From contig JAEEMS010000021.1 of the NCBI GenBank assembly GCA_016283355.1, positions 62,001-126,000 of the forward strand: 64,000 nt of DNA, given 5' to 3'. Origin of the DNA: Elusimicrobiaceae bacterium. Its GTDB lineage: Bacteria > Elusimicrobiota > Elusimicrobia > Elusimicrobiales > Elusimicrobiaceae. Numbering within the stretch: position 1 is the first letter of the stretch; each line of letters begins with the position of its first letter. Below the pieces are notes generated by a model. The model did not search any database. It was not told where the DNA came from and saw only the letters and a program-made list of their open reading frames with translations. The position numbers and the translations under genes are program-made. Positions 1 through 64,000 of the stretch are shown piece by piece.

Positions 1-789
1 TAACGAGTCCAACAACTCGTCTAATTTTTGGTTTTCCAGTACTTGCTGAATGCGCGGTTGTGCTTCAGCCCAGGAAAGCCGTTTTTCATTTGTTTTCATT
101 ATTATATGAAATCCTTGTGGAGTTTTAAAGAACCCTTCTACTTTTCCAACAGGAGAGTTAGCTGCCACTACTTCTAAATTAGGCAAATATTCCCCCGGCA
201 TAAAAGAAAAAGATTTAAGAGAATCCGGCGCAATGTTATACTGGCGTGAAAGTGAATTCCAGGAAGAAGGATTTCCTTTCAGTGAACGCAATAACTGGTC
301 GGCGGTTTGCGCGTTGCTGACGATAATTTGCTTCAGCGTCATTTCGTAAGGATATTTAGCATAGTAATCTTTTATTTCTTTTTCAGTTACGTTGATAGGG
401 CCATCCGTTTGTTGTTTGGCATACCAAAACTGAGTGAGAAGTTGCTGGGCAAAATCATCGTATGTTTTTTCCAACTGTTCCCGTTTTTCTTCCAATAATT
501 TTTTATACTCGGGATCTTGGTCTAATTGATTATGGCGGGCATCTGCTTCAATGAGTTTTTCCCGCGTGATGATTTGTATCAGGTTTTGTCGTCCGATATC
601 AGTTTGTGCAAAAGCTCGGTCTTTTTCGGAAAGTAACGGTAAGCGTTGGGCAATATCTTCCTGTGTGATCAGTGTATCTCCGATACGAACGGCCACCTCG
701 TCGGTTCTTTTCCCGGCAGGAAGTTCTTCCTTTTTGTGGCAGCCCGCTAATAAAAGGAGAGCTGCTATTCCTATTATCCAGTAACGCAT
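1..789 (-). CDS. Parvulin-type peptidyl-prolyl isomerase lipoprotein (3' end cut by window)
   Basis: Reading the minus strand from an ATG at 789 gives an open frame of 263 codons that runs off the left edge. A signal peptide with lipobox LLAGC puts the lipidated Cys at residue 17. Residues 30-130 are a helical, charged SurA/PrsA-type chaperone region. Residues about 150-245 (MTLKQIIVSN, then PVGKVEGFFKTPQGFHIIM) match the core of the PpiC/parvulin rotamase fold. Role inferred: envelope-anchored folding of exported proteins. It follows mfd by 12 bases. A TGATATAGT element inside the mfd stop region gives it a possible promoter of its own, six bases before the ATG. The C-terminus is not seen. 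Confidence 0.85.
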   Translation of the reverse strand, partial: MRYWIIGIAALLLLAGCHKKEELPAGKRTDEVAVRIGDTLITQEDIAQRLPLLSEKDRAFAQTDIGRQNLIQIITREKLIEADARHNQLDQDPEYKKLLEEKREQLEKTYDDFAQQLLTQFWYAKQQTDGPINVTEKEIKDYYAKYPYEMTLKQIIVSNAQTADQLLRSLKGNPSSWNSLSRQYNIAPDSLKSFSFMPGEYLPNLEVVAANSPVGKVEGFFKTPQGFHIIMKTNEKRLSWAEAQPRIQQVLENQKLDELLDSL

Positions 790-795
790 ACGTAT

Positions 796-804
796 ACTAT
801 ATCA
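796..804 (-). promoter_or_regulatory. Extended -10 promoter for the PPIase lipoprotein
   Basis: The minus strand reads TGATATAGT, then six bases, then the ATG at 789. No good -35 is seen. With a start site about seven bases after the -10, the mRNA would begin at or next to the start codon. The pattern matches that before pbp1A, the M23 peptidase gene and def. Confidence 0.45.
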
Positions 805-3800
805 TTTTTCCGCACGAAACAGTTGTTCTAAAAAAGTCAGAACTTGTTTCGTAAATGCCAACGGAGAAATAGTCCCTTGCGGACGGATACGCATTCCGTC
901 GCCATTTTTGGATTTTATAAATTCCAACCGTTCCAATCCGAATCGATTGATGAGTTCGTTTAGTCCGTTTTCCGGTAATTTAAAACGGCTTGTAAATAAA
1001 ATTTCCAATTGTTCTTGCATCCAATCTACGTGATAAATTTCCAGAGCTCCGGCACGTTTAGAAAGAGAAAAAATTTCCAACAAGTTGAGCAATTCTTGCG
1101 GGGCCGGCCCACACCAATCCTGCACGCGGGCTAAAAGGCGATGCGCTTGCTCTTGATCCGCGCTTAATAGTTCTTTATAGAGTTTTAAGCGTTGTGCATC
1201 ATCGGGCAAATAATCGGGAGGAACGAAAGCCGGCAACGGTAAGCTGATTTTGGCCTGCAGAGAACGGGGGGAGCTTTGCCCTTTCATTTTTTTGACTTCA
1301 GCTGCCACCAGATCACAATACAAGCTCAGTCCTACTTCGTTTACATAGCCGTGTTGTTTCACACCTAATAGTTCACCGGCTCCACGTATTTCCATATCGC
1401 GTAGTGCCAAGCGGAACCCGCTTCCCAAGTCACTAAACTCCATAAGGGCAGATAACCGTTCCCGTGCTTCTTGTGTAGGGTCTTTTTCTACGGTTGGTTT
1501 GAGATAGACAGCTGCTAAATCGGCATAATTGTTATCATCTTGTTCGGGTTTTTTGAACAACCAATCCGGGTGGAATAAATAGCAGTAGGCCTTGGTACTG
1601 CCCCGTCCGATTCGTCCGCGTAGTTGATAAAGTTGGGCCAATCCGAAATTTTGGGCGTTTTCTACAATCAGTGTATTGGCATTTGTAATATCAATGCCGG
1701 ATTCGATAATAGTTGAAGCCAGTAGAATGTCATATTTCCCGCTGTTAAAATCCCAAAGGGTTTGCTCCAGTTCCTTTTCGTCCATCTGCCCATGTGCCAT
1801 GCAAATTTTTGCTTGAGGTACCAGTTTCTTGAGTAAGAGCAAACGGGATTGCATACTTTGCACGCTGTTGTACACGTAGTACACTTGTCCTCCGCGGCCT
1901 AACTCTTGGTTGATAGCGGCAGCGGCTAAATCATTATTCCAAGCGGTTACTACCGTCTTAATAGGGGTACGTCCGTGCGGGGGGGTGTCAATGAGAGAGA
2001 TGTCACGCAGCGAAGAGAGTGATTGATTAAGCGTACGCGGAATGGGGGTGGCGCTTAACATGAGCGAATGTACCCCGCTGCTTACGGCACGTATTTTTTC
2101 TTTTTGTTTTACCCCAAAGCGATGTTCCTCGTCAATAATTACGAGCCCTAAATTTTTAAATCCGATATCTTTGCTCATAAGCCGGTGTGTACCGATGATA
2201 ATGTCACACACGCCGTTTTTAAGTTCTTGGATCACTTCTTTTTGCTCTTTAGGCGTTTGAAATCGGCATAGCATCCGCACATTTACGGGGAATCCGGCTA
2301 ATCGTTTGGAAAAAGTTTTGTGATGTTGATCTGCCAAAATAGTGGTAGGTACCACCACCATCACTTGCTTGCCGGATAAAACTACTTTTAAAGCGGCGCG
2401 CAAAGCCACTTCTGTTTTTCCAAATCCTACATCTCCCACCAAGACGCGGTCCATAGGTTTGGGTAAATCCAAATCATGTAACGTATCTTCAATGGCCTGT
2501 TCTTGACCGGGGGTAAGCATATAAGGGAAGGAATCGGCAAATTCCTGTTCAATACGGGCATCTCCCGTTATCTCAGGGGCGGGGGTTGCTTGACGCAATG
2601 CTTCTAATTTTAAAATTTCTTTAGCGGTCTTTTGGGCTTCTTCTTTGACGCGTTTTTTTACTTCTTTCCAGGTAATCCCGCCCAACACGGAAAGCGTAGG
2701 TCGCTTTCCGCCTGCCCCGATGTATTTTTGTACCTTTTTGAAATCATACATGGGTACATATAAGCGGCTTCCCCGACGGTATTCAATCATGAGACAATCG
2801 GTTGGTTTTTCGGAGCGATTCATTACTTCTAATCCCAAATAGCGGCCGATACCGTACTCTTGATGCACCACGTAATCTCCTACCTGCAATTCTTTAAAAC
2901 GCACCCGTTTGGCTTGTTCGATATCAAAGCGTTTTAAAACCGAGGAAGTGGTATACCGGCGGTTTAAAATTTCGTTGGATGTAATAAGGGCAAAATGTGC
3001 TTGAGGGCAAATAAATCCTTTTGTGAGCGGGGAAATTTTAAATTCTACATGTGCCAATTCCGGACGGTTGGATAATAGTTCGGTTAAACGGTCTAATTCC
3101 CCGCGGTTTAAACAACAAATGGTAACATGCATTCCCTGTTGTTTTAAATGGGCAATTTCCCGTGTCAGTAAATCCAGGTTTGCGCCAAAGGATAAATTGG
3201 CTTTTAGTCCGCAATCCGTTCCCTGCGCGCTGGGAAACGCAGTAAGGATTGCTGCCGGAGCAAAAGAGGATAAGTTAAAGGTTGCTTCCGGCTCCTCAAA
3301 CAGGTAACTATAATCCTGTAAATAATCTTTGAGGGTGGCCGGTTTTGTATCAAAAGAAAGCGGTAAAATAATGGCTTCTTCCACATGTTCTTTGGTGTTT
3401 TGCGTATCCAAATCAAACGCGCTGATGCTGTCAATGCGATTGCCGGAAAAATATAATCGGAGAGGTTCCTGACGGTTTAAACAAAAAATATCCACTACGC
3501 TTCCGCGGGCAGCATATTGGCCGGGTGTTTCCGCATAATCTTCGCGGGTATAGCCGTTAGCGTGCAATTTTTCAAGAAGTTCACTACGACGAATCGTATC
3601 TGTGCGGCGAAGCTTGAATAATTTTTCTTTTAATTGTTTGGGGGAGGGGAGAGGCGTCTGTAAGGATTCATAATGGGTGCTAAGCAAGCGGGGTCCTTTG
3701 GCCGGAGTTAAAAGCGTAAATAAGGTGTGGATACGTCCGGTATCCGTTTCCGGAAAGTGTAAAATCTCAGCCCCGCGTGGCGCAAATTCCAAAGCCCCAT

Positions 3801-3945
3801 TATCAAAATCTTCCGTGTCATCGGCAGAAATAAAAATGGAATTCTTATTATTATTTAAGTATGTTTGGCAAATAAAATAAGCTTTCGCGGCACCGCCCGG
3901 CAGCCCGAAATAGCGGGGGAAAGAAACTTTTTGTTGATTTTTCAT
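802..3945 (-). CDS. mfd: Transcription-repair coupling factor Mfd
   Basis: A 1047-residue superfamily 2 DNA translocase that removes RNA polymerase stalled at lesions and recruits UvrA. Visible parts are a UvrB-like N-terminal region (about 1-340), an RNA-polymerase-interacting CarD-like domain (about 352-450, LQVGDYVVHQEYGIGRYLG), the translocase with Walker A GDVGFGKT (504-511), DEEH (605-608) and SATPIPRT (about 632), and the C-terminal TRCF domain (about 930-1047). It is roughly 100 residues shorter than E. coli Mfd, mainly in the N-terminal part. It lies 15 bases after pbp1A and is probably co-transcribed with it. The ATG at 3945 is preceded by a GGCGGTACGGG stretch. Confidence 0.97.
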   Translation of the reverse strand: MKNQQKVSFPRYFGLPGGAAKAYFICQTYLNNNKNSIFISADDTEDFDNGALEFAPRGAEILHFPETDTGRIHTLFTLLTPAKGPRLLSTHYESLQTPLPSPKQLKEKLFKLRRTDTIRRSELLEKLHANGYTREDYAETPGQYAARGSVVDIFCLNRQEPLRLYFSGNRIDSISAFDLDTQNTKEHVEEAIILPLSFDTKPATLKDYLQDYSYLFEEPEATFNLSSFAPAAILTAFPSAQGTDCGLKANLSFGANLDLLTREIAHLKQQGMHVTICCLNRGELDRLTELLSNRPELAHVEFKISPLTKGFICPQAHFALITSNEILNRRYTTSSVLKRFDIEQAKRVRFKELQVGDYVVHQEYGIGRYLGLEVMNRSEKPTDCLMIEYRRGSRLYVPMYDFKKVQKYIGAGGKRPTLSVLGGITWKEVKKRVKEEAQKTAKEILKLEALRQATPAPEITGDARIEQEFADSFPYMLTPGQEQAIEDTLHDLDLPKPMDRVLVGDVGFGKTEVALRAALKVVLSGKQVMVVVPTTILADQHHKTFSKRLAGFPVNVRMLCRFQTPKEQKEVIQELKNGVCDIIIGTHRLMSKDIGFKNLGLVIIDEEHRFGVKQKEKIRAVSSGVHSLMLSATPIPRTLNQSLSSLRDISLIDTPPHGRTPIKTVVTAWNNDLAAAAINQELGRGGQVYYVYNSVQSMQSRLLLLKKLVPQAKICMAHGQMDEKELEQTLWDFNSGKYDILLASTIIESGIDITNANTLIVENAQNFGLAQLYQLRGRIGRGSTKAYCYLFHPDWLFKKPEQDDNNYADLAAVYLKPTVEKDPTQEARERLSALMEFSDLGSGFRLALRDMEIRGAGELLGVKQHGYVNEVGLSLYCDLVAAEVKKMKGQSSPRSLQAKISLPLPAFVPPDYLPDDAQRLKLYKELLSADQEQAHRLLARVQDWCGPAPQELLNLLEIFSLSKRAGALEIYHVDWMQEQLEILFTSRFKLPENGLNELINRFGLERLEFIKSKNGDGMRIRPQGTISPLAFTKQVLTFLEQLFRAEK

Positions 3946-3960
3946 ACCCGTACCGCCGTA

Positions 3961-6081
3961 CTAGAAGCTTTGCGGTTCTGTGCCGGAAATAAAAGCTTCT
4001 AAGAATTTGTTCTTTTCGGAAGGGGTGGCAAGTTTGCCGGTGTTGGGATTGACGTAGGCGAAAGAAATTCCTTCCGGTACGGCAAAATCTTCGTTCGGTT
4101 CATCTTTTAAAATTTCTTCCATGATTTCCGTCCACCATTTGGCGGTTGTGCTTCCGGTGAAGCGGGCGCCTTGTTCGTGGGAAGTATCGTCGTCATATCC
4201 CATCCAGGCAGCAGCGGAGGTGCGGGGAGTCATCCCCACAAACCACATATCCCGGTGACTTTGTGTTGTCCCGGTTTTCCCGGCGATCGAACGGCCTAAT
4301 CGAGCTGCGGCTGTACCGCTTCCGCGTTGTACCACGCCTTTCATGATATTTACCAACAGGTAAGAATCTTGCGGAGAAAATGCTGCTTGTTCGATGGGGA
4401 TATGTTGTTCCAAAATACGACCGTTGGCATCTTCCACTCGTTCGATAAAATAGTTATCGGTATGGATGCCACCGTTGGCAAAAGTCGTCAGCGCCGCTAA
4501 ATGTTCGTCCATTTGTACAACGCTTACCCCCAGCGCCAAAGCAGGTACGCGCGGTAAATTGGCGGTAATACCGGCCTTGCGGGCTACTTGTATTACATTG
4601 GAGATGCCCACCGCATCAATTAAATTAACAGCTACTAAATTTTTAGATTTTTCCAAACCTTTACGCAGCGTAATCCACCCTTCCGCCTTTCCACCATAAT
4701 TTTGAGGAACCCATACATTGAAATCTTTACTGGAAATAAACGATTGCTTTGCCAAGTCCAACGAGTATAAGTCCGCATTTTCATCAAAGGCATGCCAATT
4801 TTTCCCGTCGTAGTAAAACATGGTGGGCAAATCTTTTACCAATGTGGCCGGTGTGTATTTTTTCTGCAGAGCGGCCATCCACACGTAGGGTTTAAAAGAA
4901 GACCCCGGCTGGCGTTTGGCTTGTGTAGCGCGGTTGAATTTGCTTTCGTCATACTCTCTTCCACCGACCATCACGCGCACCGCCCCGGTTTTTACATCGC
5001 GCGCCATAAAGGCCCCTTGTAGTTTTGGATATTCAGCCCCCGGATCCCGCGGTGTCATTTCTTCTTCATCGGGCTGAACAAGTTCGGCTTCTGCATCGTT
5101 CGGATCTATTTCAATACCCAACCCTTTGGCTACTTGTTCATCAAATTGGGCAAGCCATTTGTTCATGGTTTTTTCAGCAAAAGCTTGTTGTTTTATATCA
5201 ATAGTAGTATAGATATTTAATCCAGCTTTCCACAGAACATCCATCCCGTATTTGGGTTCCAAAATGCGGCGAATATGCTCAATGAAATAACGCCCCGGTT
5301 TGTTTTCTTCCGCGGAGGAGGGTTTAAGTGGCATGGGCTCCTGCTTGGCTTTTTCCAGCTCTTCCTTTGAGATATAGTCCTGGTCCTGCATGACTTCCAA
5401 CACCAAATTACGGCGTTGGCGGGATAAATCCGGATTGACAAAAGGATTATACCGCCCCGGAGCGGGAATAAGTCCCACCAGCAGCGCTGCCTCTCCCGTC
5501 GTTAGTTCGCCCAGGTCCTTATTAAAGTATTTCTTGGCAGCAGCTTTGACCCCGTAAGCTCCGCTACCCAGATAGATTTGGTTAAGATAAAGCTGAAGGA
5601 TTTCATTTTTACTAAATTGGTGTTCAATTTGAATGGCCAAAATAACTTCGCGAATTTTGCGGATTAATTTTTTTTCTTGGGTTAAAAACACCCCGCGGGA
5701 AAGTTGTTGCGTGAGGGTAGAAGCCCCTTGTTTAGCATGCCCGGTAATCAAGTCGTTCAGTAACGCGCGGAAGATGCCGCGTATGGAAAATCCGGGATGC
5801 TGGAAAAAATTACGATCTTCCATAGCCACCACGGCATTTTGTAAATCAACAGGAATGTCTTCTAACGGAACAACGGCTCTTTTTTCAATGGAAAATTCAT
5901 GAATTAATTCATTGTTTCGGTCAAATACTTTTGTGGTAAGTGCGGGCGTATATTCTTCCATTTCATAAACAGGCGGAAGCCCGGAAAAGATATAACGCAT
6001 AAAAACGGCTGCGGCAATAATTCCAACCAGTAATACCGCCAACGCCGTAATGATGACCGTTTTCTTAAGAAATTTTCTCAT
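3961..6081 (-). CDS. Class A penicillin-binding protein (PBP1A type)
   Basis: A 706-residue bifunctional peptidoglycan synthase. One N-terminal membrane helix (about 10-32) is followed by a GT51 glycosyltransferase domain (EDRNFFQHPG near 89, GASTLTQQL, then NEILQLYLNQIYLGSGAYG). The transpeptidase domain has SxxK (SSFK, Ser about 394), SKN (about 480) and KTGTT (about 602). A charged insert of about 50 residues (Asp/Glu-rich, near 315-350) joins the domains. The ATG at 6081 is preferred over an upstream TTG because a TGATATAAT element lies only eight bases before it. First gene of pbp1A-mfd-PPIase. Confidence 0.95.
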   Translation of the reverse strand: MRKFLKKTVIITALAVLLVGIIAAAVFMRYIFSGLPPVYEMEEYTPALTTKVFDRNNELIHEFSIEKRAVVPLEDIPVDLQNAVVAMEDRNFFQHPGFSIRGIFRALLNDLITGHAKQGASTLTQQLSRGVFLTQEKKLIRKIREVILAIQIEHQFSKNEILQLYLNQIYLGSGAYGVKAAAKKYFNKDLGELTTGEAALLVGLIPAPGRYNPFVNPDLSRQRRNLVLEVMQDQDYISKEELEKAKQEPMPLKPSSAEENKPGRYFIEHIRRILEPKYGMDVLWKAGLNIYTTIDIKQQAFAEKTMNKWLAQFDEQVAKGLGIEIDPNDAEAELVQPDEEEMTPRDPGAEYPKLQGAFMARDVKTGAVRVMVGGREYDESKFNRATQAKRQPGSSFKPYVWMAALQKKYTPATLVKDLPTMFYYDGKNWHAFDENADLYSLDLAKQSFISSKDFNVWVPQNYGGKAEGWITLRKGLEKSKNLVAVNLIDAVGISNVIQVARKAGITANLPRVPALALGVSVVQMDEHLAALTTFANGGIHTDNYFIERVEDANGRILEQHIPIEQAAFSPQDSYLLVNIMKGVVQRGSGTAAARLGRSIAGKTGTTQSHRDMWFVGMTPRTSAAAWMGYDDDTSHEQGARFTGSTTAKWWTEIMEEILKDEPNEDFAVPEGISFAYVNPNTGKLATPSEKNKFLEAFISGTEPQSF

Positions 6082-6089
6082 ACACAATC

Positions 6090-6098
6090 ATTATATCA
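6090..6098 (-). promoter_or_regulatory. Extended -10 promoter for pbp1A
   Basis: TGATATAAT on the minus strand, eight bases before the ATG at 6081. No Shine-Dalgarno fits between it and the ATG, so the transcript may be leaderless. Confidence 0.5.
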
Positions 6099-6170
6099 AA
6101 TTCTCGTACGTGCGCGTTGCCGATATCTTAACTGTCGCATTTTTCTAATACAAAAAGAGTAAAACTATAG

Positions 6171-6176
6171 TACAAT
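6171..6176 (+). promoter_or_regulatory. -10 element upstream of the histidine kinase gene
   Basis: TACAAT, eight bases before the ATG of a six-codon frame at 6185. No clear -35 is seen. Confidence 0.35.
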
Positions 6177-6184
6177 AAGAATAG

Positions 6185-6205
6185 ATGTTTCTTAATATCG
6201 GATGA
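6185..6205 (+). CDS. Possible six-codon leader peptide coupled to the kinase gene
   Basis: ATG TTT CTT AAT ATC GGA TGA encodes MFLNIG. Its stop overlaps the kinase ATG at 6202 in an ATGA junction. It starts eight bases after a TACAAT -10. The kinase ATG itself has no Shine-Dalgarno, so the mini-frame could load ribosomes for the kinase. This is inference from layout only; the frame is short enough to arise by chance. Confidence 0.3.
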   Translation: MFLNIG

Positions 6206-7266
6206 CTATGATCTTGCAACAGGATGACACTTCTCGGATTGACACCGGATCTCTATGGCAGGCGCTTGAGGAAGAACAGCGTTTCTGCTTTGTGGCGTAT
6301 GTACAAGCGGGCGGAGTGAAGGAAATTGTATTGGATCGCTTGCCGTCATATGTCAGTAAACGAATTTTTACGGGAATACATACGAAAAAAATAAAAAAAG
6401 CGTTGGAAGGGAAATGCCTTCAATACGAATGGAGCGATGCCACGGGGCCTTCTTTTTATCAAACCTCTTTAGTTCCGCTCCCGGCCGAAAACAAACAAGA
6501 TAAACCGCTTGTGTTGATGACGGTGCAAGATATTTCTTCTTGGCCGGGGCAATTGAATTCTGCTCCCGCTTACTCCTTGCGCGAAACCGGTCCCCGCCGT
6601 ACGATGTCGCAATTGTTACTTGCGGCACGTGAAAAGGAAAAAAAAGAAATTTCCAAGGCGTTGCACGATGAAATTGGTTCTGCTGCCGTTATTTTAACCT
6701 CTTTGGTCAGTGTAATAAAAATGCATGTACAAAAGGGGGAGAAAGCCAAATCCTTAAAAAGGTTACAGGAAGTGGACCAACAAATCAAAACCACTATCGG
6801 ACGATTGAAAAGCATTGTGGTATCCTTGCGACCGCCAAGCTTGGAGCAGGATGGGGCATTGTGTGGTTCGATTCGGGAATTAACCGAAAATTGTTACCAT
6901 TATTTTCATCTTCCTTTCAACTTTAAATGTGATTCTACGATTAGTGAAGTGGGTATAACAGATAATGTGAAAATTATGTTGTACCGTGTTGTACAAGAAG
7001 CATTAAACAATATCGTGAAACATGCGCAGGCACACCAAGTTTGTGTTTCTCTGCAACGGAAAGGAAACACGCTTTATTTATCGATAATTGACGATGGAGT
7101 AGGTTTTTCGGTTGAGGCCCAAAAATCAATCCAGCATATCGGCCTTTTGGCCATGCGGGACAGTGTACGTTTTTTGGATGGAACAATCTCCATTAAGAGC
7201 ACCAAAGGAAAGGGGGCCTTTATTAAAGTGAAATGTCCTTGTGCAATTTATGAAGGGGGAAATTGA
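6202..7266 (+). CDS. Cytosolic sensor histidine kinase, NarL-partner (HisKA_3) type
   Basis: 354 residues with no membrane segment or signal peptide, so the signal is probably intracellular. Residues about 25-115 look like a degenerate PAS-type sensor. The dimerisation/phospho-acceptor helix carries KALHDEIGSA with the acceptor His at 155. The HATPase_c domain follows, with the N-box EALNNIVKHA and glycine motifs DDGVGF and GKGAF. The family phosphorylates LuxR-type response regulators, and one begins at the very next base. The ATG at 6202 is used (a second in-frame ATG lies at 6208). Ligand unknown. Confidence 0.93.
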   Translation: MTMILQQDDTSRIDTGSLWQALEEEQRFCFVAYVQAGGVKEIVLDRLPSYVSKRIFTGIHTKKIKKALEGKCLQYEWSDATGPSFYQTSLVPLPAENKQDKPLVLMTVQDISSWPGQLNSAPAYSLRETGPRRTMSQLLLAAREKEKKEISKALHDEIGSAAVILTSLVSVIKMHVQKGEKAKSLKRLQEVDQQIKTTIGRLKSIVVSLRPPSLEQDGALCGSIRELTENCYHYFHLPFNFKCDSTISEVGITDNVKIMLYRVVQEALNNIVKHAQAHQVCVSLQRKGNTLYLSIIDDGVGFSVEAQKSIQHIGLLAMRDSVRFLDGTISIKSTKGKGAFIKVKCPCAIYEGGN

Positions 7267-7917
7267 ATGATAAAAAAAATTGTATTAGCGGATGACCACG
7301 CCATTGTACGACAAGGGGTTCGTGCGATTTTGGAAAATATCGGCACAGATATGAAAATAGTGGCTGAACTTTCCAATGGGAAGGAATTAATTGCCTACGC
7401 GGCTAAACACAAAGATATAGACATATATATTGTGGATATTGCGATGCCATTGCTAAACGGGATAGAGGCCGTGGCACACATTACAAAAAACAATCCGCAA
7501 GCCAATATAATTATGTTGAGCATGTATGATGACAGAGTATCTGTTGAAAAATCACTAAAAGCGGGGGCAAAAGGATTTATTGTGAAGATTGCGGCCGCAG
7601 ATGAGCTTTTAGATGCAATTGCCGAAGTAATAGAAGGGCGTTTTTACCTCTCCAAGAGCGTTTCTAAATATATTGTACAGGGCTTTTTGGACAGATCAGC
7701 TCCGCGTAAGCGCGGTTCGTCTGGGTTGACCCATAAAGAACGAGAAGTGTTACAACTCATTGCGGAAGGGCATAGCAGTAAGCAGATTGCCAAAGATTTG
7801 AATTTGTCATTAAATACGGTTCACGTACACCGTAACAACATCATGAAAAAACTGGGAATTCATAAACAAGCGGAATTAGTACGTTATGCCCTGAAAGAAG
7901 GAATTGCCCAATTATAA
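7267..7917 (+). CDS. NarL/FixJ-family response regulator
   Basis: 216 residues. The receiver domain (1-120) has acidic residues Asp9/Asp10, the phospho-acceptor Asp57 in YIVDIAMP, and a conserved Lys near 106. The C-terminal LuxR-type HTH (about 150-212) has LTHKEREVLQLIAEG and a recognition helix around SLNTVHVHRNNI. The ATG abuts the kinase stop (TGA ATG) behind a GAAGGGGG ribosome site, so the pair is translationally coupled. It presumably activates or represses transcription in response to the kinase. Targets cannot be read from the window. Confidence 0.96.
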   Translation: MIKKIVLADDHAIVRQGVRAILENIGTDMKIVAELSNGKELIAYAAKHKDIDIYIVDIAMPLLNGIEAVAHITKNNPQANIIMLSMYDDRVSVEKSLKAGAKGFIVKIAAADELLDAIAEVIEGRFYLSKSVSKYIVQGFLDRSAPRKRGSSGLTHKEREVLQLIAEGHSSKQIAKDLNLSLNTVHVHRNNIMKKLGIHKQAELVRYALKEGIAQL

Positions 7918-7926
7918 GGAGTTACC

Positions 7927-8514
7927 ATGCGTATCATTGCAGGAACAGCTCGCGGACGACGTATTTTTTCGGTCTCTAAAAATTTACCGGTCAAACCGAT
8001 TTCGGACCGAATGAAACAATCTCTTTTTGATATTTTGCGCCCTCGTGTTCCGGGAGCGAAAATGTTGGATTTGTTTGCCGGCACGGGGAGTGTATCGTTG
8101 GAGGCCCTTTCGCGCGGGGCCTTAAAAGCCGTGATGGTAGACAGAGAACCCGCGTGTATTAAAAACATTCACCGCAATTTGGCGCACTTGGGTTTTGAGG
8201 ACCGCGCCCGCGTGCTGAAAGGAGATATATTAAAACCGTTAGATTGGTTGTTGGCTTACAGCGATAATGATGGTTATGATATTATTTTTATGGGGCCGCC
8301 TTATCGTGACAGTAATAACAAAATGTTGTCCTTTTCCCAACCTTCTTTGAAGAACGTGGCGGATGCTCGCTTGTTGGCTCCAAAAGGGATTGTAGTAATT
8401 CAGACCCACAAAACGGAACAGTTTGATATTCCCGCTTCTTTAGAGGTATTTCGTACCGAAAAATACGGGGATACACTGGTGCGCTTTTTACGTGCTTCAC
8501 AATCGGAGAAATAA
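7927..8514 (+). CDS. rsmD: 16S rRNA (guanine-N2)-methyltransferase RsmD, atypical motif IV
   Basis: A 195-residue SAM-dependent methyltransferase of the RsmD/YhhF family, which methylates G966 of 16S rRNA in the 30S head. It shows the family start MRIIAGTARGRR, the VKPISDRMKQSLFDIL block and the SAM loop LDLFAGTGSVSLEALSRGA. Motif IV is FMGPPY, where the family has DPPF or DPPY. The residue contacting the target amino group is therefore Gly instead of Asp/Asn. It lies nine bases after the regulator gene and directly before a nuclease gene. Confidence 0.88.
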   Translation: MRIIAGTARGRRIFSVSKNLPVKPISDRMKQSLFDILRPRVPGAKMLDLFAGTGSVSLEALSRGALKAVMVDREPACIKNIHRNLAHLGFEDRARVLKGDILKPLDWLLAYSDNDGYDIIFMGPPYRDSNNKMLSFSQPSLKNVADARLLAPKGIVVIQTHKTEQFDIPASLEVFRTEKYGDTLVRFLRASQSEK

Positions 8515-8515
8515 T

Positions 8516-9250
8516 ATGCAGCCCGAGCATAACGTTTACGAATTAAATTATTCGAAGATTAAAACCTATTTAGAGTGTCCCGTTTTATACAAATATAAGT
8601 ACATCGAGGGAAAACGGGAAGGGTTAGTGCCGGCTTCTTCATTAGGGGTTTCTCTCCACCGCACGTTAGAAGAATACCACCGCAATAGTAATGATCCTTC
8701 GGAGTTGCTTTCCTATTATGACGATTGTTGGTTAGGGGCCGGTTATGCGAGCGCAGGCGAACAGATGGAATGGTATTTAAAAGGAAAAAAGATGTTGGAA
8801 ATCTACGCGCAGAGCGAATATGAACGCAAGACAACTGTCGATTCTACGGAGCGGGAGTTTATTTTTCAAGAAGGGCCATGGACGTTTCGTGGAAAAATAG
8901 ACCGCACGGACAAATGGCCGGATGGATCCTGGGAAGTTATCGATTATAAAACAGGAACGGATGTCGATTTATCCATCCCGGTAACGGAGTCCTTGCAATT
9001 AGGCATTTATGCCATCGGCGCCCGGCGTGCCTGGAATATGAAAAACGGTCGGGCTAGCTATTATTTTACCGCTTTTAACACGAAACAAAGCACGCCTTTC
9101 GAATCTTTTGATGAAGAAAAAATCTTATCTACATTTATTGAAGTCGGTAAAAAAATAGAAGTCAATGATTTCGAACCCAATCACAGCCATTGTTCGCTTT
9201 GTTTGTTCCGGGATCGTTGTCCTTGCGCTTGTCTGCCCGAAGAGAAATAA
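8516..9250 (+). CDS. Small Fe-S PD-(D/E)XK nuclease (RecB/Cas4/AddB-type fold)
   Basis: 244 residues. The ATG at 8516 follows GGAGAAATA, overlapping the end of rsmD; a GTG eight codons earlier lies inside rsmD. RecB-family nuclease motifs are intact: LHRTLEEYH (motif I His/Glu), GKIDRTD (motif II Asp) and VIDYKTG (motif III D-x-K). One early Cys (LECPVLY) plus C-x2-C-x5-C near the C-terminus (HCSLCLFRDRC) is the 4Fe-4S layout of AddB and Cas4. There is no helicase domain, and no CRISPR array or cas gene nearby, so a DNA repair role is more likely than adaptation. Confidence 0.88.
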   Translation: MQPEHNVYELNYSKIKTYLECPVLYKYKYIEGKREGLVPASSLGVSLHRTLEEYHRNSNDPSELLSYYDDCWLGAGYASAGEQMEWYLKGKKMLEIYAQSEYERKTTVDSTEREFIFQEGPWTFRGKIDRTDKWPDGSWEVIDYKTGTDVDLSIPVTESLQLGIYAIGARRAWNMKNGRASYYFTAFNTKQSTPFESFDEEKILSTFIEVGKKIEVNDFEPNHSHCSLCLFRDRCPCACLPEEK

Positions 9251-9259
9251 AGCGGTCGG

Positions 9260-10039
9260 CTATTTCCAGAAGTAAAAAAGAATAATAATCGCGCCTAAAA
9301 TCCAACGGTAAAATACAAAAATATCAAACGTGTGGGTTTTGATGTATTTCATCAACCATCCAATTACTAATAAAGCCCCGATAAACGCGCTGAAAAACCC
9401 GCAGAAAAGAGCCGTGTTGAAATCTCCGGCTGAAAGTTTTGTGGCTTCCAAAAGGGCCGCCCCGGCGATGATGGGGGTAGAAAGAAGGAAGGAAATACGG
9501 GCACTTGCCGGACGAGATAGCCCCAGAAGCAGTGCGGCGGTAATGGTGATTCCGCTGCGGGAAACGCCGGGCATAATGGCTAACATTTGGGCACATCCAA
9601 TCAGCATAATCGTTTGAAAGGAGACAGTATTTCCTTTGTCTTGTTTAGCGTGATGATCGGCCCAAAACAAAACAACGGCAAAAATGATAAGGCAAGCTGC
9701 AATCATCAACGGGTTTCTAAATGTATGTTCCGCCCAATCGTTTAGCAGTAACCCCGCGAGCGCCGCAGGGAAAGTAGCGGCTGCCAGATACCACAACATG
9801 CGTCCGTTATCGGAAGTAGGATGTGTCAACCCTTCCTTGAGGAGTATGGCCCAATCTTTGGCGAAATAAAGAAGTACGGCTAGCAAGGTAGCGGCATGCA
9901 ACATTACATCAAAGGCAAGTCCTTGGTAAATTTGCCCGCGGAAATAGGGAACCAAAACTAAATGTGCAGAACTGGAAATGGGTAAAAATTCTCCCAGAGC
10001 TTGTACCAATCCGAGTAAAACCGCATCAAATATAGTCAT
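9260..10039 (-). CDS. uppP: Undecaprenyl-diphosphatase UppP/BacA
   Basis: A 259-residue polytopic inner-membrane enzyme that dephosphorylates undecaprenyl pyrophosphate to recycle the lipid carrier for peptidoglycan and O-antigen synthesis. The N-terminal catalytic motif LGEFLPISSSAHL and the second motif MPGVSRSGITITAALLLG are intact, and about seven hydrophobic segments are visible. Length is typical (E. coli BacA is 273). It starts two bases after the stop of sixA, forming a two-gene minus-strand operon. It converges on the nuclease gene with a nine-base gap and no terminator hairpin. Confidence 0.97.
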   Translation of the reverse strand: MTIFDAVLLGLVQALGEFLPISSSAHLVLVPYFRGQIYQGLAFDVMLHAATLLAVLLYFAKDWAILLKEGLTHPTSDNGRMLWYLAAATFPAALAGLLLNDWAEHTFRNPLMIAACLIIFAVVLFWADHHAKQDKGNTVSFQTIMLIGCAQMLAIMPGVSRSGITITAALLLGLSRPASARISFLLSTPIIAGAALLEATKLSAGDFNTALFCGFFSAFIGALLVIGWLMKYIKTHTFDIFVFYRWILGAIIILFYFWK

Positions 10040-10041
10040 AA

Positions 10042-10497
10042 TTATTCTCCGAAATAAACAAACTTTGGTTGCGTTACATTATCCATATTAATAATCATAA
10101 ACGAGCCGGGGGCAAACGGGTATATCTGCCGGATTAATCTGTGAGCCATATAGGTGATATTCGGGTTGTGTCCTACGGCAAGTATCGTGTCATACGAATT
10201 AAATTGTTTAATTAAAAAATGGCAAATTTCTTCTTCCATAGCATAGCCGTTAAGAATAGATTCTATTTGTATGGGTGCGCTTAGCGTATCTGCCAGTAGC
10301 TTGGCAGTTTCAAGGGCCCGTTCCAACGGACTGGTTAAAATGATTTGCGGGTGGACGTTGTGCGTTTGGAGGGATTGTGCCGTTTGACGTGCTTTTTCCT
10401 GTCCGCGTGCGGAAAGAGGACGCAAGCGATCGAAAGAAACTTTTGCCTCCGCGCATGAAAGTGCATGGGCATGACGCACTAAAATCAATTTTTTCAT
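10042..10497 (-). CDS. sixA: SixA-type phosphohistidine phosphatase
   Basis: A 151-residue histidine phosphatase superfamily protein. The catalytic RHA motif is in LILVRHAHAL, followed by LSARGQEKARQTA, SPLERALETAKLL and VGHNPNI with the second His. In E. coli SixA removes phosphate from histidines of phosphotransfer proteins such as ArcB and NPr. A PtsN-like EIIA protein is encoded at 61.4 kb, but no link is shown. The ATG at 10497 is chosen over a TTG two codons upstream. It is divergent from addB. Confidence 0.85.
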   Translation of the reverse strand: MKKLILVRHAHALSCAEAKVSFDRLRPLSARGQEKARQTAQSLQTHNVHPQIILTSPLERALETAKLLADTLSAPIQIESILNGYAMEEEICHFLIKQFNSYDTILAVGHNPNITYMAHRLIRQIYPFAPGSFMIINMDNVTQPKFVYFGE

Positions 10498-10509
10498 ATG
10501 CAATATAGT

Positions 10510-10538
10510 TTGATTCGTTGCTACTAAAATGTAATAAT
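10510..10538 (+). promoter_or_regulatory. Promoter for the addB-addA operon
   Basis: TTGATT (10510-10515), 17-base spacer, AATAAT (10533-10538). The predicted start site near 10545 excludes a TTG codon at 10543 as translation start and leaves ATG 10567 or 10579. Confidence 0.5.
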
Positions 10539-10578
10539 AACCTTGGTATTCTTTATTTTACTATTTATGGGTTCATAT

Positions 10579-13500
10579 ATGCAGTTGTTTTACGGCCATT
10601 ATCCTTCCCTGGAAAGTCAATTTTTGAAGCAGATTGCACAACAACGTAACCATCCGTTGGACAAGTGTTTGGTAGTGTGTGCTTCTTCATGGATGGCGCA
10701 AGAATTAAAAAAACGTTTGGCCCAACAAGATGGGATTTTTGCCAATATCCATTTTATCACAACGGGAGGATTAATCGGCCGATTGGATAGTGAGGCCGGT
10801 GTAGACGAACGCCCTCTTTTCCCGCAAGATCATTTACGTGATTTTTTAATCAAAGAAATTCTAACAGAGCCCGGGCTGGACCGTTATCCCGTTTCGGATG
10901 GGTTTGTGCTGGCCGTTAAAAGTTCTCTGCGCGATATGGCAGATAGTTTGGTGGACCCGGACATATTTGAAGAACAGGTCCATTCGCTGCCGGATACAAT
11001 TTTGGAGCAAGAAGGAGACCGGCTTTTGTGGCTAATTCGCGTATATCGCCGATATGTTGAACGGGAACAACACATAGACGGGTATCGCTCCTACCAACAA
11101 GCTTTTGAAAGAGCGTTGGAACAGGTAGAAAAATCAGCATATTTAAAAACGTTTCAATCTATCTTTTGGTACGGGTTTTATGAATTATCCGGGCGGCAGT
11201 TAGAATTATTTAACCAATTAAAAATATCCTATCCGATAACCGTTTTTGCCGCTTATCAAAAACATCCGGCTTATCAATTCGCTAAAAAATTTTTTGAAAA
11301 TAATTGGCTTGGCAGTTCAGGTGCTCAAGCGTTGCCGGAGGAATTTTCAATTGCTTTGAAAGAAAGCGCCCCTTGCTTATTTTCATCGGGGAAAAGCGCT
11401 TCTTGCGAGGGAGTCAAAATTGTGCAGGCAGCGGATGCCGCGGGAGAGATTTTTTATACAGCCAAAGAAATTTTACGTTTAACCCAAATACACGGTTACC
11501 ATTTTGAAGATATTGCCGTTATTGCACGGACAACATCCCCATACCAAGATGAATTGAGACGATCTTTTGCGGAGAACAAAATACCCTTAAATGCCTCTTT
11601 TTCCTATCCGCTTACGCATTATGCATTGGGAAATTTTTGTATAGGGTTGTTTGGCCTGCTTGCTAACGGATTTGAGCGCAATACTGTACTTAAAATTGTT
11701 ACTTCCCCTTATTTTAAACATTCTGCCAAAAGTTCGTGGGGGCCGTTGATTCGTCGCAGTTTGGTAAACCGAGATTTGTCCCAGTGGGAAAATTTATTGC
11801 CGCAAACCAAAAACTATGATCCTTCTCTTTTGGCTTGGATCCGTCAAGTTCATAATCGGTTGGAAACGCTGTCTTCCTCCGCCGGATGGAAGAAAAATAC
11901 CGCTTTGGCTTTGGATCTGTTGCGCGAATGTGTGGATGAAAGTTCTTTACGGGGGAAGGAACAAGAGATTTTTGAAGCAATTTGTCACGCGATTGAAAAA
12001 ATACAAGTGTATGACACCATTCGCAAGCAATGCCGGGCGGGAGAGTTCTTACGGGAAATTATAGCGGCGCTTTCTGCTTTGTTTTTTAACGAGACGGAAA
12101 ATATTGCGGGGGGTGTAACATTTACCGATGCATTACGCGTGAGAGGATTGCAGTTTAAGGCGGTATTTGTGTTGGGGCTTAACGATCAATCTTTTCCGTT
12201 GGTAACGCCGGAGGATCCCGTACTGCGTGACTATTACCGTTATCTGTTACGGGATGTGCTGGGGTATTGGATTAATCAGAGTTTAGAGCGTGGGGATGAG
12301 GAAAAATTATTATTCTATATTTCTCTTACAGCTGCCACTGAAAAATTATATGTCACTTATACGCGTTATAAAGCGGACGGGAAAGAAGCGATTCCTTCCC
12401 TTTATTTGGCCGAATTGGCACGCGCCTGCCAGATAGATTTACAACAAATCACGCGCCTGAGCGGTTCCTTGGCGGAGCGGTTGAACGAAACACAAGCGGT
12501 TTTACTGACACCGAAGGAAGTGTCTTATATGTGTATATTTAATTCGAATCAACCGCAACAATCTTTGGCGCAGGCGGGGTTGTTATCTGCGCAACAGGAA
12601 AATTCTTTAACGGTTGCACAAAGTTTACGTAAGTGGGGGGAGTTGAACTCTTTTGACGGAATCATTGAAAGTGGTGCGCAATTATTTGAAGAACAAAATA
12701 AAAAAGGATTTTCTCCTTCCGCGTTACAGGAATTAGCGTCCTGTCCGTTAAAATATTTTTTTGATAAAGGTTTGCAATTGACAGAAGAGGAAGATTTGCT
12801 AAGCCGTCAAACACTCTCCGCCGATCGGAAAGGGAGTGCCTATCATGAGGTGTTGCATGAATTTTACCACACCCTTTATCAAAAACATTTAACTCATGAT
12901 TTATTTGACGAAGGCGCCGCCGATTATCTTGCGCAAGCTCTTGAAAAACATTATACCTCTCATTCTTACCGTGCTTTAGGGATTTATCCTGTGGTATGGG
13001 AGATGATTTTGGAAAATATGCGGCAAAAGTTGACCGCTTTTGTGCAAGAAGATTTAAAGCAATTAGGGACGTTTACTCCCAGTCGTTTTGAGCAACCGGT
13101 TTCGTTACCGCCTACCCAGGAATTGCCGTTGCGTTTGCACGGAATTATCGACCGTATAGATTTGGATGATGCAAACAAACAGTTCTTTATCGTGGATTAT
13201 AAATCTTCCCGCAAAGGAACGAAAGATTTGATTGCAGATTTTTTCCATTTCCTTATTTTTCAACCATTTATATATGTTTTCATCAGTTTACACCTAAAAG
13301 AATTGGGCGAATTTTCTTCGGCGGGTTCGTGTTTGCTTTCCATTCAACCTAAGTATGATAAACGTACGCTGGATGTAACAAGTTTCGAAGCATTGCGCCC
13401 ACGGGCTTGTCGGTTTTTATTGCAAATTACCGATCAAATTAAAACAGGAACTTTCTTTATTTGTCCGTCGGAATTATGCCAGTTTTGTGCGTATAGTTCT

Positions 13501-13584
13501 TTTTGTCGCAGGGATAATTTTGCTTCGCTGATGCGTGCGCGCAAGAGCCGAGCAAGTTGTTTATTGGAGGAGGCCCGTCAATGA
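10579..13584 (+). CDS. addB: AddB-type subunit of an AddAB/RexAB helicase-nuclease
   Basis: About 1001 residues; start 10579 is chosen, but ATG 10567 is also possible. The UvrD-like helicase fold is degenerate. The N-terminal LVVCASSWMAQEL segment has no Walker A, unlike B. subtilis AddB, so it is probably a non-ATPase scaffold and recognition subunit. The C-terminal RecB nuclease domain has GIIDRID and FIVDYKSS (about 871). A 4Fe-4S site is formed by Cys near 720 (ASCPLKYFF) and C-x2-C-x5-C near 965 (CQFCAYSSFC). The stop overlaps the AddA ATG by four bases (ATGA). The complex processes double-strand DNA ends for recombination. Confidence 0.9.
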   Translation: MQLFYGHYPSLESQFLKQIAQQRNHPLDKCLVVCASSWMAQELKKRLAQQDGIFANIHFITTGGLIGRLDSEAGVDERPLFPQDHLRDFLIKEILTEPGLDRYPVSDGFVLAVKSSLRDMADSLVDPDIFEEQVHSLPDTILEQEGDRLLWLIRVYRRYVEREQHIDGYRSYQQAFERALEQVEKSAYLKTFQSIFWYGFYELSGRQLELFNQLKISYPITVFAAYQKHPAYQFAKKFFENNWLGSSGAQALPEEFSIALKESAPCLFSSGKSASCEGVKIVQAADAAGEIFYTAKEILRLTQIHGYHFEDIAVIARTTSPYQDELRRSFAENKIPLNASFSYPLTHYALGNFCIGLFGLLANGFERNTVLKIVTSPYFKHSAKSSWGPLIRRSLVNRDLSQWENLLPQTKNYDPSLLAWIRQVHNRLETLSSSAGWKKNTALALDLLRECVDESSLRGKEQEIFEAICHAIEKIQVYDTIRKQCRAGEFLREIIAALSALFFNETENIAGGVTFTDALRVRGLQFKAVFVLGLNDQSFPLVTPEDPVLRDYYRYLLRDVLGYWINQSLERGDEEKLLFYISLTAATEKLYVTYTRYKADGKEAIPSLYLAELARACQIDLQQITRLSGSLAERLNETQAVLLTPKEVSYMCIFNSNQPQQSLAQAGLLSAQQENSLTVAQSLRKWGELNSFDGIIESGAQLFEEQNKKGFSPSALQELASCPLKYFFDKGLQLTEEEDLLSRQTLSADRKGSAYHEVLHEFYHTLYQKHLTHDLFDEGAADYLAQALEKHYTSHSYRALGIYPVVWEMILENMRQKLTAFVQEDLKQLGTFTPSRFEQPVSLPPTQELPLRLHGIIDRIDLDDANKQFFIVDYKSSRKGTKDLIADFFHFLIFQPFIYVFISLHLKELGEFSSAGSCLLSIQPKYDKRTLDVTSFEALRPRACRFLLQITDQIKTGTFFICPSELCQFCAYSSFCRRDNFASLMRARKSRASCLLEEARQ

Positions 13585-16500
13585 TACAAGAAGACCGCAA
13601 CGCATTGCAAACCTCACTAGGAATAAATGTTGTGGTGGAAGCCGGCGCTGGTACCGGAAAGACCACTTTGCTGATTGACCGACTGTGTTTATGCGTTTTG
13701 GCACAAGATACACCGGTGGAAAAACTAGTGGCGCTCACTTTTACCGAAAAAGCAGCCGCCGAAATGAAAACCCGTTTTATTTTTAAATTACAACAAATTG
13801 TACAAGCGGTGCGTAATGCAACGCAAGACCGCACGCTAAGCTTGCTTCGTTCTTATTTTAACGTAAAAGAAGAAGATATCGTTGCACGTGCGGAAAAGGC
13901 ACTGGCCCGTTTGGATAGAGCCAGCATCGGTACCATTCATGGATTCTGTGCGGAAATTTTAAAAACATTTCCACTGGAAGCGGCTCTTGCCCCGAATGTG
14001 CAAATTGATGAAGGAACGCAAGGAAAAAATCTATTTGAAACGCGTTGGAATCGGTTTTTAGATGAAGAATTGGGGGTAAACGCTACACGGAAAGAACAAT
14101 GGAAAACCGTGTTGGCGGATATTTCATTAGAGGAATTAAAAGCATTTGCCCGTGAATTATGTAGCGGAAAAATTGAAAATTATGACTACTATGAACATGT
14201 CAACTTGCTGCTAAATGCCTGTCGGGAAAAACAACAACGGGCGGAGGAATTGGCTCAAACATTCTTGAAGGAAGGGGGCAAACCGCGCGCGATTGAAAAA
14301 GCCCTGTTGTGGGCATCTTCTTCTTTGCAACGTGTCGGTCTCTTTTTGCAGAAAAAAGAAGTTCCTCCTGAAGAAAATCCTGTTCCTATTTCCAAACCTA
14401 CTCGGCCAAAAGAATGGGAAGAAGAATTGTTTGAGGAAGCGCTTGCTATTTATCAATTTGCCCAAAAAATTACACCGGAAAAACAAAAAGTTTTTTTACT
14501 GGCTTATCAGTTGGTTTTACCCGTTTGTAAGGAAGTTCGGCAAGATTATCGGGAAGCGGGATTGGTTAGCTTTGACGACTTGATTATAAAAACACGCAAT
14601 TTGCTACGTGAAAATTTATATGTACGACGACTGTTAAAAGAAAAATTTGATGTAATTTTTGTGGATGAGTTTCAGGATACCGACCCCGTACAAGGGGAAT
14701 TGTTACTGTTTTTAGCCGAGGAAAAACCGTGTGCGGCAACTCGCTGGCAGGAAGTACGTTTGTTGCCCGGGAAGTTGTTTATTGTGGGGGACCCCAAACA
14801 ATCCATTTACCGTTTTCGCGGGGCAGATATTACCGCGTATGAATTATTTACAGAACTGATTTTACGTCAAGGCGGAAAAAAATTCTTTTTGCAAAAGAAT
14901 TTCCGTAGTACGCTGGAAATCATCGAAACAGCCAATAGTATTTGTTCGCGCGCAATGGTGCAGCAGAGTTCTTTTCAACCTGCGTATGTTCCCATTTTTA
15001 CGGACAAAGAACAGCGTACCCAAAGTGTGCAGTGGCTGTTTGTTAACGGGGATACGAAATTGTCCGCGGATGATTTCAGACATAATCAAGCGCATTATAT
15101 TGCCCAGTGGATTGCGGAGAATGTGGGGGTTCGGACACTTTCCAACGGGCAAAAATTAAAGTACAAAGATATTGCCCTTTTGTTGCGTGCTTCGACACAA
15201 ACATCTTTTTTCACGGAAGCTTTCCAGCGTCGGGGTATTCCGTTTAATGTAGAAGTAGACAAGGATTTCTTCCGCAAACAGGAAATCAACGATTTTCTTA
15301 ATTTTTTGCAGGCGGTTTCAGACCCTTCCAATAAAATTGCCTTTGCGGGTGTTTTGCGTAGCCCTTTGGTAGGTATGAGTGATGAAGAACTGTACCAATT
15401 TGTTAATAACGAAGGATGGAGTGCTTGTGTCACTTCGCAAAATCCGAAGGTGCGTTATGGGTATGAGTTGGTTGAAAAATTTAGAAATGTGGCGGGGCGT
15501 ATTTCGGCAAAAGAACTTGTACGGCGCGTTTTGGAAGAAACATTTTTGCCGCAAGTGTGTGCGGCTGCATACGACGGGCCCCGCAGTGTATCCTATTTGC
15601 AACAGCTTGCCGTGCTGATAGAAACTTATCATACACAAGAAACTTTGGACGCGGCTACCTTTTTTGCCCAGTTGCAGCAAGAAATACAAGAAAATCCCGA
15701 GTTGCTTACGGTATCCTCGTTGGCGGAAACAACGGATGCCGTATCTGTTCTTACCGTGCATAAGTCGAAAGGATTGGAATTCCCGGTTGTTATTTTGGCC
15801 GATTTGACCCGCCAAGATTCTTCGTCGGTTGCGCAACCTCCCACGCACATTTTTTCCTGGCAATATAACATGCATGGGTTGCGCGTTGGAAAAATATGCG
15901 ATGCAAATTTGGCTTTTTTGGAAGAAGAACAAAAAAGACATAGCCGTTGTGAGGAAATCCGCATCCTTTATGTTGCTTTGACGCGGGCCAAAGAAATGCT
16001 CCTTTTGGTGGGGGATGCCCGCTTGCATGCACAAAAGAATGCCGCACCGTTTGCGCAAGCCGGTTTGTTCCCATCGGAAGAGAAGGATGTTTCTTTTGTA
16101 ATGGATGAAGATTTGAAAATTCCTATTACATCCGTAAAAGGAATGGAGCCGGATTTGTTTAAATATCGTCAGTTGGTGTGGCCCCAAAAAGGATTTGAAG
16201 CCGAAATTCTCCGGCAATGGAAAGAAGCTTTTACAAAGCGAGAAAAACATTATGCTGCACTCAGTGAGCAAAAAGTGTTGGCGCCCAGTCAGTTGGAAAA
16301 TTGGGAAGAAAAAACACTCCAACAAACCAAAGGAGCCGAGTTGGGAACAATCTGCCACAGGGCATTAGAGTTGTTGTTGAGTCAAAAAGAACTGGGGATA
16401 ACTGAGGCCGTAACCCTGGCCGCGCAGCAAGAAGGAGCCGTTTCCCGTATCGGGCAAGTAGAAGAGCTTTTGCTCCCGTTTATACAAAGTCCAATTTTTA

Positions 16501-16796
16501 AAGAAATACAGTCGTGTAAGATGTTGGCTTGCGAGTTGCCTTTTTCCTGTCTAACGAAAGACGGGGATGTTTTTTCCGGACTGATTGATGTGTTGGTAGA
16601 GAGGCCGGACGGTTCTTTGTGGGTGCTGGATTATAAAACGGATCAAGTATCCTCTGGCGAGGAGAAAAAACTCTTGCAAGAAAAATATGAAGCCCAGCTT
16701 CGTACATATCAAAATGCGGTAGAAAAACTGTTCCCCGGACGTAAAGTGACAACGTCTGCCGTCTTCGTGCGTACGTTTGCTGCGATAGAACTATAA
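13581..16796 (+). CDS. addA: AddA/RecB-type UvrD helicase-nuclease subunit
   Basis: A 1071-residue superfamily 1A helicase fused to a RecB nuclease. Walker A is AGAGTGKTT with Lys27, motif Ia is ALTFTEKAAAEM, Walker B is VDEFQDTDPVQ (about 361), motif III GDPKQSIYRFRGA, motif V TVHKSKGLEFPVV, motif VI RILYVALTRAKE. The nuclease LDYKTDQ is at about 1015, with a preceding SGLIDVL motif. Start is the ATG at 13581 overlapping the addB stop, with a GGAGG site just upstream. With AddB it resects double-strand breaks before RecA loading. A long antisense frame over 15318-16358 is a shadow. Confidence 0.95.
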   Translation: MIQEDRNALQTSLGINVVVEAGAGTGKTTLLIDRLCLCVLAQDTPVEKLVALTFTEKAAAEMKTRFIFKLQQIVQAVRNATQDRTLSLLRSYFNVKEEDIVARAEKALARLDRASIGTIHGFCAEILKTFPLEAALAPNVQIDEGTQGKNLFETRWNRFLDEELGVNATRKEQWKTVLADISLEELKAFARELCSGKIENYDYYEHVNLLLNACREKQQRAEELAQTFLKEGGKPRAIEKALLWASSSLQRVGLFLQKKEVPPEENPVPISKPTRPKEWEEELFEEALAIYQFAQKITPEKQKVFLLAYQLVLPVCKEVRQDYREAGLVSFDDLIIKTRNLLRENLYVRRLLKEKFDVIFVDEFQDTDPVQGELLLFLAEEKPCAATRWQEVRLLPGKLFIVGDPKQSIYRFRGADITAYELFTELILRQGGKKFFLQKNFRSTLEIIETANSICSRAMVQQSSFQPAYVPIFTDKEQRTQSVQWLFVNGDTKLSADDFRHNQAHYIAQWIAENVGVRTLSNGQKLKYKDIALLLRASTQTSFFTEAFQRRGIPFNVEVDKDFFRKQEINDFLNFLQAVSDPSNKIAFAGVLRSPLVGMSDEELYQFVNNEGWSACVTSQNPKVRYGYELVEKFRNVAGRISAKELVRRVLEETFLPQVCAAAYDGPRSVSYLQQLAVLIETYHTQETLDAATFFAQLQQEIQENPELLTVSSLAETTDAVSVLTVHKSKGLEFPVVILADLTRQDSSSVAQPPTHIFSWQYNMHGLRVGKICDANLAFLEEEQKRHSRCEEIRILYVALTRAKEMLLLVGDARLHAQKNAAPFAQAGLFPSEEKDVSFVMDEDLKIPITSVKGMEPDLFKYRQLVWPQKGFEAEILRQWKEAFTKREKHYAALSEQKVLAPSQLENWEEKTLQQTKGAELGTICHRALELLLSQKELGITEAVTLAAQQEGAVSRIGQVEELLLPFIQSPIFKEIQSCKMLACELPFSCLTKDGDVFSGLIDVLVERPDGSLWVLDYKTDQVSSGEEKKLLQEKYEAQLRTYQNAVEKLFPGRKVTTSAVFVRTFAAIEL

Positions 16797-16824
16797 AAGC
16801 TACAATATACAAAAAGGAGTATAT

Positions 16825-17115
16825 ATGTTTGATAAACTTGGACAATTGAAAGATTTGTGGAAGCTTAAAAGCCAAATGGAAGATATCAAAAAACGTTTGG
16901 ACAATATGGTCATAAAAGTAGAAAGCCCTAAACATTTAGTGGAAGTGACCATTTCCGGCGCCCAGGAAGTAAAAGAAGTGCGCGTAGACCCTCTGGCTCA
17001 CAACTATAATGGAGCAGATTTGGCAGAGGAAATAAAAGCTGTCTTTAACAAAGCTGTGCGGGACAGCCAAGCGATGGCCGCACAAGCCATGGGGAATTTT
17101 GGGTTGCCGCAATAA
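16825..17115 (+). CDS. YbaB/EbfC nucleoid-associated protein
   Basis: A 96-residue small DNA-binding protein of the YbaB/EbfC family. It has an N-terminal amphipathic helix (LGQLKDLWKLKSQMEDIKK), the beta region VEVTISGAQEVKEVRVDP, and a C-terminal helix ending in a Met/Ala/Gly-rich tail. Family members are dimers that bind DNA, often encoded between dnaX and recR. Here it sits 28 bases after addA, keeping a recombination context. The ribosome site AAAAAGGAG is strong. Confidence 0.93.
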   Translation: MFDKLGQLKDLWKLKSQMEDIKKRLDNMVIKVESPKHLVEVTISGAQEVKEVRVDPLAHNYNGADLAEEIKAVFNKAVRDSQAMAAQAMGNFGLPQ

Positions 17116-17184
17116 ACAGTTTTCTCTTTAAGAATACCCTGCTTTTTTAAAGGAAGCGAGGATATTTTGTTCCTACGGAGTAAA

Positions 17185-18105
17185 ATGCGTTATCATCCTT
17201 TGTCAAAGACAACGATTGAGATTTCGGTTATAGGTCTGGGAACATGGCCGTTTTCCGTGGGTTACGACTGGGGTAATTCTCATTTGCCGGACGTCCCTTC
17301 TATTTTGTCGGTTGCGCAAGAAAACGGTATTAATTTTATTGACACGGCCCCTGTTTACGAAGGGAGTGAAGAGGCCTTGGGGCATGCTTTAGCAGGGCGT
17401 CGTGACCGGTTTGTGTTGGCCAGTAAGTGCGGCCTTTGCAAAGACGGCTCATGGCCGGTACATGATTTGCGGCCCATTTCTATTTTGACGCAGTTGGAAA
17501 ATTCGCTACGTCAATTAAAAACCGATTATATCGATTTGTATCAACTTCATTATCCGGATCCTTCTGTCGAGTTGGAAGAAGCCCTGGCTGTATTGCAACG
17601 AGCCAAAGAGCAAGGGAAAATTCGGGCCTTGGGAATATGTAATGTTAATGCGCAACAAGTGGAACAATGTATGCATTCTATTTCCAGTGTGCAGAATGAA
17701 TATTCGTTACTGCATCCGCAAGCAGGTGAAAATGTTTTTCAAATATGTGAGGAAGAAAAAATTTCTTTGCTGGGATATGGAACGCTTTGCGGCGGAATTT
17801 TAAGCGGAAAATATAAAAAAGAGCCCAATTTCCGCCGAGCAGATGCCCGTAATTATTTTTATAGATGTTATCGTCAACAATCTTTTGAAAAAGCACAGAA
17901 AACGGTTAAACGGGTGTTACAAGTGGCTTATCAAAAGAAAACCAGTCCGTGCGCGGTGGCTGTTGCCTGGGCGCTGTCACATTCACAACTTACCAGCGCG
18001 TTAGTAGGGGCAAAAACAACATCCCAAGTGTTTGAAAATGCTGCAGGTGGAGATTTACATCTATCGTCGGAAGAACTATCCTATTTGGAACAACCTTATG
18101 GATGA
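17185..18105 (+). CDS. Aldo/keto reductase
   Basis: A 306-residue NAD(P)H-dependent (alpha/beta)8-barrel oxidoreductase. The catalytic tetrad is present: Asp in FIDTAPVY, Tyr in VYEGSEEALG, Lys in LASKCG and His in LYQLHYPD. The C-terminal cofactor loop (SALVGAKTTSQVFENA) is typical. Start is ATG 17185 with GGAG five bases upstream, preferred over TTG 17167. Substrate is unknown. The end overlaps the next gene by eight bases, so it is translated as part of the addBA-ybaB transcript. Confidence 0.93.
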   Translation: MRYHPLSKTTIEISVIGLGTWPFSVGYDWGNSHLPDVPSILSVAQENGINFIDTAPVYEGSEEALGHALAGRRDRFVLASKCGLCKDGSWPVHDLRPISILTQLENSLRQLKTDYIDLYQLHYPDPSVELEEALAVLQRAKEQGKIRALGICNVNAQQVEQCMHSISSVQNEYSLLHPQAGENVFQICEEEKISLLGYGTLCGGILSGKYKKEPNFRRADARNYFYRCYRQQSFEKAQKTVKRVLQVAYQKKTSPCAVAVAWALSHSQLTSALVGAKTTSQVFENAAGGDLHLSSEELSYLEQPYG

Positions 18106-19390
18106 AATCGAAAACTATCTTTTATCTCTTATGCCGAAATTAGGCCCCAATAAATTGCGGGAGTTGGTTCGGTTGATGTATGAAATTCAAAAGCGGGACC
18201 AAAGTGCCCTGGAAGTAATTTTGCCGTTTGAAAAAAATATTTCATTTGAAAAAGCAAAAAAACAATTGCTCCAAAAACGCTATCCCGTGAATTTTAAAAC
18301 AGCCCCCAAAGATCGTTTTTACCTACCTAAGTTGGAGCTGGATCCCTCTTTGCAAGCACAACTTACACCGAGGGAATTTTATCCGAAAACTATTTATGTC
18401 GAAGATTCTGTGGCCGACTCTGAATTGGCAGATCGAGTGCGCCGGAAATTTCCGCAAGCGCAATTTAAAGAGTGGGACGGAAAAACACAGGTAGGCGAAG
18501 TGAATTTTTCCCGGCGGTTAGAAACATTGGTCGTTCATCGGGAAAAATATGATTTTTTGAAACCTTGTCCTTGTTCGTGCGGTTCGGCGGGGTGTGGATA
18601 CAACCTTATGAATCTTGGGTTCGGGTGCCGTTTTGAGTGCGAATATTGCTTTTTGCAGCAATATCAAAATTTACATGCAGTTTTACTACCGGCCAATGTG
18701 GAAGAATTTCTTTCCAAAGTAGACAAAGTGCATTTTAACAAAGGCCTGTTTGACCGTCCGCGCATTGGCAGCGGGGAATTTACCGATTCCTTGGTGTTTG
18801 ATGATTTGACACAGTACAGCCGCCAAATTGTTCCTTTTTTCCGTTCACGACCGCATTTACAATTCGAATTCAAAACAAAAAGTACAAATATCGGCAATTT
18901 GCTAAAAATGGACGGATGTGAAAATGTGGTGGTATCTTGGTCTGTTAATGCCGCTCCTGTTGTGGAGAAAGTGGAACATTTTTCAGCTTCGTTATCAGAA
19001 CGTTTTAAAGCCGCTCGGGCCGTGGCTTTGGCCGGATATCGCTTGGGATTCCATTTTGACCCGGTTATTATTTATGAAGGGTACCAACAAGATTATGCAC
19101 GTACGGTGGAGCAAATGGCGCAAGAATTACCGCACGATAAAATTGCATGGATAAGTGTAGGTACACTGCGTTTCAGCCGGGAGTTGAAAAAAAATATCGA
19201 AAATCGTTTCCCGCAAAATACGATTTTAGATGGAGAGTTTTTATTGGATTTTGACGGGAAAATGCGCTACAGCGACTCGCAACGGTTGGAAGCATATCGC
19301 TTTTTGGTGCCGTTGTTGCGTGCGACTTTCCCAAAAGCGTGTGTCTACTTATGTATGGAAGACCCCGCAGTTGTCCACCTGATGTCTTAA
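18098..19390 (+). CDS. Spore-photoproduct-lyase-like radical SAM protein without the H-donor Cys
   Basis: 430 residues from ATG 18098, overlapping the reductase gene by eight bases. The radical SAM C-x3-C-x2-C motif is Cys177-Cys181-Cys184 (FGCRFECEYCFLQQY), preceded by an extra Cys cluster PCPCSCGSAGCGY. The C-terminal half resembles spore photoproduct lyase (ARAVALAGYRLGFHFDPVII). The region that holds the hydrogen-donor Cys141 in B. subtilis SPL reads GSGEFTDSLVFDD here, with no Cys. No sporulation genes are present. It is likely a nucleic-acid-directed radical enzyme of unknown substrate; the AddAB operon hints at DNA repair. Confidence 0.85.
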   Translation: MDEIENYLLSLMPKLGPNKLRELVRLMYEIQKRDQSALEVILPFEKNISFEKAKKQLLQKRYPVNFKTAPKDRFYLPKLELDPSLQAQLTPREFYPKTIYVEDSVADSELADRVRRKFPQAQFKEWDGKTQVGEVNFSRRLETLVVHREKYDFLKPCPCSCGSAGCGYNLMNLGFGCRFECEYCFLQQYQNLHAVLLPANVEEFLSKVDKVHFNKGLFDRPRIGSGEFTDSLVFDDLTQYSRQIVPFFRSRPHLQFEFKTKSTNIGNLLKMDGCENVVVSWSVNAAPVVEKVEHFSASLSERFKAARAVALAGYRLGFHFDPVIIYEGYQQDYARTVEQMAQELPHDKIAWISVGTLRFSRELKKNIENRFPQNTILDGEFLLDFDGKMRYSDSQRLEAYRFLVPLLRATFPKACVYLCMEDPAVVHLMS

Positions 19391-19413
19391 TTTACAAATC
19401 AGTGATCTTTTAG

Positions 19414-19443
19414 AAAAAAATTCCCCGCCGTTGGCGGGGAATT
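19414..19443 (-). terminator. Terminator of the thiol-disulfide lipoprotein gene
   Basis: Stem AATTCCCCGCC / GGCGGGGAATT with a TTG-type loop (19419-19443). Reading the minus strand it is followed by a run of seven T. It also separates this gene from the convergent SPL-like gene. Confidence 0.85.
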
Positions 19444-19449
19444 AAGATT

Positions 19450-19929
19450 TTATAATATGCGTTTGATTTGTTGTTCAAACTCTTCTTCAAAATTGGGATT
19501 ATAACCTTCCCACATTTTGACGGCGCGGTGTTTTTTATCAAAGAGAATGGAGTGAGGAACCCCATCAACCCCCAAATCTTCTGCAAATTCACTCGCATCA
19601 AATAGGGCTTTTACTTTTAATTCATGTTCTTTGAGCACTTCCTTTACCGGATCAGATGTTTCGTCCATAAATGCTCCTACAATTTCTACCTGGTCTCCGT
19701 ATTGCGCAGCAATGGCATTAATTGCCGGCATCGTGCGTTTGCACCACGGGCACCAAGACCCCATGAAAACTACCAATACCGGTTTTCCCTCGTAATTATC
19801 TGCAACCCACATTTCTTCTTGCCCTACGAGAGGTAAACGTATGTCACCTAAAGTGATTGCTTTGGGTAACGGAGGTAAACAAGCTGCTACGCCAATAACA
19901 GCGGCCAACAGTAAAACCAATTTTTTCAT
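19450..19929 (-). CDS. TlpA/ResA-type thiol-disulfide lipoprotein
   Basis: 159 residues. The signal peptide ends in VAAC, a plausible lipobox with Cys17, so it is probably anchored to a membrane facing the periplasm. The thioredoxin-fold active site is GSWCPWCKRTMP, with the cis-Pro region GVDGVPHSILF. TlpA/ResA proteins reduce disulfides in apo-cytochromes or other exported proteins. No cytochrome maturation genes are nearby, so the partner is unknown. Single-gene unit, divergent from the M23 gene. Confidence 0.88.
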   Translation of the reverse strand: MKKLVLLLAAVIGVAACLPPLPKAITLGDIRLPLVGQEEMWVADNYEGKPVLVVFMGSWCPWCKRTMPAINAIAAQYGDQVEIVGAFMDETSDPVKEVLKEHELKVKALFDASEFAEDLGVDGVPHSILFDKKHRAVKMWEGYNPNFEEEFEQQIKRIL

Positions 19930-19975
19930 AGTGACTCCTTGTACATTAATAAAATTGCCCGAATCGCTTCGTATA

Positions 19976-19984
19976 TGATAGAAT
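19976..19984 (+). promoter_or_regulatory. Extended -10 promoter for the M23 peptidase gene
   Basis: TGATAGAAT, seven bases before the ATG at 19992, with no Shine-Dalgarno in between. Suggests a leaderless mRNA. Confidence 0.5.
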
Positions 19985-19991
19985 ACAAAAG

Positions 19992-20912
19992 ATGGGAAAA
20001 ATAATCAATGCTTTTATTCAGTTTTTAGGCGAGCGGATAGATTTTATGATTATGCCGCGTCGTCGTGGTTCTAAAAAATTTAAAGTGCGTGTATGGACAT
20101 TGATTATTATCGTAGTGGTGTGGTTGATCATTACGTTGGGTGGACTCTCTTTTTTTATCCGCGGTTATGATTATCACATCGTTAAGGCAGACAATCAATT
20201 GATGCGCGTGAAAATGCGCTTAATTGCGTCCGAATTGGAGCGCGGCAGAAAATTTTTGGATTTGACCCGTACTACAGATACGCAGATGCGTCAAATGTTG
20301 GGCATGCCCGGTGGTAAGTTTATCAACTTGCCCAAAGGGTGGGAAGAACAACGTGACAAAGAAGAAGCGCGTTATCAGGCCATGCTAAATGGGGATTTGA
20401 CGGAGCTGGACGAAAACGAGTTTAACCATTATATCGACGCGATTGAGGAAAGTGCCAAAACCCGGTTGGCCAGTTATCAAGAAATTGCATGGTACTATGC
20501 CAATCGACGTGAAAATTTAAACTCTACCCCATCTATCCGTCCATCCAGCGCTCCGATCAGTTCAGGGTTTGGGTATCGGTTAGATCCGTTTGGGCATCGT
20601 TCTTCCAAGCGGCACAACGGGATTGATTTTGCGGGAAAACCGGACAGCCCTATTGTTGTGACAGCGGATGGAGTGGTACGGCATGCGGGTTGGGTGCCGA
20701 GTTTCGGACAAACAATTCTGGTTGATCACGGATTTGGTTATTCCACTTTGTATGCCCATACAACGGGGATTCAGGTAAAAGCAGGGGATGTGGTAAAGCG
20801 TGGAGATAAAATTGCCACCATGGGTTCCAGTGGTCGTTCCACGGGTACACACCTGCACTATGAAGTGTGGAAAGACGGAGAAGCCGTCAATCCGCGTAAC
20901 TATTTCAAATAA
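19992..20912 (+). CDS. Membrane-anchored M23 (LytM-type) peptidoglycan endopeptidase
   Basis: 306 residues. A short cytoplasmic Arg/Lys-rich segment is followed by one membrane helix (about 36-58) and a coiled periplasmic stretch. The LytM domain starts about 185. Zinc ligands are His and Asp in RHNGIDFAG (about 207-211) and the second His of HLHYEVW (about 287). Supporting motifs are SSGFGYRLDPFG and GRSTGTHLHYE. The metal site is complete, so it should be an active cross-link hydrolase. It sits 10 bases before a bactofilin gene, a pairing known from shape-determining M23-bactofilin systems such as Helicobacter and Caulobacter. Confidence 0.94.
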   Translation: MGKIINAFIQFLGERIDFMIMPRRRGSKKFKVRVWTLIIIVVVWLIITLGGLSFFIRGYDYHIVKADNQLMRVKMRLIASELERGRKFLDLTRTTDTQMRQMLGMPGGKFINLPKGWEEQRDKEEARYQAMLNGDLTELDENEFNHYIDAIEESAKTRLASYQEIAWYYANRRENLNSTPSIRPSSAPISSGFGYRLDPFGHRSSKRHNGIDFAGKPDSPIVVTADGVVRHAGWVPSFGQTILVDHGFGYSTLYAHTTGIQVKAGDVVKRGDKIATMGSSGRSTGTHLHYEVWKDGEAVNPRNYFK

Positions 20913-20922
20913 GGGAGGACGT

Positions 20923-21288
20923 ATGGGATTTTTGAAAAAAGATTCGGATTTTTCGTCGGGTGAACATTTTTCGGTAGTGAGTGCGGAGTGTTATTTTCAA
21001 GGAACGCTTAGCGTACAGGGCTCCTTGCGGGTAGATGGTACGTTGGAAGGTTCTGTAGATAATGCCCGGCATGTAATTATCGGAAAAGATGGTAAAATCG
21101 TAGGAGATGTAACGGCCGAATTAGTAGTTTGCGGCGGAAGCATCCAAGGTAATGTTTGTGCGGAACGCTTGGAAATTATGGGCAAAGCCGCAATTATAGG
21201 TGATATTCGTGCTAAAAAAATGAAAGTAGAAGAAGGCGGACGCATCGAAGGAAAATGTTCCATCGGCGAAGATAAAACCGAAGACTGA
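20923..21288 (+). CDS. Bactofilin
   Basis: 121 residues from ATG 20923 with ribosome site AAGGGAGG. The DUF583 beta-helix core is clear, with regular short hydrophobic turns (GTLSVQGSLRVDGTLEGSV, HVIIGKDGKIVGDV, LEIMGKAAIIGDI). Bactofilins polymerise without nucleotide and scaffold cell-wall enzymes. The neighbouring M23 peptidase is the likely client. The N-terminal GFLKKDSDF tail may be the membrane-targeting part. Confidence 0.95.
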   Translation: MGFLKKDSDFSSGEHFSVVSAECYFQGTLSVQGSLRVDGTLEGSVDNARHVIIGKDGKIVGDVTAELVVCGGSIQGNVCAERLEIMGKAAIIGDIRAKKMKVEEGGRIEGKCSIGEDKTED

Positions 21289-21318
21289 TTTAAACTAAAA
21301 TGAGGAGTGTTGTAGCGT

Positions 21319-22002
21319 ATGATTTCTTTTCTGATTAAACATAAAAAAAGTATTTTGGTAATTACGTTAGCATTTTTTATCGGAAGTATTATTTACATCG
21401 GGTTAGATGCTTATAAACGTTCCAGCAATGGTTTGGTAGCGGCTATGGTGGGTTCGGAACCCATTTCTTACAGAGAATTATACCGCGCACGTGAACAACA
21501 GGCAACCTTATATCGTAACAGAGGAATCGACGTAGATGAACAAATGGTAAAAATGCTGGATCAACAGATTTTATCAGCACTTATCAGTGAGGAAATCCTC
21601 AATCAAGCGGCGCACAAAGCCGGACTGCGTGTGGCAGATTATGAAATTGCCTATGACATTAAAACGTCTCCCATGTTTGCACCGAACGGCACGTTTGATA
21701 AAGATATGTATGCACGGTTGTTAAAAAACCAAGTACAGATGACCCCCGGAGAATTTGAAGAACAGATCCGTCGCGGCAAATTGGCCAATCGTTTTCGTTC
21801 GGTTCTCTATTCCGTGTACAAGTTAACCCCGGCCGAAATGCAATATTCGTATGCGGTAGAACACGGAAACGCCAAGAATTTTGAAGCCGACAAAACAGAT
21901 TTCGCGGCTCAATTAATGGATACAAAAATGGCAACCGCCCAACAAGGGTTCTTTGATGAATTTAATAAAGACGTTAAGATTAAGACATTTTTAAAGGATT
22001 AA
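21319..22002 (+). CDS. PpiD/SurA N-domain-like membrane protein without a PPIase domain
   Basis: 227 residues. One N-terminal membrane helix (about 11-31) is followed by a SurA_N/PpiD-type chaperone fold: VAAMVGSEPISYRELYRAREQQ, a dimer of helices, then NGTFDKDMYARLL and MTPGEFEEQIRR. These match PpiD residues before its parvulin domain. The protein stops where the rotamase domain would begin, so it is a chaperone-only version, probably periplasmic and membrane tethered. It lies 30 bases after bactofilin and may serve the same wall-assembly complex (inference). Confidence 0.82.
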   Translation: MISFLIKHKKSILVITLAFFIGSIIYIGLDAYKRSSNGLVAAMVGSEPISYRELYRAREQQATLYRNRGIDVDEQMVKMLDQQILSALISEEILNQAAHKAGLRVADYEIAYDIKTSPMFAPNGTFDKDMYARLLKNQVQMTPGEFEEQIRRGKLANRFRSVLYSVYKLTPAEMQYSYAVEHGNAKNFEADKTDFAAQLMDTKMATAQQGFFDEFNKDVKIKTFLKD

Positions 22003-22005
22003 TTT

Positions 22006-22914
22006 GTGAAAAACGATATCTTGGTAGTAGGATCGGTTGCTTTTGACACAATTGAAAATGCCAACGGGTGTGCCAAGCGGGTTCTTGGAGGAGCGGCCAG
22101 TTATGCTTCTATTTGCGCTAGCTACTATGCACAGCCCTCAATTGTAGCCGTTGTAGGAACGGATTTTACATCGACGGATCGCGCCCCTTTTGTGAAACGA
22201 AAAATTGACCTAAGAGGATTGGAAGTCAAAAAAGGAAAAACGTTCCATTGGGGGGGGAGTTACGATAAAGATTTTAATACAGCCGTTACCAAATTTACGG
22301 ATTTAAATGTATTTAAAGATTTCAAACCGGTTCTTTCGAAGGAGCAGCAAAAAGTAAAAACGGTGTTTCTTGCCAATATTGACCCGGAGTTACAACTTTC
22401 TGTTTTAAAACAAGTTAAGCATCCGCGCATTGTGGCGTGTGACACGATGAATTTTTGGATTTCTTCCAAAAAAGCCACTTTACTCAAAGTAATCAAACAA
22501 GTAGATATTTTGTTCTTAAACGAAACGGAAGCTCGCTTGCTGACAGGTATTTACAATTTGGTGGCTGCCGGGAAATGGCTGCTTTCCAAAGGAGTAAAGT
22601 ACGTTATTATTAAATTAGGTTCCAACGGTTCTATGTTGGTAAGTAAAAAAGGAATCGCCCAATTGCCTCCTTATATTTTGGAACATGTGCATGATACTAC
22701 GGGGGCCGGAGATACTTTTGGGGGTGGTTTTACCGGATATTTGGCCAGTTTAAAATCATGGGATAATTTAACGGCCATTAAACGCGCCATGATGATTGGT
22801 AACGTGATGGCCTCATTTACCATCGAGTCCTTCAGCGTAAAACGTTTGGCGGGACTTTCTCCAAAAGATATTAAGAAACGTTTCAAAGAATATACGGACA
22901 TGTTAAAGTTTTAA
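22006..22914 (+). CDS. PfkB-family carbohydrate/nucleoside kinase
   Basis: 302 residues with GTG start at 22006, four bases after the previous stop and preceded by AAAGGA. The ribokinase fold shows VLGGAASYASICAS near the N-terminus and the ATP/anion-hole signature DTTGAGDTFGGGF with its catalytic Asp. SKKGIAQLPP and the C-terminal helix are standard. The phosphate acceptor (ribose, adenosine, fructose, heptose) cannot be assigned. Last gene of the M23-bactofilin unit; a terminator follows 22 bases later. Confidence 0.92.
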   Translation: MKNDILVVGSVAFDTIENANGCAKRVLGGAASYASICASYYAQPSIVAVVGTDFTSTDRAPFVKRKIDLRGLEVKKGKTFHWGGSYDKDFNTAVTKFTDLNVFKDFKPVLSKEQQKVKTVFLANIDPELQLSVLKQVKHPRIVACDTMNFWISSKKATLLKVIKQVDILFLNETEARLLTGIYNLVAAGKWLLSKGVKYVIIKLGSNGSMLVSKKGIAQLPPYILEHVHDTTGAGDTFGGGFTGYLASLKSWDNLTAIKRAMMIGNVMASFTIESFSVKRLAGLSPKDIKKRFKEYTDMLKF

Positions 22915-22935
22915 CAGGTTCCTTTCATTTCAAAA

Positions 22936-22966
22936 CAAAAACCGCCTAAATGGCGGTTTTATATTT
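22936..22966. terminator. Bidirectional terminator between pfkB-type gene and tRNA-Leu
   Basis: Stem AAAACCGCC / GGCGGTTTT with loop TAAAT (about 22939-22961). T-rich tails occur on both strands, stronger on the minus side (TTTTTGTTTT), where it ends the tRNA transcript. Confidence 0.85.
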
Positions 22967-23050
22967 TACCGGGGAAGGGACTTGAACCCTTAAGCCCGTG
23001 CGGGCAATAGTTTTTGAGACTATCCTGTATACCAATTCCAGCACCCCGGC
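22967..23050 (-). tRNA. tRNA-Leu (anticodon CAA)
   Basis: An 84-base class II tRNA on the minus strand. The acceptor stem GCCGGGG pairs with CCCCGGT (a G-U end pair), discriminator A. The anticodon stem ATAGT/ACTAT encloses loop CTCAAAA, giving anticodon CAA that reads TTG. There is a long variable arm (GCCCGCACGGGC) and a T-loop GGTTCAAGTCC. CCA is not encoded. An extended -10 lies 19 bases upstream. Confidence 0.97.
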
Positions 23051-23068
23051 CTAAATCGGCTACACCTT

Positions 23069-23077
23069 ATTATAGCA
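23069..23077 (-). promoter_or_regulatory. Extended -10 promoter for tRNA-Leu
   Basis: TGCTATAAT on the minus strand; no consensus -35 at the usual distance. The tRNA begins 18 bases beyond the -10. Confidence 0.65.
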
Positions 23078-23141
23078 AATTTGAATTGATTTGTTGGGAC
23101 TATTTATTTTAAGGCATGTTACAACTAAAAAAGGTTGTCTC

Positions 23142-23170
23142 TTGACGACAGTTCTTTATTTTGATACATT
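23142..23170 (+). promoter_or_regulatory. Near-consensus sigma-70 promoter of the pilin gene
   Basis: TTGACG (23142-23147), 17-base spacer, TACATT (23165-23170), 27 bases before the pilin ATG. One of the few full -35/-10 promoters in the window. Confidence 0.65.
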
Positions 23171-23197
23171 TTGTTAGTAGACGAAGAGGAGACCTGT

Positions 23198-23710
23198 ATG
23201 ACAAAGAAAAACGGTTTTACGTTAATAGAATTGTTGGTTGTTACACTGATTATTGCAATCTTGACTACGATTGCTTTGCCGCAGTACAAAAAATCGGTCC
23301 AAAAGGCCTATTTGGCGGAAACAAATACCCTGGTTGCTATTTTTCGTGATTCATTAGCCGCTTATAGTAATGAGTTTAATAAACTCCCAGAGAATATTAA
23401 CGACTTATCGTTGCCGTTTGATATCTCTGCAGATGGAGACGAAGCTATGAAGTTCACAACGGTTTCTATGCACCCGAGCGCAATAGTCGATGTTCGCAGT
23501 AAAGAAGGAATCACATACAAAAGCCATTTCATTCAGCTTCTTCCTAAAAAAAGAACGAACATCTCCGCGGAATTTTACATTACCATGACGAAAAACGGAT
23601 TCCCTATATATTTGGCTTGTAAAGGGCCGGACTGTGGTCTATTAGATAGTTTCAATTGTGAGGCAACAGTTGACGACCGTGTACGGGTATGCCGAAGTTT
23701 GTTCAATTAA
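23198..23710 (+). CDS. Type IV pilin-like protein (major-pilin type)
   Basis: 170 residues from ATG 23198 with an AGAGGAG ribosome site. The leader MTKKNG is followed by the prepilin peptidase site G-FTLIE with Glu5 conserved, then the hydrophobic alpha-1 helix. Next come the KKSVQKAYLAETNTLVAIFR segment and a variable C-terminal domain with Cys residues near the end (ACKGPDCGLL, FNCEA, RVCRS). Such proteins polymerise into pili or pseudopili after cleavage by PilD, encoded at 30 kb. Multiple pilin paralogues of this kind are known in Elusimicrobium. It has its own promoter and terminator. Confidence 0.92.
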   Translation: MTKKNGFTLIELLVVTLIIAILTTIALPQYKKSVQKAYLAETNTLVAIFRDSLAAYSNEFNKLPENINDLSLPFDISADGDEAMKFTTVSMHPSAIVDVRSKEGITYKSHFIQLLPKKRTNISAEFYITMTKNGFPIYLACKGPDCGLLDSFNCEATVDDRVRVCRSLFN

Positions 23711-23719
23711 TTTTTGATT

Positions 23720-23746
23720 AAGCCCCGGTACACGGGGCTTTTTTAT
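23720..23746 (+). terminator. Terminator of the pilin gene
   Basis: Stem AAGCCCCG / CGGGGCTT with loop GTACA (23720-23740) followed by TTTTATT. It overlaps the 3' end of the convergent HAD gene by a few bases. Confidence 0.88.
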
Positions 23747-24699
23747 TCCAGGTTTAGGAAAAGGTCTGCCGTTTCTTGAATTTTGGAAAAATCGTTGGCG
23801 GAATGTTCATCCGCTATCCCGATTGTTTTAAATCCCGCTTCGTGGGCTGTTTTAAGCGCATAGAAGGCATCTTCCACTACTACGGTACGTGATTTGTCCG
23901 CTCCCAAGCGGGCGGCAGCCACTTCGTAGATAAGGGGGTTGCGTTTGCCTGTTCCCACTTCGTCACATGTAATAATAAATTCAAAATAATCCAAAATCCC
24001 TAACCGTTCTAATGCCTCGTGTGCAAAATCCGCATGGGAGGCGGTTGCAACGGCCATTTTAATTCCCTGTCTATGTAAATAATCCAACAGGAAAGGAACT
24101 TGCGCTTTGGCGGGGATATCCCGATAATAACGTTCTTTGATGGGTTGCAATGTGGCGGTAACAAGCTCTTCGGGAGGTTCGTTTAAATGATACCGTTCCT
24201 TTATAATGCGTGCGCCGTCAAGCAAAGAAAGTTCTTCCATTTCTTCCTGCAACCCCGGTTGTGGTTCAATTCCGCGGGAGCGTAAATAATTAACTGCGGA
24301 ATTTTCCCATGCCCCCAAGGAATCTAATAATGTACCGTCTAGATCAAAAATAAAAGCATCCGTATACTGTTTGGAAAATAAGGTAAGCGGAGAGTTTGCC
24401 TGCGGTAATTGCGGAATCGAGATCCTTTCGGGGTAGTTAAAGTGTAAAGGCGGGGATGCAAGTATTGTATGGGGAGAAAAAATCCAAGCGGGAAGAGAAG
24501 GTCCCTTTTGTTGGATAGTGGCCCGCAATGGGGCCTGCCGTATTCCACGTATGATAGGAGGTAATAATAATTCGCGAAAGGATTGCGGCCTGCGAAGTAG
24601 TGCCTTAGATTCGCGCAAGCCATTTGGAGGGAGCCCGAATCCCAAAGTCGTTACTCCTGCTCCAACGAGCAAAAGGAGCATAATTCTTAAATATTTCAT
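23743..24699 (-). CDS. Exported or membrane-anchored HAD phosphatase (beta-phosphoglucomutase-like)
   Basis: 318 residues from ATG 24699. The C-terminal 205 residues are a HAD hydrolase: DxD motif FDLDGTLLDS with nucleophile Asp119, motif II TASHADF, motif III Lys near GTGKRNPLIY, motif IV VVVEDAFYALKTA. The cap is the helical beta-PGM/phosphatase type. Unusually, 110 residues precede this. They comprise a signal-like hydrophobic segment (MLLLLVGAGVTTLGFGL) and a Pro/Leu/Arg-rich low-complexity linker. Family members are normally cytosolic. No lipobox is seen, so it may be tethered by an uncleaved helix. Substrate unknown. Confidence 0.82.
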   Translation of the reverse strand: MKYLRIMLLLLVGAGVTTLGFGLPPNGLRESKALLRRPQSFRELLLPPIIRGIRQAPLRATIQQKGPSLPAWIFSPHTILASPPLHFNYPERISIPQLPQANSPLTLFSKQYTDAFIFDLDGTLLDSLGAWENSAVNYLRSRGIEPQPGLQEEMEELSLLDGARIIKERYHLNEPPEELVTATLQPIKERYYRDIPAKAQVPFLLDYLHRQGIKMAVATASHADFAHEALERLGILDYFEFIITCDEVGTGKRNPLIYEVAAARLGADKSRTVVVEDAFYALKTAHEAGFKTIGIADEHSANDFSKIQETADLFLNLE

Positions 24700-24823
24700 A
24701 CACATATTCTATAAAATATATTCTCTTGGTATGAATAATTTGTTTGCAAGTTAAATTTGCGTTGTAAAAAAGAAACAAAGAAAATAAGTAGCTTTTTACG
24801 GCCTTTTTTGTCACAATATAATT

Positions 24824-25090
24824 ATGCAAGAAAAACAAACAGCTATAGAGCCGGAAGTATTAGATGAAAACGGCCACATCCTGCAAGCCAATCGGCCTCC
24901 TGCGTGGAACAATCCGTATGATCATGCACGTCCTTTGGGAGATACCAGTGGTATATTTAGTGGATTTATTACGTTTTTCTTTGGATTTGTAGTTACGATT
25001 GCCGTTATTCTCTTTACGGTTTGTATTTTGGTTCCATTGGCCCTTATCGGGCGGATTGTAGGCAAACAAATACGTCCTTTCCGAGGGTAA
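24824..25090 (+). CDS. Small single-pass membrane protein of unknown function
   Basis: 88 residues: a 45-residue soluble, Pro-rich N-terminus (NRPPAWNNPYDHARPLGD), one long hydrophobic helix (about 48-76) and a basic tail (GKQIRPFRG). No family recognised. The ATG has no Shine-Dalgarno. A TATAAT sits at 24817-24822, one base before it, with TTTACG 16 bases upstream of that. A transcript from that -10 would start inside the gene, so either the promoter match is accidental or transcription starts unusually close. Codon use looks normal for the window. Confidence 0.6.
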   Translation: MQEKQTAIEPEVLDENGHILQANRPPAWNNPYDHARPLGDTSGIFSGFITFFFGFVVTIAVILFTVCILVPLALIGRIVGKQIRPFRG

Positions 25091-25112
25091 TCTTCCCGAA
25101 ATACATTTAATT

Positions 25113-25121
25113 TGATATAAT
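25113..25121 (+). promoter_or_regulatory. Extended -10 promoter for tRNA-Ser
   Basis: TGATATAAT, 27 bases before the tRNA 5' end, with no -35 match. The same nonamer precedes pbp1A. Confidence 0.65.
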
Positions 25122-25148
25122 AGATATGTACTCAACCGTACCCCTTTT

Positions 25149-25235
25149 GGAGAGGTGGCCGAGCGGTTTAAGGCACAGTCCTGGAAAGACTGCATACGGG
25201 AAACCGTATCGAGAGTTCGAATCTCTCCCTCTCCG
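25149..25235 (+). tRNA. tRNA-Ser (anticodon GGA)
   Basis: An 87-base class II tRNA. Acceptor GGAGAGG pairs with CCTCTCC, discriminator G. The anticodon stem CAGTC/GACTG encloses CTGGAAA, giving anticodon GGA for TCC/TCT codons. There is a long variable arm (TACGGGAAACCGTA), and the T-arm GAGAG/CTCTC with TTCGAAT is present. CCA is not encoded. Confidence 0.98.
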
Positions 25236-25245
25236 TATGAATTTA

Positions 25246-25276
25246 AAAAGCACCCGTAAGGGGTGCTTTTATTTTT
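25246..25276 (+). terminator. Terminator after tRNA-Ser
   Basis: Stem AAAAGCACCC / GGGTGCTTTT with a five-base loop (25246-25270) and T-rich tail ATTTTTG. Confidence 0.88.
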
Positions 25277-25296
25277 GTAAAATATATATAGGTTAC

Positions 25297-25315
25297 GCGT
25301 GAAGTCACATCACGC
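25297..25315 (+). other. Small hairpin in the valS leader
   Basis: GCGTGA / TCACGC with a seven-base loop, 24 bases before the valS ATG. Too small for a T-box; no T-box sequence is seen. Possible 5' stabilising or regulatory hairpin. Confidence 0.35.
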
Positions 25316-25339
25316 AATTTAAAAACCGAAGGAAGAATT

Positions 25340-28051
25340 ATGTTGCCCAAAGCGTATGAACCGCAAGAAGTAGAAAAAAAACTCGCCGAAAAATGGCAAA
25401 ATGCACATCTTTTCGCTGCTAAGACCGACAAAAATAAAAAACCTTTTGTTATCGTTATCCCTCCGCCAAACATCACCGGGGTACTACACATGGGCCACGC
25501 CCTCAATAACACGCTCCAAGACGTGCTCATCCGTTCGCACCGTATGTTTGGGGAAGAAGCCCTCTGGGTACCGGGAACGGACCACGGCGGTATTGCCACA
25601 CAAAACGTTATTGAAAAGAAACTCGCCAAAGAACAACACAAATCCCGCCACGACTTGGGACGCGAAGAATTTGTAAAAACCGTTTGGGATTGGTACGACG
25701 AATGCGGCAACGCTATTTTTACCCAATTTCGCAAAATGGGTTGGGCGCTGGACTTGTCAGACATCCGTTTCACTATGGACGAAAAACGCGCGCAAGCCGT
25801 ATTTGAATGTTTTAAACAATGGTGGGAGAAGGAGTATATTTACCGCGGTAAACGCCTAATCAACTGGTGTGTACGTTGTTCAACGGCTTTGTCCGACATT
25901 GAGGTAGAACACGAACAGCACGCCGGGAAACTTTGGCATTTGCGCTACAAAGGCGAAGACGGCAGCGAAGGGATTGTAATTGCCACTACCCGCCCGGAAA
26001 CTATTTACGCGGATGCCGCTATCGCCGTCAACCCTAAAGATGACCGTTTTAAAAATTTAGTTGGCAAGAAAGTAGTTATTCCGTTGGCTAACCGCGCAAT
26101 TCCGATTATTGCCGATGAAGCTGTGGAAATGGAATTCGGTACGGGGGCCCTCAAAATCACCCCGGCGCATGATGCGACGGACTATGAGGTCGGCAAACGC
26201 CATAACCTACCCATTTTGACTGTCATTAACGACAAAGGCAAGATGATTAACTGTCCTGAAAAATACGTGGGCATGGACCGTGAAGTTTGCCGCAAGGAAA
26301 CGGTAAAAGATTTGGAAGAAGCCGGACTGCTCATCAAAGAAGAAAAATACAATAATGCTGTTTCTACCTGTTACCGCTGTCACAGTGCCATTGAGCCGTT
26401 TATGAGCGAACAATGGTTTGTCAAAATGGATAAACTGGCTGCACCGGCTATCAAAGCTGCCGAAACGGGCGAACTGCAATTTCACCCGGCCAGTTGGAAA
26501 ACTCCCTTTGTAAATTGGCTCAAAAACCTCCAAGATTGGTGTATTTCTCGCCAGATTTGGTGGGGGCACCGCATTCCCGTTTGGTATTGTCGCGAATGTA
26601 GCAAAAATGGGCTTACGTTTGCCAAGGATCAACAGGGCAAAGAGCAACTGACAAAAGTTTCGTTTGAGGACGGTGCTAAGCCGATAGTTTCCTTTAATAA
26701 ACCGGCAGAGTGTCCGCATTGTCACGGTCATGACCTTGTGCAAGATCCGGATGTATTAGATACTTGGTTTTCTTCGTCTCTTTGGCCGATGTCTGTTTTT
26801 GGCTGGCCGGAAAAAACACCCGATATGGAATATTTTTATCCGTCTTCCACATTGGTAACCGGATATGAAATTTTGTATCTATGGGTAGCACGTATGGTGA
26901 TGACCGGGCTTGATTTCACAGGGAAACTACCGTTTAAAGATGTATATTTAAACGGGATTGTGCGTGATAAATCCGGGCAAAAGATGTCTAAATCCAAAGG
27001 TAATGTTATTGATCCGTTGGATATGACGGCTAAATACGGTACGGATGCGGTACGTTTTTCGCTCCTCATGCAAGCTGTTCCCGGCAAAGATATTCCGTAT
27101 TCGGAAGACAGTATTACCGGTGCTCGCAATTTCTGTAACAAACTCTACAATGCCTCGCGCTTTATCTTAATGAATATGAAAGATCTTACCGGCCCGCTTA
27201 CGATGCCGAAAAAAGTGACGGAACTGGCCGACGTGTGGATTTTGGACCGCTTTGCCACCGCCATTAAAACGGCGCGGGAAGGAATTGAACATTATAACTT
27301 GGCCCTTACCGCTAATACGCTCTACCATTTCTTGTGGGACGATTTTTGCGATTGGTACATTGAACTGGCCAAACAACGATTCCAGACGGATGAGAAAGAA
27401 AAAGTAATGGCTCTTTGTGTGCATGTCTTGTATGAAACATTAAAGGCACTCCATCCGCTTATTCCGTTTGTTACGGAAGAAATTGCCGCATCGCTCAAGC
27501 CGTTTGTCGGCGTGAAAGAAGAATTTTTACTGCGAGAAAAATATCCTGTCTTCGATCCGGCTTGGCTCAATGCGGAGGCCCAAGCAAAAATGACGGTTAT
27601 TCAAGGAGTAACAAAGGAAATTCGCACGATTCGTGCACAGTTTAATGTGCCGCCTACGCTCAAAATTACAACCGTTATTTCCGCTGCCAATGAGGGCGAT
27701 TTAGCTGTTGTTAAAGCGTATGAAAATTACATCAAATTGATGACCAAAACCCAAACGCTTACGTTAGGAATCAATCAAGCTAAACCCAAACAAACCGCTA
27801 CGGCTACGTTTGGTAATTTGACGATTTATGTTCCGCTTACCGGGCTTATTGATTTTGAAAAAGAACGCAAACGTTTGGAAAAAGAAATTACAGTTGCAAA
27901 GGCCAATATTGCTTCCCGTGAGGCACGGCTTAAACAGGAAAATTTCCTGAAGCATGCTCCGCAGGAACAAATTGATAAAACAAAAGCAGAATTGGCTGCC
28001 GCACAATTATCCTTGGCGCAAGCGCAATCTTCGTTGGAGGACTTGGCCTAA
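25340..28051 (+). CDS. valS: Valyl-tRNA synthetase
   Basis: A 903-residue class Ia synthetase charging tRNA-Val. The HIGH motif is HMGH (about 49) after PPPNITGVL. The CP1 editing domain contains TTRPETIYADAAIAVNP. KMSKS occurs as KMSKSKGNVIDP (about 547). The anticodon-binding and C-terminal tRNA-clamping coiled coil (about 830-900, Lys/Glu/Ala-rich) is complete. Ribosome site GAAGGAAG. The stop shares a base with the next ATG (TAATG). Codon use is richer in C-ending codons in the first half, consistent with high expression. Confidence 0.98.
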   Translation: MLPKAYEPQEVEKKLAEKWQNAHLFAAKTDKNKKPFVIVIPPPNITGVLHMGHALNNTLQDVLIRSHRMFGEEALWVPGTDHGGIATQNVIEKKLAKEQHKSRHDLGREEFVKTVWDWYDECGNAIFTQFRKMGWALDLSDIRFTMDEKRAQAVFECFKQWWEKEYIYRGKRLINWCVRCSTALSDIEVEHEQHAGKLWHLRYKGEDGSEGIVIATTRPETIYADAAIAVNPKDDRFKNLVGKKVVIPLANRAIPIIADEAVEMEFGTGALKITPAHDATDYEVGKRHNLPILTVINDKGKMINCPEKYVGMDREVCRKETVKDLEEAGLLIKEEKYNNAVSTCYRCHSAIEPFMSEQWFVKMDKLAAPAIKAAETGELQFHPASWKTPFVNWLKNLQDWCISRQIWWGHRIPVWYCRECSKNGLTFAKDQQGKEQLTKVSFEDGAKPIVSFNKPAECPHCHGHDLVQDPDVLDTWFSSSLWPMSVFGWPEKTPDMEYFYPSSTLVTGYEILYLWVARMVMTGLDFTGKLPFKDVYLNGIVRDKSGQKMSKSKGNVIDPLDMTAKYGTDAVRFSLLMQAVPGKDIPYSEDSITGARNFCNKLYNASRFILMNMKDLTGPLTMPKKVTELADVWILDRFATAIKTAREGIEHYNLALTANTLYHFLWDDFCDWYIELAKQRFQTDEKEKVMALCVHVLYETLKALHPLIPFVTEEIAASLKPFVGVKEEFLLREKYPVFDPAWLNAEAQAKMTVIQGVTKEIRTIRAQFNVPPTLKITTVISAANEGDLAVVKAYENYIKLMTKTQTLTLGINQAKPKQTATATFGNLTIYVPLTGLIDFEKERKRLEKEITVAKANIASREARLKQENFLKHAPQEQIDKTKAELAAAQLSLAQAQSSLEDLA

Positions 28052-29352
28052 TGCGCCGGATTTTAGCTATTTTCTTAGCAAGCGGGCTGTTGTGCCCGCT
28101 TGCTCTTTTTGCGCAGAATTTGGATTGGAAAACAGCTTCTTCGTATACTAAAAAACCGACGAAAGAACGTCTCCAAACCCGTTTGCAAGCGTATGTAAAA
28201 CAAGACACGGATACACCGGCCAATCAAATAAAATTCTCTAAAAGTTTGGTAAAGGAGTTACGGCAGTACGGTCTTTCGGCCACGCAAGAAAAAGATGGGC
28301 TGGTTTGGGTCGAAATTCCTTCTAATGTAAAAGCTGATATCCCGGAAGTTTTGTTTGTGGCGGGAACGCAATCGTTGGCTGTAAAGGTTATTGCGCAATT
28401 GCATGAAAATTACAAAGGGGGAGAAGTTACCATTCAAGCTTCCCCGCGGGTGGCATTGGATGCATACAATGCCCCGCAGCTAACGCATGCGTACGGACAT
28501 TCTTTAATCACCGCTTCCGGCAAAACAGCACTAGGAGCCGACACAAAATCTGGCGCAGCCATTGCCATGTATTTGGCCGAATTTTTGGATGCCCATTCTG
28601 CGGTTTCTCATGGACCCGTCACCTTGGCTTTTGTAACGGGGAAAGAAAGCGTGCAAACTTTAGTTGCCCGTAAAAAAGAAGTTCCTTATGTTTATGTATT
28701 GGACGGCGCTACATCCGGAGAAATCACGGATCAAACTTTTTCTACGCGCTCCTTTCGTATTACTTTTGAAGGGAATCGACGGGTTCCTTTAGGAAATGCA
28801 ATGAACAGTGGTTTTGCGGACAATTTGTTAATCGCTTCGGATTTTCATTCTTTGCTTCCGCGTGCCAATCGCCCGGAGACCACCTCCGGTGTGCGTGGTT
28901 TTATCTACGTAAACCAAATAACGCACACGGGAGATAAAACGGAAATAGAAGGGGCCGTATATGCTTTTTCAAAAGAGGAAATGCAGCACTTGTCGTCGGA
29001 GGTTTCCCGTGCATTTAATACCGTGAAAGCTATGCACAATAAGGCCAAAAATTTTGTACTTACTTGGGAAGAAGGAATGCTAAACGTGCGGGAACGATTA
29101 TCAGTTCCTTCGATTCTTTTAGCGGAAAAAGCAATGCAGGCAGAAGAAATTACGCCTACGCATGTAGCATCTCGTGCTCGGACGGGTAGTTCCCTTTTAG
29201 CGATGAACGGATTAGTTGCCCCCGCTTTATTCACGGGGCATTACAACGATAATACAACGCTTGAGTATGTGGATGTAGATGAAATGGAATCCTCTTTCCG
29301 TACAGCTATGCGTATTATTTCTTTGTTAACGGTTCAAGAGATGAGCAAATAA
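28051..29352 (+). CDS. Exported peptidase T-like (M20B) protein with degenerate metal site
   Basis: 433 residues with a signal peptide ending near ALFAQ (about 22). The fold follows tripeptidase PepT along its length: the IPSNVKADIPEVLFVAG strand, GADTKSGAAIAMYLAE, a HGPVTLAFVTGKES block, YVLDGA, the dimerisation domain and ALFTGHYNDNTTLE. PepT ligands are largely lost. The HxD of SHMDT reads AGTQS, and the Asp-Glu-Glu of DEEVG reads GKESV. The Asp of GAD and the Asp of VLDG remain. It is therefore probably a non-catalytic, peptide-binding, exported relative. It is translationally coupled to valS. Confidence 0.78.
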   Translation: MRRILAIFLASGLLCPLALFAQNLDWKTASSYTKKPTKERLQTRLQAYVKQDTDTPANQIKFSKSLVKELRQYGLSATQEKDGLVWVEIPSNVKADIPEVLFVAGTQSLAVKVIAQLHENYKGGEVTIQASPRVALDAYNAPQLTHAYGHSLITASGKTALGADTKSGAAIAMYLAEFLDAHSAVSHGPVTLAFVTGKESVQTLVARKKEVPYVYVLDGATSGEITDQTFSTRSFRITFEGNRRVPLGNAMNSGFADNLLIASDFHSLLPRANRPETTSGVRGFIYVNQITHTGDKTEIEGAVYAFSKEEMQHLSSEVSRAFNTVKAMHNKAKNFVLTWEEGMLNVRERLSVPSILLAEKAMQAEEITPTHVASRARTGSSLLAMNGLVAPALFTGHYNDNTTLEYVDVDEMESSFRTAMRIISLLTVQEMSK

Positions 29353-29355
29353 CAC

Positions 29356-29961
29356 ATGAAAATTGTAATTGCTACCGAAAATCCACACAAGCTGTCGGAA
29401 TTGCAACATATTTTACCTTCTGTTTTGTCCAACTCCATTGTTGTGGAATACAGCGGACTCAAAGATTTTTTGTTAACTCTCCCGCCGGAAACGGGGGATA
29501 CATTGGCGGCCAATGCCATCCTTAAAGCACAATATGTGGCCAAAGAAACTGGGCTACTGGCTGTTTCGGATGATACCGGGTTGGAAGTCGATTTTTTAAA
29601 GGGAGCTCCGGGAGTATATACCGCCCGATATGCCGGTGAACATGGGCACGCGCAGGCAAACAATCAAAAATTATTGGAAGAACTCAAAAATGTTCCCCGT
29701 GCGCAACGTACGGCCCGGTTTAGAACGGTGGCTTGCTTATCCTGGCCCGATGGAAAATATCAGTTGTTTGAAGGAAGCGTGGAGGGGTATATTACCACAA
29801 GTTATCAAGGTCAAAATGGATTTGGCTATGACCCTATCTTTTTTGTAACGGAAAAAGGAAAAACATTTGCCGAGCTTTCGGAAACTGAAAAAAACGCGGT
29901 CAGTCATCGTGGCCGCGCGTTTAAACAATTGGCTACTTATTTGGAAACATCGTTGAAATAA
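29356..29961 (+). CDS. rdgB: RdgB/HAM1 XTP/dITP diphosphatase
   Basis: A 201-residue house-cleaning enzyme that hydrolyses dITP and XTP to monophosphates, keeping deaminated purines out of DNA. Family blocks are IVIATENPHKLSELQ, VSDDTGLEVDFLKGAPGVYTARYAG, FGYDPIFFVTEKGKTFAEL and AVSHRGRAFKQL. Length is standard. It starts three bases after the PepT-like gene, so valS, that gene and rdgB form one unit. It converges on pilD with no obvious terminator. Confidence 0.97.
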   Translation: MKIVIATENPHKLSELQHILPSVLSNSIVVEYSGLKDFLLTLPPETGDTLAANAILKAQYVAKETGLLAVSDDTGLEVDFLKGAPGVYTARYAGEHGHAQANNQKLLEELKNVPRAQRTARFRTVACLSWPDGKYQLFEGSVEGYITTSYQGQNGFGYDPIFFVTEKGKTFAELSETEKNAVSHRGRAFKQLATYLETSLK

Positions 29962-29984
29962 TATTTGTTTACAAGGTAAGTACC

Positions 29985-30767
29985 TTAAAATTCAATTACC
30001 AGCATTGCCGGGGTAATGAGGTACCACAAGTTTACGGCTGCCGCCAAACTTAAACTGGGCCCGAAGGGAATTGCATCTGAACCTTTTTTGCCTTTCCAAA
30101 TCATTAAAACGAGAGCATTAATCAATCCGAAAAAAGAACCCATTACAATAGTAGTAATTACACCTTTCCATCCAATCAAGGCACCAATACCCGCCATCAA
30201 TTTTACGTCGCCTCCGCCCATGGCCTCTTTGCCAAAGGCCCACGTGCCCAGCAAGGCAATGGCCAATACACCGAAAAGTCCTACCCCGGCACCCAGGAAA
30301 GAAGATAATTCTTTTTCCCACCAAAGCCCTTCAAAGTAAGGATTGGCCCAGGCAAATAACACCCCCAAAACCAATAATCCGATAGAGAACCGGTCCGGAA
30401 TAATCATCAGTTGTAAATCAATGACGGATAATATAATCAGAAAATAAATAGCGGTCAGTACGACTCCGGTCCACAACGTCAGCCCATAGCGGTAGACGAA
30501 TAAAACCGTTGCCAATGCGGTAAGAAGTTCTACTGCCGGATATTGAATAGATATTTTCCCTTTGCAGTGGCGGCATTTTCCGTGCAGCCATAAATAGCTT
30601 AACACCGGGATATTGTCAAACCAACGGATATGCTTACGACAGCGCGGGCAGAACGAAGCGGGCCAGGCAATCGATTTTTTACGCGGGATACGATAAATAC
30701 ATACATTAAAAAAACTACCGAAAACTAGCCCGAAAAGGCCGGCAAAAATCAAAGTCAACGTCTGCAT
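29985..30767 (-). CDS. pilD: Type IV prepilin peptidase PilD (A24A)
   Basis: A 260-residue polytopic aspartic peptidase and N-methylase that cleaves pilin leaders at G-F and methylates the new N-terminus. The N-terminal domain FGSFFNVCIYRIP and zinc Cys pairs CPRCRKH and CRHCKG are present. The first catalytic Asp lies in SVIDLQLMIIPDRFS and the second in MGGGDVKLMAG. About seven to eight hydrophobic segments. RBS AAAGGAG. Encoded 27 bases after a pseudopilin gene; it should also process the pilin at 23.2 kb. Confidence 0.97.
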   Translation of the reverse strand: MQTLTLIFAGLFGLVFGSFFNVCIYRIPRKKSIAWPASFCPRCRKHIRWFDNIPVLSYLWLHGKCRHCKGKISIQYPAVELLTALATVLFVYRYGLTLWTGVVLTAIYFLIILSVIDLQLMIIPDRFSIGLLVLGVLFAWANPYFEGLWWEKELSSFLGAGVGLFGVLAIALLGTWAFGKEAMGGGDVKLMAGIGALIGWKGVITTIVMGSFFGLINALVLMIWKGKKGSDAIPFGPSLSLAAAVNLWYLITPAMLVIEF

Positions 30768-30794
30768 ACTACTCCTTTGTAAGCAATTGTTTAA

Positions 30795-31211
30795 TTAGTG
30801 GGACATCCACGTTTTTCCGTAGCTGTCTTGGGCATCTACGTTTACAAAAAAATCACCAAATCGCGGGTCGGAGGTGTCATTCACATAACTCCAACCGCCT
30901 TCGTTGGTAAAACTCTGCTCAAAATTCCCGGTGGTTACCTTAGAGGAAGGAGGATATCCGGGGATACGGGCTTCCGGTATTTTTTCCAAATACTGCGGTA
31001 CCAAACTGGATAAATCATCCGTCGGATACAATCCTTGGTGTTCCCCGTAATAGGCGGCAATGGCGTTACGTACACGAACCAATTTATGTTTCGTGCTGCC
31101 TTCTTCCGCTTTATGGACTAATGTGATGAATTTAGGAATTGTAAACCCCAGTAACACAGCAAATACGACCAACATCACCACTACTTCTGTTATCGTAAAG
31201 CCCTTCTTCAT
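30795..31211 (-). CDS. Type II secretion/pilus pseudopilin
   Basis: 138 residues. A very short leader MKKG precedes the cleavage site G-FTITE with Glu5 and a hydrophobic helix (VVVMLVVFAVLLGFTIPKFI). The KHKLVRVRNAIAAYYGEHQGLYP segment and SDPRFGDFFVNVDAQDSYGK near the C-terminus resemble GspG-like pseudopilins. It is encoded upstream of pilD in the same operon, with an AGGAGGAAA ribosome site. It may belong to a secretion or pilus machine encoded elsewhere. Confidence 0.88.
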   Translation of the reverse strand: MKKGFTITEVVVMLVVFAVLLGFTIPKFITLVHKAEEGSTKHKLVRVRNAIAAYYGEHQGLYPTDDLSSLVPQYLEKIPEARIPGYPPSSKVTTGNFEQSFTNEGGWSYVNDTSDPRFGDFFVNVDAQDSYGKTWMSH

Positions 31212-31221
31212 AGGTTTCCTC

Positions 31222-32451
31222 CTATTTTAAATTCAATGCAATATGAGCAAACACCTTTGCATCCCCCAATGTATTTTTAATGCTGCAGTATTCATTGGGT
31301 TGGTGAGCCATATCATCTAGCTTTGAGAATACGACTACCGGGTAGCCGGCATTACGTAGGAAAGCCCCTACTGTGCCACCACCCACGCCCATGGGACGCG
31401 GATTATTTTTGTAAATATCCTTAACAGCTTGTTGGGCCAATTTAACGAATGTATGTTTTTTATCTGTCGGGGCGGAGAACTCATTAATCAATTGTTCTAT
31501 TTTGATTTTCACTTTATGTTGTTTCTCCACCGTTTTGCAAATTTTGCCAATTTCGGCTAATACCTGTGCATTGGTATAGCACGGCAAAACGCGGCAATCT
31601 AAGTAGAAAATATCCGTTCCCGGGATTGTGTTTACGTTCGGGACATTTGCTTCCCGTTTGGTCGGCTCGAATGTGCTGGCAGATTCCGGCGCGAATAACG
31701 GATCTTTCTTATTAAACGTGGTGTACAAACTATCAAGTTTGGTTACCAAATGGGCCGAAGCACGATGGGCATTAATCCCCGAGTGTGGCGTAGAGGAGTG
31801 CGTTTGTTTGCCGGAAACAGTAAACTTGAGCCACAACATATTCTTTTCCGCTACTTCAATCATAGTTCCTTTCGGATTTCCTCCGTCAGGTACCATGAAA
31901 ATATCTTCTTTGCTGAAAAGTTTGCTGTGTTTCTTTAAAATCGGGATAATACCGAATTGGCTTCCGATTTCTTCATCCGCATTGAGTAATAATGCATAAT
32001 TGCACGGCGGGCGAATGCCTAAATCCATCATGGCTTTTACTGCTAAAATACCGGAAACCAGCCCTTGTTGGTTATCTTCGGAACCCCGACCGTAGATTTT
32101 ATCTCCTTTTACAACGGCTTTGAAAGGATCTGTTTTCCAAAGATTCAAATCTCCGGGAGGGACTACATCCAAGTGGGCCATTACCCAGAACGTTTTGGCT
32201 TTGTTTTTCCCGTAATATTTCGCAACGATATTGGGCCGTACACCCTCTTTGCATTTTGCGTCCTTGATATAGATAACGGATACTTCGTCAAATTTCATAT
32301 TTCTTAAAACGGATAATAAATAATTTGCTTTTGCATTTTCCCCCAGGCCTCCCTGGTGCGGAGAAACAGCCGGGCAAGCAATCATATGAGTTTGCAAATC
32401 TATTACGGCATTTTTATAAGTATCAATTTTTTGAAATAATTTCTTCTGCAT
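31222..32451 (-). CDS. M20 family dinuclear-zinc dipeptidase
   Basis: 409 residues, no signal peptide. Metal and catalytic residues are intact: MAHLDVVPPGD (His, Asp), GRGSEDNQQG (bridging Asp), LNADEEIGSQFG (general base Glu and ligand Glu), VPDGG (Asp) and a late His near DMAHQPNEY. A lid/dimerisation domain holds THSSTPHSG. It resembles the PepV/Sapep branch of peptide hydrolases. Unlike the PepT-like protein at 28 kb, it should be active. RBS GGAGGAAAA. Lies between the Nif3-like and pseudopilin genes. Confidence 0.92.
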   Translation of the reverse strand: MQKKLFQKIDTYKNAVIDLQTHMIACPAVSPHQGGLGENAKANYLLSVLRNMKFDEVSVIYIKDAKCKEGVRPNIVAKYYGKNKAKTFWVMAHLDVVPPGDLNLWKTDPFKAVVKGDKIYGRGSEDNQQGLVSGILAVKAMMDLGIRPPCNYALLLNADEEIGSQFGIIPILKKHSKLFSKEDIFMVPDGGNPKGTMIEVAEKNMLWLKFTVSGKQTHSSTPHSGINAHRASAHLVTKLDSLYTTFNKKDPLFAPESASTFEPTKREANVPNVNTIPGTDIFYLDCRVLPCYTNAQVLAEIGKICKTVEKQHKVKIKIEQLINEFSAPTDKKHTFVKLAQQAVKDIYKNNPRPMGVGGGTVGAFLRNAGYPVVVFSKLDDMAHQPNEYCSIKNTLGDAKVFAHIALNLK

Positions 32452-32471
32452 TTTTCCTCCCAGTCCGCTTT

Positions 32472-33224
32472 TTAAAGCGGGTTGGCAATATCAATAAATT
32501 CGGTTTGCACGTCAAAGCGTTTGGCCACTAGTTCTACTAAAGCCCGGACGCCCGGCTTTTCGGAGTTATAATGCCCTAAAGCGACGCAATTGATATGTCC
32601 CTCACGGCACCACTCTTGCACCGGTTCATCCAATGCTCCGGTAATATACAGGTCAAAGTGATTGGCAATAGCTTGAGGCAGCATACTGTATGCCCCGCCG
32701 CTCACAACGGCCACCGTATTAATTTTTTCCGGCCCAAACGCAAAAACGCGGGCCTTCGTTTGACAAAAAGCTTCTAAGGTTTGGACCAATTTTTCCAGCG
32801 GTTGTTGTGAAACTCGGCCGGAAAACCCTATCAAATTACCGTGATATTCCCCGAACGGTTGCGGAGTTGTAGCACCGATGGAACGCATTAAACATGCGTT
32901 GTGGCCCACTACGGGATGTTTATCCAGCGGTAAATGATACCCTGCCAATCCGATGTTTTCCTTCAGCAAGAATGCGATTCTTTCCTTAAAGGTGCCCGTA
33001 ATGGGTTGTTCCTGCCCCCATAAAAGGCCGTGATGGACTACTAACAAATCCGCGCCGGCATACTGCGCCTGTTTAAAAAATTCCATGGATGCAGACACGC
33101 CAAACGCAATTTTTTTGATTTCTTCCTTCCCTTCCACCTGTAAACCGTTATGGCTGGCATCGGGGATATGGGCAATATCCAAATAAGTGTCCAAAAATTG
33201 AAGAATCTCCGTACATTTTGCCAT
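32472..33224 (-). CDS. Nif3-like dinuclear metal-centre protein (DUF34/NIF3 family)
   Basis: 250 residues of a conserved toroidal hexamer family with a di-metal site. Motifs are SHNGLQVEG, DLLVVHHGLLWG (His pair), GYHLPLDKHPVVGHNA and the C-terminal VALGHYNSEKPGV. The biochemical role of the family is unsettled (proposed GTP cyclohydrolase I-like or metal chaperone activity). First gene of the Nif3-M20-pseudopilin-pilD unit. It is divergent from the amidase gene with only 19 bases between starts. Confidence 0.94.
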   Translation of the reverse strand: MAKCTEILQFLDTYLDIAHIPDASHNGLQVEGKEEIKKIAFGVSASMEFFKQAQYAGADLLVVHHGLLWGQEQPITGTFKERIAFLLKENIGLAGYHLPLDKHPVVGHNACLMRSIGATTPQPFGEYHGNLIGFSGRVSQQPLEKLVQTLEAFCQTKARVFAFGPEKINTVAVVSGGAYSMLPQAIANHFDLYITGALDEPVQEWCREGHINCVALGHYNSEKPGVRALVELVAKRFDVQTEFIDIANPL

Positions 33225-33243
33225 AAAATTATGTTATCATTTT

Positions 33244-35091
33244 ATGAGGATGAAGAGAATACTTTTTTTAATTTTATCGCTTCTTTTATTTCCGTTGGCT
33301 TCCCGGGCCCAGGAAATTCCGATAGCCCCTTATTTACCGGCTGAGCAAACCATAGCCGCGCAGACAAATGCGCCTATTACCGTTCAATTTCCTCAAGAAA
33401 ATATGAAAATTGCCCGAGAAGCACAAAATATTTTTATTTTTGGACATCTTCATTTTCCCAATCCCCAAACATTGGATATTAACGGGCAGGATGTACCGTT
33501 GCATCCGAGTGGTTCTTTTTTGGCTTATGTGCCGGTAAAAATAGGCGTTTTCCCGCTGATTTTAACAGCTTCCGACGGGACAAATACGTATCAATCCGTG
33601 CGGCATATTTACGTACGCGGGAGAGACATCCGCGATTTTTCGGAAAAAGCTTCTTTTGATGAGACCGAAACATTTCCACAACGGGAAGTAGAACTAATCC
33701 CCGGAGATACCATTGATCTATATGTCCGCGCTACACCGCAAGCAAAAGTGGAAGTGACGCTTTCCGGCTTGAAACACGGTAAAAATATATTGCTGACGGA
33801 AGACAGTTCTTCCCCGGGTTCATACCGTGGACAATTTACAATTGACCCGGAACAGAAACCCAAAACGGCAAAAGTTGTTTACAAGCTGGAAAATGGTCCC
33901 CGCCGTTCCAAAGCAAAGATAACGGCCCCCGGCAAAATCAAAGTACGGGGTGGGGAACGCCTTTTTACGTGTGCGCAAATTACGCATCCCGGTATTAAAG
34001 TACGTAAATTACCCACATCCACGGGGAATTTGCATCCGCATTATCGTGCTTATGGCACCGTGATGATAAACGGTAAGATGAATAATCAACTACGTATTTG
34101 GCTTAATGACCAAGAAGCAGTATGGTTGGAAAGTGAAAAATTAAAAGAAGTTTCATGCCCTGCTTCCGTCGGAAATAGCATTACGGGTATCCAAACGGAA
34201 GCATTTGAAGACCGGACGCGCATTGTTGTGGAAAGCGCACGCGAAGTTCCTTTTCAAATTCAGGAATTCAAAGATCGTATCGAAGTTCAATTGTATTATG
34301 TAGATAAGGTAAATGAGAATTTCAGCATTGATAATACCAGCCCCGTATTGGAAAATGTGGTATGGTCCCAACCGACGCCGGATACTCTTTTACTAAAACT
34401 GTATACCCGGAAAAATACCCGCTTGTGGGGATACACCTACCGGTTCAATGAAGGGAATTTAGAAGTTGATTTGATGCATACGCCGGTTTTAACGCCAACT
34501 CCGAAAGCACCGTTAAAAGGGGCTCGTATTCTGATAGATGCAGGGCACAACCCGAAACGGACGGCTCCATACGATGGGGCAGTTGGGCCCACCGGATATT
34601 TGGAATACGAAGGAGCGATGGCCTTGGCAGAGGAACTTAAGCAAGCCCTTGAAAAGGAAGGAGCGCAGGTTATCTTGACGCGGCGCGGTAACAACCGGAT
34701 GACATTACAACAACGTTATGAGCACGCGTTGCTTCATCAAGCGCATATCTTTGTTAGTTTGCATTACAATGCTTTCCCGGAAACAGTTAATCCGTTGGCC
34801 CGACCACACGGTTTCCAGGTGTATTACACATATCCGCACAGTTTTGATTTAGCGCGACGAGTGTATGAAAGTTATATAAAATATGTACCGTTGCCGGATA
34901 ACGGATTGATTGCCAATGATGTGTTATTTATTCCGCGCATTTCGGATATGCCCAGTATTTTGGTAGAAAGTGCCTACTTAATGTTTCCGGAGCAAGAGGA
35001 AATGGCCCGGACAAAAGAGGGACGTGCTAAAATGGTAATGGCACTCAAAACAGGAATCCTAAATTTCTTTAAGCAAATTTCTTCTCATTAA
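33244..35091 (+). CDS. Periplasmic N-acetylmuramoyl-L-alanine amidase (AmiC-like) with long N-terminal region
   Basis: 615 residues. A signal peptide (MKRILFLILSLLLFPLASRAQ) precedes about 400 residues of beta-rich repeats (PITVQFPQEN, PGDTIDLYVRATPQAK, an AMIN-like TGIQTEAFEDRTRIVVESA). The amidase_3 domain starts about 425. Zinc/catalytic residues are DAGHN (His), YLEYEGAM (Glu), VSLHYNA (His) and ILVESAYLM (Glu). It should cleave the glycan-peptide bond, for example at division. ATG 33244 or 33250 is possible; a TGTTATCAT element lies just upstream. Confidence 0.92.
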   Translation: MRMKRILFLILSLLLFPLASRAQEIPIAPYLPAEQTIAAQTNAPITVQFPQENMKIAREAQNIFIFGHLHFPNPQTLDINGQDVPLHPSGSFLAYVPVKIGVFPLILTASDGTNTYQSVRHIYVRGRDIRDFSEKASFDETETFPQREVELIPGDTIDLYVRATPQAKVEVTLSGLKHGKNILLTEDSSSPGSYRGQFTIDPEQKPKTAKVVYKLENGPRRSKAKITAPGKIKVRGGERLFTCAQITHPGIKVRKLPTSTGNLHPHYRAYGTVMINGKMNNQLRIWLNDQEAVWLESEKLKEVSCPASVGNSITGIQTEAFEDRTRIVVESAREVPFQIQEFKDRIEVQLYYVDKVNENFSIDNTSPVLENVVWSQPTPDTLLLKLYTRKNTRLWGYTYRFNEGNLEVDLMHTPVLTPTPKAPLKGARILIDAGHNPKRTAPYDGAVGPTGYLEYEGAMALAEELKQALEKEGAQVILTRRGNNRMTLQQRYEHALLHQAHIFVSLHYNAFPETVNPLARPHGFQVYYTYPHSFDLARRVYESYIKYVPLPDNGLIANDVLFIPRISDMPSILVESAYLMFPEQEEMARTKEGRAKMVMALKTGILNFFKQISSH

Positions 35092-35117
35092 AAATCCCCG
35101 GGAAGGGGATTTTTAAT
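35087..35117. terminator. Bidirectional terminator between amidase and outer-membrane gene
   Basis: A long stem ATTAAAAATCCCC / GGGGATTTTTAAT with loop GGGAA. The A/T arms supply U-tracts in both directions. The stem includes the amidase stop codon. Confidence 0.85.
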
Positions 35118-35120
35118 GTG

Positions 35121-35726
35121 CTAAAAACGAATTCCAATCAACAATTTTCCTTGAGCTTCCCACCGTTTGGATAATTCATAAAATGTGTCCAAGTTGGTTT
35201 TGGTATGGTAGACCGCCTGTATTTCGGCAGCAGCAAAAAGATTTTTCCATAGGGATAAATCCAATCCCGCTCCCAAAGAGAGGTAGGGGATTTTTTGAGT
35301 GTTTTTATGATCTTGGTATGGCGAAACGTACGAAAATTTATAAAAAGTTTCTCCTGCCGCGGCGGTAAGATAAACCCGGGGGTGGGTATCGGGAGTTAAA
35401 TGATAGTGAACCCGGATCCCGCCTTCGGTGGCGTGGTACTTGTTTACAAGGGGTGCTATCTTTTGCGAAGAGAAAATAGTTCCTTCTATCCCAACGGAAA
35501 AAGAACGGGATATATTATGCAACCCTCGTAGTGTTACACCATGTTGCCCGTCCGTAGAAGTAGAACCGTTTTTCAATGAGATCTCTCCGCTGGCACCTGT
35601 CCAGCCGGCGGTAACTTCCCAAAGGGGATGTCTTGGTTTTGTGACGATTTGGCCGGCTTGATAAATTTGGCCGGAGCAATAAGTAGCAATACACAACAAA
35701 CTAGTTAGAAGCAATAATTTATGCAT
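35121..35726 (-). CDS. Putative outer-membrane beta-barrel protein
   Basis: 201 residues from ATG 35726. Signal peptide MHKLLLLTSLLCIATYCSG, then alternating amphipathic strands (WEVTAGWTGASGEISLKNG, SFSVGIEGTIFSS, EGGIRVHYHL, RVYLTAAAGETFYKFSY, AAAEIQAVYH) and a C-terminal strand ending in aromatic Phe (GKLLIGIRF), the usual signal for BAM insertion. It resembles OmpW/OprF-type eight-stranded barrels by size, but no family is assigned. A second ATG three codons upstream is possible. Confidence 0.75.
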   Translation of the reverse strand: MHKLLLLTSLLCIATYCSGQIYQAGQIVTKPRHPLWEVTAGWTGASGEISLKNGSTSTDGQHGVTLRGLHNISRSFSVGIEGTIFSSQKIAPLVNKYHATEGGIRVHYHLTPDTHPRVYLTAAAGETFYKFSYVSPYQDHKNTQKIPYLSLGAGLDLSLWKNLFAAAEIQAVYHTKTNLDTFYELSKRWEAQGKLLIGIRF

Positions 35727-35807
35727 ATCTATCATTGTAGGAAACCGCCCTATATAAAGTGAATAATCAAAACGGATTAGCGTTGCGCGCGGGAGGAAAA
35801 AGACAAA

Positions 35808-35840
35808 ATAAAAATTCCCCATACTTTCGTACGGGGAATT
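35808..35840 (-). terminator. Terminator of the aquaporin gene
   Basis: Stem AATTCCCC-TAC (one mismatch) around loop TTTC (35813-35840). On the minus strand it is followed by TTTTTATTTT. Confidence 0.85.
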
Positions 35841-35855
35841 AAAGTGGTCCTGAAT

Positions 35856-36530
35856 TTATTTGGTTTTAAAACTCCTCCACATCCAAGCAGCCAAGACAGC
35901 TCCGATAGCAGGTCCGATAATGAAAACCCACAATTGACACAAAGCTTTTCCGCCTACAAACAAGGCAGGGCCAAAGCTGCGAGCCGGGTTAACGGAGGTG
36001 CCGGTCAACGGGATACCCATGATGTGTACGAAAGTAAGGGTTAAACCAATGACCAATCCGGCAATAACGCTGGTTTTTTCACCGTCGGTTACACCCAAAA
36101 TAGTCAACACGAAGACGGCAGTTAAAATGATTTCTACCAACAAGGCGCCGCAAGCGTTTAAACCAACGGAGGACATGGATCCGTAGCCATTGGTTCCTAA
36201 ACCGGTGGCAGCAATTCCTCCTAAGTTGGCGCAATTAATGATAACCATAAGAACCAACGCAGCAAGGGTGGCCCCAATGAACTGAGCAATCACATACCCC
36301 GCAAAATCTTTGCCGGTCATTTTCCCGCTCATCCACACACCCAACGAAACGGCCGGGTTGATGTGACAGCCGGACACGTTACCAATGGCATAGGCCATCG
36401 CAACGATGGACAAACCGAAAGCAAAAGCAATTCCCAAGGTTCCTAATGTTTGGCCCGCAATGGCCGCAGAGCCACAGCCAAAGAGGGTGAGGACAAAAGT
36501 CCCTAATAATTCTGCACTGTATTTTTTCAC
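35856..36530 (-). CDS. Aquaporin Z-type water channel
   Basis: A 224-residue MIP-family channel with six membrane helices and two half-helices. NPA motifs are GCHINPAVS and GTSVNPARSFGPAL, with the selectivity-filter Arg after the second NPA. Length and spacing fit the water-selective AqpZ branch rather than glycerol facilitators. GTG start at 36530 with strong AAAGGAG six to nine bases upstream. A small CCGCT/AGCGG hairpin lies in the leader (36547-36560). Single-gene unit. Confidence 0.94.
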   Translation of the reverse strand: MKKYSAELLGTFVLTLFGCGSAAIAGQTLGTLGIAFAFGLSIVAMAYAIGNVSGCHINPAVSLGVWMSGKMTGKDFAGYVIAQFIGATLAALVLMVIINCANLGGIAATGLGTNGYGSMSSVGLNACGALLVEIILTAVFVLTILGVTDGEKTSVIAGLVIGLTLTFVHIMGIPLTGTSVNPARSFGPALFVGGKALCQLWVFIIGPAIGAVLAAWMWRSFKTK

Positions 36531-36625
36531 GAGTTATCTCCTTTTTCCGCTCAGCAGCGGATAATATATTTTACCATTTTCGGCGTTACGGAAGGCAAAA
36601 GAAAAGGTCTCATTTATGCTCCTCC

Positions 36626-37936
36626 CTAACTTAATACACGATTCCCGCGTACATACTCAAAAAATTGTACAACGCGTTTATCGCATAAAATGTCTTTTAC
36701 TTGTATTTCTTTTTTCAAATGAATTCCGTTTAAGCTGCGGCATCGGCTTAAAGCCACGTACGTTTGCCCGGGTGCAAAGGCCCCATTTCCGATATCCAAA
36801 TAAATCGTATCAAACGTAAGTCCCTGTGATTTATGGATAGTGATAGCCCAAGCCAGTTTAAGGGGGTATTGTTTAAAAAATCCTTTTACTTTGGGTTGTA
36901 ATTTTTGTGAAAGCGGGTTAAATTCATACCGGATATCTTCCCACACGTTGGGTTCTACTTGATAAACCATCCCTTTAATTTCCACTTTGATAAAATCCGT
37001 TCCCAAGTCGTAAACGGTACCCAAATCGCCGTTCACCCAATCGTCGGTATTGGTAAGCATCATAATTTTGGCGCCCTTTTTTAGGTGTAATTCCCGATCC
37101 GCCGGCAATGTCTTGGTAAAAGTTTCATCGGCTTGTGCCGAATAGACGTATTCTTGCCCGGGAAGTTGGGATAGATAATGGCGGTTTCTCCATGACGCAT
37201 TTTGATTGGTAGGTGCTAAAATAATGCCGTTTTCCAGTTGTTGGGGAGTATTGAATGTTTGACGCGTATTTAACAAAGCATCCAATTGCGGTTGCGAGGG
37301 GCGCCCTTCCCGGATGGCATTTAATAATCGGGCGAAGTCCGGATCTTCTTTTTGTCGGAAGATACGTTTTAATTCAAATACTTCTATGGGAATACGCTTG
37401 AGAACATGTGCCTCAAAAAAATAAGGGCTGGGGTAAAGTTGTTGGAAATAATCAAACAGCCCTCCTTCCGGGGTTTCTTCTACGGGGGGAAGTTGAAACA
37501 AATCCCCAAAGAGTACTATTTTTTTACCGCCAAAAGGTTCTTCGCAATGAGTGGATTGTTGCAGAATATAATCTATAGCATCCAACAGGTCTGCGCGCAG
37601 CATGGAAGCTTCGTCAATGATAATGGTATCGATGCTTTCCACGGTTTTACGTGGAAGTTTTTTTAGTGAGGTCTTATCAAGTAGATTTCCCGGCTTCAAA
37701 CGGAAAAAAGAATGGACCGTTTGGCCACGTACATTGATAGCTGCCAAGCCGGTGGTTGCAAGTACAACCGTATTTTGCCCGGTGTGTTCTACAAAATAAC
37801 GCAATAACGTTGTTTTCCCGGTACCGGCACGCCCTGTGATAAAAATGAGAGGGGTAATGGCCGGACGGGATTCTAAAAGGGCTAAAGCATCTTTAAATTC
37901 ATCCGTTAGGATAAAATGATTAGCAAAAGCGGACAT
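36626..37936 (-). CDS. PIF1-like/RecD2-like superfamily 1B helicase
   Basis: 436 residues from ATG 37936. Walker A GRAGTGKTTLLRYF, motif Ia ATTGLAAINVRGQTVHSFF, Walker B IIDEASMLRADLL, GDLFQLPPV, ELKRIFRQ, and a C-terminal UvrD_C2/SH3-like part LAWAITIHKSQGLTFD...YVALSRCRSLNGI. This is the bacterial PIF1 family of 5'-3' helicases that unwind G-quadruplexes and fork structures. It follows a membrane protein gene by 25 bases. There is no fused nuclease or HRDC domain. Confidence 0.93.
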   Translation of the reverse strand: MSAFANHFILTDEFKDALALLESRPAITPLIFITGRAGTGKTTLLRYFVEHTGQNTVVLATTGLAAINVRGQTVHSFFRLKPGNLLDKTSLKKLPRKTVESIDTIIIDEASMLRADLLDAIDYILQQSTHCEEPFGGKKIVLFGDLFQLPPVEETPEGGLFDYFQQLYPSPYFFEAHVLKRIPIEVFELKRIFRQKEDPDFARLLNAIREGRPSQPQLDALLNTRQTFNTPQQLENGIILAPTNQNASWRNRHYLSQLPGQEYVYSAQADETFTKTLPADRELHLKKGAKIMMLTNTDDWVNGDLGTVYDLGTDFIKVEIKGMVYQVEPNVWEDIRYEFNPLSQKLQPKVKGFFKQYPLKLAWAITIHKSQGLTFDTIYLDIGNGAFAPGQTYVALSRCRSLNGIHLKKEIQVKDILCDKRVVQFFEYVRGNRVLS

Positions 37937-37961
37937 AATCAAATGGAAAAGCTAGCATCCG

Positions 37962-38708
37962 TTACGCCAACATGAAAGATAAAATCATCCCCAACGAATA
38001 GCTAGTAACATTCATCATAATGCTCAGTGTGGCCGCTTGCGCAATTGTCAGAGATTTGCGATTCATACCCCATAAGAAAATCCCTTCCAACACTGTGCAA
38101 ATCAACCACAAAACAAAAATACTACTTATATAATGGGGTAAAATTGTCCACAACAATAGCGTTGTGATGACGTTGGCAATGGCTACACTATAAAGGATGA
38201 TAAAGCTTTTTTGTGTGTAAATTAAGTAGGCAAGCGCAGCCACAAGTTCCAAAATCATAACGAGCAAAAACGCAAACCACATATTGCCATGGCCGTGTTC
38301 CCAAAGCCCGGGTTTATAGTCGGAAGGTTCTACCAACAAACGGTCTTCTTCCACATATACATTGTAACGGTTAAATAGGTCGTTTCCTACGGCAAAAACA
38401 TTGCTTTGACGTATCACACCGTCGGTAAATGCGATTACAAGCCGTTGGTAGGGCTCAAATTTATAAGCCACTGCGTAGCAATCCCCGGCCGAGCAATAAA
38501 GTTTCTGCGCTCCGTAGGAACCCAAAGGTTCGTTTTGAAGGCATAATCCGTCTTGACACTGGATTTGTTCGCTATGCACACTGTCAATAAGGGGTTTGTC
38601 TTGCGTGTTATAGATAAAAGAAAATTGAATTTCTGGCTTGGGAGCGATATCGGCCCAAGCGGGGGTAAACAATGCTATTAAAACGGGAAAAAACAGTAAT
38701 TTTTTCAT
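37962..38708 (-). CDS. Membrane protein with exported N-terminal domain, unknown function
   Basis: 248 residues. The signal peptide (MKKLLFFPVLIALFTPAWA) and a periplasmic domain of about 120 residues come first. The domain has four Cys in two close pairs, CQDGLC and CSAGDC, likely disulfides. Four or five hydrophobic helices follow (from LVMILELVAALAYLIY to the C-terminus). The organisation resembles sensor or assembly proteins, but no family is recognised. It is co-directional with the PIF1-like helicase gene, 25 bases apart. Confidence 0.72.
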   Translation of the reverse strand: MKKLLFFPVLIALFTPAWADIAPKPEIQFSFIYNTQDKPLIDSVHSEQIQCQDGLCLQNEPLGSYGAQKLYCSAGDCYAVAYKFEPYQRLVIAFTDGVIRQSNVFAVGNDLFNRYNVYVEEDRLLVEPSDYKPGLWEHGHGNMWFAFLLVMILELVAALAYLIYTQKSFIILYSVAIANVITTLLLWTILPHYISSIFVLWLICTVLEGIFLWGMNRKSLTIAQAATLSIMMNVTSYSLGMILSFMLA

Positions 38709-38776
38709 AATTTATCTCGCAGATGAAGTCCGTTATTTTGTATTATAACATTAAATAGACAGGAGGGGAAAGAGAA

Positions 38777-39982
38777 ATGTTTTTGACCAATACTCAAATT
38801 GAAAAATATGCGGATGTAATGATTTGGGCCTTGCAAACGGCCCGCCGGAACGGGAAATACAAAAAATATGATACGGTTTTTCTGCGTACCGATATACACG
38901 CCATGCCGTTAGCCCACGCAATTTATAAAAAATTGTTAGCTAAACGGTTCCACGTGGTGGTTCGGTTTAACCAACCGGAAACGTTTGCGACGGATTTTTA
39001 TAAATTGGCTGACGGAAAACAATTGGATTTTATGGCTCCGGGGGAATTAGAATTTAATGGGGGGGTAAACGGGTTAATTTCCTTGCATGCTCCTCAAGAT
39101 TTGACCCATCTTAAACACATTGATCCGGCTCGTATCGGGCGTGCGGCTGTGGCGCGTAAACCGTTACGTGAAATTTGGGATGCACGGGAACAGAAAGGGT
39201 TGTTTTCCTGGACGTTATGTAATTTCCCAACGGAAGAATTGGCCAAACGAGCAGGATTAACGGGCAAAGAATATGCCAATCAAATTGCTCGGGCCTGTTT
39301 TTTAAACGAAAAAGACCCTGTGGCCAAATGGAAAGAAGTAACGAAAAATACAACAGAAATCGGAAAATGGCTCTCCTCTTTGCCCATCAAAACTTTCCGC
39401 GTAGAAAGTGCACACATGGATTTCGAAGTGTTGCTGGGAGAAAAACGTAAATTTATCGCGGGGAGCGGGTGCAATATCCCTTCCTTTGAAATTTTTACCT
39501 CTCCCGATTGGCGCGGTACGAAAGGGGTTTATTTTGCCGATCTGTCTTCCTACAGAAGCGGCAACTACGTTAAAGGGGTGCGGCTTGAATTTAAGGAAGG
39601 CCGCGTTGTGAAAGCAGATGCCGAAATGGGGGCGGACTTTGTGCGCAAAATGGTAGCCATGGACCGCGGTGCGGCACAAATTGGAGAATTTTCCTTAACG
39701 GATCGTCGTTTTTCCAAAATTACAAAGTTTATGGCTGATATTCTTTACGATGAAAACTTTGGGGGAAAATACGGCAACTGCCACGTAGCCATTGGGGCCA
39801 GTTATGCAGATACTTTTACCGGGAACCAAAATAAACTGGATAAAAAATTAAAGCAACAACTTGGTTTTAATGATTCTTCTCTGCACTGGGATCTCATCAA
39901 TACAGAAAACAAGACAGTAACCGCAATACTGAAAGATGGTTCTAAAAAAATTGTTTATGAGAAGGGAGAATTCAAATACTAA
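38777..39982 (+). CDS. M29 family aminopeptidase (AmpS/PepS/aminopeptidase T)
   Basis: A 401-residue cytosolic metallo-aminopeptidase. M29 metal ligands are in place: NIPSFEIFTSP (Glu), IGEFSLTD (Glu), GNCHVAIGASY (His, catalytic Tyr) and SLHWDLI (His, Asp). RBS AGGAGGGG. Length is typical of the family (about 410). It releases N-terminal residues from peptides and fits with the other peptidases in the window, pointing to peptide catabolism. A hairpin follows 6 bases after the stop. Confidence 0.94.
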   Translation: MFLTNTQIEKYADVMIWALQTARRNGKYKKYDTVFLRTDIHAMPLAHAIYKKLLAKRFHVVVRFNQPETFATDFYKLADGKQLDFMAPGELEFNGGVNGLISLHAPQDLTHLKHIDPARIGRAAVARKPLREIWDAREQKGLFSWTLCNFPTEELAKRAGLTGKEYANQIARACFLNEKDPVAKWKEVTKNTTEIGKWLSSLPIKTFRVESAHMDFEVLLGEKRKFIAGSGCNIPSFEIFTSPDWRGTKGVYFADLSSYRSGNYVKGVRLEFKEGRVVKADAEMGADFVRKMVAMDRGAAQIGEFSLTDRRFSKITKFMADILYDENFGGKYGNCHVAIGASYADTFTGNQNKLDKKLKQQLGFNDSSLHWDLINTENKTVTAILKDGSKKIVYEKGEFKY

Positions 39983-39987
39983 CCAAA

Positions 39988-40013
39988 AGGGCCTAGATAA
40001 CATCTAGGCCCTA
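39988..40013 (+). terminator. Hairpin after the M29 aminopeptidase gene
   Basis: Stem AGGGCCTAGAT / ATCTAGGCCCT with a four-base loop. There is no T-run after it, so termination would be weak or factor-assisted. It is similar in sequence to the hairpin box at 40027. Confidence 0.5.
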
Positions 40014-40026
40014 ATTCCCTCAAGGA

Positions 40027-40087
40027 CTAGGTCCAAAGGCCCTGGTGATTTACAGCAAATATTCCTACACTAAGAGTAGAAGGATAA
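40027..40087 (+). promoter_or_regulatory. Two-box leader, copy A
   Basis: Box 1 is CTAGGTCCAAAGGCCCTGG at 40027-40045 (hairpin GGTC-CAAA-GGCC). Box 2 is CTAAGAGTAGAAGGATAAT from 40070. Box 1 ends 68 bases before the ATG at 40114, exactly as in copy B. Confidence 0.55.
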
Positions 40088-40113
40088 TTTAAAAAGAGAA
40101 CCGAGGAGAAAAT

Positions 40114-40740
40114 ATGAAAAAATTAATTGCCGTCTTTAGTTTGTTGGTGTTGATGGTTCCGGTATTTGCACTCAATGCGGGTGTGACTACCTCCGATGTA
40201 CTAAAAAAATACCCTGGCCAGGTAAGTGCAAAAGCAAAAAAACAGTTAGCCAAGGTAGTAGATTCTTTGAATGAAGTGACAAATGCCGTAGAACAGGGCT
40301 ACAAGCTTACAGGCCCCGAAGACTTAAACCAATACGGCACCAAGATTCGTGAACAGTTAGAAAAGGATTATGCAGACCTTTTTTCCATAGACGAAAAGTT
40401 AGCCAGCTTCGTATATTTAACGGAGATTCTGCCCGTTTCACAAGATATACAATGTGAAACTGAAGAGGAAGCCCAATTCAATCGCGTGATAGCAGGTTTT
40501 GATGGTAACGACAGTTTCATCTGCCAGTACATCTTGTTTAATTTGGCAGATCCGTTTAACGAAATCGTTGAAAATGAAGAAGAAGCGAAGATTAAGGCCA
40601 AAAAATATGCTGCGTACAAGGTAAAAAAAATGACATTGCCGCAGTATATTGAAGGAGTAGAAGATATCCTGCCATGGGAAGATCATGAGATAGCTCAACT
40701 GTCAAAATTTGCAGCTGACGTAAAAAGATTAGCTAAGTAA
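40114..40740 (+). CDS. Orphan secreted protein (208 residues)
   Basis: Signal peptide MKKLIAVFSLLVLMVPVFALNA, then a mostly helical, acidic soluble domain with two Cys (IQCETEEE and FICQYI) that could form a disulfide. It ends in a Lys-rich helix. No family recognised. RBS CCGAGGAG. The leader shares two sequence boxes with the next gene and with the gene at 58626. The signal peptide end FALNA is the same as in the next gene, although the mature parts do not align. Confidence 0.72.
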   Translation: MKKLIAVFSLLVLMVPVFALNAGVTTSDVLKKYPGQVSAKAKKQLAKVVDSLNEVTNAVEQGYKLTGPEDLNQYGTKIREQLEKDYADLFSIDEKLASFVYLTEILPVSQDIQCETEEEAQFNRVIAGFDGNDSFICQYILFNLADPFNEIVENEEEAKIKAKKYAAYKVKKMTLPQYIEGVEDILPWEDHEIAQLSKFAADVKRLAK

Positions 40741-40763
40741 CAAAATGTTGCCGTTGCTACAAA

Positions 40764-40787
40764 TTAAGGTCTTAAGTAACCTTAATA
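40764..40787. repeat. Inverted repeat in the spacer between two secreted-protein genes
   Basis: ATTAAGGT / ACCTTAAT arms around eight bases. The centre resembles a worn copy of box 1 (GGTC...AGT...CCT). The 176-base spacer also holds copy B of the leader. Nothing else is seen in it. Confidence 0.45.
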
Positions 40788-40820
40788 GCAAGTGCCCAGA
40801 AAAAAATAGGACATTAATTA

Positions 40821-40895
40821 ACCCTCTGACTGGGTCCAAAGACCCTGGCAAACCAGAGGTAAAGATTATAAACTAATAGTAGAGGATAGGTATAA
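40821..40895 (+). promoter_or_regulatory. Two-box leader, copy B
   Basis: Box 1 is CTGGGTCCAAAGACCCTGG at 40830-40848, with perfect hairpin GGGTC-CAAA-GACCC nested inside an outer CCTCTG/CAGAGG stem. Box 2 is CTAATAGTAGAGGATAGG from 40873, followed by TATAAAA. Box 1 ends 68 bases before the ATG at 40917. Confidence 0.55.
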
Positions 40896-40916
40896 AACCA
40901 ATTCATAGGAGAGAAA

Positions 40917-41408
40917 ATGAGAAAAATAAGTATTTTATTCTGTTTGTTAATAACAATATCCGTTTCTGCATTTGCATTAAATGCACCTGATACAGATTCG
41001 GAAAAAATTGCCCAAATTACGAAAGTAATGGAACAAGGTACCCCAACTTCAATTTCTTATACCATTCTCGTGTCGAGTGTCGGTATGGGTGCAGCAGAAG
41101 CAGGTGGAGCCGGAGGCCAGATTTTCAGTGGAGAGAAATCGTATTCCCAAAATGGAGAAATCAAAGGATGGGAGTACAAGGATGGGAACAAGACCTATAT
41201 TCTTCTCAAACGTTCGGATTGGGAAGATATGTACGATGAATGTATGCCCAACGGAGTAAGCCGTGCATTCGGGGAAACCATAGTTGAACAAAAAATTAAA
41301 ACAGACAACTATATATATACCCATCATGGAAACAGTTTGTTGAATCATTCGCATTACACTGTAGAAGGTGTTGAATATACAATGATTAAATTGTTTATTG
41401 ATAAGTAA
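40917..41408 (+). CDS. Orphan secreted protein (163 residues)
   Basis: Signal peptide MRKISILFCLLITISVSAFALNA. The mature part has a Gly/Ala patch (GMGAAEAGGAGGQIFSG) and beta-rich segments (YSQNGEIKGWEYKDGNKTYI), which recall outer-membrane lipoprotein-sorting-type beta sheets, but no family is assigned. Only one Cys remains after export. RBS AGGAGAG. Ends before a strong hairpin. Probably expressed under the same control as the 40114 gene. Confidence 0.72.
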   Translation: MRKISILFCLLITISVSAFALNAPDTDSEKIAQITKVMEQGTPTSISYTILVSSVGMGAAEAGGAGGQIFSGEKSYSQNGEIKGWEYKDGNKTYILLKRSDWEDMYDECMPNGVSRAFGETIVEQKIKTDNYIYTHHGNSLLNHSHYTVEGVEYTMIKLFIDK

Positions 41409-41431
41409 TTGATATGTGTTTGATTTATGAA

Positions 41432-41462
41432 AAAGGCCGCCCTTTGCACAAGGGCGGCCTTA
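41432..41462. terminator. Terminator at the end of the nrdG unit
   Basis: Stem AAGGCCGCCCTT / AAGGGCGGCCTT with loop TGCAC. On the minus strand it is followed by TTTTTC, ending nrdG. It may also stop the convergent secreted-protein gene. Confidence 0.85.
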
Positions 41463-41478
41463 TAATTGCTAATAATCT

Positions 41479-42102
41479 CTATAATTCTTCGTGCATTACT
41501 TTGAGGGCGGCTTTTTCTTTTGCCACGGGCAAACATTCTTGCACTTTGTAATTTTTTCCTTCTACCATGTTGGCAAGCAGGGCAATATCGGCATCGTTTA
41601 ATACTTCTTTGTCATACGTGGTGCGAAACTCATATGCTACCCCGCTTTCCTGCAAAAGTTTCATGGATTGTTTAATAACGGCCGCATTTGTGTCCACTTC
41701 GGTAATCAGGGAGTATTTTTCAAACGGGGCCTTTAAATCCATCGCCACAAAATCCACGAGTTTTTGTGAGAGAAGTTTTTCCAACATTTCCGGGCGAGAA
41801 CCGTTTGTGTCTAATTTTGTTTTATAACCCAGGGCTTTGATGTCCGCTAAAAAACGGGGTAAATCGTCGTGTAACGTAGGTTCCCCGCCGGACACAACAA
41901 CGCCTTCCAACGTGCCTTGGCGGCGCTTTAGGAAGGCGAAAAATTCTTCTTCAGTATATGGTTCCGTAAAAAGATGGGGATAGACCAGCTCCGGGTTATG
42001 ACAATAGCGACACCGAAAATTACAACCTTGTGTAAATACGATAGCCGATGGTGTACCCGGGAAGTCAATTAAGGTAAACTTTACCATCCCTCCCAATTTC
42101 AT
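41479..42102 (-). CDS. nrdG: Anaerobic ribonucleotide reductase activating protein NrdG
   Basis: A 207-residue radical SAM enzyme. The C-x3-C-x2-C cluster motif is GCNFRCRYCHNPEL near residue 27, and the glycine motif VVSGGEPTLHDDL follows. It installs the glycyl radical on the class III reductase. The N-terminus MKLGGMVKFTLIDFPG is typical of the NrdG/PflA-like family. It starts 21 bases after the separate glycyl-radical subunit gene, so activator and substrate peptide are expressed together. Confidence 0.95.
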   Translation of the reverse strand: MKLGGMVKFTLIDFPGTPSAIVFTQGCNFRCRYCHNPELVYPHLFTEPYTEEEFFAFLKRRQGTLEGVVVSGGEPTLHDDLPRFLADIKALGYKTKLDTNGSRPEMLEKLLSQKLVDFVAMDLKAPFEKYSLITEVDTNAAVIKQSMKLLQESGVAYEFRTTYDKEVLNDADIALLANMVEGKNYKVQECLPVAKEKAALKVMHEEL

Positions 42103-42123
42103 ACGGACTGAATTTGTGGAAAA

Positions 42124-42330
42124 TTATTTGCTGCAGCAGTTGCAGGTTTCCACGTTCATGGTTTTGCGCATTTCGAATTCTTCTTTTTTACCTTTGTTCC
42201 AGTTTTGCACCGGGCGCAAATAACCCACTACGCGGGAATAAACTTCACATTTAGAACCTTGTACTTCACTCATTTCTTTTTTAAGATCGGAAATCTTGTT
42301 TTCTACAGCTTGTTTTTCTTGTGCGGTCAT
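42124..42330 (-). CDS. Separate glycyl-radical subunit of class III ribonucleotide reductase (NrdD C-terminal domain)
   Basis: 68 residues. SRVVGYLRPVQNWNKGKKEE is the conserved glycyl-radical loop of NrdD, with the radical Gly at 36. The large NrdD gene upstream lacks it. Residues 9-23 have a perfect a/d heptad pattern (Val9, Ile13, Leu16, Met20, Val23), predicting a short coiled coil. The C-terminus CNCCSK adds three Cys. RBS AGGAG. It has its own promoter and a 108-base leader, so it can be made independently of the large subunit. It is encoded directly before its activase nrdG. NrdG should abstract hydrogen from Gly36. Confidence 0.9.
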   Translation of the reverse strand: MTAQEKQAVENKISDLKKEMSEVQGSKCEVYSRVVGYLRPVQNWNKGKKEEFEMRKTMNVETCNCCSK

Positions 42331-42439
42331 AAGTGTTATCTCCTGTTTTACTTTTAAGTGGCCCTGTTTTTCCTTGCTACGGTTGCCCGGTTTTGTCCAG
42401 AACCCTCCTGAGGTTTGCAGGTCCGTGAAAACCTGCGTG
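42331..42439 (-). promoter_or_regulatory. Structured leader of the glycyl-radical subunit gene
   Basis: From the predicted start near 42439 to the ATG, the RNA contains a GCAGGT/ACCTGC hairpin (42417-42436). It then contains several short complementary G/C blocks (CTCAGGAGGGTT, GGTTCTGGACAAAACC, CCGGGCAACCG). No known riboswitch class is recognised. Confidence 0.35.
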
Positions 42440-42445
42440 TACTAT

Positions 42446-42474
42446 ATTATGGCAGTTTCCTGCCGGTAATTCAA
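42446..42474 (-). promoter_or_regulatory. Promoter for the glycyl-radical subunit and nrdG
   Basis: On the minus strand TTGAAT (42469-42474), 17-base spacer, CATAAT (42446-42451). The spacer itself contains the inverted repeat GGCAG/CTGCC. It lies in the 207-base gap after nrdD. Confidence 0.5.
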
Positions 42475-42537
42475 GCCCTATTTTAAGCATACGACATTCC
42501 TAAAATAAGGAAATCTGTTTTTACGGCAAGCAATACC

Positions 42538-44598
42538 TTACTTGCTGTAAAGTTGTTCTTCCAACAACCGAATCTTACGTTCCAATTCTTGCATCCGTTC
42601 GGCTTTGCATTTGGGGCATTCAAAATGTTCCCCCGGAATGTAGCCGCATTTGGGGCAGACGCTGAACGTAGGTGTAATGGAAAAATACGGTAACGTGTAT
42701 TTTTCGCATACGGTTTTGATGAATTTCTTCATCGCATCCAAATCTTTAATTCGTTCTCCGGTAAAGATGTGTTGTACGGTACCGCCGGTATATTTGGATT
42801 GAATGGTGCTCTGCAAATCGAGCATTTCAAATACATCATCGGTATAATTCACCGGTAACTGAGACGAATTTGTATAGAACGGTTGGTGCCCTTGTTTATA
42901 AAGCGGCTCGTTTGCACAAATAATTTCCGGATACCGTTCTTTGTCCAGTTTTGCCAAACGATAGGAAGTTCCCTCGGCAGGGGTGGCTTCCAGGTTGTAA
43001 TTGTTGCCTGTTTCCTCTTGGAATTTTACCAAGGTCTCGCGCATGAATACAAGCACTTTTTCAGCAAATTTGCGGCCCTTTTCCGTACCAATATCTTCGC
43101 CGATTAAGTTGAGAGAGCATTCATTGAGTCCCACGAGCCCAATGGTGGAGAAGTGGTTCTTCCAGAATTCGCCAAAGCGTTGGCGGATGGAACGCAAGTA
43201 AAAACTCATGTACGGATACAAATTACCTTTGGTAAACCGTTCAATCACTTTGCGTTTAATTTCCAAGCTGGTCTTGGCTACTTCCATACGGTTTTTCAAA
43301 TTGGCAAAAAATTCGTCTTCATCTTTAGACAAATACCCTAACCGTGGCAAGTTAATCGTAACCACCCCGATAGAACCCGTGAGCGGTGCCGAACCAAAAA
43401 GACCGCCGCCGCGTTTACGAAGTTCGCGGTTGTCGATACGTAAACGGCAACACATAGAGCGGGCATCTTCCGGATTCATATCCGAATTAATGAAATTGGC
43501 AAAATAGGGAATACCATATTTTGCTGTCATTTCCCATAACGGTTCCAATTTCGGGTTGTTCCAATCGAAATCACGTGTGATGTTGTAGGTGGGAATCGGG
43601 AACGTGAACACACGTCCTTTGGCATCCCCCGCAAGCATTACTTCGCAGAAAGCACGGTTGAGCATATCCATTTGTTCTTGGAACTCACCGTACGTTTTAT
43701 CTTGCAATTTTCCGCCGATGATGACCGGTTGATCCTTATAGTAGGAAGGAACGGTTAAGTCCAGCGTTAAGTTGGTAAACGGTGTTTGGAACCCTACGCG
43801 GGTAGGAACGTTTACGTTAAATAAAAATTCTTGCAAGGCTTGTTTTACTTCGTCATAGGAAAGTTTGTCATAATAGATAAACGGTGCCAACAGCGTATCA
43901 AAGTTGGAAAACGCTTGTGCTCCGGCACTTTCCCCTTGCAATGTGTAGAAGAAGTTAACCACTTGCCCGAGTGCGGTGCGGAAATGCTTGGCGGGTTTTG
44001 ACTCGGCTTTGCCAACTACACCGGTAAAACCGCTTAAGAGTAAATCTTGCAAATCCCATCCCACACAATAGGCGCCCAGGAGCCCTAAATCGTGCAAGTG
44101 GAAATCTCCTTCGCTATGCATACGGCGCACATTTTCCGGGTAGATTTTGTTGAGCCAGTAAACTTTGCTGATTTCCGAAGAAATATAGTTGTTAAGCCCT
44201 TGCAGCGAGTATCCCATATTGCTGTTTTCGTTGACTTGCCAGTCAATTTTTTGCAGATATTGGTCCACCAAATCCACGTTGAATTTGGAAGAAATTTCAC
44301 GCATGCGGGCGTGCTGGTCACGGTACAGGATATATGCTTTGGCCGTTTTGTGATAATTTGAGGTTAAAAGTACGTCTTCCACAATATCCTGTACGTTTTC
44401 CACGTTCGGAATAGTGTCCGAATAAAGTTGTTGAATAATGTTAATAGCGCGGATGGTCAATTTTCTGGCGGTATCCGCATCAAATTCTCCGGTAGCTTCT
44501 GCTGCGCGGGTAATTGCTTTGGCAATCTTTTTAGAGTCAAAAGGTTGGGTAGTACCGTCTCTCTTAACGATACGTGTGATTACTTCGGATGTTTCCAT
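42538..44598 (-). CDS. nrdD: Class III ribonucleoside-triphosphate reductase, catalytic subunit lacking the glycyl-radical domain
   Basis: 686 residues. An N-terminal ATP-cone (about 1-95, RIVKRDGTTQPFD) binds allosteric nucleotides. The barrel has Cys178 (GAYCVGWD) and the thiyl-radical Cys region MCCRLR (383-384). The zinc ribbon CPKCGYIPGEHFECPKCK is near the end. Normal NrdD continues into a glycyl-radical loop; this one instead ends in a helix ERMQELERKIRLLEEQLYSK with perfect a/d heptads (Met, Leu, Ile, Leu, Leu). The missing loop is the next gene. It reduces NTPs to dNTPs in anaerobes. RBS AGGAC. Confidence 0.93.
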   Translation of the reverse strand: METSEVITRIVKRDGTTQPFDSKKIAKAITRAAEATGEFDADTARKLTIRAINIIQQLYSDTIPNVENVQDIVEDVLLTSNYHKTAKAYILYRDQHARMREISSKFNVDLVDQYLQKIDWQVNENSNMGYSLQGLNNYISSEISKVYWLNKIYPENVRRMHSEGDFHLHDLGLLGAYCVGWDLQDLLLSGFTGVVGKAESKPAKHFRTALGQVVNFFYTLQGESAGAQAFSNFDTLLAPFIYYDKLSYDEVKQALQEFLFNVNVPTRVGFQTPFTNLTLDLTVPSYYKDQPVIIGGKLQDKTYGEFQEQMDMLNRAFCEVMLAGDAKGRVFTFPIPTYNITRDFDWNNPKLEPLWEMTAKYGIPYFANFINSDMNPEDARSMCCRLRIDNRELRKRGGGLFGSAPLTGSIGVVTINLPRLGYLSKDEDEFFANLKNRMEVAKTSLEIKRKVIERFTKGNLYPYMSFYLRSIRQRFGEFWKNHFSTIGLVGLNECSLNLIGEDIGTEKGRKFAEKVLVFMRETLVKFQEETGNNYNLEATPAEGTSYRLAKLDKERYPEIICANEPLYKQGHQPFYTNSSQLPVNYTDDVFEMLDLQSTIQSKYTGGTVQHIFTGERIKDLDAMKKFIKTVCEKYTLPYFSITPTFSVCPKCGYIPGEHFECPKCKAERMQELERKIRLLEEQLYSK

Positions 44599-44786
44599 AA
44601 TATCAAGTCCTGGTTAGAAAATGCCGCTGTGAACTTTTTGAAATCCTGCGGGTAAAACTAATTAAAACATAAACAAACCAAAATTGCAAATCTCTTCGGG
44701 TTGCGGGCCGGCCGAAAGTCCCAAAAAATAATTCTCCGTCGGAGAATTAGGGTTTTTGCCGTTTTCCGTACCCCTGTGTTGGGTTG
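44599..44786 (-). promoter_or_regulatory. nrdD: Long nrdD leader with a terminator-like hairpin
   Basis: About 190 bases are transcribed before nrdD. A stem AATTCTCC/GGAGAATT with loop GAC (44730-44748) is followed on the minus strand by ATTTTTT, the form of an intrinsic terminator 125 bases before the start codon. Downstream are further complementary segments (CTTTCGG, CCGGCC, CCGAAGAG). This suggests attenuation or an unrecognised riboswitch. No known aptamer is recognised. Confidence 0.5.
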
Positions 44787-44806
44787 TTAGTAATAATTAT
44801 TACTAA
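44787..44806. promoter_or_regulatory. 20-bp perfect palindrome over the nrdD -10 (candidate operator)
   Basis: TTAGTAATAATTATTACTAA is its own reverse complement. It covers the -10 hexamer (44796-44801) of the nrdD promoter, the position of a repressor operator. It does not match the NrdR box or the FNR consensus; it is loosely like Fur/PerR-type AT palindromes. Regulator unknown. Confidence 0.6.
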
Positions 44807-44824
44807 TAAGCGCCGGGTTGTCAA
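44796..44824 (-). promoter_or_regulatory. nrdD: nrdD promoter
   Basis: On the minus strand consensus TTGACA (44819-44824), 17-base spacer, AATAAT (44796-44801). The predicted start lies near 44789. Confidence 0.7.
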
Positions 44825-44917
44825 ACTTTTTAAGGACCTATATATTTTTCCGCAAAAAATAAGCAGATAAAAAAAGTGATCTAGGCCTTTTTTTTGCTTG
44901 CCAAACAATCAGAATAC
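44825..44917. other. AT-rich intergenic stretch between divergent promoters
   Basis: Part of the 372-base gene-free region 44599-44970. Outside the leader, operator and two promoters described separately, this segment holds only A/T-rich tracts. No further hairpin or reading frame is supported. Confidence 0.5.
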
Positions 44918-44946
44918 TTGACGAATCTTGCTGAAACTGATTAAAT
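44918..44946 (+). promoter_or_regulatory. Promoter of the small membrane protein gene
   Basis: TTGACG (44918-44923), 17-base spacer, TTAAAT (44941-44946), 24 bases before the ATG. Confidence 0.5.
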
Positions 44947-44970
44947 TTAAAAAAACAACGAGGAGGATTT

Positions 44971-45219
44971 ATGACTCTTTTTCAAGGTTGTATCTTGCTG
45001 ATTTTAGTTGTAGTAGCTATTTTTATCGTGCGTGCGGCGCGTCAAATTACCCGCACGGCGGAGGCCGCCGAATATTTGCTTATCACAACGGCCGAAAAAG
45101 TGGACCAAACCAAAAATACGTTTGACTTAATTGAAAATGTAAGCGGTTTGTTAGATGCCGGTTGGTACAAAGCACTCAAATTAGGTATGGACTTTGTACA
45201 GCGATGGAAACACAAATAA
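44971..45219 (+). CDS. Small membrane-anchored protein (DUF948-like)
   Basis: 82 residues: an N-terminal membrane helix (about 5-22) followed by a helical region (ARQITRTAEAAEYLLITTAEKVDQTKNTFDLIENVSG) typical of small coiled DUF948/YtxG-type proteins. A basic C-terminus follows. RBS CGAGGAGG. Own promoter and terminator. It is divergent from nrdD, but no functional link can be claimed. Confidence 0.72.
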   Translation: MTLFQGCILLILVVVAIFIVRAARQITRTAEAAEYLLITTAEKVDQTKNTFDLIENVSGLLDAGWYKALKLGMDFVQRWKHK

Positions 45220-45246
45220 ACAAAATTCAAAAAATTGCATTGCATA

Positions 45247-45281
45247 AAAACTCCGCGCCCCATAAAAGCGCGGAGTTTTCT
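45247..45281 (+). terminator. Terminator after the small membrane protein gene
   Basis: Stem AAAACTCCGCGC / GCGCGGAGTTTT with a nine-base loop and a TTTTC tail. It lies just before the end of the convergent tspO-like gene. Confidence 0.88.
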
Positions 45282-45282
45282 G

Positions 45283-45750
45283 TTATCGGTTTAACCCCCA
45301 GAAACTTACCGTTAAGTACGATGCAAACACTAACCATCCCCAATATGGGAGTAATAAAGCGGCGGCACGTTTATCTAACCGTTTGATTGCACGGTGCAGA
45401 TAGATGCCTTCTCCCAGCAGAAACACCAATATTACAGTGGCTCCCGCAAAACTATGGAGTCCAAAGAACACCGGTGTCCACAGTGCATTAAGCACTAATT
45501 GTATCAGCAGCAGCAACATAGCGGGTTCGGTCCTCTCGTTAAGCCCCGATCGGAAGGCCTTTGCTGCTGCCACCCCCAGCAACACATACAATACGGCCCA
45601 GGCCATGCCAAAGACCATATCGGGAGGGGTGAGCAGGGGTTTTTGAAGTGTTTGATACCACGCCATGTTGGGATGCACAAAACCGGCCCCCACTAGCGCG
45701 GGTAGTTGGCACACGGCCAACCAAACTACAAATCCTGCTATATGTTTCAT
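45283..45750 (-). CDS. TspO/MBR family membrane protein
   Basis: 155 residues from ATG 45750 (ATG 45759 is also possible, both near GGAGGG). Five membrane helices with family residues PNMAWYQTLQKPLLTPPDMVF, WAVLYVLLGVAA, LNALWTPVFFG and LLPYWGWLVFASYL. TspO proteins bind porphyrins and affect tetrapyrrole and stress responses in bacteria. The role in an anaerobe without visible heme genes is unclear. Confidence 0.93.
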   Translation of the reverse strand: MKHIAGFVVWLAVCQLPALVGAGFVHPNMAWYQTLQKPLLTPPDMVFGMAWAVLYVLLGVAAAKAFRSGLNERTEPAMLLLLIQLVLNALWTPVFFGLHSFAGATVILVFLLGEGIYLHRAIKRLDKRAAALLLPYWGWLVFASYLTVSFWGLNR

Positions 45751-45839
45751 GTACCTCATACCCTCCAGTATAAGGTTTATCGGCCCCCAATCAAGGCGCA
45801 AAATTAATTAGTATTCATTTTCCACTGAGGGACGAAAAA

Positions 45840-45848
45840 TGCTAAAAT
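45840..45848 (+). promoter_or_regulatory. Extended -10 promoter for the acc-spt operon
   Basis: TGCTAAAAT, 32 bases before the accB-like ATG, which has its own AGAGGA ribosome site. Confidence 0.45.
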
Positions 45849-45880
45849 AATAGTACGTATTTTTATCAACAGAGGACTTT

Positions 45881-46255
45881 ATGGATACTAAGTTTATTTC
45901 CGAAGTAACCGAGTGGATGCGACAGACCGATTTGGCCGAGTTTTGTTACGAAAAAAACGGCGATAGTATTGAAATTAAAACACAGGAAGCGTTGCCGGAG
46001 CCGACACAATTTAGTTGTTCCCTTACCCCAGTAACTTCTCCCGCAATTGGCATTTATCGTATGGCCGAGAAGGGAAAAGATTTACTCCTTACAGACGGAC
46101 AGTTTATCCAAAAAGGGGCCAAATTGGGAATCATAGAAACAGTTACCAAAGAGTATAAAATCACAGCTCCCGTCAGCGGAAAACTCCGTTTTGCTTCCGT
46201 TGCGCCGGGTAAGGCCGTGGAGTTTGGTCTTCCCTTGTTTTTTATTGAGGGCTAG
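45881..46255 (+). CDS. Biotin carboxyl carrier protein-like AccB lacking the biotinyl lysine
   Basis: 124 residues. The N-terminal helical region and Pro/Thr linker lead to a biotinyl/lipoyl-fold domain from about 48: TSPAIGIYRM, DGQFIQKGAKLGIIE, APVSGKLRF, VEFGLPLFFIEG. It aligns without gaps to BCCP (IVEAMKLMNEIEA-type loop). Here the loop reads IIETVTKEYKITA, so Thr89 stands where Lys is biotinylated, with Lys90 one position later. The Met-Lys pair is absent. Either Lys90 is used, or the protein is not biotinylated. It is coupled to accC (two bases apart). Confidence 0.85.
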   Translation: MDTKFISEVTEWMRQTDLAEFCYEKNGDSIEIKTQEALPEPTQFSCSLTPVTSPAIGIYRMAEKGKDLLLTDGQFIQKGAKLGIIETVTKEYKITAPVSGKLRFASVAPGKAVEFGLPLFFIEG

Positions 46256-46257
46256 TT

Positions 46258-47640
46258 ATGACGTCCGAAAAAATTACCCCCTTTCAAAAAGTATTAGTTG
46301 CTAACCGCGGAGAAATTGCCTTGCGTGTCATCCGTACTTTACGGGAGATGAATATCCGTTCCGTGGCAGTTTATTCGGAGGCGGATCGCAACAGCTTGCA
46401 TGTACGTATGGCAGATGAGGCCGTTTGCATCGGGGATAGTCCTTCCTCCAAAAGTTATTTAAATATAGATGCCTTAGTGACGGCTGCCAAACTGACGCAG
46501 TCGGATGCGGTACATCCCGGTTACGGCTTTTTATCCGAAAATGCCAAGTTCGCACAAGCTGTTACAAATGCAGGAATGGTGTTTATCGGTCCAAGTGCCA
46601 AGTCGATTGAAATGTTGGGTGTTAAATCTGCAGCCCGTGCCTTGGCGCGCAAAGCCGATGTGGCGGTTACTCCCGGATCGGACGGTGTGGTGGGTAAAAA
46701 TTATCGTGCGGTAGCCAAAAAAATAGGGTTCCCGATTATGATTAAAGCCACGCTGGGCGGTGGCGGAAAAGGCATGCGTGCCTGTTTGAAAGAAGAAGAT
46801 TTGGATTTAATGCTCCAAACGGCTCAAGGGGAAGCCCGAGCCAACTTTGGGGACGATCGTGTTTATTTTGAAAAATTAGTTTTGAATCCGCGCCATATTG
46901 AGGTACAAGTGGCTGCCGATAATTACGGCAATGTTGTTGCATTTACGGAGCGGGATTGCAGTATGCAACGTCGCCATCAAAAATTGGTGGAAGAATCTCC
47001 TTCCCCTTTTGTGGATGATAAAACGCGCCGTCAATTACAAGAGGCCGCTGGGAAGTTGATTCGGGCTGCCAATTACCGTGGAGTGGGAACGGTAGAATTT
47101 TTAATGGCGCCCACCAAAGAGTTTTATTTTATGGAAGTCAATACGCGGCTGCAAGTAGAACACCCGGTAACGGAAGAAGTGAACGGGGTGGATTTGGTAA
47201 AGTTGCAAATAGAGATTGCCCAAGGCAAAGCCCTTACCATTACGCAAAAAGAAGCGGCTCGCATTCGTTGCCATGCGATAGAGCACCGTATCAATGCGGA
47301 AGATAGTGCGCGTAAATTTATGCCGTGCCCCGGAACGATTGATGAGTGGATTCCGGCCGGTGGCCCGGGGGTACGTATAGACAGCCACATGTATACGGGG
47401 TACACAATTCCTACTTATTACGACAGTTTGATTGCCAAGTTGATTGTAACGGCGCCGACTCGTTTGGAGTTGTTGCAGCGCAGCCGACGTGCTTTACATG
47501 AATTTGTAATAGGTGGAATTCGGACAACCCTTCCGTTTCATCAAAGAATCCTTGAAAACCAAGATTTTTGTAATGGAAATGTTGATACCGGGCTCATTGA
47601 ACGGATGATGCAGGAACATGAAAGCAAAACTGAAAATTAA
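46258..47640 (+). CDS. accC: Biotin carboxylase AccC
   Basis: A 460-residue ATP-grasp enzyme that carboxylates biotin on BCCP. N-domain [17 protein letters not shown], glycine loop [26 protein letters not shown], active site [16 protein letters not shown] and C-domain [17 protein letters not shown] are all intact. The first step of fatty-acid synthesis would need AccA/AccD, not seen in the window. The end overlaps the next gene by 23 bases. Confidence 0.96.
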
Positions 47641-48082
47641 ATCGATTCGCTCCTTAAAAAAATGGGCGGAAGATCAGCGGGCACAAGGTAAAAAGATTGT
47701 TTTTACCAATGGCTGTTTTGATATTTTGCATGCGGGCCATGTGAGTGTGCTTGAGTTTTCCCGTAGTAAAGGAGATGTGCTCATTGTAGGTCTTAACAGT
47801 GATGCTTCCGTTAAACGTCTCAAAGGCCCCTCCCGTCCGGTTAACACGCAAGCGGACCGTGCCCTTGTCTTAGCTGCGTTGGAAAGTGTATCGGCCGTGT
47901 GTATTTTTGAAGAAGATACTCCGTACGAACTTATCAAACAAGTACGCCCGGATGTATTAGTAAAAGGCGGGGATTATAAACCCAGTGAAATTGTGGGCAG
48001 AGAATTTGCAGGAAAAGTGGTGCGCTTCAAACTATTACCGGGGCGTTCCACTACAAACATTATTAAAAAAGTAAGCAAGTAA
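47618..48082 (+). CDS. ADP-heptose synthase, cytidylyltransferase domain (RfaE2/HldE C-terminal type)
   Basis: 154 residues of the nucleotidyltransferase fold: [20 protein letters not shown] (HxGH), [19 protein letters not shown] and [14 protein letters not shown]. In two-domain HldE this part transfers AMP to D-glycero-beta-D-manno-heptose-1-phosphate for LPS inner core. Here it stands alone; the kinase domain must be elsewhere. It begins inside accC (ATG 47618, 23-base overlap). It links the operon to envelope lipid synthesis. Confidence 0.92.
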
Positions 48083-48102
48083 CTTACCATTTGAGGGAAT
48101 AT

Positions 48103-49293
48103 ATGGCAGATATTTTTGATAAATGCAGAGAATATAAAGATGCTAAAATTGCAATGCGTATGGGGGTTTATGGGTATTTTCAACCCATTGCCTCGGCACA
48201 AGGCCCAGAGGTAGTATTGGAAGGAAAAACATATATTATGGCAGGGTCTAACAACTATTTAGGGCTTGCCAATGATCCGGAAATGAAAAAAACCGCTGCT
48301 GAAATTGCCCTCAAATATGGAACCGGAGTAGCCGGATCACGCTTACTCAACGGAAATACACAACTTGCTGAAAATTTAGAAAAAAAATTGGCCGCCTTTA
48401 AACGCAAGGAAGCTGCCTTGCTATTTGCTACCGGGTACCAGATGAACGTGGGTGTTGTCTCGTGTTTGGTAAAGAAAGGGGACTATGCCATTGTGGATAA
48501 ATTGGACCATGCCAGTATTTTGGACGGCGTGAAACTTTCCGACGGGGAAATGGTGCGCTTTAAGCACAACGACATGGCCGATTTGGAGCGCGTTCTCTCC
48601 AAACTGCCTGCAGAGGCCGGTAAACTCATTATTACCGACGGTGTTTTTAGTATGGAAGGAGATATCTGTCCATTGCCGGAAATTGTAAAAATCGGTAAAA
48701 AATACGGCGCCCGCATTATGGTAGATGATGCGCATGCCACGGGGATTATCGGTAAAACGGGGCGTGGTACCTGTGAATATTTTAATATGGAAAACGGCGA
48801 AGTAGATTTGATTGTGGGTACATGTTCCAAAACGTTTGCTACCGTCGGAGGGTTTGTGGTAGGAGATGCGGAAATCATTCACTATATCCGCCACAATGCC
48901 CGTAGCCAAATTTTTTCGGCTTCCATGCCGCCGGCTTGCATAGCATCCATTACTAAAGCAATTGAACTGATTGAAAACGATACCTCCCGCCGGGACAACC
49001 TTTTCCGTCTAACCGCGGACCTTAAAAAAGGGCTTGAAAAACTGGGGTATGATTTGGGAACTAGCACCACGCCCATTTTGCCGGTTCATGTTGGTAGCAA
49101 TGAAAACTGTTTTAAGATGTGGCGTGCTTTGCATGAATTGGGCATTTTTGCCAACCCGGTGGTTTCTCCGGCAGTGCCGCCCGGCCGCGCGCTTATCCGC
49201 ATTACCTTAATGGCCACGCATACAGATGCGCACGTTAAAAAAATTATTGACGCGTTTGCAAAAGCCGGAAAGGCGTTGGGTATTATTAAATAA
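48103..49293 (+). CDS. Serine palmitoyltransferase-like alpha-oxoamine synthase
   Basis: A 396-residue PLP enzyme that condenses an amino acid with an acyl-CoA or acyl-ACP. It has SNNYLGLANDPEMKK, GTGVAGSRLLNGN, KLDHASILDG, MVDDAHATGIIG and the PLP Lys243 in GTCSKTFATVGGFVVGD. The S-K-x5-GGF pattern is typical of serine palmitoyltransferases; KBL and BioF have GKALGG/GKAFG. Start ATG 48103 with GAGGGA, not the TTG at 48091. The following GNAT gene supports a ceramide pathway. KBL or BioF activity is less likely but not excluded. Confidence 0.8.
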   Translation: MADIFDKCREYKDAKIAMRMGVYGYFQPIASAQGPEVVLEGKTYIMAGSNNYLGLANDPEMKKTAAEIALKYGTGVAGSRLLNGNTQLAENLEKKLAAFKRKEAALLFATGYQMNVGVVSCLVKKGDYAIVDKLDHASILDGVKLSDGEMVRFKHNDMADLERVLSKLPAEAGKLIITDGVFSMEGDICPLPEIVKIGKKYGARIMVDDAHATGIIGKTGRGTCEYFNMENGEVDLIVGTCSKTFATVGGFVVGDAEIIHYIRHNARSQIFSASMPPACIASITKAIELIENDTSRRDNLFRLTADLKKGLEKLGYDLGTSTTPILPVHVGSNENCFKMWRALHELGIFANPVVSPAVPPGRALIRITLMATHTDAHVKKIIDAFAKAGKALGIIK

Positions 49294-49314
49294 ATTTCAA
49301 CGAGGAGCGGGAGT

Positions 49315-50424
49315 ATGTCCGTTTCTGTCAAACAACTGTCCGAAAATGAATTGGAGTGTTTCATCCAATTCCCATTTGATTTCTATAAGGCCGATCCTTA
49401 TTGGGTGGGGGAACTCAAGGCAGATACCCGTCAACTTATCCAAGCGGATAATGCTTTTTGGAAAAATGGGAAGCGCGCACTTTTCATGGCGTATCAAAAT
49501 GAAAGACCCGTTGGTCGTCTTATGGCATTAATTAACGGGGCTCACAACGAATATTACAGGGAAAAATTGGGATTTTTCGGATTTTTTGATTGCATCAATG
49601 ATGCGGAAGTTTCTACCGCATTATTCCAAGCAGGGGAACAATGGCTCCGGGCCCAGGGGATGACAGCAGTACGTGGTCCGGCTAATCCTTCCAGTAATCA
49701 TGTGTATGGACTGTTAGTGGATGGGTTTGACAGTATGCCTGCCATTATGATGCCTTACAACCATGCTTATTACGCGGAGTTAATAGAGAAGGCAGGATTC
49801 CAAAAAGCAAAAGATTTATTAGCTTTCTATCGTCATCGCAGCGATAAATTTTCCGAGCGTTTTTTGAAAGTATGTGAGCGTTGCGAACGCCACCAAAAAG
49901 TTACATTAAGGCGTTTAAATTTAAAGAAAATTGAACAAGAAGCCGAAGCGATTCGCCAAATATATAATGCCGCCTGGGCGCAAAACTGGGGATTTGTGCC
50001 GCTGGGTAAGGAAGAAATGGCACAAATCGTGACCGAGCTTAAACCTATTTTACGCATAGAAGGTACTTGCGTGTTGGAAGTAGAAGGAAAACCAGCCGGG
50101 TTTTATATTTGTATTCCCAATATGAACCACGTACTTAAGATTTTGCGCGGCAGTTTAAAAAATCCTTGGCGCGTGGTGAAAGCCCTTTGGGCCTGGAAAC
50201 ACATTAAAGACGCGCGGCTTATTATGTTGGGTGTATTGCCGGAATTCCGTCAACGCGGGATTGATTTAATTCTCATCAAACATATTGTGGATCACGGTGT
50301 AGCCGTATGGGATGAAGCGGAACTTTCCTGGGTGTTAGAAGATAATGCCGGAATGATTCGTGGTATTGAGGAGTGTGGCTGTCATCCTTACAAACGCTAC
50401 CGCGTCTATCAAAAAGATTTATAA
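49315..50424 (+). CDS. GNAT-fold acyltransferase, bacterial ceramide synthase-like (bCerS)
   Basis: 369 residues of the family beginning FYKADPYWVGELKADTRQL with GFFGFFDCINDAEVSTALF, RGPANPSSNHVYGLL and MMPYNHAYYAELIEKAGF. The C-terminal GNAT domain has LGVLPEFRQRGIDLILIKH. Members are usually annotated only as N-acetyltransferases. In Caulobacter, a protein of this general type next to spt was identified as the bacterial ceramide synthase. Position 21 bases after the SPT-like gene supports N-acylation of a sphingoid base; this assignment is inference. RBS GAGGAGCGGG. Confidence 0.7.
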   Translation: MSVSVKQLSENELECFIQFPFDFYKADPYWVGELKADTRQLIQADNAFWKNGKRALFMAYQNERPVGRLMALINGAHNEYYREKLGFFGFFDCINDAEVSTALFQAGEQWLRAQGMTAVRGPANPSSNHVYGLLVDGFDSMPAIMMPYNHAYYAELIEKAGFQKAKDLLAFYRHRSDKFSERFLKVCERCERHQKVTLRRLNLKKIEQEAEAIRQIYNAAWAQNWGFVPLGKEEMAQIVTELKPILRIEGTCVLEVEGKPAGFYICIPNMNHVLKILRGSLKNPWRVVKALWAWKHIKDARLIMLGVLPEFRQRGIDLILIKHIVDHGVAVWDEAELSWVLEDNAGMIRGIEECGCHPYKRYRVYQKDL

Positions 50425-50440
50425 TTTATACGAAATTCTC

Positions 50441-51349
50441 TTACTTTCCTTGCGTTACGCGTTTCCACGCGTCCATAAAATCTTTCGGAACAGGGGCTTC
50501 AAAACAAAGCTTTTTATCTGTAAGAGGATGTTTAAATTCAATTTTCCGCGCGTGGAGCATTAGTCGTTCGGCGGTAGCTCCTTTGTAGAGCCAATCCCCC
50601 AACACAGGGTACCCCAACCAATTGAGGTGTACACGCAGTTGGTTGGTACGCCCAGTACGCGGATAGAGTTCAATGTAAGTAAATCCGTTTTTACGCTCGA
50701 GTACCTTATAATCGGTAATAGCTTCGCGTCCTACTTCTGAAGCTTTAATTTTGCCGCCAGCCACACGGCCAATCGGTACATCAATGGTGCCTTTATCGTC
50801 GGGCACTTCTCCGCAGGCGATAGAGTGATACGTTTTGTGTACTTCACGGTTGGCAAATAAAGAAACCATTTCTGCCTGAAATTCTTTCGTTTTGGCTACC
50901 ACCATTACGCCGCTTGTTTCTCGGTCCAAACGGTGAACGAGCCCCGCACGTGGTATAGATGTATCAAAACCCTTAGGAGGGTTAGCCAGGATAATGGAAA
51001 CGAGGGTTTCTTCCGTAGAGAAAACAGTTTCGGGGTTTTCTTCCCAAATGGGGCTTTGTGGATGAACAAGCATCCCTGCCGGTTTGATGAGTACAAAAAA
51101 ATCTTTTGCATCATGAATCAGTAATTCTTTTAAATCGCGTTGTGCGTGTGCCTGCGGCAATGTAATAACGACCGTTTCTCCTCGGGTCAGCGGCCAGGAA
51201 GGTTTGACGGTTTTTCCGTCGACTGTTACTTTACCGTCCTTAATCATTTTTTGCACAATGGAACGGGATAAATCCGGCAGTTCATCTGTTACGAATACGT
51301 CTAATCGGCGGGTATATCCGTCAAATACAATTGTTTTTGTTTCAGGCAT
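50441..51349 (-). CDS. RluD/RluA-family pseudouridine synthase
   Basis: 302 residues. An S4 RNA-binding domain (about 15-75, RSIVQKMIKDGKVTVDG) is followed by the catalytic domain with HRLDRETSGVMVVAKT (catalytic Asp) and the YPRTGRTNQLRVHL block. RluD modifies helix 69 of 23S rRNA; the subfamily cannot be fixed from sequence alone. It overlaps the end of lgt by eight bases. Last gene of the phosphohexomutase-eno unit, ending 16 bases from the convergent GNAT gene. Confidence 0.94.
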   Translation of the reverse strand: MPETKTIVFDGYTRRLDVFVTDELPDLSRSIVQKMIKDGKVTVDGKTVKPSWPLTRGETVVITLPQAHAQRDLKELLIHDAKDFFVLIKPAGMLVHPQSPIWEENPETVFSTEETLVSIILANPPKGFDTSIPRAGLVHRLDRETSGVMVVAKTKEFQAEMVSLFANREVHKTYHSIACGEVPDDKGTIDVPIGRVAGGKIKASEVGREAITDYKVLERKNGFTYIELYPRTGRTNQLRVHLNWLGYPVLGDWLYKGATAERLMLHARKIEFKHPLTDKKLCFEAPVPKDFMDAWKRVTQGK

Positions 51350-52124
51350 GATGTCTTGTCCTTAATTTAAACCAAAGGGTAAGTGCAACCCCCGCAGCTA
51401 CCAGGGAAATACACTGTGAGGGGGACAATCCTAAGAAAAAATCCCCTCGGAAATCCCCTCGGAAAAATTCAATAATAAAACGCATTAAACTATATCCGAA
51501 TATGTAAGCCACCAGCACAGAACCTTCCTTGTGCGGACGTTGATAATAAAAATGTAACAAAGTAAAAAGGAGTAAATTCCCCACACATTCGTAGAGTTGG
51601 GTGGGATGGAGTGGTACGCCAAGCAAAGAAGGGGGAACCAATGCCTGCGGATGTGTGAATGTAACACCCCAAGGCAAAGAAGTAGGTTTTCCGTAGCAAC
51701 AACCGGCACAAAAACAGCCGATTCTACCCAAAGCATGCCCTAACGGCAGAGCAATAATCAAAAGATCCGCTGTTTTTGAAATGGGTAATTTTTTGCGTTT
51801 CATGTACCAAACCAGAGCGATAACCGCGGTAATCATTCCCCCGAAAAATACAAACCCATATCGGAAATCTCTGAGGATAGTTGCGATTTTTTGAATAAAA
51901 TTTGCTCCCAGTTCTTGCCATGAAACAATAATAAAAAGGAGTTTGGCCCCTACAATTGCTCCCACAAACGCAATAAAAAGAAGGTTCCAAAAAGTATCTT
52001 TATCCAAATTTATTTTTTTTAATCGAGGTAACAAATACAAGGCAGCGGCTGCGTAGCCCAACGCTGTCATTACCCCGTAGGTAGCTAATTCAAAGGACCC
52101 AATTTTTAGGAAAACAGGATGCAT
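51342..52124 (-). CDS. lgt: Prolipoprotein diacylglyceryl transferase Lgt
   Basis: A 260-residue inner-membrane enzyme that lipidates the Cys of lipobox proteins, several of which occur in this window. About seven membrane helices. The signature is HALGRIGCFCAGCCYGKP, with the catalytic Arg and conserved Gly. The C-terminal GYSLMRFIIEFFRGD motif is present. It overlaps the upstream stop by one base (TAATG) and rluD by eight. Confidence 0.96.
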   Translation of the reverse strand: MHPVFLKIGSFELATYGVMTALGYAAAALYLLPRLKKINLDKDTFWNLLFIAFVGAIVGAKLLFIIVSWQELGANFIQKIATILRDFRYGFVFFGGMITAVIALVWYMKRKKLPISKTADLLIIALPLGHALGRIGCFCAGCCYGKPTSLPWGVTFTHPQALVPPSLLGVPLHPTQLYECVGNLLLFTLLHFYYQRPHKEGSVLVAYIFGYSLMRFIIEFFRGDFRGDFFLGLSPSQCISLVAAGVALTLWFKLRTRHHA

Positions 52125-52735
52125 TAAAAATTCTCCCCGCGCAATGCGTTACGCATAAAAGGATTTTTCAATTTTTCTTCGCCGACACTGGAGCGGCAAC
52201 GGTCTGCATAACTATGTCCGGCGTATACGATGGTATCTTCCGGCAGAGCGGCAATCCGTTTTAAACTTTGTGCCATGGCACACGGGCTGGATGTGGGTAA
52301 ATCTACCCGTCCACATGCCCCCGGGAAAAGTGTATCTCCCGTAAAAAGATTATTCCCAATTTGTATGCACACGCAACCGGCTGTGTGGCCGGGCGTTGCC
52401 AAAACAGTAATTTCAAAAGGACCGATTCGCAAGTGTTGATCCCCTCGATAAGTGTGTAACAAGGCGGGAGCTAATCCGGACAAATCAACATCGCTTTCTT
52501 CCAAGTATGCTTTTAAACGGTACTTTTCTAAAAGTGTTTGTGAAAATTTAACATGGTCAAAATGTCCATGGGTAAACAATACGCCAATTAGATGTAAATT
52601 ATTTTTGGTAAGGGCTTCTTCAATGGTAGGTATATCCCATGCTGGGTCTATTAGCAAGGCATCTTTCCCGTCTGAAACGAGATAACAACAATTCGCCATG
52701 GGCCCTACAGAAAGGGGGGTTACTTTAATCGTCAT
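52124..52735 (-). CDS. MBL-fold metallo-hydrolase (glyoxalase II-like)
   Basis: 203 residues from ATG 52735. Metal ligands are FTHGHFDHVKF (HxHxDH), TPGHTAGC, FTGDTLFPGACGR (bridging Asp) and YAGHSY (late His). Length matches single-domain glyoxalase II-like hydrolases that cleave thioesters. Substrate unproven. It overlaps the ftsB end by 11 bases and is coupled to lgt. Confidence 0.93.
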   Translation of the reverse strand: MTIKVTPLSVGPMANCCYLVSDGKDALLIDPAWDIPTIEEALTKNNLHLIGVLFTHGHFDHVKFSQTLLEKYRLKAYLEESDVDLSGLAPALLHTYRGDQHLRIGPFEITVLATPGHTAGCVCIQIGNNLFTGDTLFPGACGRVDLPTSSPCAMAQSLKRIAALPEDTIVYAGHSYADRCRSSVGEEKLKNPFMRNALRGENF

Positions 52736-53015
52736 TTGCAAACCTAAATTCTATCTCGCCCGGTTTTACCATGTGGTATTCACTGCGGGCTAATGCTTCT
52801 AATACTTGTGGATTTTGTTGTTGTAACTCTTGCAAGCGAACTTGCAATACTTCGTATTGTTTCTCCAACGCGCGTTGCCGCTGCGCAAGGCGGCGCATCT
52901 CTAGCTTATTGTGCAATAAACTTGCGATACTACTGCCCAGCACAAAAATACACAGCAAAACAATCCCGACGGCACCAAGCAACATTTTTTGTTTAGGGGT
53001 TAATTTTTCTAACAT
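52725..53015 (-). CDS. FtsB/DivIC-type division protein
   Basis: 96 residues. One N-terminal membrane helix (about 14-32) is followed by a leucine-zipper-like coiled coil (LAQRQRALEKQYEVLQVRLQ) and a short domain with AARSEY-like LARSEYHMVKPGE. The latter matches the family signature (A-R-x-x-Y-x-M-x-x-P-G-E). It works with FtsL/FtsQ in the divisome. Encoded between enolase and the metallo-hydrolase, as is common (eno-ftsB). Confidence 0.93.
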   Translation of the reverse strand: MLEKLTPKQKMLLGAVGIVLLCIFVLGSSIASLLHNKLEMRRLAQRQRALEKQYEVLQVRLQELQQQNPQVLEALARSEYHMVKPGEIEFRFANDD

Positions 53016-53017
53016 AA

Positions 53018-54289
53018 TTATTTCTTAAACACGCAATCCTTTGCATAGCGTGCTTTCTTGCCCAACTCTGCTTCTATTTGTAATAAACGATTATATTTGG
53101 CCGTACGTTCAGAGCGGGCTGGAGCTCCGGTCTTGATAGCCCCTGCATTTGTGGCCACAGCCAAATCGGCAATAAAAGTATCTTCCGTTTCGCCGGAGCG
53201 GTGGGATATAATGCAAGTATATCCGTGTTTTTGTGCAAGTTGCATTACATCGATTGTTTCCGAAACGGTTCCAATTTGATTTACCTTAATTAAGATACTG
53301 TTAGCGGCCTGTTTTTCAATGCCTAGTGTTAAGCGTTGTGGGTTTGTAACAAACAAATCATCGCCAACTAAATTTATTTTTTTACCCAATTTTTCGGTAA
53401 GGTATTTCCACCCATCCCAATCATCTTCCTGCAAAGGATCTTCTATGGAGATTATCGGATAATGTTTGCACCAATTTGTATAAATGGAACAGAGTTCGTT
53501 AGAAGAATAGAGTTTTCCTTCAAAATGATAAGCCCCGTTGGTAAAGAATTCACTGGCCGCGCAGTCCATAGCCAAAGAGATATCTTCGTGCCCCGCTTTT
53601 TTGGCCGATTTTAAAATTGTTTTCAATACGTTTTCGTGTTTGGTAATTTTGGGTGCGAAGCCGCCTTCATCTCCCACGGCAATTACAAGGCCTTCTTCTT
53701 GAAGCAAACGGCGAAGGGTGTGGTAGATTTCGGTGGAAGCGCGTAATGCTTCCGCAAAAGTGGGGGCGTGCGTGGGCACAATCATAAATTCCTGTACGTC
53801 CAACCCGGAGTCGGCGTGTTTTCCACCGTTTATAATGTTGAGCATTGGGGTAGGTAATAAATAGGAAACGTGAGGCAAGTGATATACATTCCGTAAATGT
53901 TGGTACAGGGGGACTTGGGCACTGTGACTGCCTGCCCGTAGTACCGCCATGGAAATAGCTAATAGAGCATTTGCCCCCAAGTTGGATTTAAGGGCTGTTC
54001 CGTCCATGGAAATCATTTTTTCGTCTATTTGGCGGATATCAAAGGGGTCGAGCCCTGCAAGATGTTGGCTGATGTGGTGGACATTTTCTATGGCTTTCAA
54101 AACACCTTTTCCGTTGTAACGCGGGCCGCCGTCTCGCAGTTCAAGGGCTTCATGCGAACCGGTGGAAGCGCCGCTGGGTACAGAAGCTGTGCCAACGTTT
54201 CCATCATCCAATACAACCGTTGCCGCTACCGTGGGGAAACCGCGGGAATCCAAAACTTCCCGGGCGATTATTTTTTGAATACGTACCAT
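53018..54289 (-). CDS. eno: Enolase
   Basis: A 423-residue glycolytic enzyme converting 2-phosphoglycerate to phosphoenolpyruvate. Start ATG 54289 with GAGGAA, not the TTG upstream. Motifs are AREVLDSRGFPTVAATV, GASTGSHEALELRD, SIEDPLQEDDW, GDDLFVTNP, LIKVNQIGTVSET (catalytic Lys) and SHRSGETEDTFIADL. All key residues are present. It follows the phosphohexomutase gene by 27 bases, so sugar phosphate enzymes are grouped. Confidence 0.98.
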   Translation of the reverse strand: MVRIQKIIAREVLDSRGFPTVAATVVLDDGNVGTASVPSGASTGSHEALELRDGGPRYNGKGVLKAIENVHHISQHLAGLDPFDIRQIDEKMISMDGTALKSNLGANALLAISMAVLRAGSHSAQVPLYQHLRNVYHLPHVSYLLPTPMLNIINGGKHADSGLDVQEFMIVPTHAPTFAEALRASTEIYHTLRRLLQEEGLVIAVGDEGGFAPKITKHENVLKTILKSAKKAGHEDISLAMDCAASEFFTNGAYHFEGKLYSSNELCSIYTNWCKHYPIISIEDPLQEDDWDGWKYLTEKLGKKINLVGDDLFVTNPQRLTLGIEKQAANSILIKVNQIGTVSETIDVMQLAQKHGYTCIISHRSGETEDTFIADLAVATNAGAIKTGAPARSERTAKYNRLLQIEAELGKKARYAKDCVFKK

Positions 54290-54316
54290 ACGATTCCTCG
54301 TTGCCAAAAGGGGCAA

Positions 54317-55801
54317 CTAAACAATGCTTTCGATTATTTTTTTCCCTTCTTTTATAAGCACGGCAGGCAATTTTTCGTCCTGAGCTTCGGCGTAAATGCG
54401 GATGAGATGTTCCGTGCTGGACGGGCGGATGGCCAACCAACTGCCACCTTTCAAGATAAACTTGAACCCATCCGTGGAGTCAATACGCCAAACGGAAGTT
54501 TTATGAATCGAAAGAGGTGGCTTGATATCCAACCGTTCCATGATGCGGTTGATTTCAGTTTCCGTCTTGGGGATACTAACTTTTTGGTCAAATAGCGGGG
54601 TGTATCTTTTGTAAAAATCTTTTTTAAGTTGTTTAAAAGTTTTCTTTTCGGTTGCCAGCATATCTACGGCAAGAAAACAGGCGAGCAATCCGTCTTTATC
54701 CGGGATGTGTCCGGCTACAGCAATTCCGCCGGATTCTTCCATTCCCATTAAATATTGTCCGCTGATCATAAGATCCGTAATGTATTTAAATCCAACGGGA
54801 GTATCACGCAACATCAAGCCGTTTGCTTTGGCTACTTGATCTACTAAACTGGATGTAATTACGCTGCGGCAAATGCGACCTCTGCGTTTTTTATTGCGGA
54901 CCAAATGGTCCAAAATCATAGGAGCAATCTCGTTGGGAGAAATCCAATTTCCATCGGGGTCAATGAGCCCGAATTTATCACAGTCCGGGTTGCAGGCAAT
55001 TCCCAAATGCATTTTTTTGGCTACAACTAATTTTTTAAGTTCCGTTAAGCTTACAGGGCCCGCATTGGGAGTTTTTCCACCAAAGAGGACATCATCCCCT
55101 TCATGGATACCTTCCACGGTAATTTTATGTTTCTCCAAAAAATCGCGCAGATAGTATTTTGCGGAACCGAACAACGGATCTATCGCTATTTTAAGATGGG
55201 ATTGTTTGAGTGCCCGTGTGTTGATGAGCCCTTCCAAATGAGCCAAATATTCTTTACGGAAATCTTTGGTAACGGCGGCCGCATTGAGATGCCCGAAATC
55301 TGTAGAAGATGCTTTCAAAATTTGGGCACCGGGGCCGGGGATTCGTTTTTCGATATCCTCCACAATTTCGTTGTTTGCAATGCCCCCATAGAAGGAAATC
55401 CATTTCAAGCCGCCTACATTATATTGTCCTTCACTACCGGTGATAACGATGGCGCCCAACGCTCCTTCTGTAATAACAGCCCATTCCGCCACGGGGGTGG
55501 GCAGCGGTTTTTCGGAGACGATAACAGAAATCCCGTTTTGTGCCAAAGCGTTAGCGGCCACGTAAGCCAGCTCTTTGGACAAAAAGCGGGTATCAAACCC
55601 CACTAATACAAGAGGTTTTTTCTGTTTAACGGCGTTTTGGGCACATTGCTTTTTGTATCCTTCGCCATCAAAACCGTAAAAAGGATGCTCCAAAATATGT
55701 TCGGAAATCCCGTATGCCAACCGTTGTACAGACTGCGCCGTCAAGCCATCTGCCAAAATGGACCGGAAACCGGCCGTGCTAAATTTAAGTTGTTCGCTCA
55801 T
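54317..55801 (-). CDS. Alpha-D-phosphohexomutase (phosphoglucomutase/phosphomannomutase family), atypical active-site loops
   Basis: 494 residues from ATG 55801. Four-domain fold: FSTAGFRSIL, phosphoserine loop region IVITGSEGQYNVGGLKW, metal loop ACNPDCDKFGLID, sugar-specificity loop MEESGGIAV and the phosphate-binding loop RPSSTEHLIRIY. The usual TASHNP loop is TGSEGQ (Ser retained). The usual DPDxDR metal loop is NPDCDK, with the first ligand Asn and Arg to Lys. It may be active with altered specificity. A TGCTATAAT lies nine bases before the ATG. First gene of the eno unit. Confidence 0.85.
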   Translation of the reverse strand: MSEQLKFSTAGFRSILADGLTAQSVQRLAYGISEHILEHPFYGFDGEGYKKQCAQNAVKQKKPLVLVGFDTRFLSKELAYVAANALAQNGISVIVSEKPLPTPVAEWAVITEGALGAIVITGSEGQYNVGGLKWISFYGGIANNEIVEDIEKRIPGPGAQILKASSTDFGHLNAAAVTKDFRKEYLAHLEGLINTRALKQSHLKIAIDPLFGSAKYYLRDFLEKHKITVEGIHEGDDVLFGGKTPNAGPVSLTELKKLVVAKKMHLGIACNPDCDKFGLIDPDGNWISPNEIAPMILDHLVRNKKRRGRICRSVITSSLVDQVAKANGLMLRDTPVGFKYITDLMISGQYLMGMEESGGIAVAGHIPDKDGLLACFLAVDMLATEKKTFKQLKKDFYKRYTPLFDQKVSIPKTETEINRIMERLDIKPPLSIHKTSVWRIDSTDGFKFILKGGSWLAIRPSSTEHLIRIYAEAQDEKLPAVLIKEGKKIIESIV

Positions 55802-55810
55802 CGTGCACCT

Positions 55811-55819
55811 ATTATAGCA
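55811..55819 (-). promoter_or_regulatory. Extended -10 promoter for the phosphohexomutase-eno operon
   Basis: TGCTATAAT on the minus strand, nine bases before the ATG at 55801; implies a 5' leader of about two bases. Confidence 0.5.
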
Positions 55820-55852
55820 AAATTTCTGCAAAAAGACATACCATAGGAAAAA

Positions 55853-55861
55853 TGCTACAAT
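55853..55861 (+). promoter_or_regulatory. Extended -10 promoter for rlmN
   Basis: TGCTACAAT, 30 bases before the rlmN ATG, which has an AAGGA ribosome site. Confidence 0.45.
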
Positions 55862-55891
55862 AAAACTAATTATCTGTACAAGGACCCCAGC

Positions 55892-56914
55892 ATGAATTTT
55901 GAATCAATCAAACAATATATCAAAGAGGCAGGGTTGCCCAGTTTTCGTATCAAACAAGTGCAAGAAGCTCTTTTTAAAAAAGGGATCTCTTCTTGGGACG
56001 AAGCTACCAACCTCCCCACTGATTTACGCGAAAATTTAAAGAAAAATTACCCGATTCTTTGTTTTAAAGTAAGCAAAATTTTATGTTCCCAAAAAGATAA
56101 AGTTGCCAAAGCATTGTTGACGTTGCACGATGGATTGCAAATAGAAACCGTATTGCTTAAACCGCAGGATAGTTGGAGTGTATGTGTGTCTTCTCAAGTG
56201 GGGTGTGCAATGCGTTGTGCTTTTTGCAGTACCGGTAAAATGGGATTTAAGCGAGATTTAACACAAGAAGAAATAACGGACCAAGTGTTAATGTGGTACC
56301 AATACATTCACCGAGAAAAACTGGGAGATCGTATCGGAAGCGTCGTTTTTATGGGGATGGGGGAGCCACTGCTTAATTATGTAAATGTTGTAAAGGCAGC
56401 ACGGGAGCTTTCCAGTGCGGACTTTTTGAATATCGGGGCACGTCATATTTCTGTTTCCACCTCGGGTATAGCGGATAAATTACATAAACTGGCCGTGGAT
56501 TTACCACAAGCAAATTTGGCGCTTTCATTGCACAATGCCGACAATGCGGAACGGTCCAAACTAATGCCGGTCAACCGTAAATTCGATTTGGAAGATTTAC
56601 GAAAAGCTTTAGAAGAATATATTGCCATGACGGGCCGTCAGGTTTTTTTGGAATATGCCGTTATTGAAAATGTGAACAGTCGGCCGGAACATCTGCGTAA
56701 GTTGGCCGATTGGATTTACAGTATTAAAGATAATTATTTGTTGCACGTAAACTTAATTGCGTGTAATTTAGGACGCGGCGAAAAAACGGAGGATGTTGTT
56801 GTGAAAGATTTTGCGGCAGGGTTAAAAGCCATGGGGATAGGAGTAACAATCCGCAAAAGTATGGGCAACGATATTCTGGCCGCTTGTGGGCAATTAGCCG
56901 GTCAAAAAAGATAG
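55892..56914 (+). CDS. rlmN: Dual-specificity RNA methyltransferase RlmN
   Basis: A 340-residue radical SAM enzyme methylating C2 of A2503 in 23S rRNA and A37 in some tRNAs. Cluster Cys are VGCAMRCAFCSTG (C-x3-C-x2-C). The methyl-carrying Cys lies near the C-terminus in DILAACGQLAG. GMGEPLLN and ISVSTSGIADK are family blocks. Length slightly below E. coli (384). First gene of rlmN-lipoprotein-queC. Confidence 0.97.
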   Translation: MNFESIKQYIKEAGLPSFRIKQVQEALFKKGISSWDEATNLPTDLRENLKKNYPILCFKVSKILCSQKDKVAKALLTLHDGLQIETVLLKPQDSWSVCVSSQVGCAMRCAFCSTGKMGFKRDLTQEEITDQVLMWYQYIHREKLGDRIGSVVFMGMGEPLLNYVNVVKAARELSSADFLNIGARHISVSTSGIADKLHKLAVDLPQANLALSLHNADNAERSKLMPVNRKFDLEDLRKALEEYIAMTGRQVFLEYAVIENVNSRPEHLRKLADWIYSIKDNYLLHVNLIACNLGRGEKTEDVVVKDFAAGLKAMGIGVTIRKSMGNDILAACGQLAGQKR

Positions 56915-56922
56915 GAGCGTAT

Positions 56923-57354
56923 ATGAAAAAAATAATGTTTTTAAGTATTTTGTTAGCGGTGGGTTGTGCTACGCTGGATAACAGTTCATTGGATTGGATT
57001 CCGATTGGGCCGGAGTTTCATGCAACGGACCCTGCTCAAATTCAGGTAGTTTCCAGCCGTAAAGAGATTACACGTGCTTACGGAACAATTGGTTTGTTGC
57101 GTGTGCGGAATTTAAAACCTGGGCGGGACTCTTTAAAATACGGGGTAGAAAGAGGCCGTAAGTTTATTGCCAGTAAAGGGGCGGATGCTATGTTGTTAGG
57201 GCAATACAACAGTGCCGCGGAAGGGGATTTGGATCCGCGTGTGACATTGGCCATTTATGCCATTAAATATATGGATACCGTGACGGAAAAAGATCAAAAA
57301 GCCATTGACGATTTTGAAGTATTGGGAATTTTGGATGAACAAAATATCGAATAA
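56923..57354 (+). CDS. Small lipoprotein of unknown function
   Basis: 143 residues from ATG 56923 with AGGAG. Signal peptide and lipobox LAVGC (Cys14). The mature part has a compact alpha/beta look (IQVVSSRKEITRAYGTIGLLRV, YGVERGRKFIASKGADAMLLGQY), a pattern seen in small outer-membrane lipoproteins with an N-terminal DUF4156-like core. No confident family. The end overlaps queC by 20 bases. Confidence 0.75.
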   Translation: MKKIMFLSILLAVGCATLDNSSLDWIPIGPEFHATDPAQIQVVSSRKEITRAYGTIGLLRVRNLKPGRDSLKYGVERGRKFIASKGADAMLLGQYNSAAEGDLDPRVTLAIYAIKYMDTVTEKDQKAIDDFEVLGILDEQNIE

Positions 57355-58069
57355 AGTAGCCACTCCCTTTGCCGTAAAACGGAAACCGGGTTTTTCACGT
57401 AAAAAAGCGGTGGTGTTGTTTTCCAGCGGGCTGGATTCTACTACTTGCTTATACTGGGCTTTGGCTAACGGCTACACTTGTGAAACATTAAGTATTTCTT
57501 ACGGGCAACGACACGAAAAAGAAATTCAAACGGCTCGCAAAATCGGGCAGAAATTAGGAATTAAACAACATTTTATTACGCTTGATTTGCCGTGGCTTTC
57601 TCCGGTTTGTTCGTTGATTGACATGCACCAGAAATTGCCGGACGTTCCGGTAGAAAAAATCCCAACCGAAGGGATTCCCTCTACCTATGTGCCGGGAAGA
57701 AATTTACTTTTTTTATCATTGGCCTCTTCTTTGGCGGATAGTATCGGTGCCGATTGTATTATTGCGGGCCCCAACGCAGTGGATTTTTCGGGGTATCCGG
57801 ATTGTTCGCCGGATTTTTACCGGGCAGCCGCTCAAGCCATTAATTTGGGGACCAAACTGGGCGTAACCGAAGGAATAGAGGTGTTGGCCCCTCTTATGTA
57901 TCTGTCAAAAGCGGAAATTGTTAAGTTGGCAGCTTCCTTAAAAGTTCCGTTTGAATGGACGTGGAGTTGTTATGCCGGAGGGGAAAAACCCTGCGGACAT
58001 TGTGATTCTTGTAAACTGCGCGCGAAAGGTTTTGAAGAAGCCGGCGTGCATGATACTGCATTAGATTAG
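57335..58069 (+). CDS. queC: 7-cyano-7-deazaguanine synthase QueC
   Basis: 244 residues. ATP pyrophosphatase loop FSSGLDSTTCLYWA, SISYGQRHEKEIQTA, family block YVPGRNLLFLSLASSLAD and zinc Cys at the end (CYAGGEKPCGHCDSCKLR). It converts 7-carboxy-7-deazaguanine to preQ0 in queuosine synthesis. Start ATG 57335 lies inside the lipoprotein gene, with a TTGGGAATTTTGG region upstream. Other que genes are not in the window. Confidence 0.95.
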   Translation: MNKISNKVATPFAVKRKPGFSRKKAVVLFSSGLDSTTCLYWALANGYTCETLSISYGQRHEKEIQTARKIGQKLGIKQHFITLDLPWLSPVCSLIDMHQKLPDVPVEKIPTEGIPSTYVPGRNLLFLSLASSLADSIGADCIIAGPNAVDFSGYPDCSPDFYRAAAQAINLGTKLGVTEGIEVLAPLMYLSKAEIVKLAASLKVPFEWTWSCYAGGEKPCGHCDSCKLRAKGFEEAGVHDTALD

Positions 58070-58077
58070 GAGCATTT

Positions 58078-58524
58078 ATGCATAAATTAATAGGAGTTCT
58101 GGTTTTATCGGTTGGGTTGGTAACGGGAGTATATGCACAAGAAAAAAAGGTGATTTTTCCTCTTCCTACAGTAACGGCGGCACAGAAAAAAGAGTTTAAA
58201 ATGCGCCGCAAACAACTCAATCAATTGGTCAAACAATATAAGAAAGCATCCGAAAAGGAAAAAACAGCCGTAAAGGACGAAGTGGAAAAAATTGTTTCTG
58301 CCGGAGTAGAGGACCATTTGTCTTACATGAAAAGTTATGTGGCACAGCAGCGGGAACGATTGGACCGTTGGGAAGCTAAAATTCGGGAAGATGAACAGAA
58401 TTTATCCAAAATCAAAGCGCAACGGGTAGAAGATTTGTTGACGGGTGTTGCCAAAGAAAAACACAAACAAGCCAAAAAACGGTGGAAAGCACAGTTAAAA
58501 GCGCAAAAAGCATCTTTGAAATAG
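58078..58524 (+). CDS. Secreted, highly basic helical protein
   Basis: 148 residues. A signal peptide ending VYAQ precedes an almost entirely Lys/Glu/Arg/Gln-rich helical region (MRRKQLNQLVKQYKKASEKE, VAQQRERLDRWEAKIREDEQ) and a Lys-rich tail. Likely a periplasmic coiled coil. It has no Cys and no recognised domain. Eight bases after queC and terminated by a strong hairpin. Confidence 0.72.
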   Translation: MHKLIGVLVLSVGLVTGVYAQEKKVIFPLPTVTAAQKKEFKMRRKQLNQLVKQYKKASEKEKTAVKDEVEKIVSAGVEDHLSYMKSYVAQQRERLDRWEAKIREDEQNLSKIKAQRVEDLLTGVAKEKHKQAKKRWKAQLKAQKASLK

Positions 58525-58550
58525 GACCTATTTTTATATAGGTCCTTTTT
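58523..58550 (+). terminator. Terminator of the rlmN-queC unit
   Basis: Stem AGGACCTAT / ATAGGTCCT with loop TTTTAT and TTTTT tail. Confidence 0.88.
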
Positions 58551-58560
58551 ACCCTGTGTT

Positions 58561-58613
58561 CTAGGTCTTTAGTCCCTTGTTATTTTCGCGTGTAATCGCT
58601 AAGATAAGGATAA
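58561..58613 (+). promoter_or_regulatory. Two-box leader, copy C (diverged)
   Basis: Box 1-like CTAGGTCTTTAGTCCCTTG (58561-58579) and box 2-like CTAAGATAAGGATAA (58599-58613). Spacing is shorter than in copies A and B (46 bases from box 1 to the start codon). Confidence 0.4.
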
Positions 58614-58625
58614 GGAGAATTTAAC

Positions 58626-59237
58626 GTGAAAAACAAAATTTTGCTAGCCGTACTTATCCTTTTTGTCTTTACGGTACCATCGTGCGCCGAAATAAATAAT
58701 TCTACTGAAATAACAGCGCTTACATTGTGTCAAATGGTAGAAGGCAATCCATATGGTACGCCTCTAAGGAATGCTCCATTTGCTGAGATGGTTGCCGACC
58801 CCGACCATGTTGCTTGGACAAAATGTGCAGATGTGGTTGGCCTTTGGAAGTATGGACGGCAGTATCTCCAATTCGAAAATACCGATGAAGGAAAGGCCCG
58901 GGCCCGGGCCCTCATTAACCGTACGATAGAAATTGCGGCCTTTATGAGTGCGCGACCCGCTATATACAACAAAAAGAACAAAAGCGTGGGATCTTACTTT
59001 CATTATTTAGCTGAAATTAATAATTCGCTTTGCCAAGTAACCAAAAGTTGTAATGGAAGGGGAAGTTATAAGTTCGGCGAAAATGGAACTGTAGTTTTTG
59101 TAAGCAAATCGCAAGAAGCTGCTGCCAAAACTGTAGCAAAGTTTCAAGAGGGCGGTAGCGGAGATGATATATATGGTTCCGGTAATAATGGCGGTGGGCC
59201 TAAAGTGAGTTTGATGCACATCAATTATTTTCGTTAA
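58626..59237 (+). CDS. Orphan secreted protein (203 residues)
   Basis: GTG start at 58626 with AAGGAGAAT. The signal peptide ends near VPSCAE; the C there is not in a classical lipobox. The mature protein has Cys residues at LCQMV, TKCADV, LCQVTKSCNG, and a Gly/Ser/Asn-rich C-terminal stretch (GGSGDDIYGSGNNGGG) before a short end. A GCCCGG tandem (58895-58910) encodes an Arg-Ala repeat. No family recognised. The leader resembles those of the 40114 and 40917 genes. Confidence 0.7.
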   Translation: MKNKILLAVLILFVFTVPSCAEINNSTEITALTLCQMVEGNPYGTPLRNAPFAEMVADPDHVAWTKCADVVGLWKYGRQYLQFENTDEGKARARALINRTIEIAAFMSARPAIYNKKNKSVGSYFHYLAEINNSLCQVTKSCNGRGSYKFGENGTVVFVSKSQEAAAKTVAKFQEGGSGDDIYGSGNNGGGPKVSLMHINYFR

Positions 59238-59251
59238 AGATAAAATTACAA

Positions 59252-59281
59252 AAAAAGCCCCGGTTGTGCCGGGGCTTTTTT
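59252..59281. terminator. Bidirectional terminator between secreted protein and ACT-domain genes
   Basis: Stem AAAAAGCCCCGG / CCGGGGCTTTTT with loop TTGTG; A/T arms give U-runs on both strands. Confidence 0.9.
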
Positions 59282-59292
59282 GCGAGAATTTT

Positions 59293-59700
59293 CTATTGGA
59301 ATAATTTGCTGGCTTCCAGGATGTTTAAGGCCTGCGGAATATCGTTTACGACCAATATCCAACGGGTCTTATCCCCAATAGAAGTACCATAAATGGTTGT
59401 TATGTTAATATTTTTGGCGGCCAGTAACGCTCCCAAATCGTGCAAAAGGCCTACGCGGTTAGGCAGGTCCAGGCAGATAGCATCGGTCTTAACGCTGGTA
59501 AAACCGGCTTTGGTAAGCGCATGGCTGATTTCGTCTTCATGGCGGATGGCCAAACGGACGACGGCTGCGTCGTAACGCACATCCTGTGACATGGCAATAA
59601 TATCAATATTTTCTTGAATAAAAAGGTTGGCAAATTTTGTGAGTTCGCCCGGTTCATTGATTAAAAAGATGCTGTATTGTTTTACTATGTTAAGCGCCAT
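59293..59700 (-). CDS. Tandem ACT-domain protein
   Basis: 135 residues forming two ACT folds: IFLINEPGELTKFANLFIQENIDI (1) and CLDLPNRVGLLHDLGALLAAKNINI (2). There is no catalytic domain. ACT pairs bind amino acids and regulate metabolic enzymes. The second repeat's ligand-binding Gly/Asn turn is conserved. Nearby, an aspartokinase gene (62363) lacks its own ACT region, so this could act in trans; that is speculation. RBS GGAGGCGG. Confidence 0.88.
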   Translation of the reverse strand: MALNIVKQYSIFLINEPGELTKFANLFIQENIDIIAMSQDVRYDAAVVRLAIRHEDEISHALTKAGFTSVKTDAICLDLPNRVGLLHDLGALLAAKNINITTIYGTSIGDKTRWILVVNDIPQALNILEASKLFQ

Positions 59701-59781
59701 AACCGCCTCCTACCCATAGCATAGCTAATTTGAGAGCATTTTTACAACCCACTTAAAGAATGTTGCTTTGTGTATTTTCTT

Positions 59782-61272
59782 TTATCTATTGAAATCCAGC
59801 ACATCTGCATTTTTCAATGCTTCTTCTAAAACGAGCATGGCTTTGCAGTCATCTTCATTGTACATCAGCACTTTGTGAAGGAGTTCGTCATTTCCGGTTT
59901 TCAGCCAATTGGTAAAATACACCATGCTGTCCATTGCGCCGCAATCGTCTTGACGCCAATTAAATCCAAAAGCGGGAGCGGCTGCTTTCAGAGAGAAACT
60001 GGGTGCCGGCAAGTAAAACGCTTTATTGACGGCTACTTTTAAATCGCAGCAAATCGAACACAGTTTGTTCAATTTTTCGGCATAATCCGTGTGTTGTCCC
60101 GCCAATTTCTTCATTTTACGTACTTCGTAATCGGTCCAGTGATACAGAGCCGTTTGTTCAAAGTCCTGCACGTAATCATAAAATTGTTCAAAAATTTGGA
60201 TTTCTTCTTCCGGAGTTTTGGCTACAAAACTGACGTATTTATTTTGTTCTTTGTCCCAAATACCAATCAGATACACAAAGGATTTATTGTCCTTGGTAAA
60301 AGTTTCGGTTGCTTCAAAATCAAAATACAAATTGTGTTTTTTTACGGGGGGAGGAAAACACCCTTTTTCCCGTAAAATCGGTTTGTGATACAGATAAGCT
60401 AAGGCGTTGAAATGGGCTTCGGTGGCGTAGGGTTCTTCTAAAAGAGTTTGCAGTTTTTCCAAGGAACAATGTGCCACGTCATCGGTAGAGAATAGTCCGT
60501 TAATTTTAAGACATTGGCGCATTTCCGTATTGAGGTGCGGAAGCATTAACAGGTCTTTATTTTCCGCTACTGTTTTGTTGGCATATACACGCCAAGGGGC
60601 CCCGGCCGCTTTGGGGGGTTTATGCGCTTCCGGTTTGGCAATACCATCTCGAATGTTGCGCCAAAATTCCAGTTCTTGCAATAGGCGCGTTTCATGGTCC
60701 TTATATTGAATATCTACCGTATGATTTTTTAAAAAAACCTTTGTGTTTTCAGGGAAAAATCCTTGAATTTTCCCTAAAATCAAGGATGTCAAACTTACTT
60801 GCAAAGAGTAATGTTCCTTTAAATCGTGGGCGCGCTTAAATTGAAAAATTTGATAATGGTAATTGCCAAAGACGGAAGGATTTTCCTCTTTCCGTACCAA
60901 CAAATTAACGCTACCGTATACATTTTCCGGCAAGTTCCATAAACGTGCATTAGCAATGGCTTGTTCGCCTTTTGCCATGTGTTCAAGGGTATTTTTAAAA
61001 CGGTCCTCTTCCGTTTCGCCGGTTACAAAAACTACTTCGGGAAATTCTTGCTTAATCCATTCGTCGCGAGAATGACGATCCGTACGAATTTTCAAATTTT
61101 CGTAACGGTTAGGTTCGGAAACGGCTTCTTCCGCGGGTGCATGGAAATTACACCAAATACTAAATGGATCCTCCAACAGGGAAAACATTTTCGAAGCATT
61201 AAAATCGCATTTATCGGGCGTGCGTCCGGCAGAGAATTTGGTAAATAATTCTTGTAATTCTAAATCAGTCAT
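59782..61272 (-). CDS. TM0106-family RecB-like/RNase H-like fusion, nuclease motif degenerate
   Basis: 496 residues. The N-terminal RecB-like region (about 20-190) normally reads G-x-ADLL then D-x-K; here it reads GSVNLLVR and QIFQFKRAHD, so the catalytic Asp is Asn and the (D/E)xK acidic residue is Gln. A middle helix-hairpin region (MRQCLKINGLFSTDDVAHCS) follows. The C-terminal DEDD exonuclease-like domain is intact: LYFDFEATE, LYHWTDYEVRKM, a conserved Asp in CCDLK and YNEDDCKAM. Likely a 3' exonuclease in DNA or RNA processing. Single-gene unit. Confidence 0.82.
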   Translation of the reverse strand: MTDLELQELFTKFSAGRTPDKCDFNASKMFSLLEDPFSIWCNFHAPAEEAVSEPNRYENLKIRTDRHSRDEWIKQEFPEVVFVTGETEEDRFKNTLEHMAKGEQAIANARLWNLPENVYGSVNLLVRKEENPSVFGNYHYQIFQFKRAHDLKEHYSLQVSLTSLILGKIQGFFPENTKVFLKNHTVDIQYKDHETRLLQELEFWRNIRDGIAKPEAHKPPKAAGAPWRVYANKTVAENKDLLMLPHLNTEMRQCLKINGLFSTDDVAHCSLEKLQTLLEEPYATEAHFNALAYLYHKPILREKGCFPPPVKKHNLYFDFEATETFTKDNKSFVYLIGIWDKEQNKYVSFVAKTPEEEIQIFEQFYDYVQDFEQTALYHWTDYEVRKMKKLAGQHTDYAEKLNKLCSICCDLKVAVNKAFYLPAPSFSLKAAAPAFGFNWRQDDCGAMDSMVYFTNWLKTGNDELLHKVLMYNEDDCKAMLVLEEALKNADVLDFNR

Positions 61273-61360
61273 CCTTTATATTTTAACTTTTTTAATAGGA
61301 GAATTAAACCCTCCGCTTGGCTTGCGTAAGTGAGTTGTTATTTTGTACCATTAAACCGAA

Positions 61361-61828
61361 ATGAACGAAGAATCAAAGAAAGGGGCAACAAGCATTGCGC
61401 AGTTGCTCAGTGTGAACCGAATTATTTTCCCGTCAGAACAAACGGATTCCCGCCTGTTGTTGGAACAATTGGTCCGGCGGGTGTGTGAGGAAGAACCTAC
61501 CTTAGATTTTTCTTCCGTGATGGCGGAGTTATCCAAGCAAGAAGGAGTAGGCCCGGTGTTAGAAACAGGGCTTGCATTACCGCACTGTCGCGTGGACGGG
61601 TTGACGCATTTTACGGGTGCGTTGGCGGTGTTGCCGTCACCGCTCCGTTCCCCAAAAGGAGGAAAAATTCGGGCTATTCTGCTATTTTTTTCGCCATTAC
61701 AACCTTCCTTTTTCTCTCAGCATTTACGTTTATTAGCCGCGGTGGCCGGAGTATTTACGCCCGATTTTATTCGCCAACTGCAAGTTGCAGGTAATGCACA
61801 AAAGGTGCTGAATTATTTTAAAAAATGA
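61361..61828 (+). CDS. PTS EIIA-like (PtsN/fructose-type) protein
   Basis: 155 residues with the phosphorylatable His in GLALPHCRVDGLTH, preceded by ELSKQEGVGPVLETG and followed by AILLFFSPLQPSFFSQHLRLLAAVA. It resembles EIIA-Ntr regulators more than sugar transport subunits. No EI or HPr gene is in the window. Twenty bases before def. Confidence 0.86.
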   Translation: MNEESKKGATSIAQLLSVNRIIFPSEQTDSRLLLEQLVRRVCEEEPTLDFSSVMAELSKQEGVGPVLETGLALPHCRVDGLTHFTGALAVLPSPLRSPKGGKIRAILLFFSPLQPSFFSQHLRLLAAVAGVFTPDFIRQLQVAGNAQKVLNYFKK

Positions 61829-61831
61829 ATA

Positions 61832-61840
61832 TGATACAAT
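61832..61840 (+). promoter_or_regulatory. Extended -10 promoter for def
   Basis: TGATACAAT, seven bases before the def ATG; no Shine-Dalgarno lies between. The element starts just after the stop of the EIIA-like gene. Confidence 0.5.
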
Positions 61841-61847
61841 AACTATT

Positions 61848-62372
61848 ATGGCTATATTACGTGTAACAAAATACGGGGAAGATATCCTTCGCCAAAAATT
61901 AAAACCGGTGGATTACAAAAAATTGGCGCCGAAACTTCCAAAATTACTCAAGGATATGGAAGAAACCTGCCTGGCTGTGCGAGGGGTGGGGTTGGCGGCC
62001 AACCAAATTGGTTTGGATTACCGTATGGCCATTATTTTGATTCCGCAATCGGAAGAAGAAAATGCTCCGCTTGAACGTTATGTTCTTATTAATCCAAAAA
62101 TTTTATCCATGCGCGGCGAAAGGATAGAAGAAGAGGGATGTCTTTCTCTGCCTGGTCTGTGGGCGGAAGTAAAACGTGCCACGGATGTTACCATTAAATA
62201 TATAGATGAAAATGGGGTGGAACAGGTCAAGCGGGCCCGCGGTCTTTTGGCAAAAGCATTTCAGCATGAAGTGGACCATCTGGATGGAAAACTGTTTATC
62301 GATTTAGTAGATCCCGCACTTAAACCGGAGCTTAAAAAAGCCATTAAAAAATTACGTTCGCAATGGACCTAA
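61848..62372 (+). CDS. def: Peptide deformylase
   Basis: A 174-residue metalloenzyme that removes the N-formyl group from nascent proteins. Motif 1 GVGLAANQIG, motif 2 EEGCLSLPG (metal Cys), motif 3 QHEVDHLDG (metal His pair, catalytic Glu). Length is typical. Start ATG 61848 has no Shine-Dalgarno but a TGATACAAT seven bases upstream. The end overlaps the aspartokinase gene. Confidence 0.97.
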   Translation: MAILRVTKYGEDILRQKLKPVDYKKLAPKLPKLLKDMEETCLAVRGVGLAANQIGLDYRMAIILIPQSEEENAPLERYVLINPKILSMRGERIEEEGCLSLPGLWAEVKRATDVTIKYIDENGVEQVKRARGLLAKAFQHEVDHLDGKLFIDLVDPALKPELKKAIKKLRSQWT

Positions 62373-63103
62373 CAATGGGAAAAACGTGTATTCTTAAATT
62401 CGGCGGCAATACGCTGGCCAATAAACAAAAATTAATGATGGCGGCCAATCTGGTTAAATCCCGCTACCAGGAAGGGTTTATACCGGTGGTGGTGGCTTCT
62501 GCCAACGGGAATTTAACGGACGTTTTGTTGGACCATGCTTATAGTATTACCCCTAATCCGGACCGGCGAGAGTTGGATATGTTGGTTACCACCGGGGAAC
62601 GGGTAAGTGTGGCATTATTGTCCATTGCCCTGCGCGCGCAGGGAGTACCCTCTGTTTCTTTGACCGGTTCCCAAATCGGATTGATTACCACTTCTTCTCA
62701 CACGGGGGCGGACATCTTAAATTTAAAAGGCGACCGTTTACAAAAAGAAATCGAAAAGGGAAATGTTCCTATTGTGGCAGGTTTCCAGGGTATTGGGGAA
62801 AACAAAGAAATAACTACTTTAAAAAGAGGGGGTTCGGATGTTTCCGCTGTTTTTCTGGCCTTCCAGTTGGGATCTTCTCACGTAGAAATGGTAAAGGATG
62901 TGGACGGCGTATATTCGGATGATCCCCATAAAAACTTGAAAGCCCAGCGCTATGAGGTCTTGGATTTTGACGAAATGTACAAGTTGGCTTTGAACGGAGC
63001 CAGTGTATTGCATCCGGATGCGGTTCGCTTGGCCAAAGAAAAAGGAATCGAGATCCGTATTGTTTATTATCAAACGGGCAAAACAGGAACGGTGATTAAA
63101 TGA
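62363..63103 (+). CDS. Aspartokinase catalytic domain without ACT domain
   Basis: 246 residues (or 242 from ATG 62375). Amino-acid-kinase fold: LKFGGNTL (KFGG), LVTTGERVSVALLSIALRAQGV, LTTLKRGGSDVSAVFLAFQL (phosphate-binding RGGSD) and VDGVYSDDP. It fits aspartate kinase, which starts Lys/Met/Thr synthesis, but ends before the usual pair of ACT domains. It is therefore either unregulated or regulated in trans. Overlaps def by 10 bases and the next gene by four. Confidence 0.88.
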   Translation: MDLTMGKTCILKFGGNTLANKQKLMMAANLVKSRYQEGFIPVVVASANGNLTDVLLDHAYSITPNPDRRELDMLVTTGERVSVALLSIALRAQGVPSVSLTGSQIGLITTSSHTGADILNLKGDRLQKEIEKGNVPIVAGFQGIGENKEITTLKRGGSDVSAVFLAFQLGSSHVEMVKDVDGVYSDDPHKNLKAQRYEVLDFDEMYKLALNGASVLHPDAVRLAKEKGIEIRIVYYQTGKTGTVIK

Positions 63104-63291
63104 AATTGGAATTTAAGTTTAATGGGATAAGCATAGTTTCCTTCCTCATATTGTGCGGCCTTTTTTATTGGTTATGTCCACTGCCCGCGGCTGCTTTATG
63201 GCGGGGAATTGTGTGCGTAGCTGCATCCTTGTTTTTGTTTTTTGTTTGTTTCGTAGTGGTGACGCACAAAAATATTATCCGTAAAAAATAA
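63100..63291 (+). CDS. Small two-helix membrane protein
   Basis: 63 residues coupled to the aspartokinase stop (ATGA). Two hydrophobic helices (about 12-30 and 35-55) and a short basic tail. No family. Probably expressed with def and the aspartokinase gene. Confidence 0.6.
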   Translation: MKLEFKFNGISIVSFLILCGLFYWLCPLPAAALWRGIVCVAASLFLFFVCFVVVTHKNIIRKK

Positions 63292-63379
63292 GGATTATTT
63301 TTCTTTTCTTGTAGATATACGATTTTAGGTAAAAAAGAAATTTTGGGTAAAAATTCCGAAAAAATGATAGGATAAAGCT

Positions 63380-63799
63380 ATGGAAAATTTGATTATATGG
63401 CAAATAATAGGTTTTACAGTTTGTTTTGTTTTGCTGTTTGTTTTTATAGCAAAATACCGTGAAGCATTGGACCAGGAACAGTCCTTTGAAAATACAGAGG
63501 AAACCTCCGCTCCGTCCGCTGAGTTCCGTCCGCGCGAGGAAGTTCTTCAGGAGGCAGCAGGTGGCTCTTTGGAGCTGGCTGATTTAGAGGAAAAAGTACG
63601 TTCTTTGCATTACCAATTATTAGAGTTACGAACAGCCGTGCAAAAAAATAATGCTGAATTTACAAAGCAAATGGCACGTATGGAACAGCGTGTCAGCACT
63701 TTTGAGCAAGAGTATGTAAACAAACTGCAACCTACGCTTTTGCGCGTGATTGATGAATTGGAGCATATTAAGGGAGTAGAAGATTCGGACAAAATTTAA
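63380..63799 (+). CDS. Membrane-anchored coiled-coil protein
   Basis: 139 residues: one N-terminal membrane helix (about 5-23), an acidic linker (EQSFENTEETSAPSAEF) and a coiled coil (ADLEEKVRSLHYQLLELRTAVQ) to the end. No family recognised. Start ATG 63380 with only a weak upstream AGGATAA. It could be a scaffold, but no function is assigned. A terminator follows. Confidence 0.68.
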   Translation: MENLIIWQIIGFTVCFVLLFVFIAKYREALDQEQSFENTEETSAPSAEFRPREEVLQEAAGGSLELADLEEKVRSLHYQLLELRTAVQKNNAEFTKQMARMEQRVSTFEQEYVNKLQPTLLRVIDELEHIKGVEDSDKI

Positions 63800-63825
63800 A
63801 ATATTTTAAAAAAGAAGAAAAATCT

Positions 63826-63860
63826 AAAACCGCCGCTCTTTTTGTGGCGGTTTTCTTTTT
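63826..63860 (+). terminator. Terminator after the coiled-coil membrane protein gene
   Basis: Stem AAAACCGCC / GGCGGTTTT with an 11-base loop, followed by CTTTTTG. Confidence 0.88.
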
Positions 63861-64000
63861 GAATAGAAAGAAATAAAAAGTGTTTTTTGCAGCAGATTCC
63901 ACAAAAAAGAAATCAAAAATGCTTTAAAATGGTCAAAATTTAATAAATCAAATTAGAATTTGTCAAGCTTTTTTAATAAAAAAACATTGTAAATTTGTTT
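63861..64000. other. AT-rich gene-free right edge
   Basis: 140 bases, very A/T-rich, with TTGTCA at about 63960 and several T- and A-runs. Probably the upstream region of a gene beyond the window. No feature can be assigned. Confidence 0.4.

Follow-up and report, generated by a model that had tools for sequence, protein, structure and literature searches.

Regulatory elements upstream of nrdD

What is the perfect palindrome that lies over a promoter of the class III ribonucleotide reductase gene in an uncultured gut member of the Elusimicrobiota, and which regulator would read it? The locus lies in a window (the whole stretch of DNA that was analyzed) of 64,000 nucleotides from an Elusimicrobiaceae bacterium, and the features relevant to the distal promoter, P1, and to the reductase genes are the following.

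41479-42102, minus strand: nrdG-type activase (TIGR02495 NrdG2, 215 bits, cut-off 131)
42124-42330, minus strand: separate 68-aa glycyl-radical subunit (RVVGYLRP; PF13597 positions 531-560), kept as a separate gene
42538-44598, minus strand: nrdD, class III ribonucleotide reductase large chain with ATP-cone and without the glycyl-radical domain (Pfam NRDD and ATP-cone; NCBIfam TIGR02487/NF006126 above cut-off)
44784-44806: second, overlapping register of the predicted PerR box (21.3 bits with the position weight matrix [PWM])
44787-44806, no strand: perfect 20-bp palindrome TTAGTAATAATTATTACTAA, centre at 44796/44797, overlapping the P1 -10
44787-44809, minus strand: predicted PerR box of the Fur-family 7-1-7 type, TTATTAGTAATAATTATTACTAA (24.0 bits with the PWM built without nrdD sites; conserved in 46/54)
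44796-44801, minus strand: P1 -10, AATAAT, from the sequence, within the predicted PerR box
44819-44824, minus strand: P1 -35, TTGACA, from the sequence

The coordinates bear out the arrangement proposed in the initial annotation, namely TTGACA (44824-44819), a 17-bp spacer and AATAAT (44801-44796) on the minus strand upstream of nrdD, with a palindrome over the -10. The hexamer is indeed covered, but the centre of the palindrome falls about 2 bp from the middle of the hexamer, so that it is not exactly centred there as had been claimed. Two exclusions made at the same time also held. The FNR pattern TTGAT-N4-ATCAA is absent from the promoter sequence, and none of the 41 genomes of the genus yielded an NrdR, the matches to TIGR00244 being to the ATP-cone of nrdD alone and below the cut-off. 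NrdR boxes likewise control nrd promoters, but their sequence is unrelated, and since NrdR was not found in the genus, it is expected rather than surprising that the palindrome is not an NrdR box; NrdR was ruled out as the regulator of nrdD because no nrdR gene was found. An Rfam search of the window and of the nrdD upstream region returned two tRNAs and chance matches, nothing more, which indicates that no known riboswitch is present upstream of nrdD.

At up to 3 mismatches, no second copy of the palindrome was found in the 64-kb window, where chance would give 0.01, or anywhere else in the 1.4-Mb genome. The exact 20-mer is private to its own genome and is carried by 0 relatives. The nearest relative differs from the window by one base in the element (...TTATTAtTAA to ...TTATTAcTAA), and it is this single change that accounts for the perfect symmetry of the 20-mer.

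Conservation of a 23-bp box

We aligned the 330 bp upstream of nrdD in the window and in 53 related loci (54 regions in all) from the same genus of gut Elusimicrobiota, with records under Elusimicrobiaceae, Elusimicrobium and Candidatus Avelusimicrobium. A 23-bp element that overlaps the 20-mer, TTATTAGTAATAATTAYTANTAA (minus strand, 44809-44787), was near-invariant. It is this box, and not the 20-bp palindrome taken as a functional unit in the initial annotation, that is conserved. Conservation of the palindrome region upstream of nrdD in close relatives, on which that annotation had staked its reading, was found: a box of at least 16 bits is kept in 46 of the 54 genus genomes, at -170 to -230, against a null in which 99% of 330-bp stretches scored below 12.2 bits and the largest of 1000 reached 19.7. 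It is missing at nrdD in 8/54 genus genomes, and the nrdD loci examined beyond the genus (Endomicrobiellum and other phyla) had no comparable box.

The symmetry of the 20-mer might be an accident of an AT-rich -10 region, a reading favored by its overlap with the -10 and by the privacy of its exact form. However, TTGACA stands at a fixed distance (26 to 28 bp to the box centre) in only 35 of the 46 box-bearing regions, and the box is present in the 11 without it (for example L027, L030, L032 and L033, where the -35 is gone), which argues for selection on the box itself and not merely for a conserved promoter. The spacer from TTGACA to AATAAT is 17 bp in 31/54 genomes and 18 bp in 5/54. With its 7-1-7 layout, the motif TTAgkAATnATTmcTAA is of the Fur-family type, and TTAGTAATAATTAYTANTAA and its relatives show this symmetry around an AATnATT core. 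As is looked for in a PerR operator, the box overlies a promoter element, here the P1 -10.

Recurrence of the motif at peroxide-defense genes

A search of 61 whole genomes was performed with the nrdD-derived motif as well as with a shorter core. Matches away from nrdD fell at about 20 places, and the 19 whose context was read (G070:C2 was left out of this reading) lay upstream of the Fur-family gene or of a tpx-desulfoferrodoxin-flavodiiron operon, in which domain searches identified thiol peroxidase, desulfoferrodoxin, flavodiiron protein and flavin reductase. The presence of one motif at perR and at peroxide-defense genes of the same lineage is expected of a PerR operator, and the recurrence at perR and dfx/tpx refutes accidental symmetry as a full account, leaving it very unlikely. 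The boxes also seem to have drifted in parallel across targets, at the level of the genus rather than in matched genomes: nrdD boxes of the form TAAATAGTAAAAATTCTTAATAA occur in L035, L037 and L038, and the same genus has TAAGAATAATTCTTA and TAAATAAGAAAAATTCTTATTTA as variants of its perR and dfx boxes.

In the window's own genome, the perR box TTAAGAATTGTTACTAG stands directly before the start (CTTATTAAGAATTGTTACTAGTATA on the plus strand of L165) and is imperfect, with 3 mismatches, and no clear box was found at the promoter of the tpx-dfx operon, so that the own-genome regulon rests on two sites. At 3 mismatches this genome gave 23 motif matches versus 34 in a mirrored control; given this lack of enrichment, only the comparative evidence counts. 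The own-genome near-matches L141, L142 and L143 were dropped, as they fell within coding sequences or on their borders.

A PWM was trained on 49 distinct perR and tpx/dfx sites and on no nrdD site. With this matrix, the two top-scoring sites of the 64-kb window were the two registers of the palindrome, at 24.0 and 21.3 bits, ahead of a third site at 14.4 bits. For comparison, 100 Markov windows gave a mean maximum of 13.6 (highest, 19.4) and 200 symmetric permuted matrices one of 13.7 (highest, 19.6). The test is not fully independent, since its training sites had been located via a consensus first seen at nrdD; it supports, and does not replace, the whole-genome search, which is the cleaner test.

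A single Fur-family protein

Fur-family genes numbered at most one per genome, with exactly one in 34 of the 41 genomes, including all 22 of high quality. The best match of the own protein (L165:4699-5148) among solved structures was Bacillus subtilis PerR (2fe3, 5.7e-16), and the alignment to it showed that all five regulatory ligands (H37, D85, H91, H93 and D104) are kept, along with the structural zinc site (two CxxC, four zinc cysteines). In Fur-type proteins, a Glu takes the place of D104. In the loci read, the Fur-family gene is followed in an operon by rubrerythrin, the own copy of which matched NF045767 above the cut-off. The NCBIfam PerR models were the best matches to the own protein, yet scored 86 and 83 bits where the cut-offs are 180 and 200; as these models are named for particular lineages, the shortfall does not concern a defining feature of PerR. 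Together, the regulon sites, the single Fur-family gene and the PerR ligand set with D104 point to a PerR.

We consider it unlikely that this one Fur-family protein occupies the box in response to iron or another metal instead of peroxide, which would make nrdD follow iron supply as a Fur target does. One regulator would serve all targets in that case too, the 7-1-7 box type is common to the Fur and PerR families, and the scores below the PerR model cut-offs would fit. The Asp at position 104 with the complete ligand set, the sites at rubrerythrin, thiol peroxidase, superoxide reductase and flavodiiron genes, and the absence of iron-uptake genes among the sites read all speak against it. The initial annotation had proposed an uncharacterised redox- or metal-responsive repressor and had named the Fur/PerR type; the redox repressor operator stands, and "uncharacterised" does not, as the regulator is best explained as PerR, the gene for which is in the same genome with the same type of box on its own promoter. 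A different redox or metal repressor on the palindrome would be compatible with the fact that PerR binding to the nrdD box is itself deduced, but it is highly improbable given the box on the promoter of perR itself, the match to predicted Desulfovibrio PerR boxes and just one Fur-family protein per genome.

Proposed control of nrdD by PerR

We therefore favor, with a probability of roughly 84%, the reading that the nrdD palindrome is a PerR operator, at which PerR would repress P1 and peroxide or O2 would release it, with a second promoter, P2, probably giving basal supply. From the sequences we infer PerR binding, the direction of control, peroxide as the signal, the activity of P2 and the physiological reason. 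In the proposed mechanism, PerR loaded with Fe(II) (or Mn) would sit on the -10 and start region of P1 and block RNA polymerase; since the box covers the -10 and the presumed start, bound PerR should exclude the polymerase. Peroxide, or O2 leading to peroxide, would oxidise PerR, which would then leave the DNA and open P1, and the extra nrdD transcription would allow replacement of the oxygen-damaged glycyl-radical reductase. Repression of rubrerythrin would be lifted along with that of nrdD, as would that of the tpx-desulfoferrodoxin-flavodiiron operon in many relatives, and P2 would maintain the basal supply of the sole reductase found in the genome. Most likely, then, oxygen stress raises, via PerR, the output of the one enzyme for making DNA building blocks that was detected in this strictly anaerobic gut bacterium.

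PerR boxes and PerR control of the oxygen defense of anaerobes are already known. The core G(G/T)AATnRTT(A/C)C of the nrdD-box motif recurs in the predicted Desulfovibrio boxes AATAGGAATCGTTCCTGTT and ATCAGTAATTGTTACTGGT (Rodionov et al. 2004, PMC545781, Table 7), and a perR-rbr operon and oxidative-stress genes of anaerobes are likewise found there, although nrdD is not in the listed PerR regulon; for D. vulgaris and Desulfuromonas, the same source reports a B12 element ahead of nrdDG. The B. subtilis box TTATAATnATTATAA is also a symmetric Fur-family box with an AATnATT core, read by a protein with PerR-type sensor residues, but its flanks (TAGTAAT / TAGGAAT) and targets differ. In Clostridium acetobutylicum, O2 tolerance is switched by PerR (Hillmann et al. 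2008/2009, cited in PMC7482061); there too the PerR of a strict anaerobe represses rubrerythrin and flavodiiron genes, but the accessible text of PMC7482061 mentions no reductase target. Streptococcus pyogenes nrdD appears in a PerR-regulon table at -2.9/-2.5 fold, with no direct site stated in the accessible part of the source (PMC4487405); if these values are mutant versus wild type, their sign is not as expected of direct repression. The open-access literature, as far as its accessible text goes, yielded no report of direct PerR control of nrdD, and PerR control of a class III reductase appears undescribed there.

The unexplained promoter palindrome thus gains a candidate regulator, PerR, with a regulon predicted throughout this uncultured genus of gut Elusimicrobiota. 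An essential, oxygen-sensitive class III reductase joins the predicted peroxide response, which suggests a testable direct link between oxygen stress and the supply of DNA precursors in a strict anaerobe without NrdR.

No PF02867 reductase was found in the own genome, which makes nrdD the only reductase detected and means that it cannot be fully shut off. An extra PF02867 reductase is present in 4/41 genus genomes (G001, G005, G020 and G035). Upstream of nrdD, the three of these that were readable had a weak box of 18.0 bits (G001 and G020) or none (G035, which is L039 by coordinates). A second reductase may thus go with a weak or missing PerR box at nrdD; the association is suggestive only, as the genomes are few and possibly related.

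Predicted second promoter and split enzyme

Between P1 and nrdD, three further features were recognized.

44732-44746, no strand: distal GWCG element, TTCTCCGACGGAGAA, 52 bp upstream of the P2 -35
44684-44689, minus strand: P2 -35, TTGCAA, predicted promoter (TTGCAW-17-TGnNNNAAT, conserved in most genomes)
44661-44666, minus strand: P2 -10, TTTAAT with an extended TG motif, from sequence conservation

The P2-like element (window 44689-44661) lies about 85 bp from the nrdD start codon. Two GWCG elements, one CCGACGG-like and one AGACG-like, stand between P1 and P2 exactly 44 bp apart in 30/54 genomes, with little conservation between them, and each of the other spacings between 36 and 52 is seen in 0 to 1 genomes; the window retains the distal element. 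The two are probably paired binding sites for a regulatory protein. No second promoter copy of the CCGACGG palindrome was found elsewhere in the own genome.

In every complete locus of the genus that was read, the glycyl-radical domain has a gene of its own, of 60 to 70 aa. It is also separate in loci titled Endomicrobiellum, Spirochaetia, WOR-3, Pacearchaeota and Patescibacteria (one draft-genome locus each) and fused in others; the accessible text of the RNR-family papers searched makes no mention of such a split class III enzyme. Between nrdD and the glycyl-radical gene, the minus strand carries a terminator-like hairpin (42510-42476) and then a promoter, TTGAAT-17-CATAAT (42474-42446), and across the genus a hairpin followed by a separate TTGAAA/T-17-CATAAT promoter often precedes this gene. 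A broader scheme, which we regard as speculative and rather doubtful, would join these elements into a two-promoter nrdD without NrdR, in which PerR opens P1 under oxidative stress, P2 answers to the regulator of the GWCG pair (44 bp), and the oxygen-cleavable glycyl-radical domain of 60 to 70 aa is made from its own promoter as a spare part, the damaged reductase being repaired as pyruvate formate-lyase is by YfiD.

Three minor observations concern the surroundings. At 44971-45219 (plus strand), a divergent gene encodes a protein of 82 aa whose N-terminal segment is hydrophobic and which matches nothing in Pfam or NCBIfam. Just upstream of P1 (44828-44895), a conserved inverted pair, GGnCCTAGAT ... 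ATATAGGTCC, flanks CTTATTTTTTA in the window's clade. The arms of the hairpin between nrdD and the glycyl-radical gene covary in relatives (GGGTTA/TAACCC, GGGCCGG/CCGGCCC).
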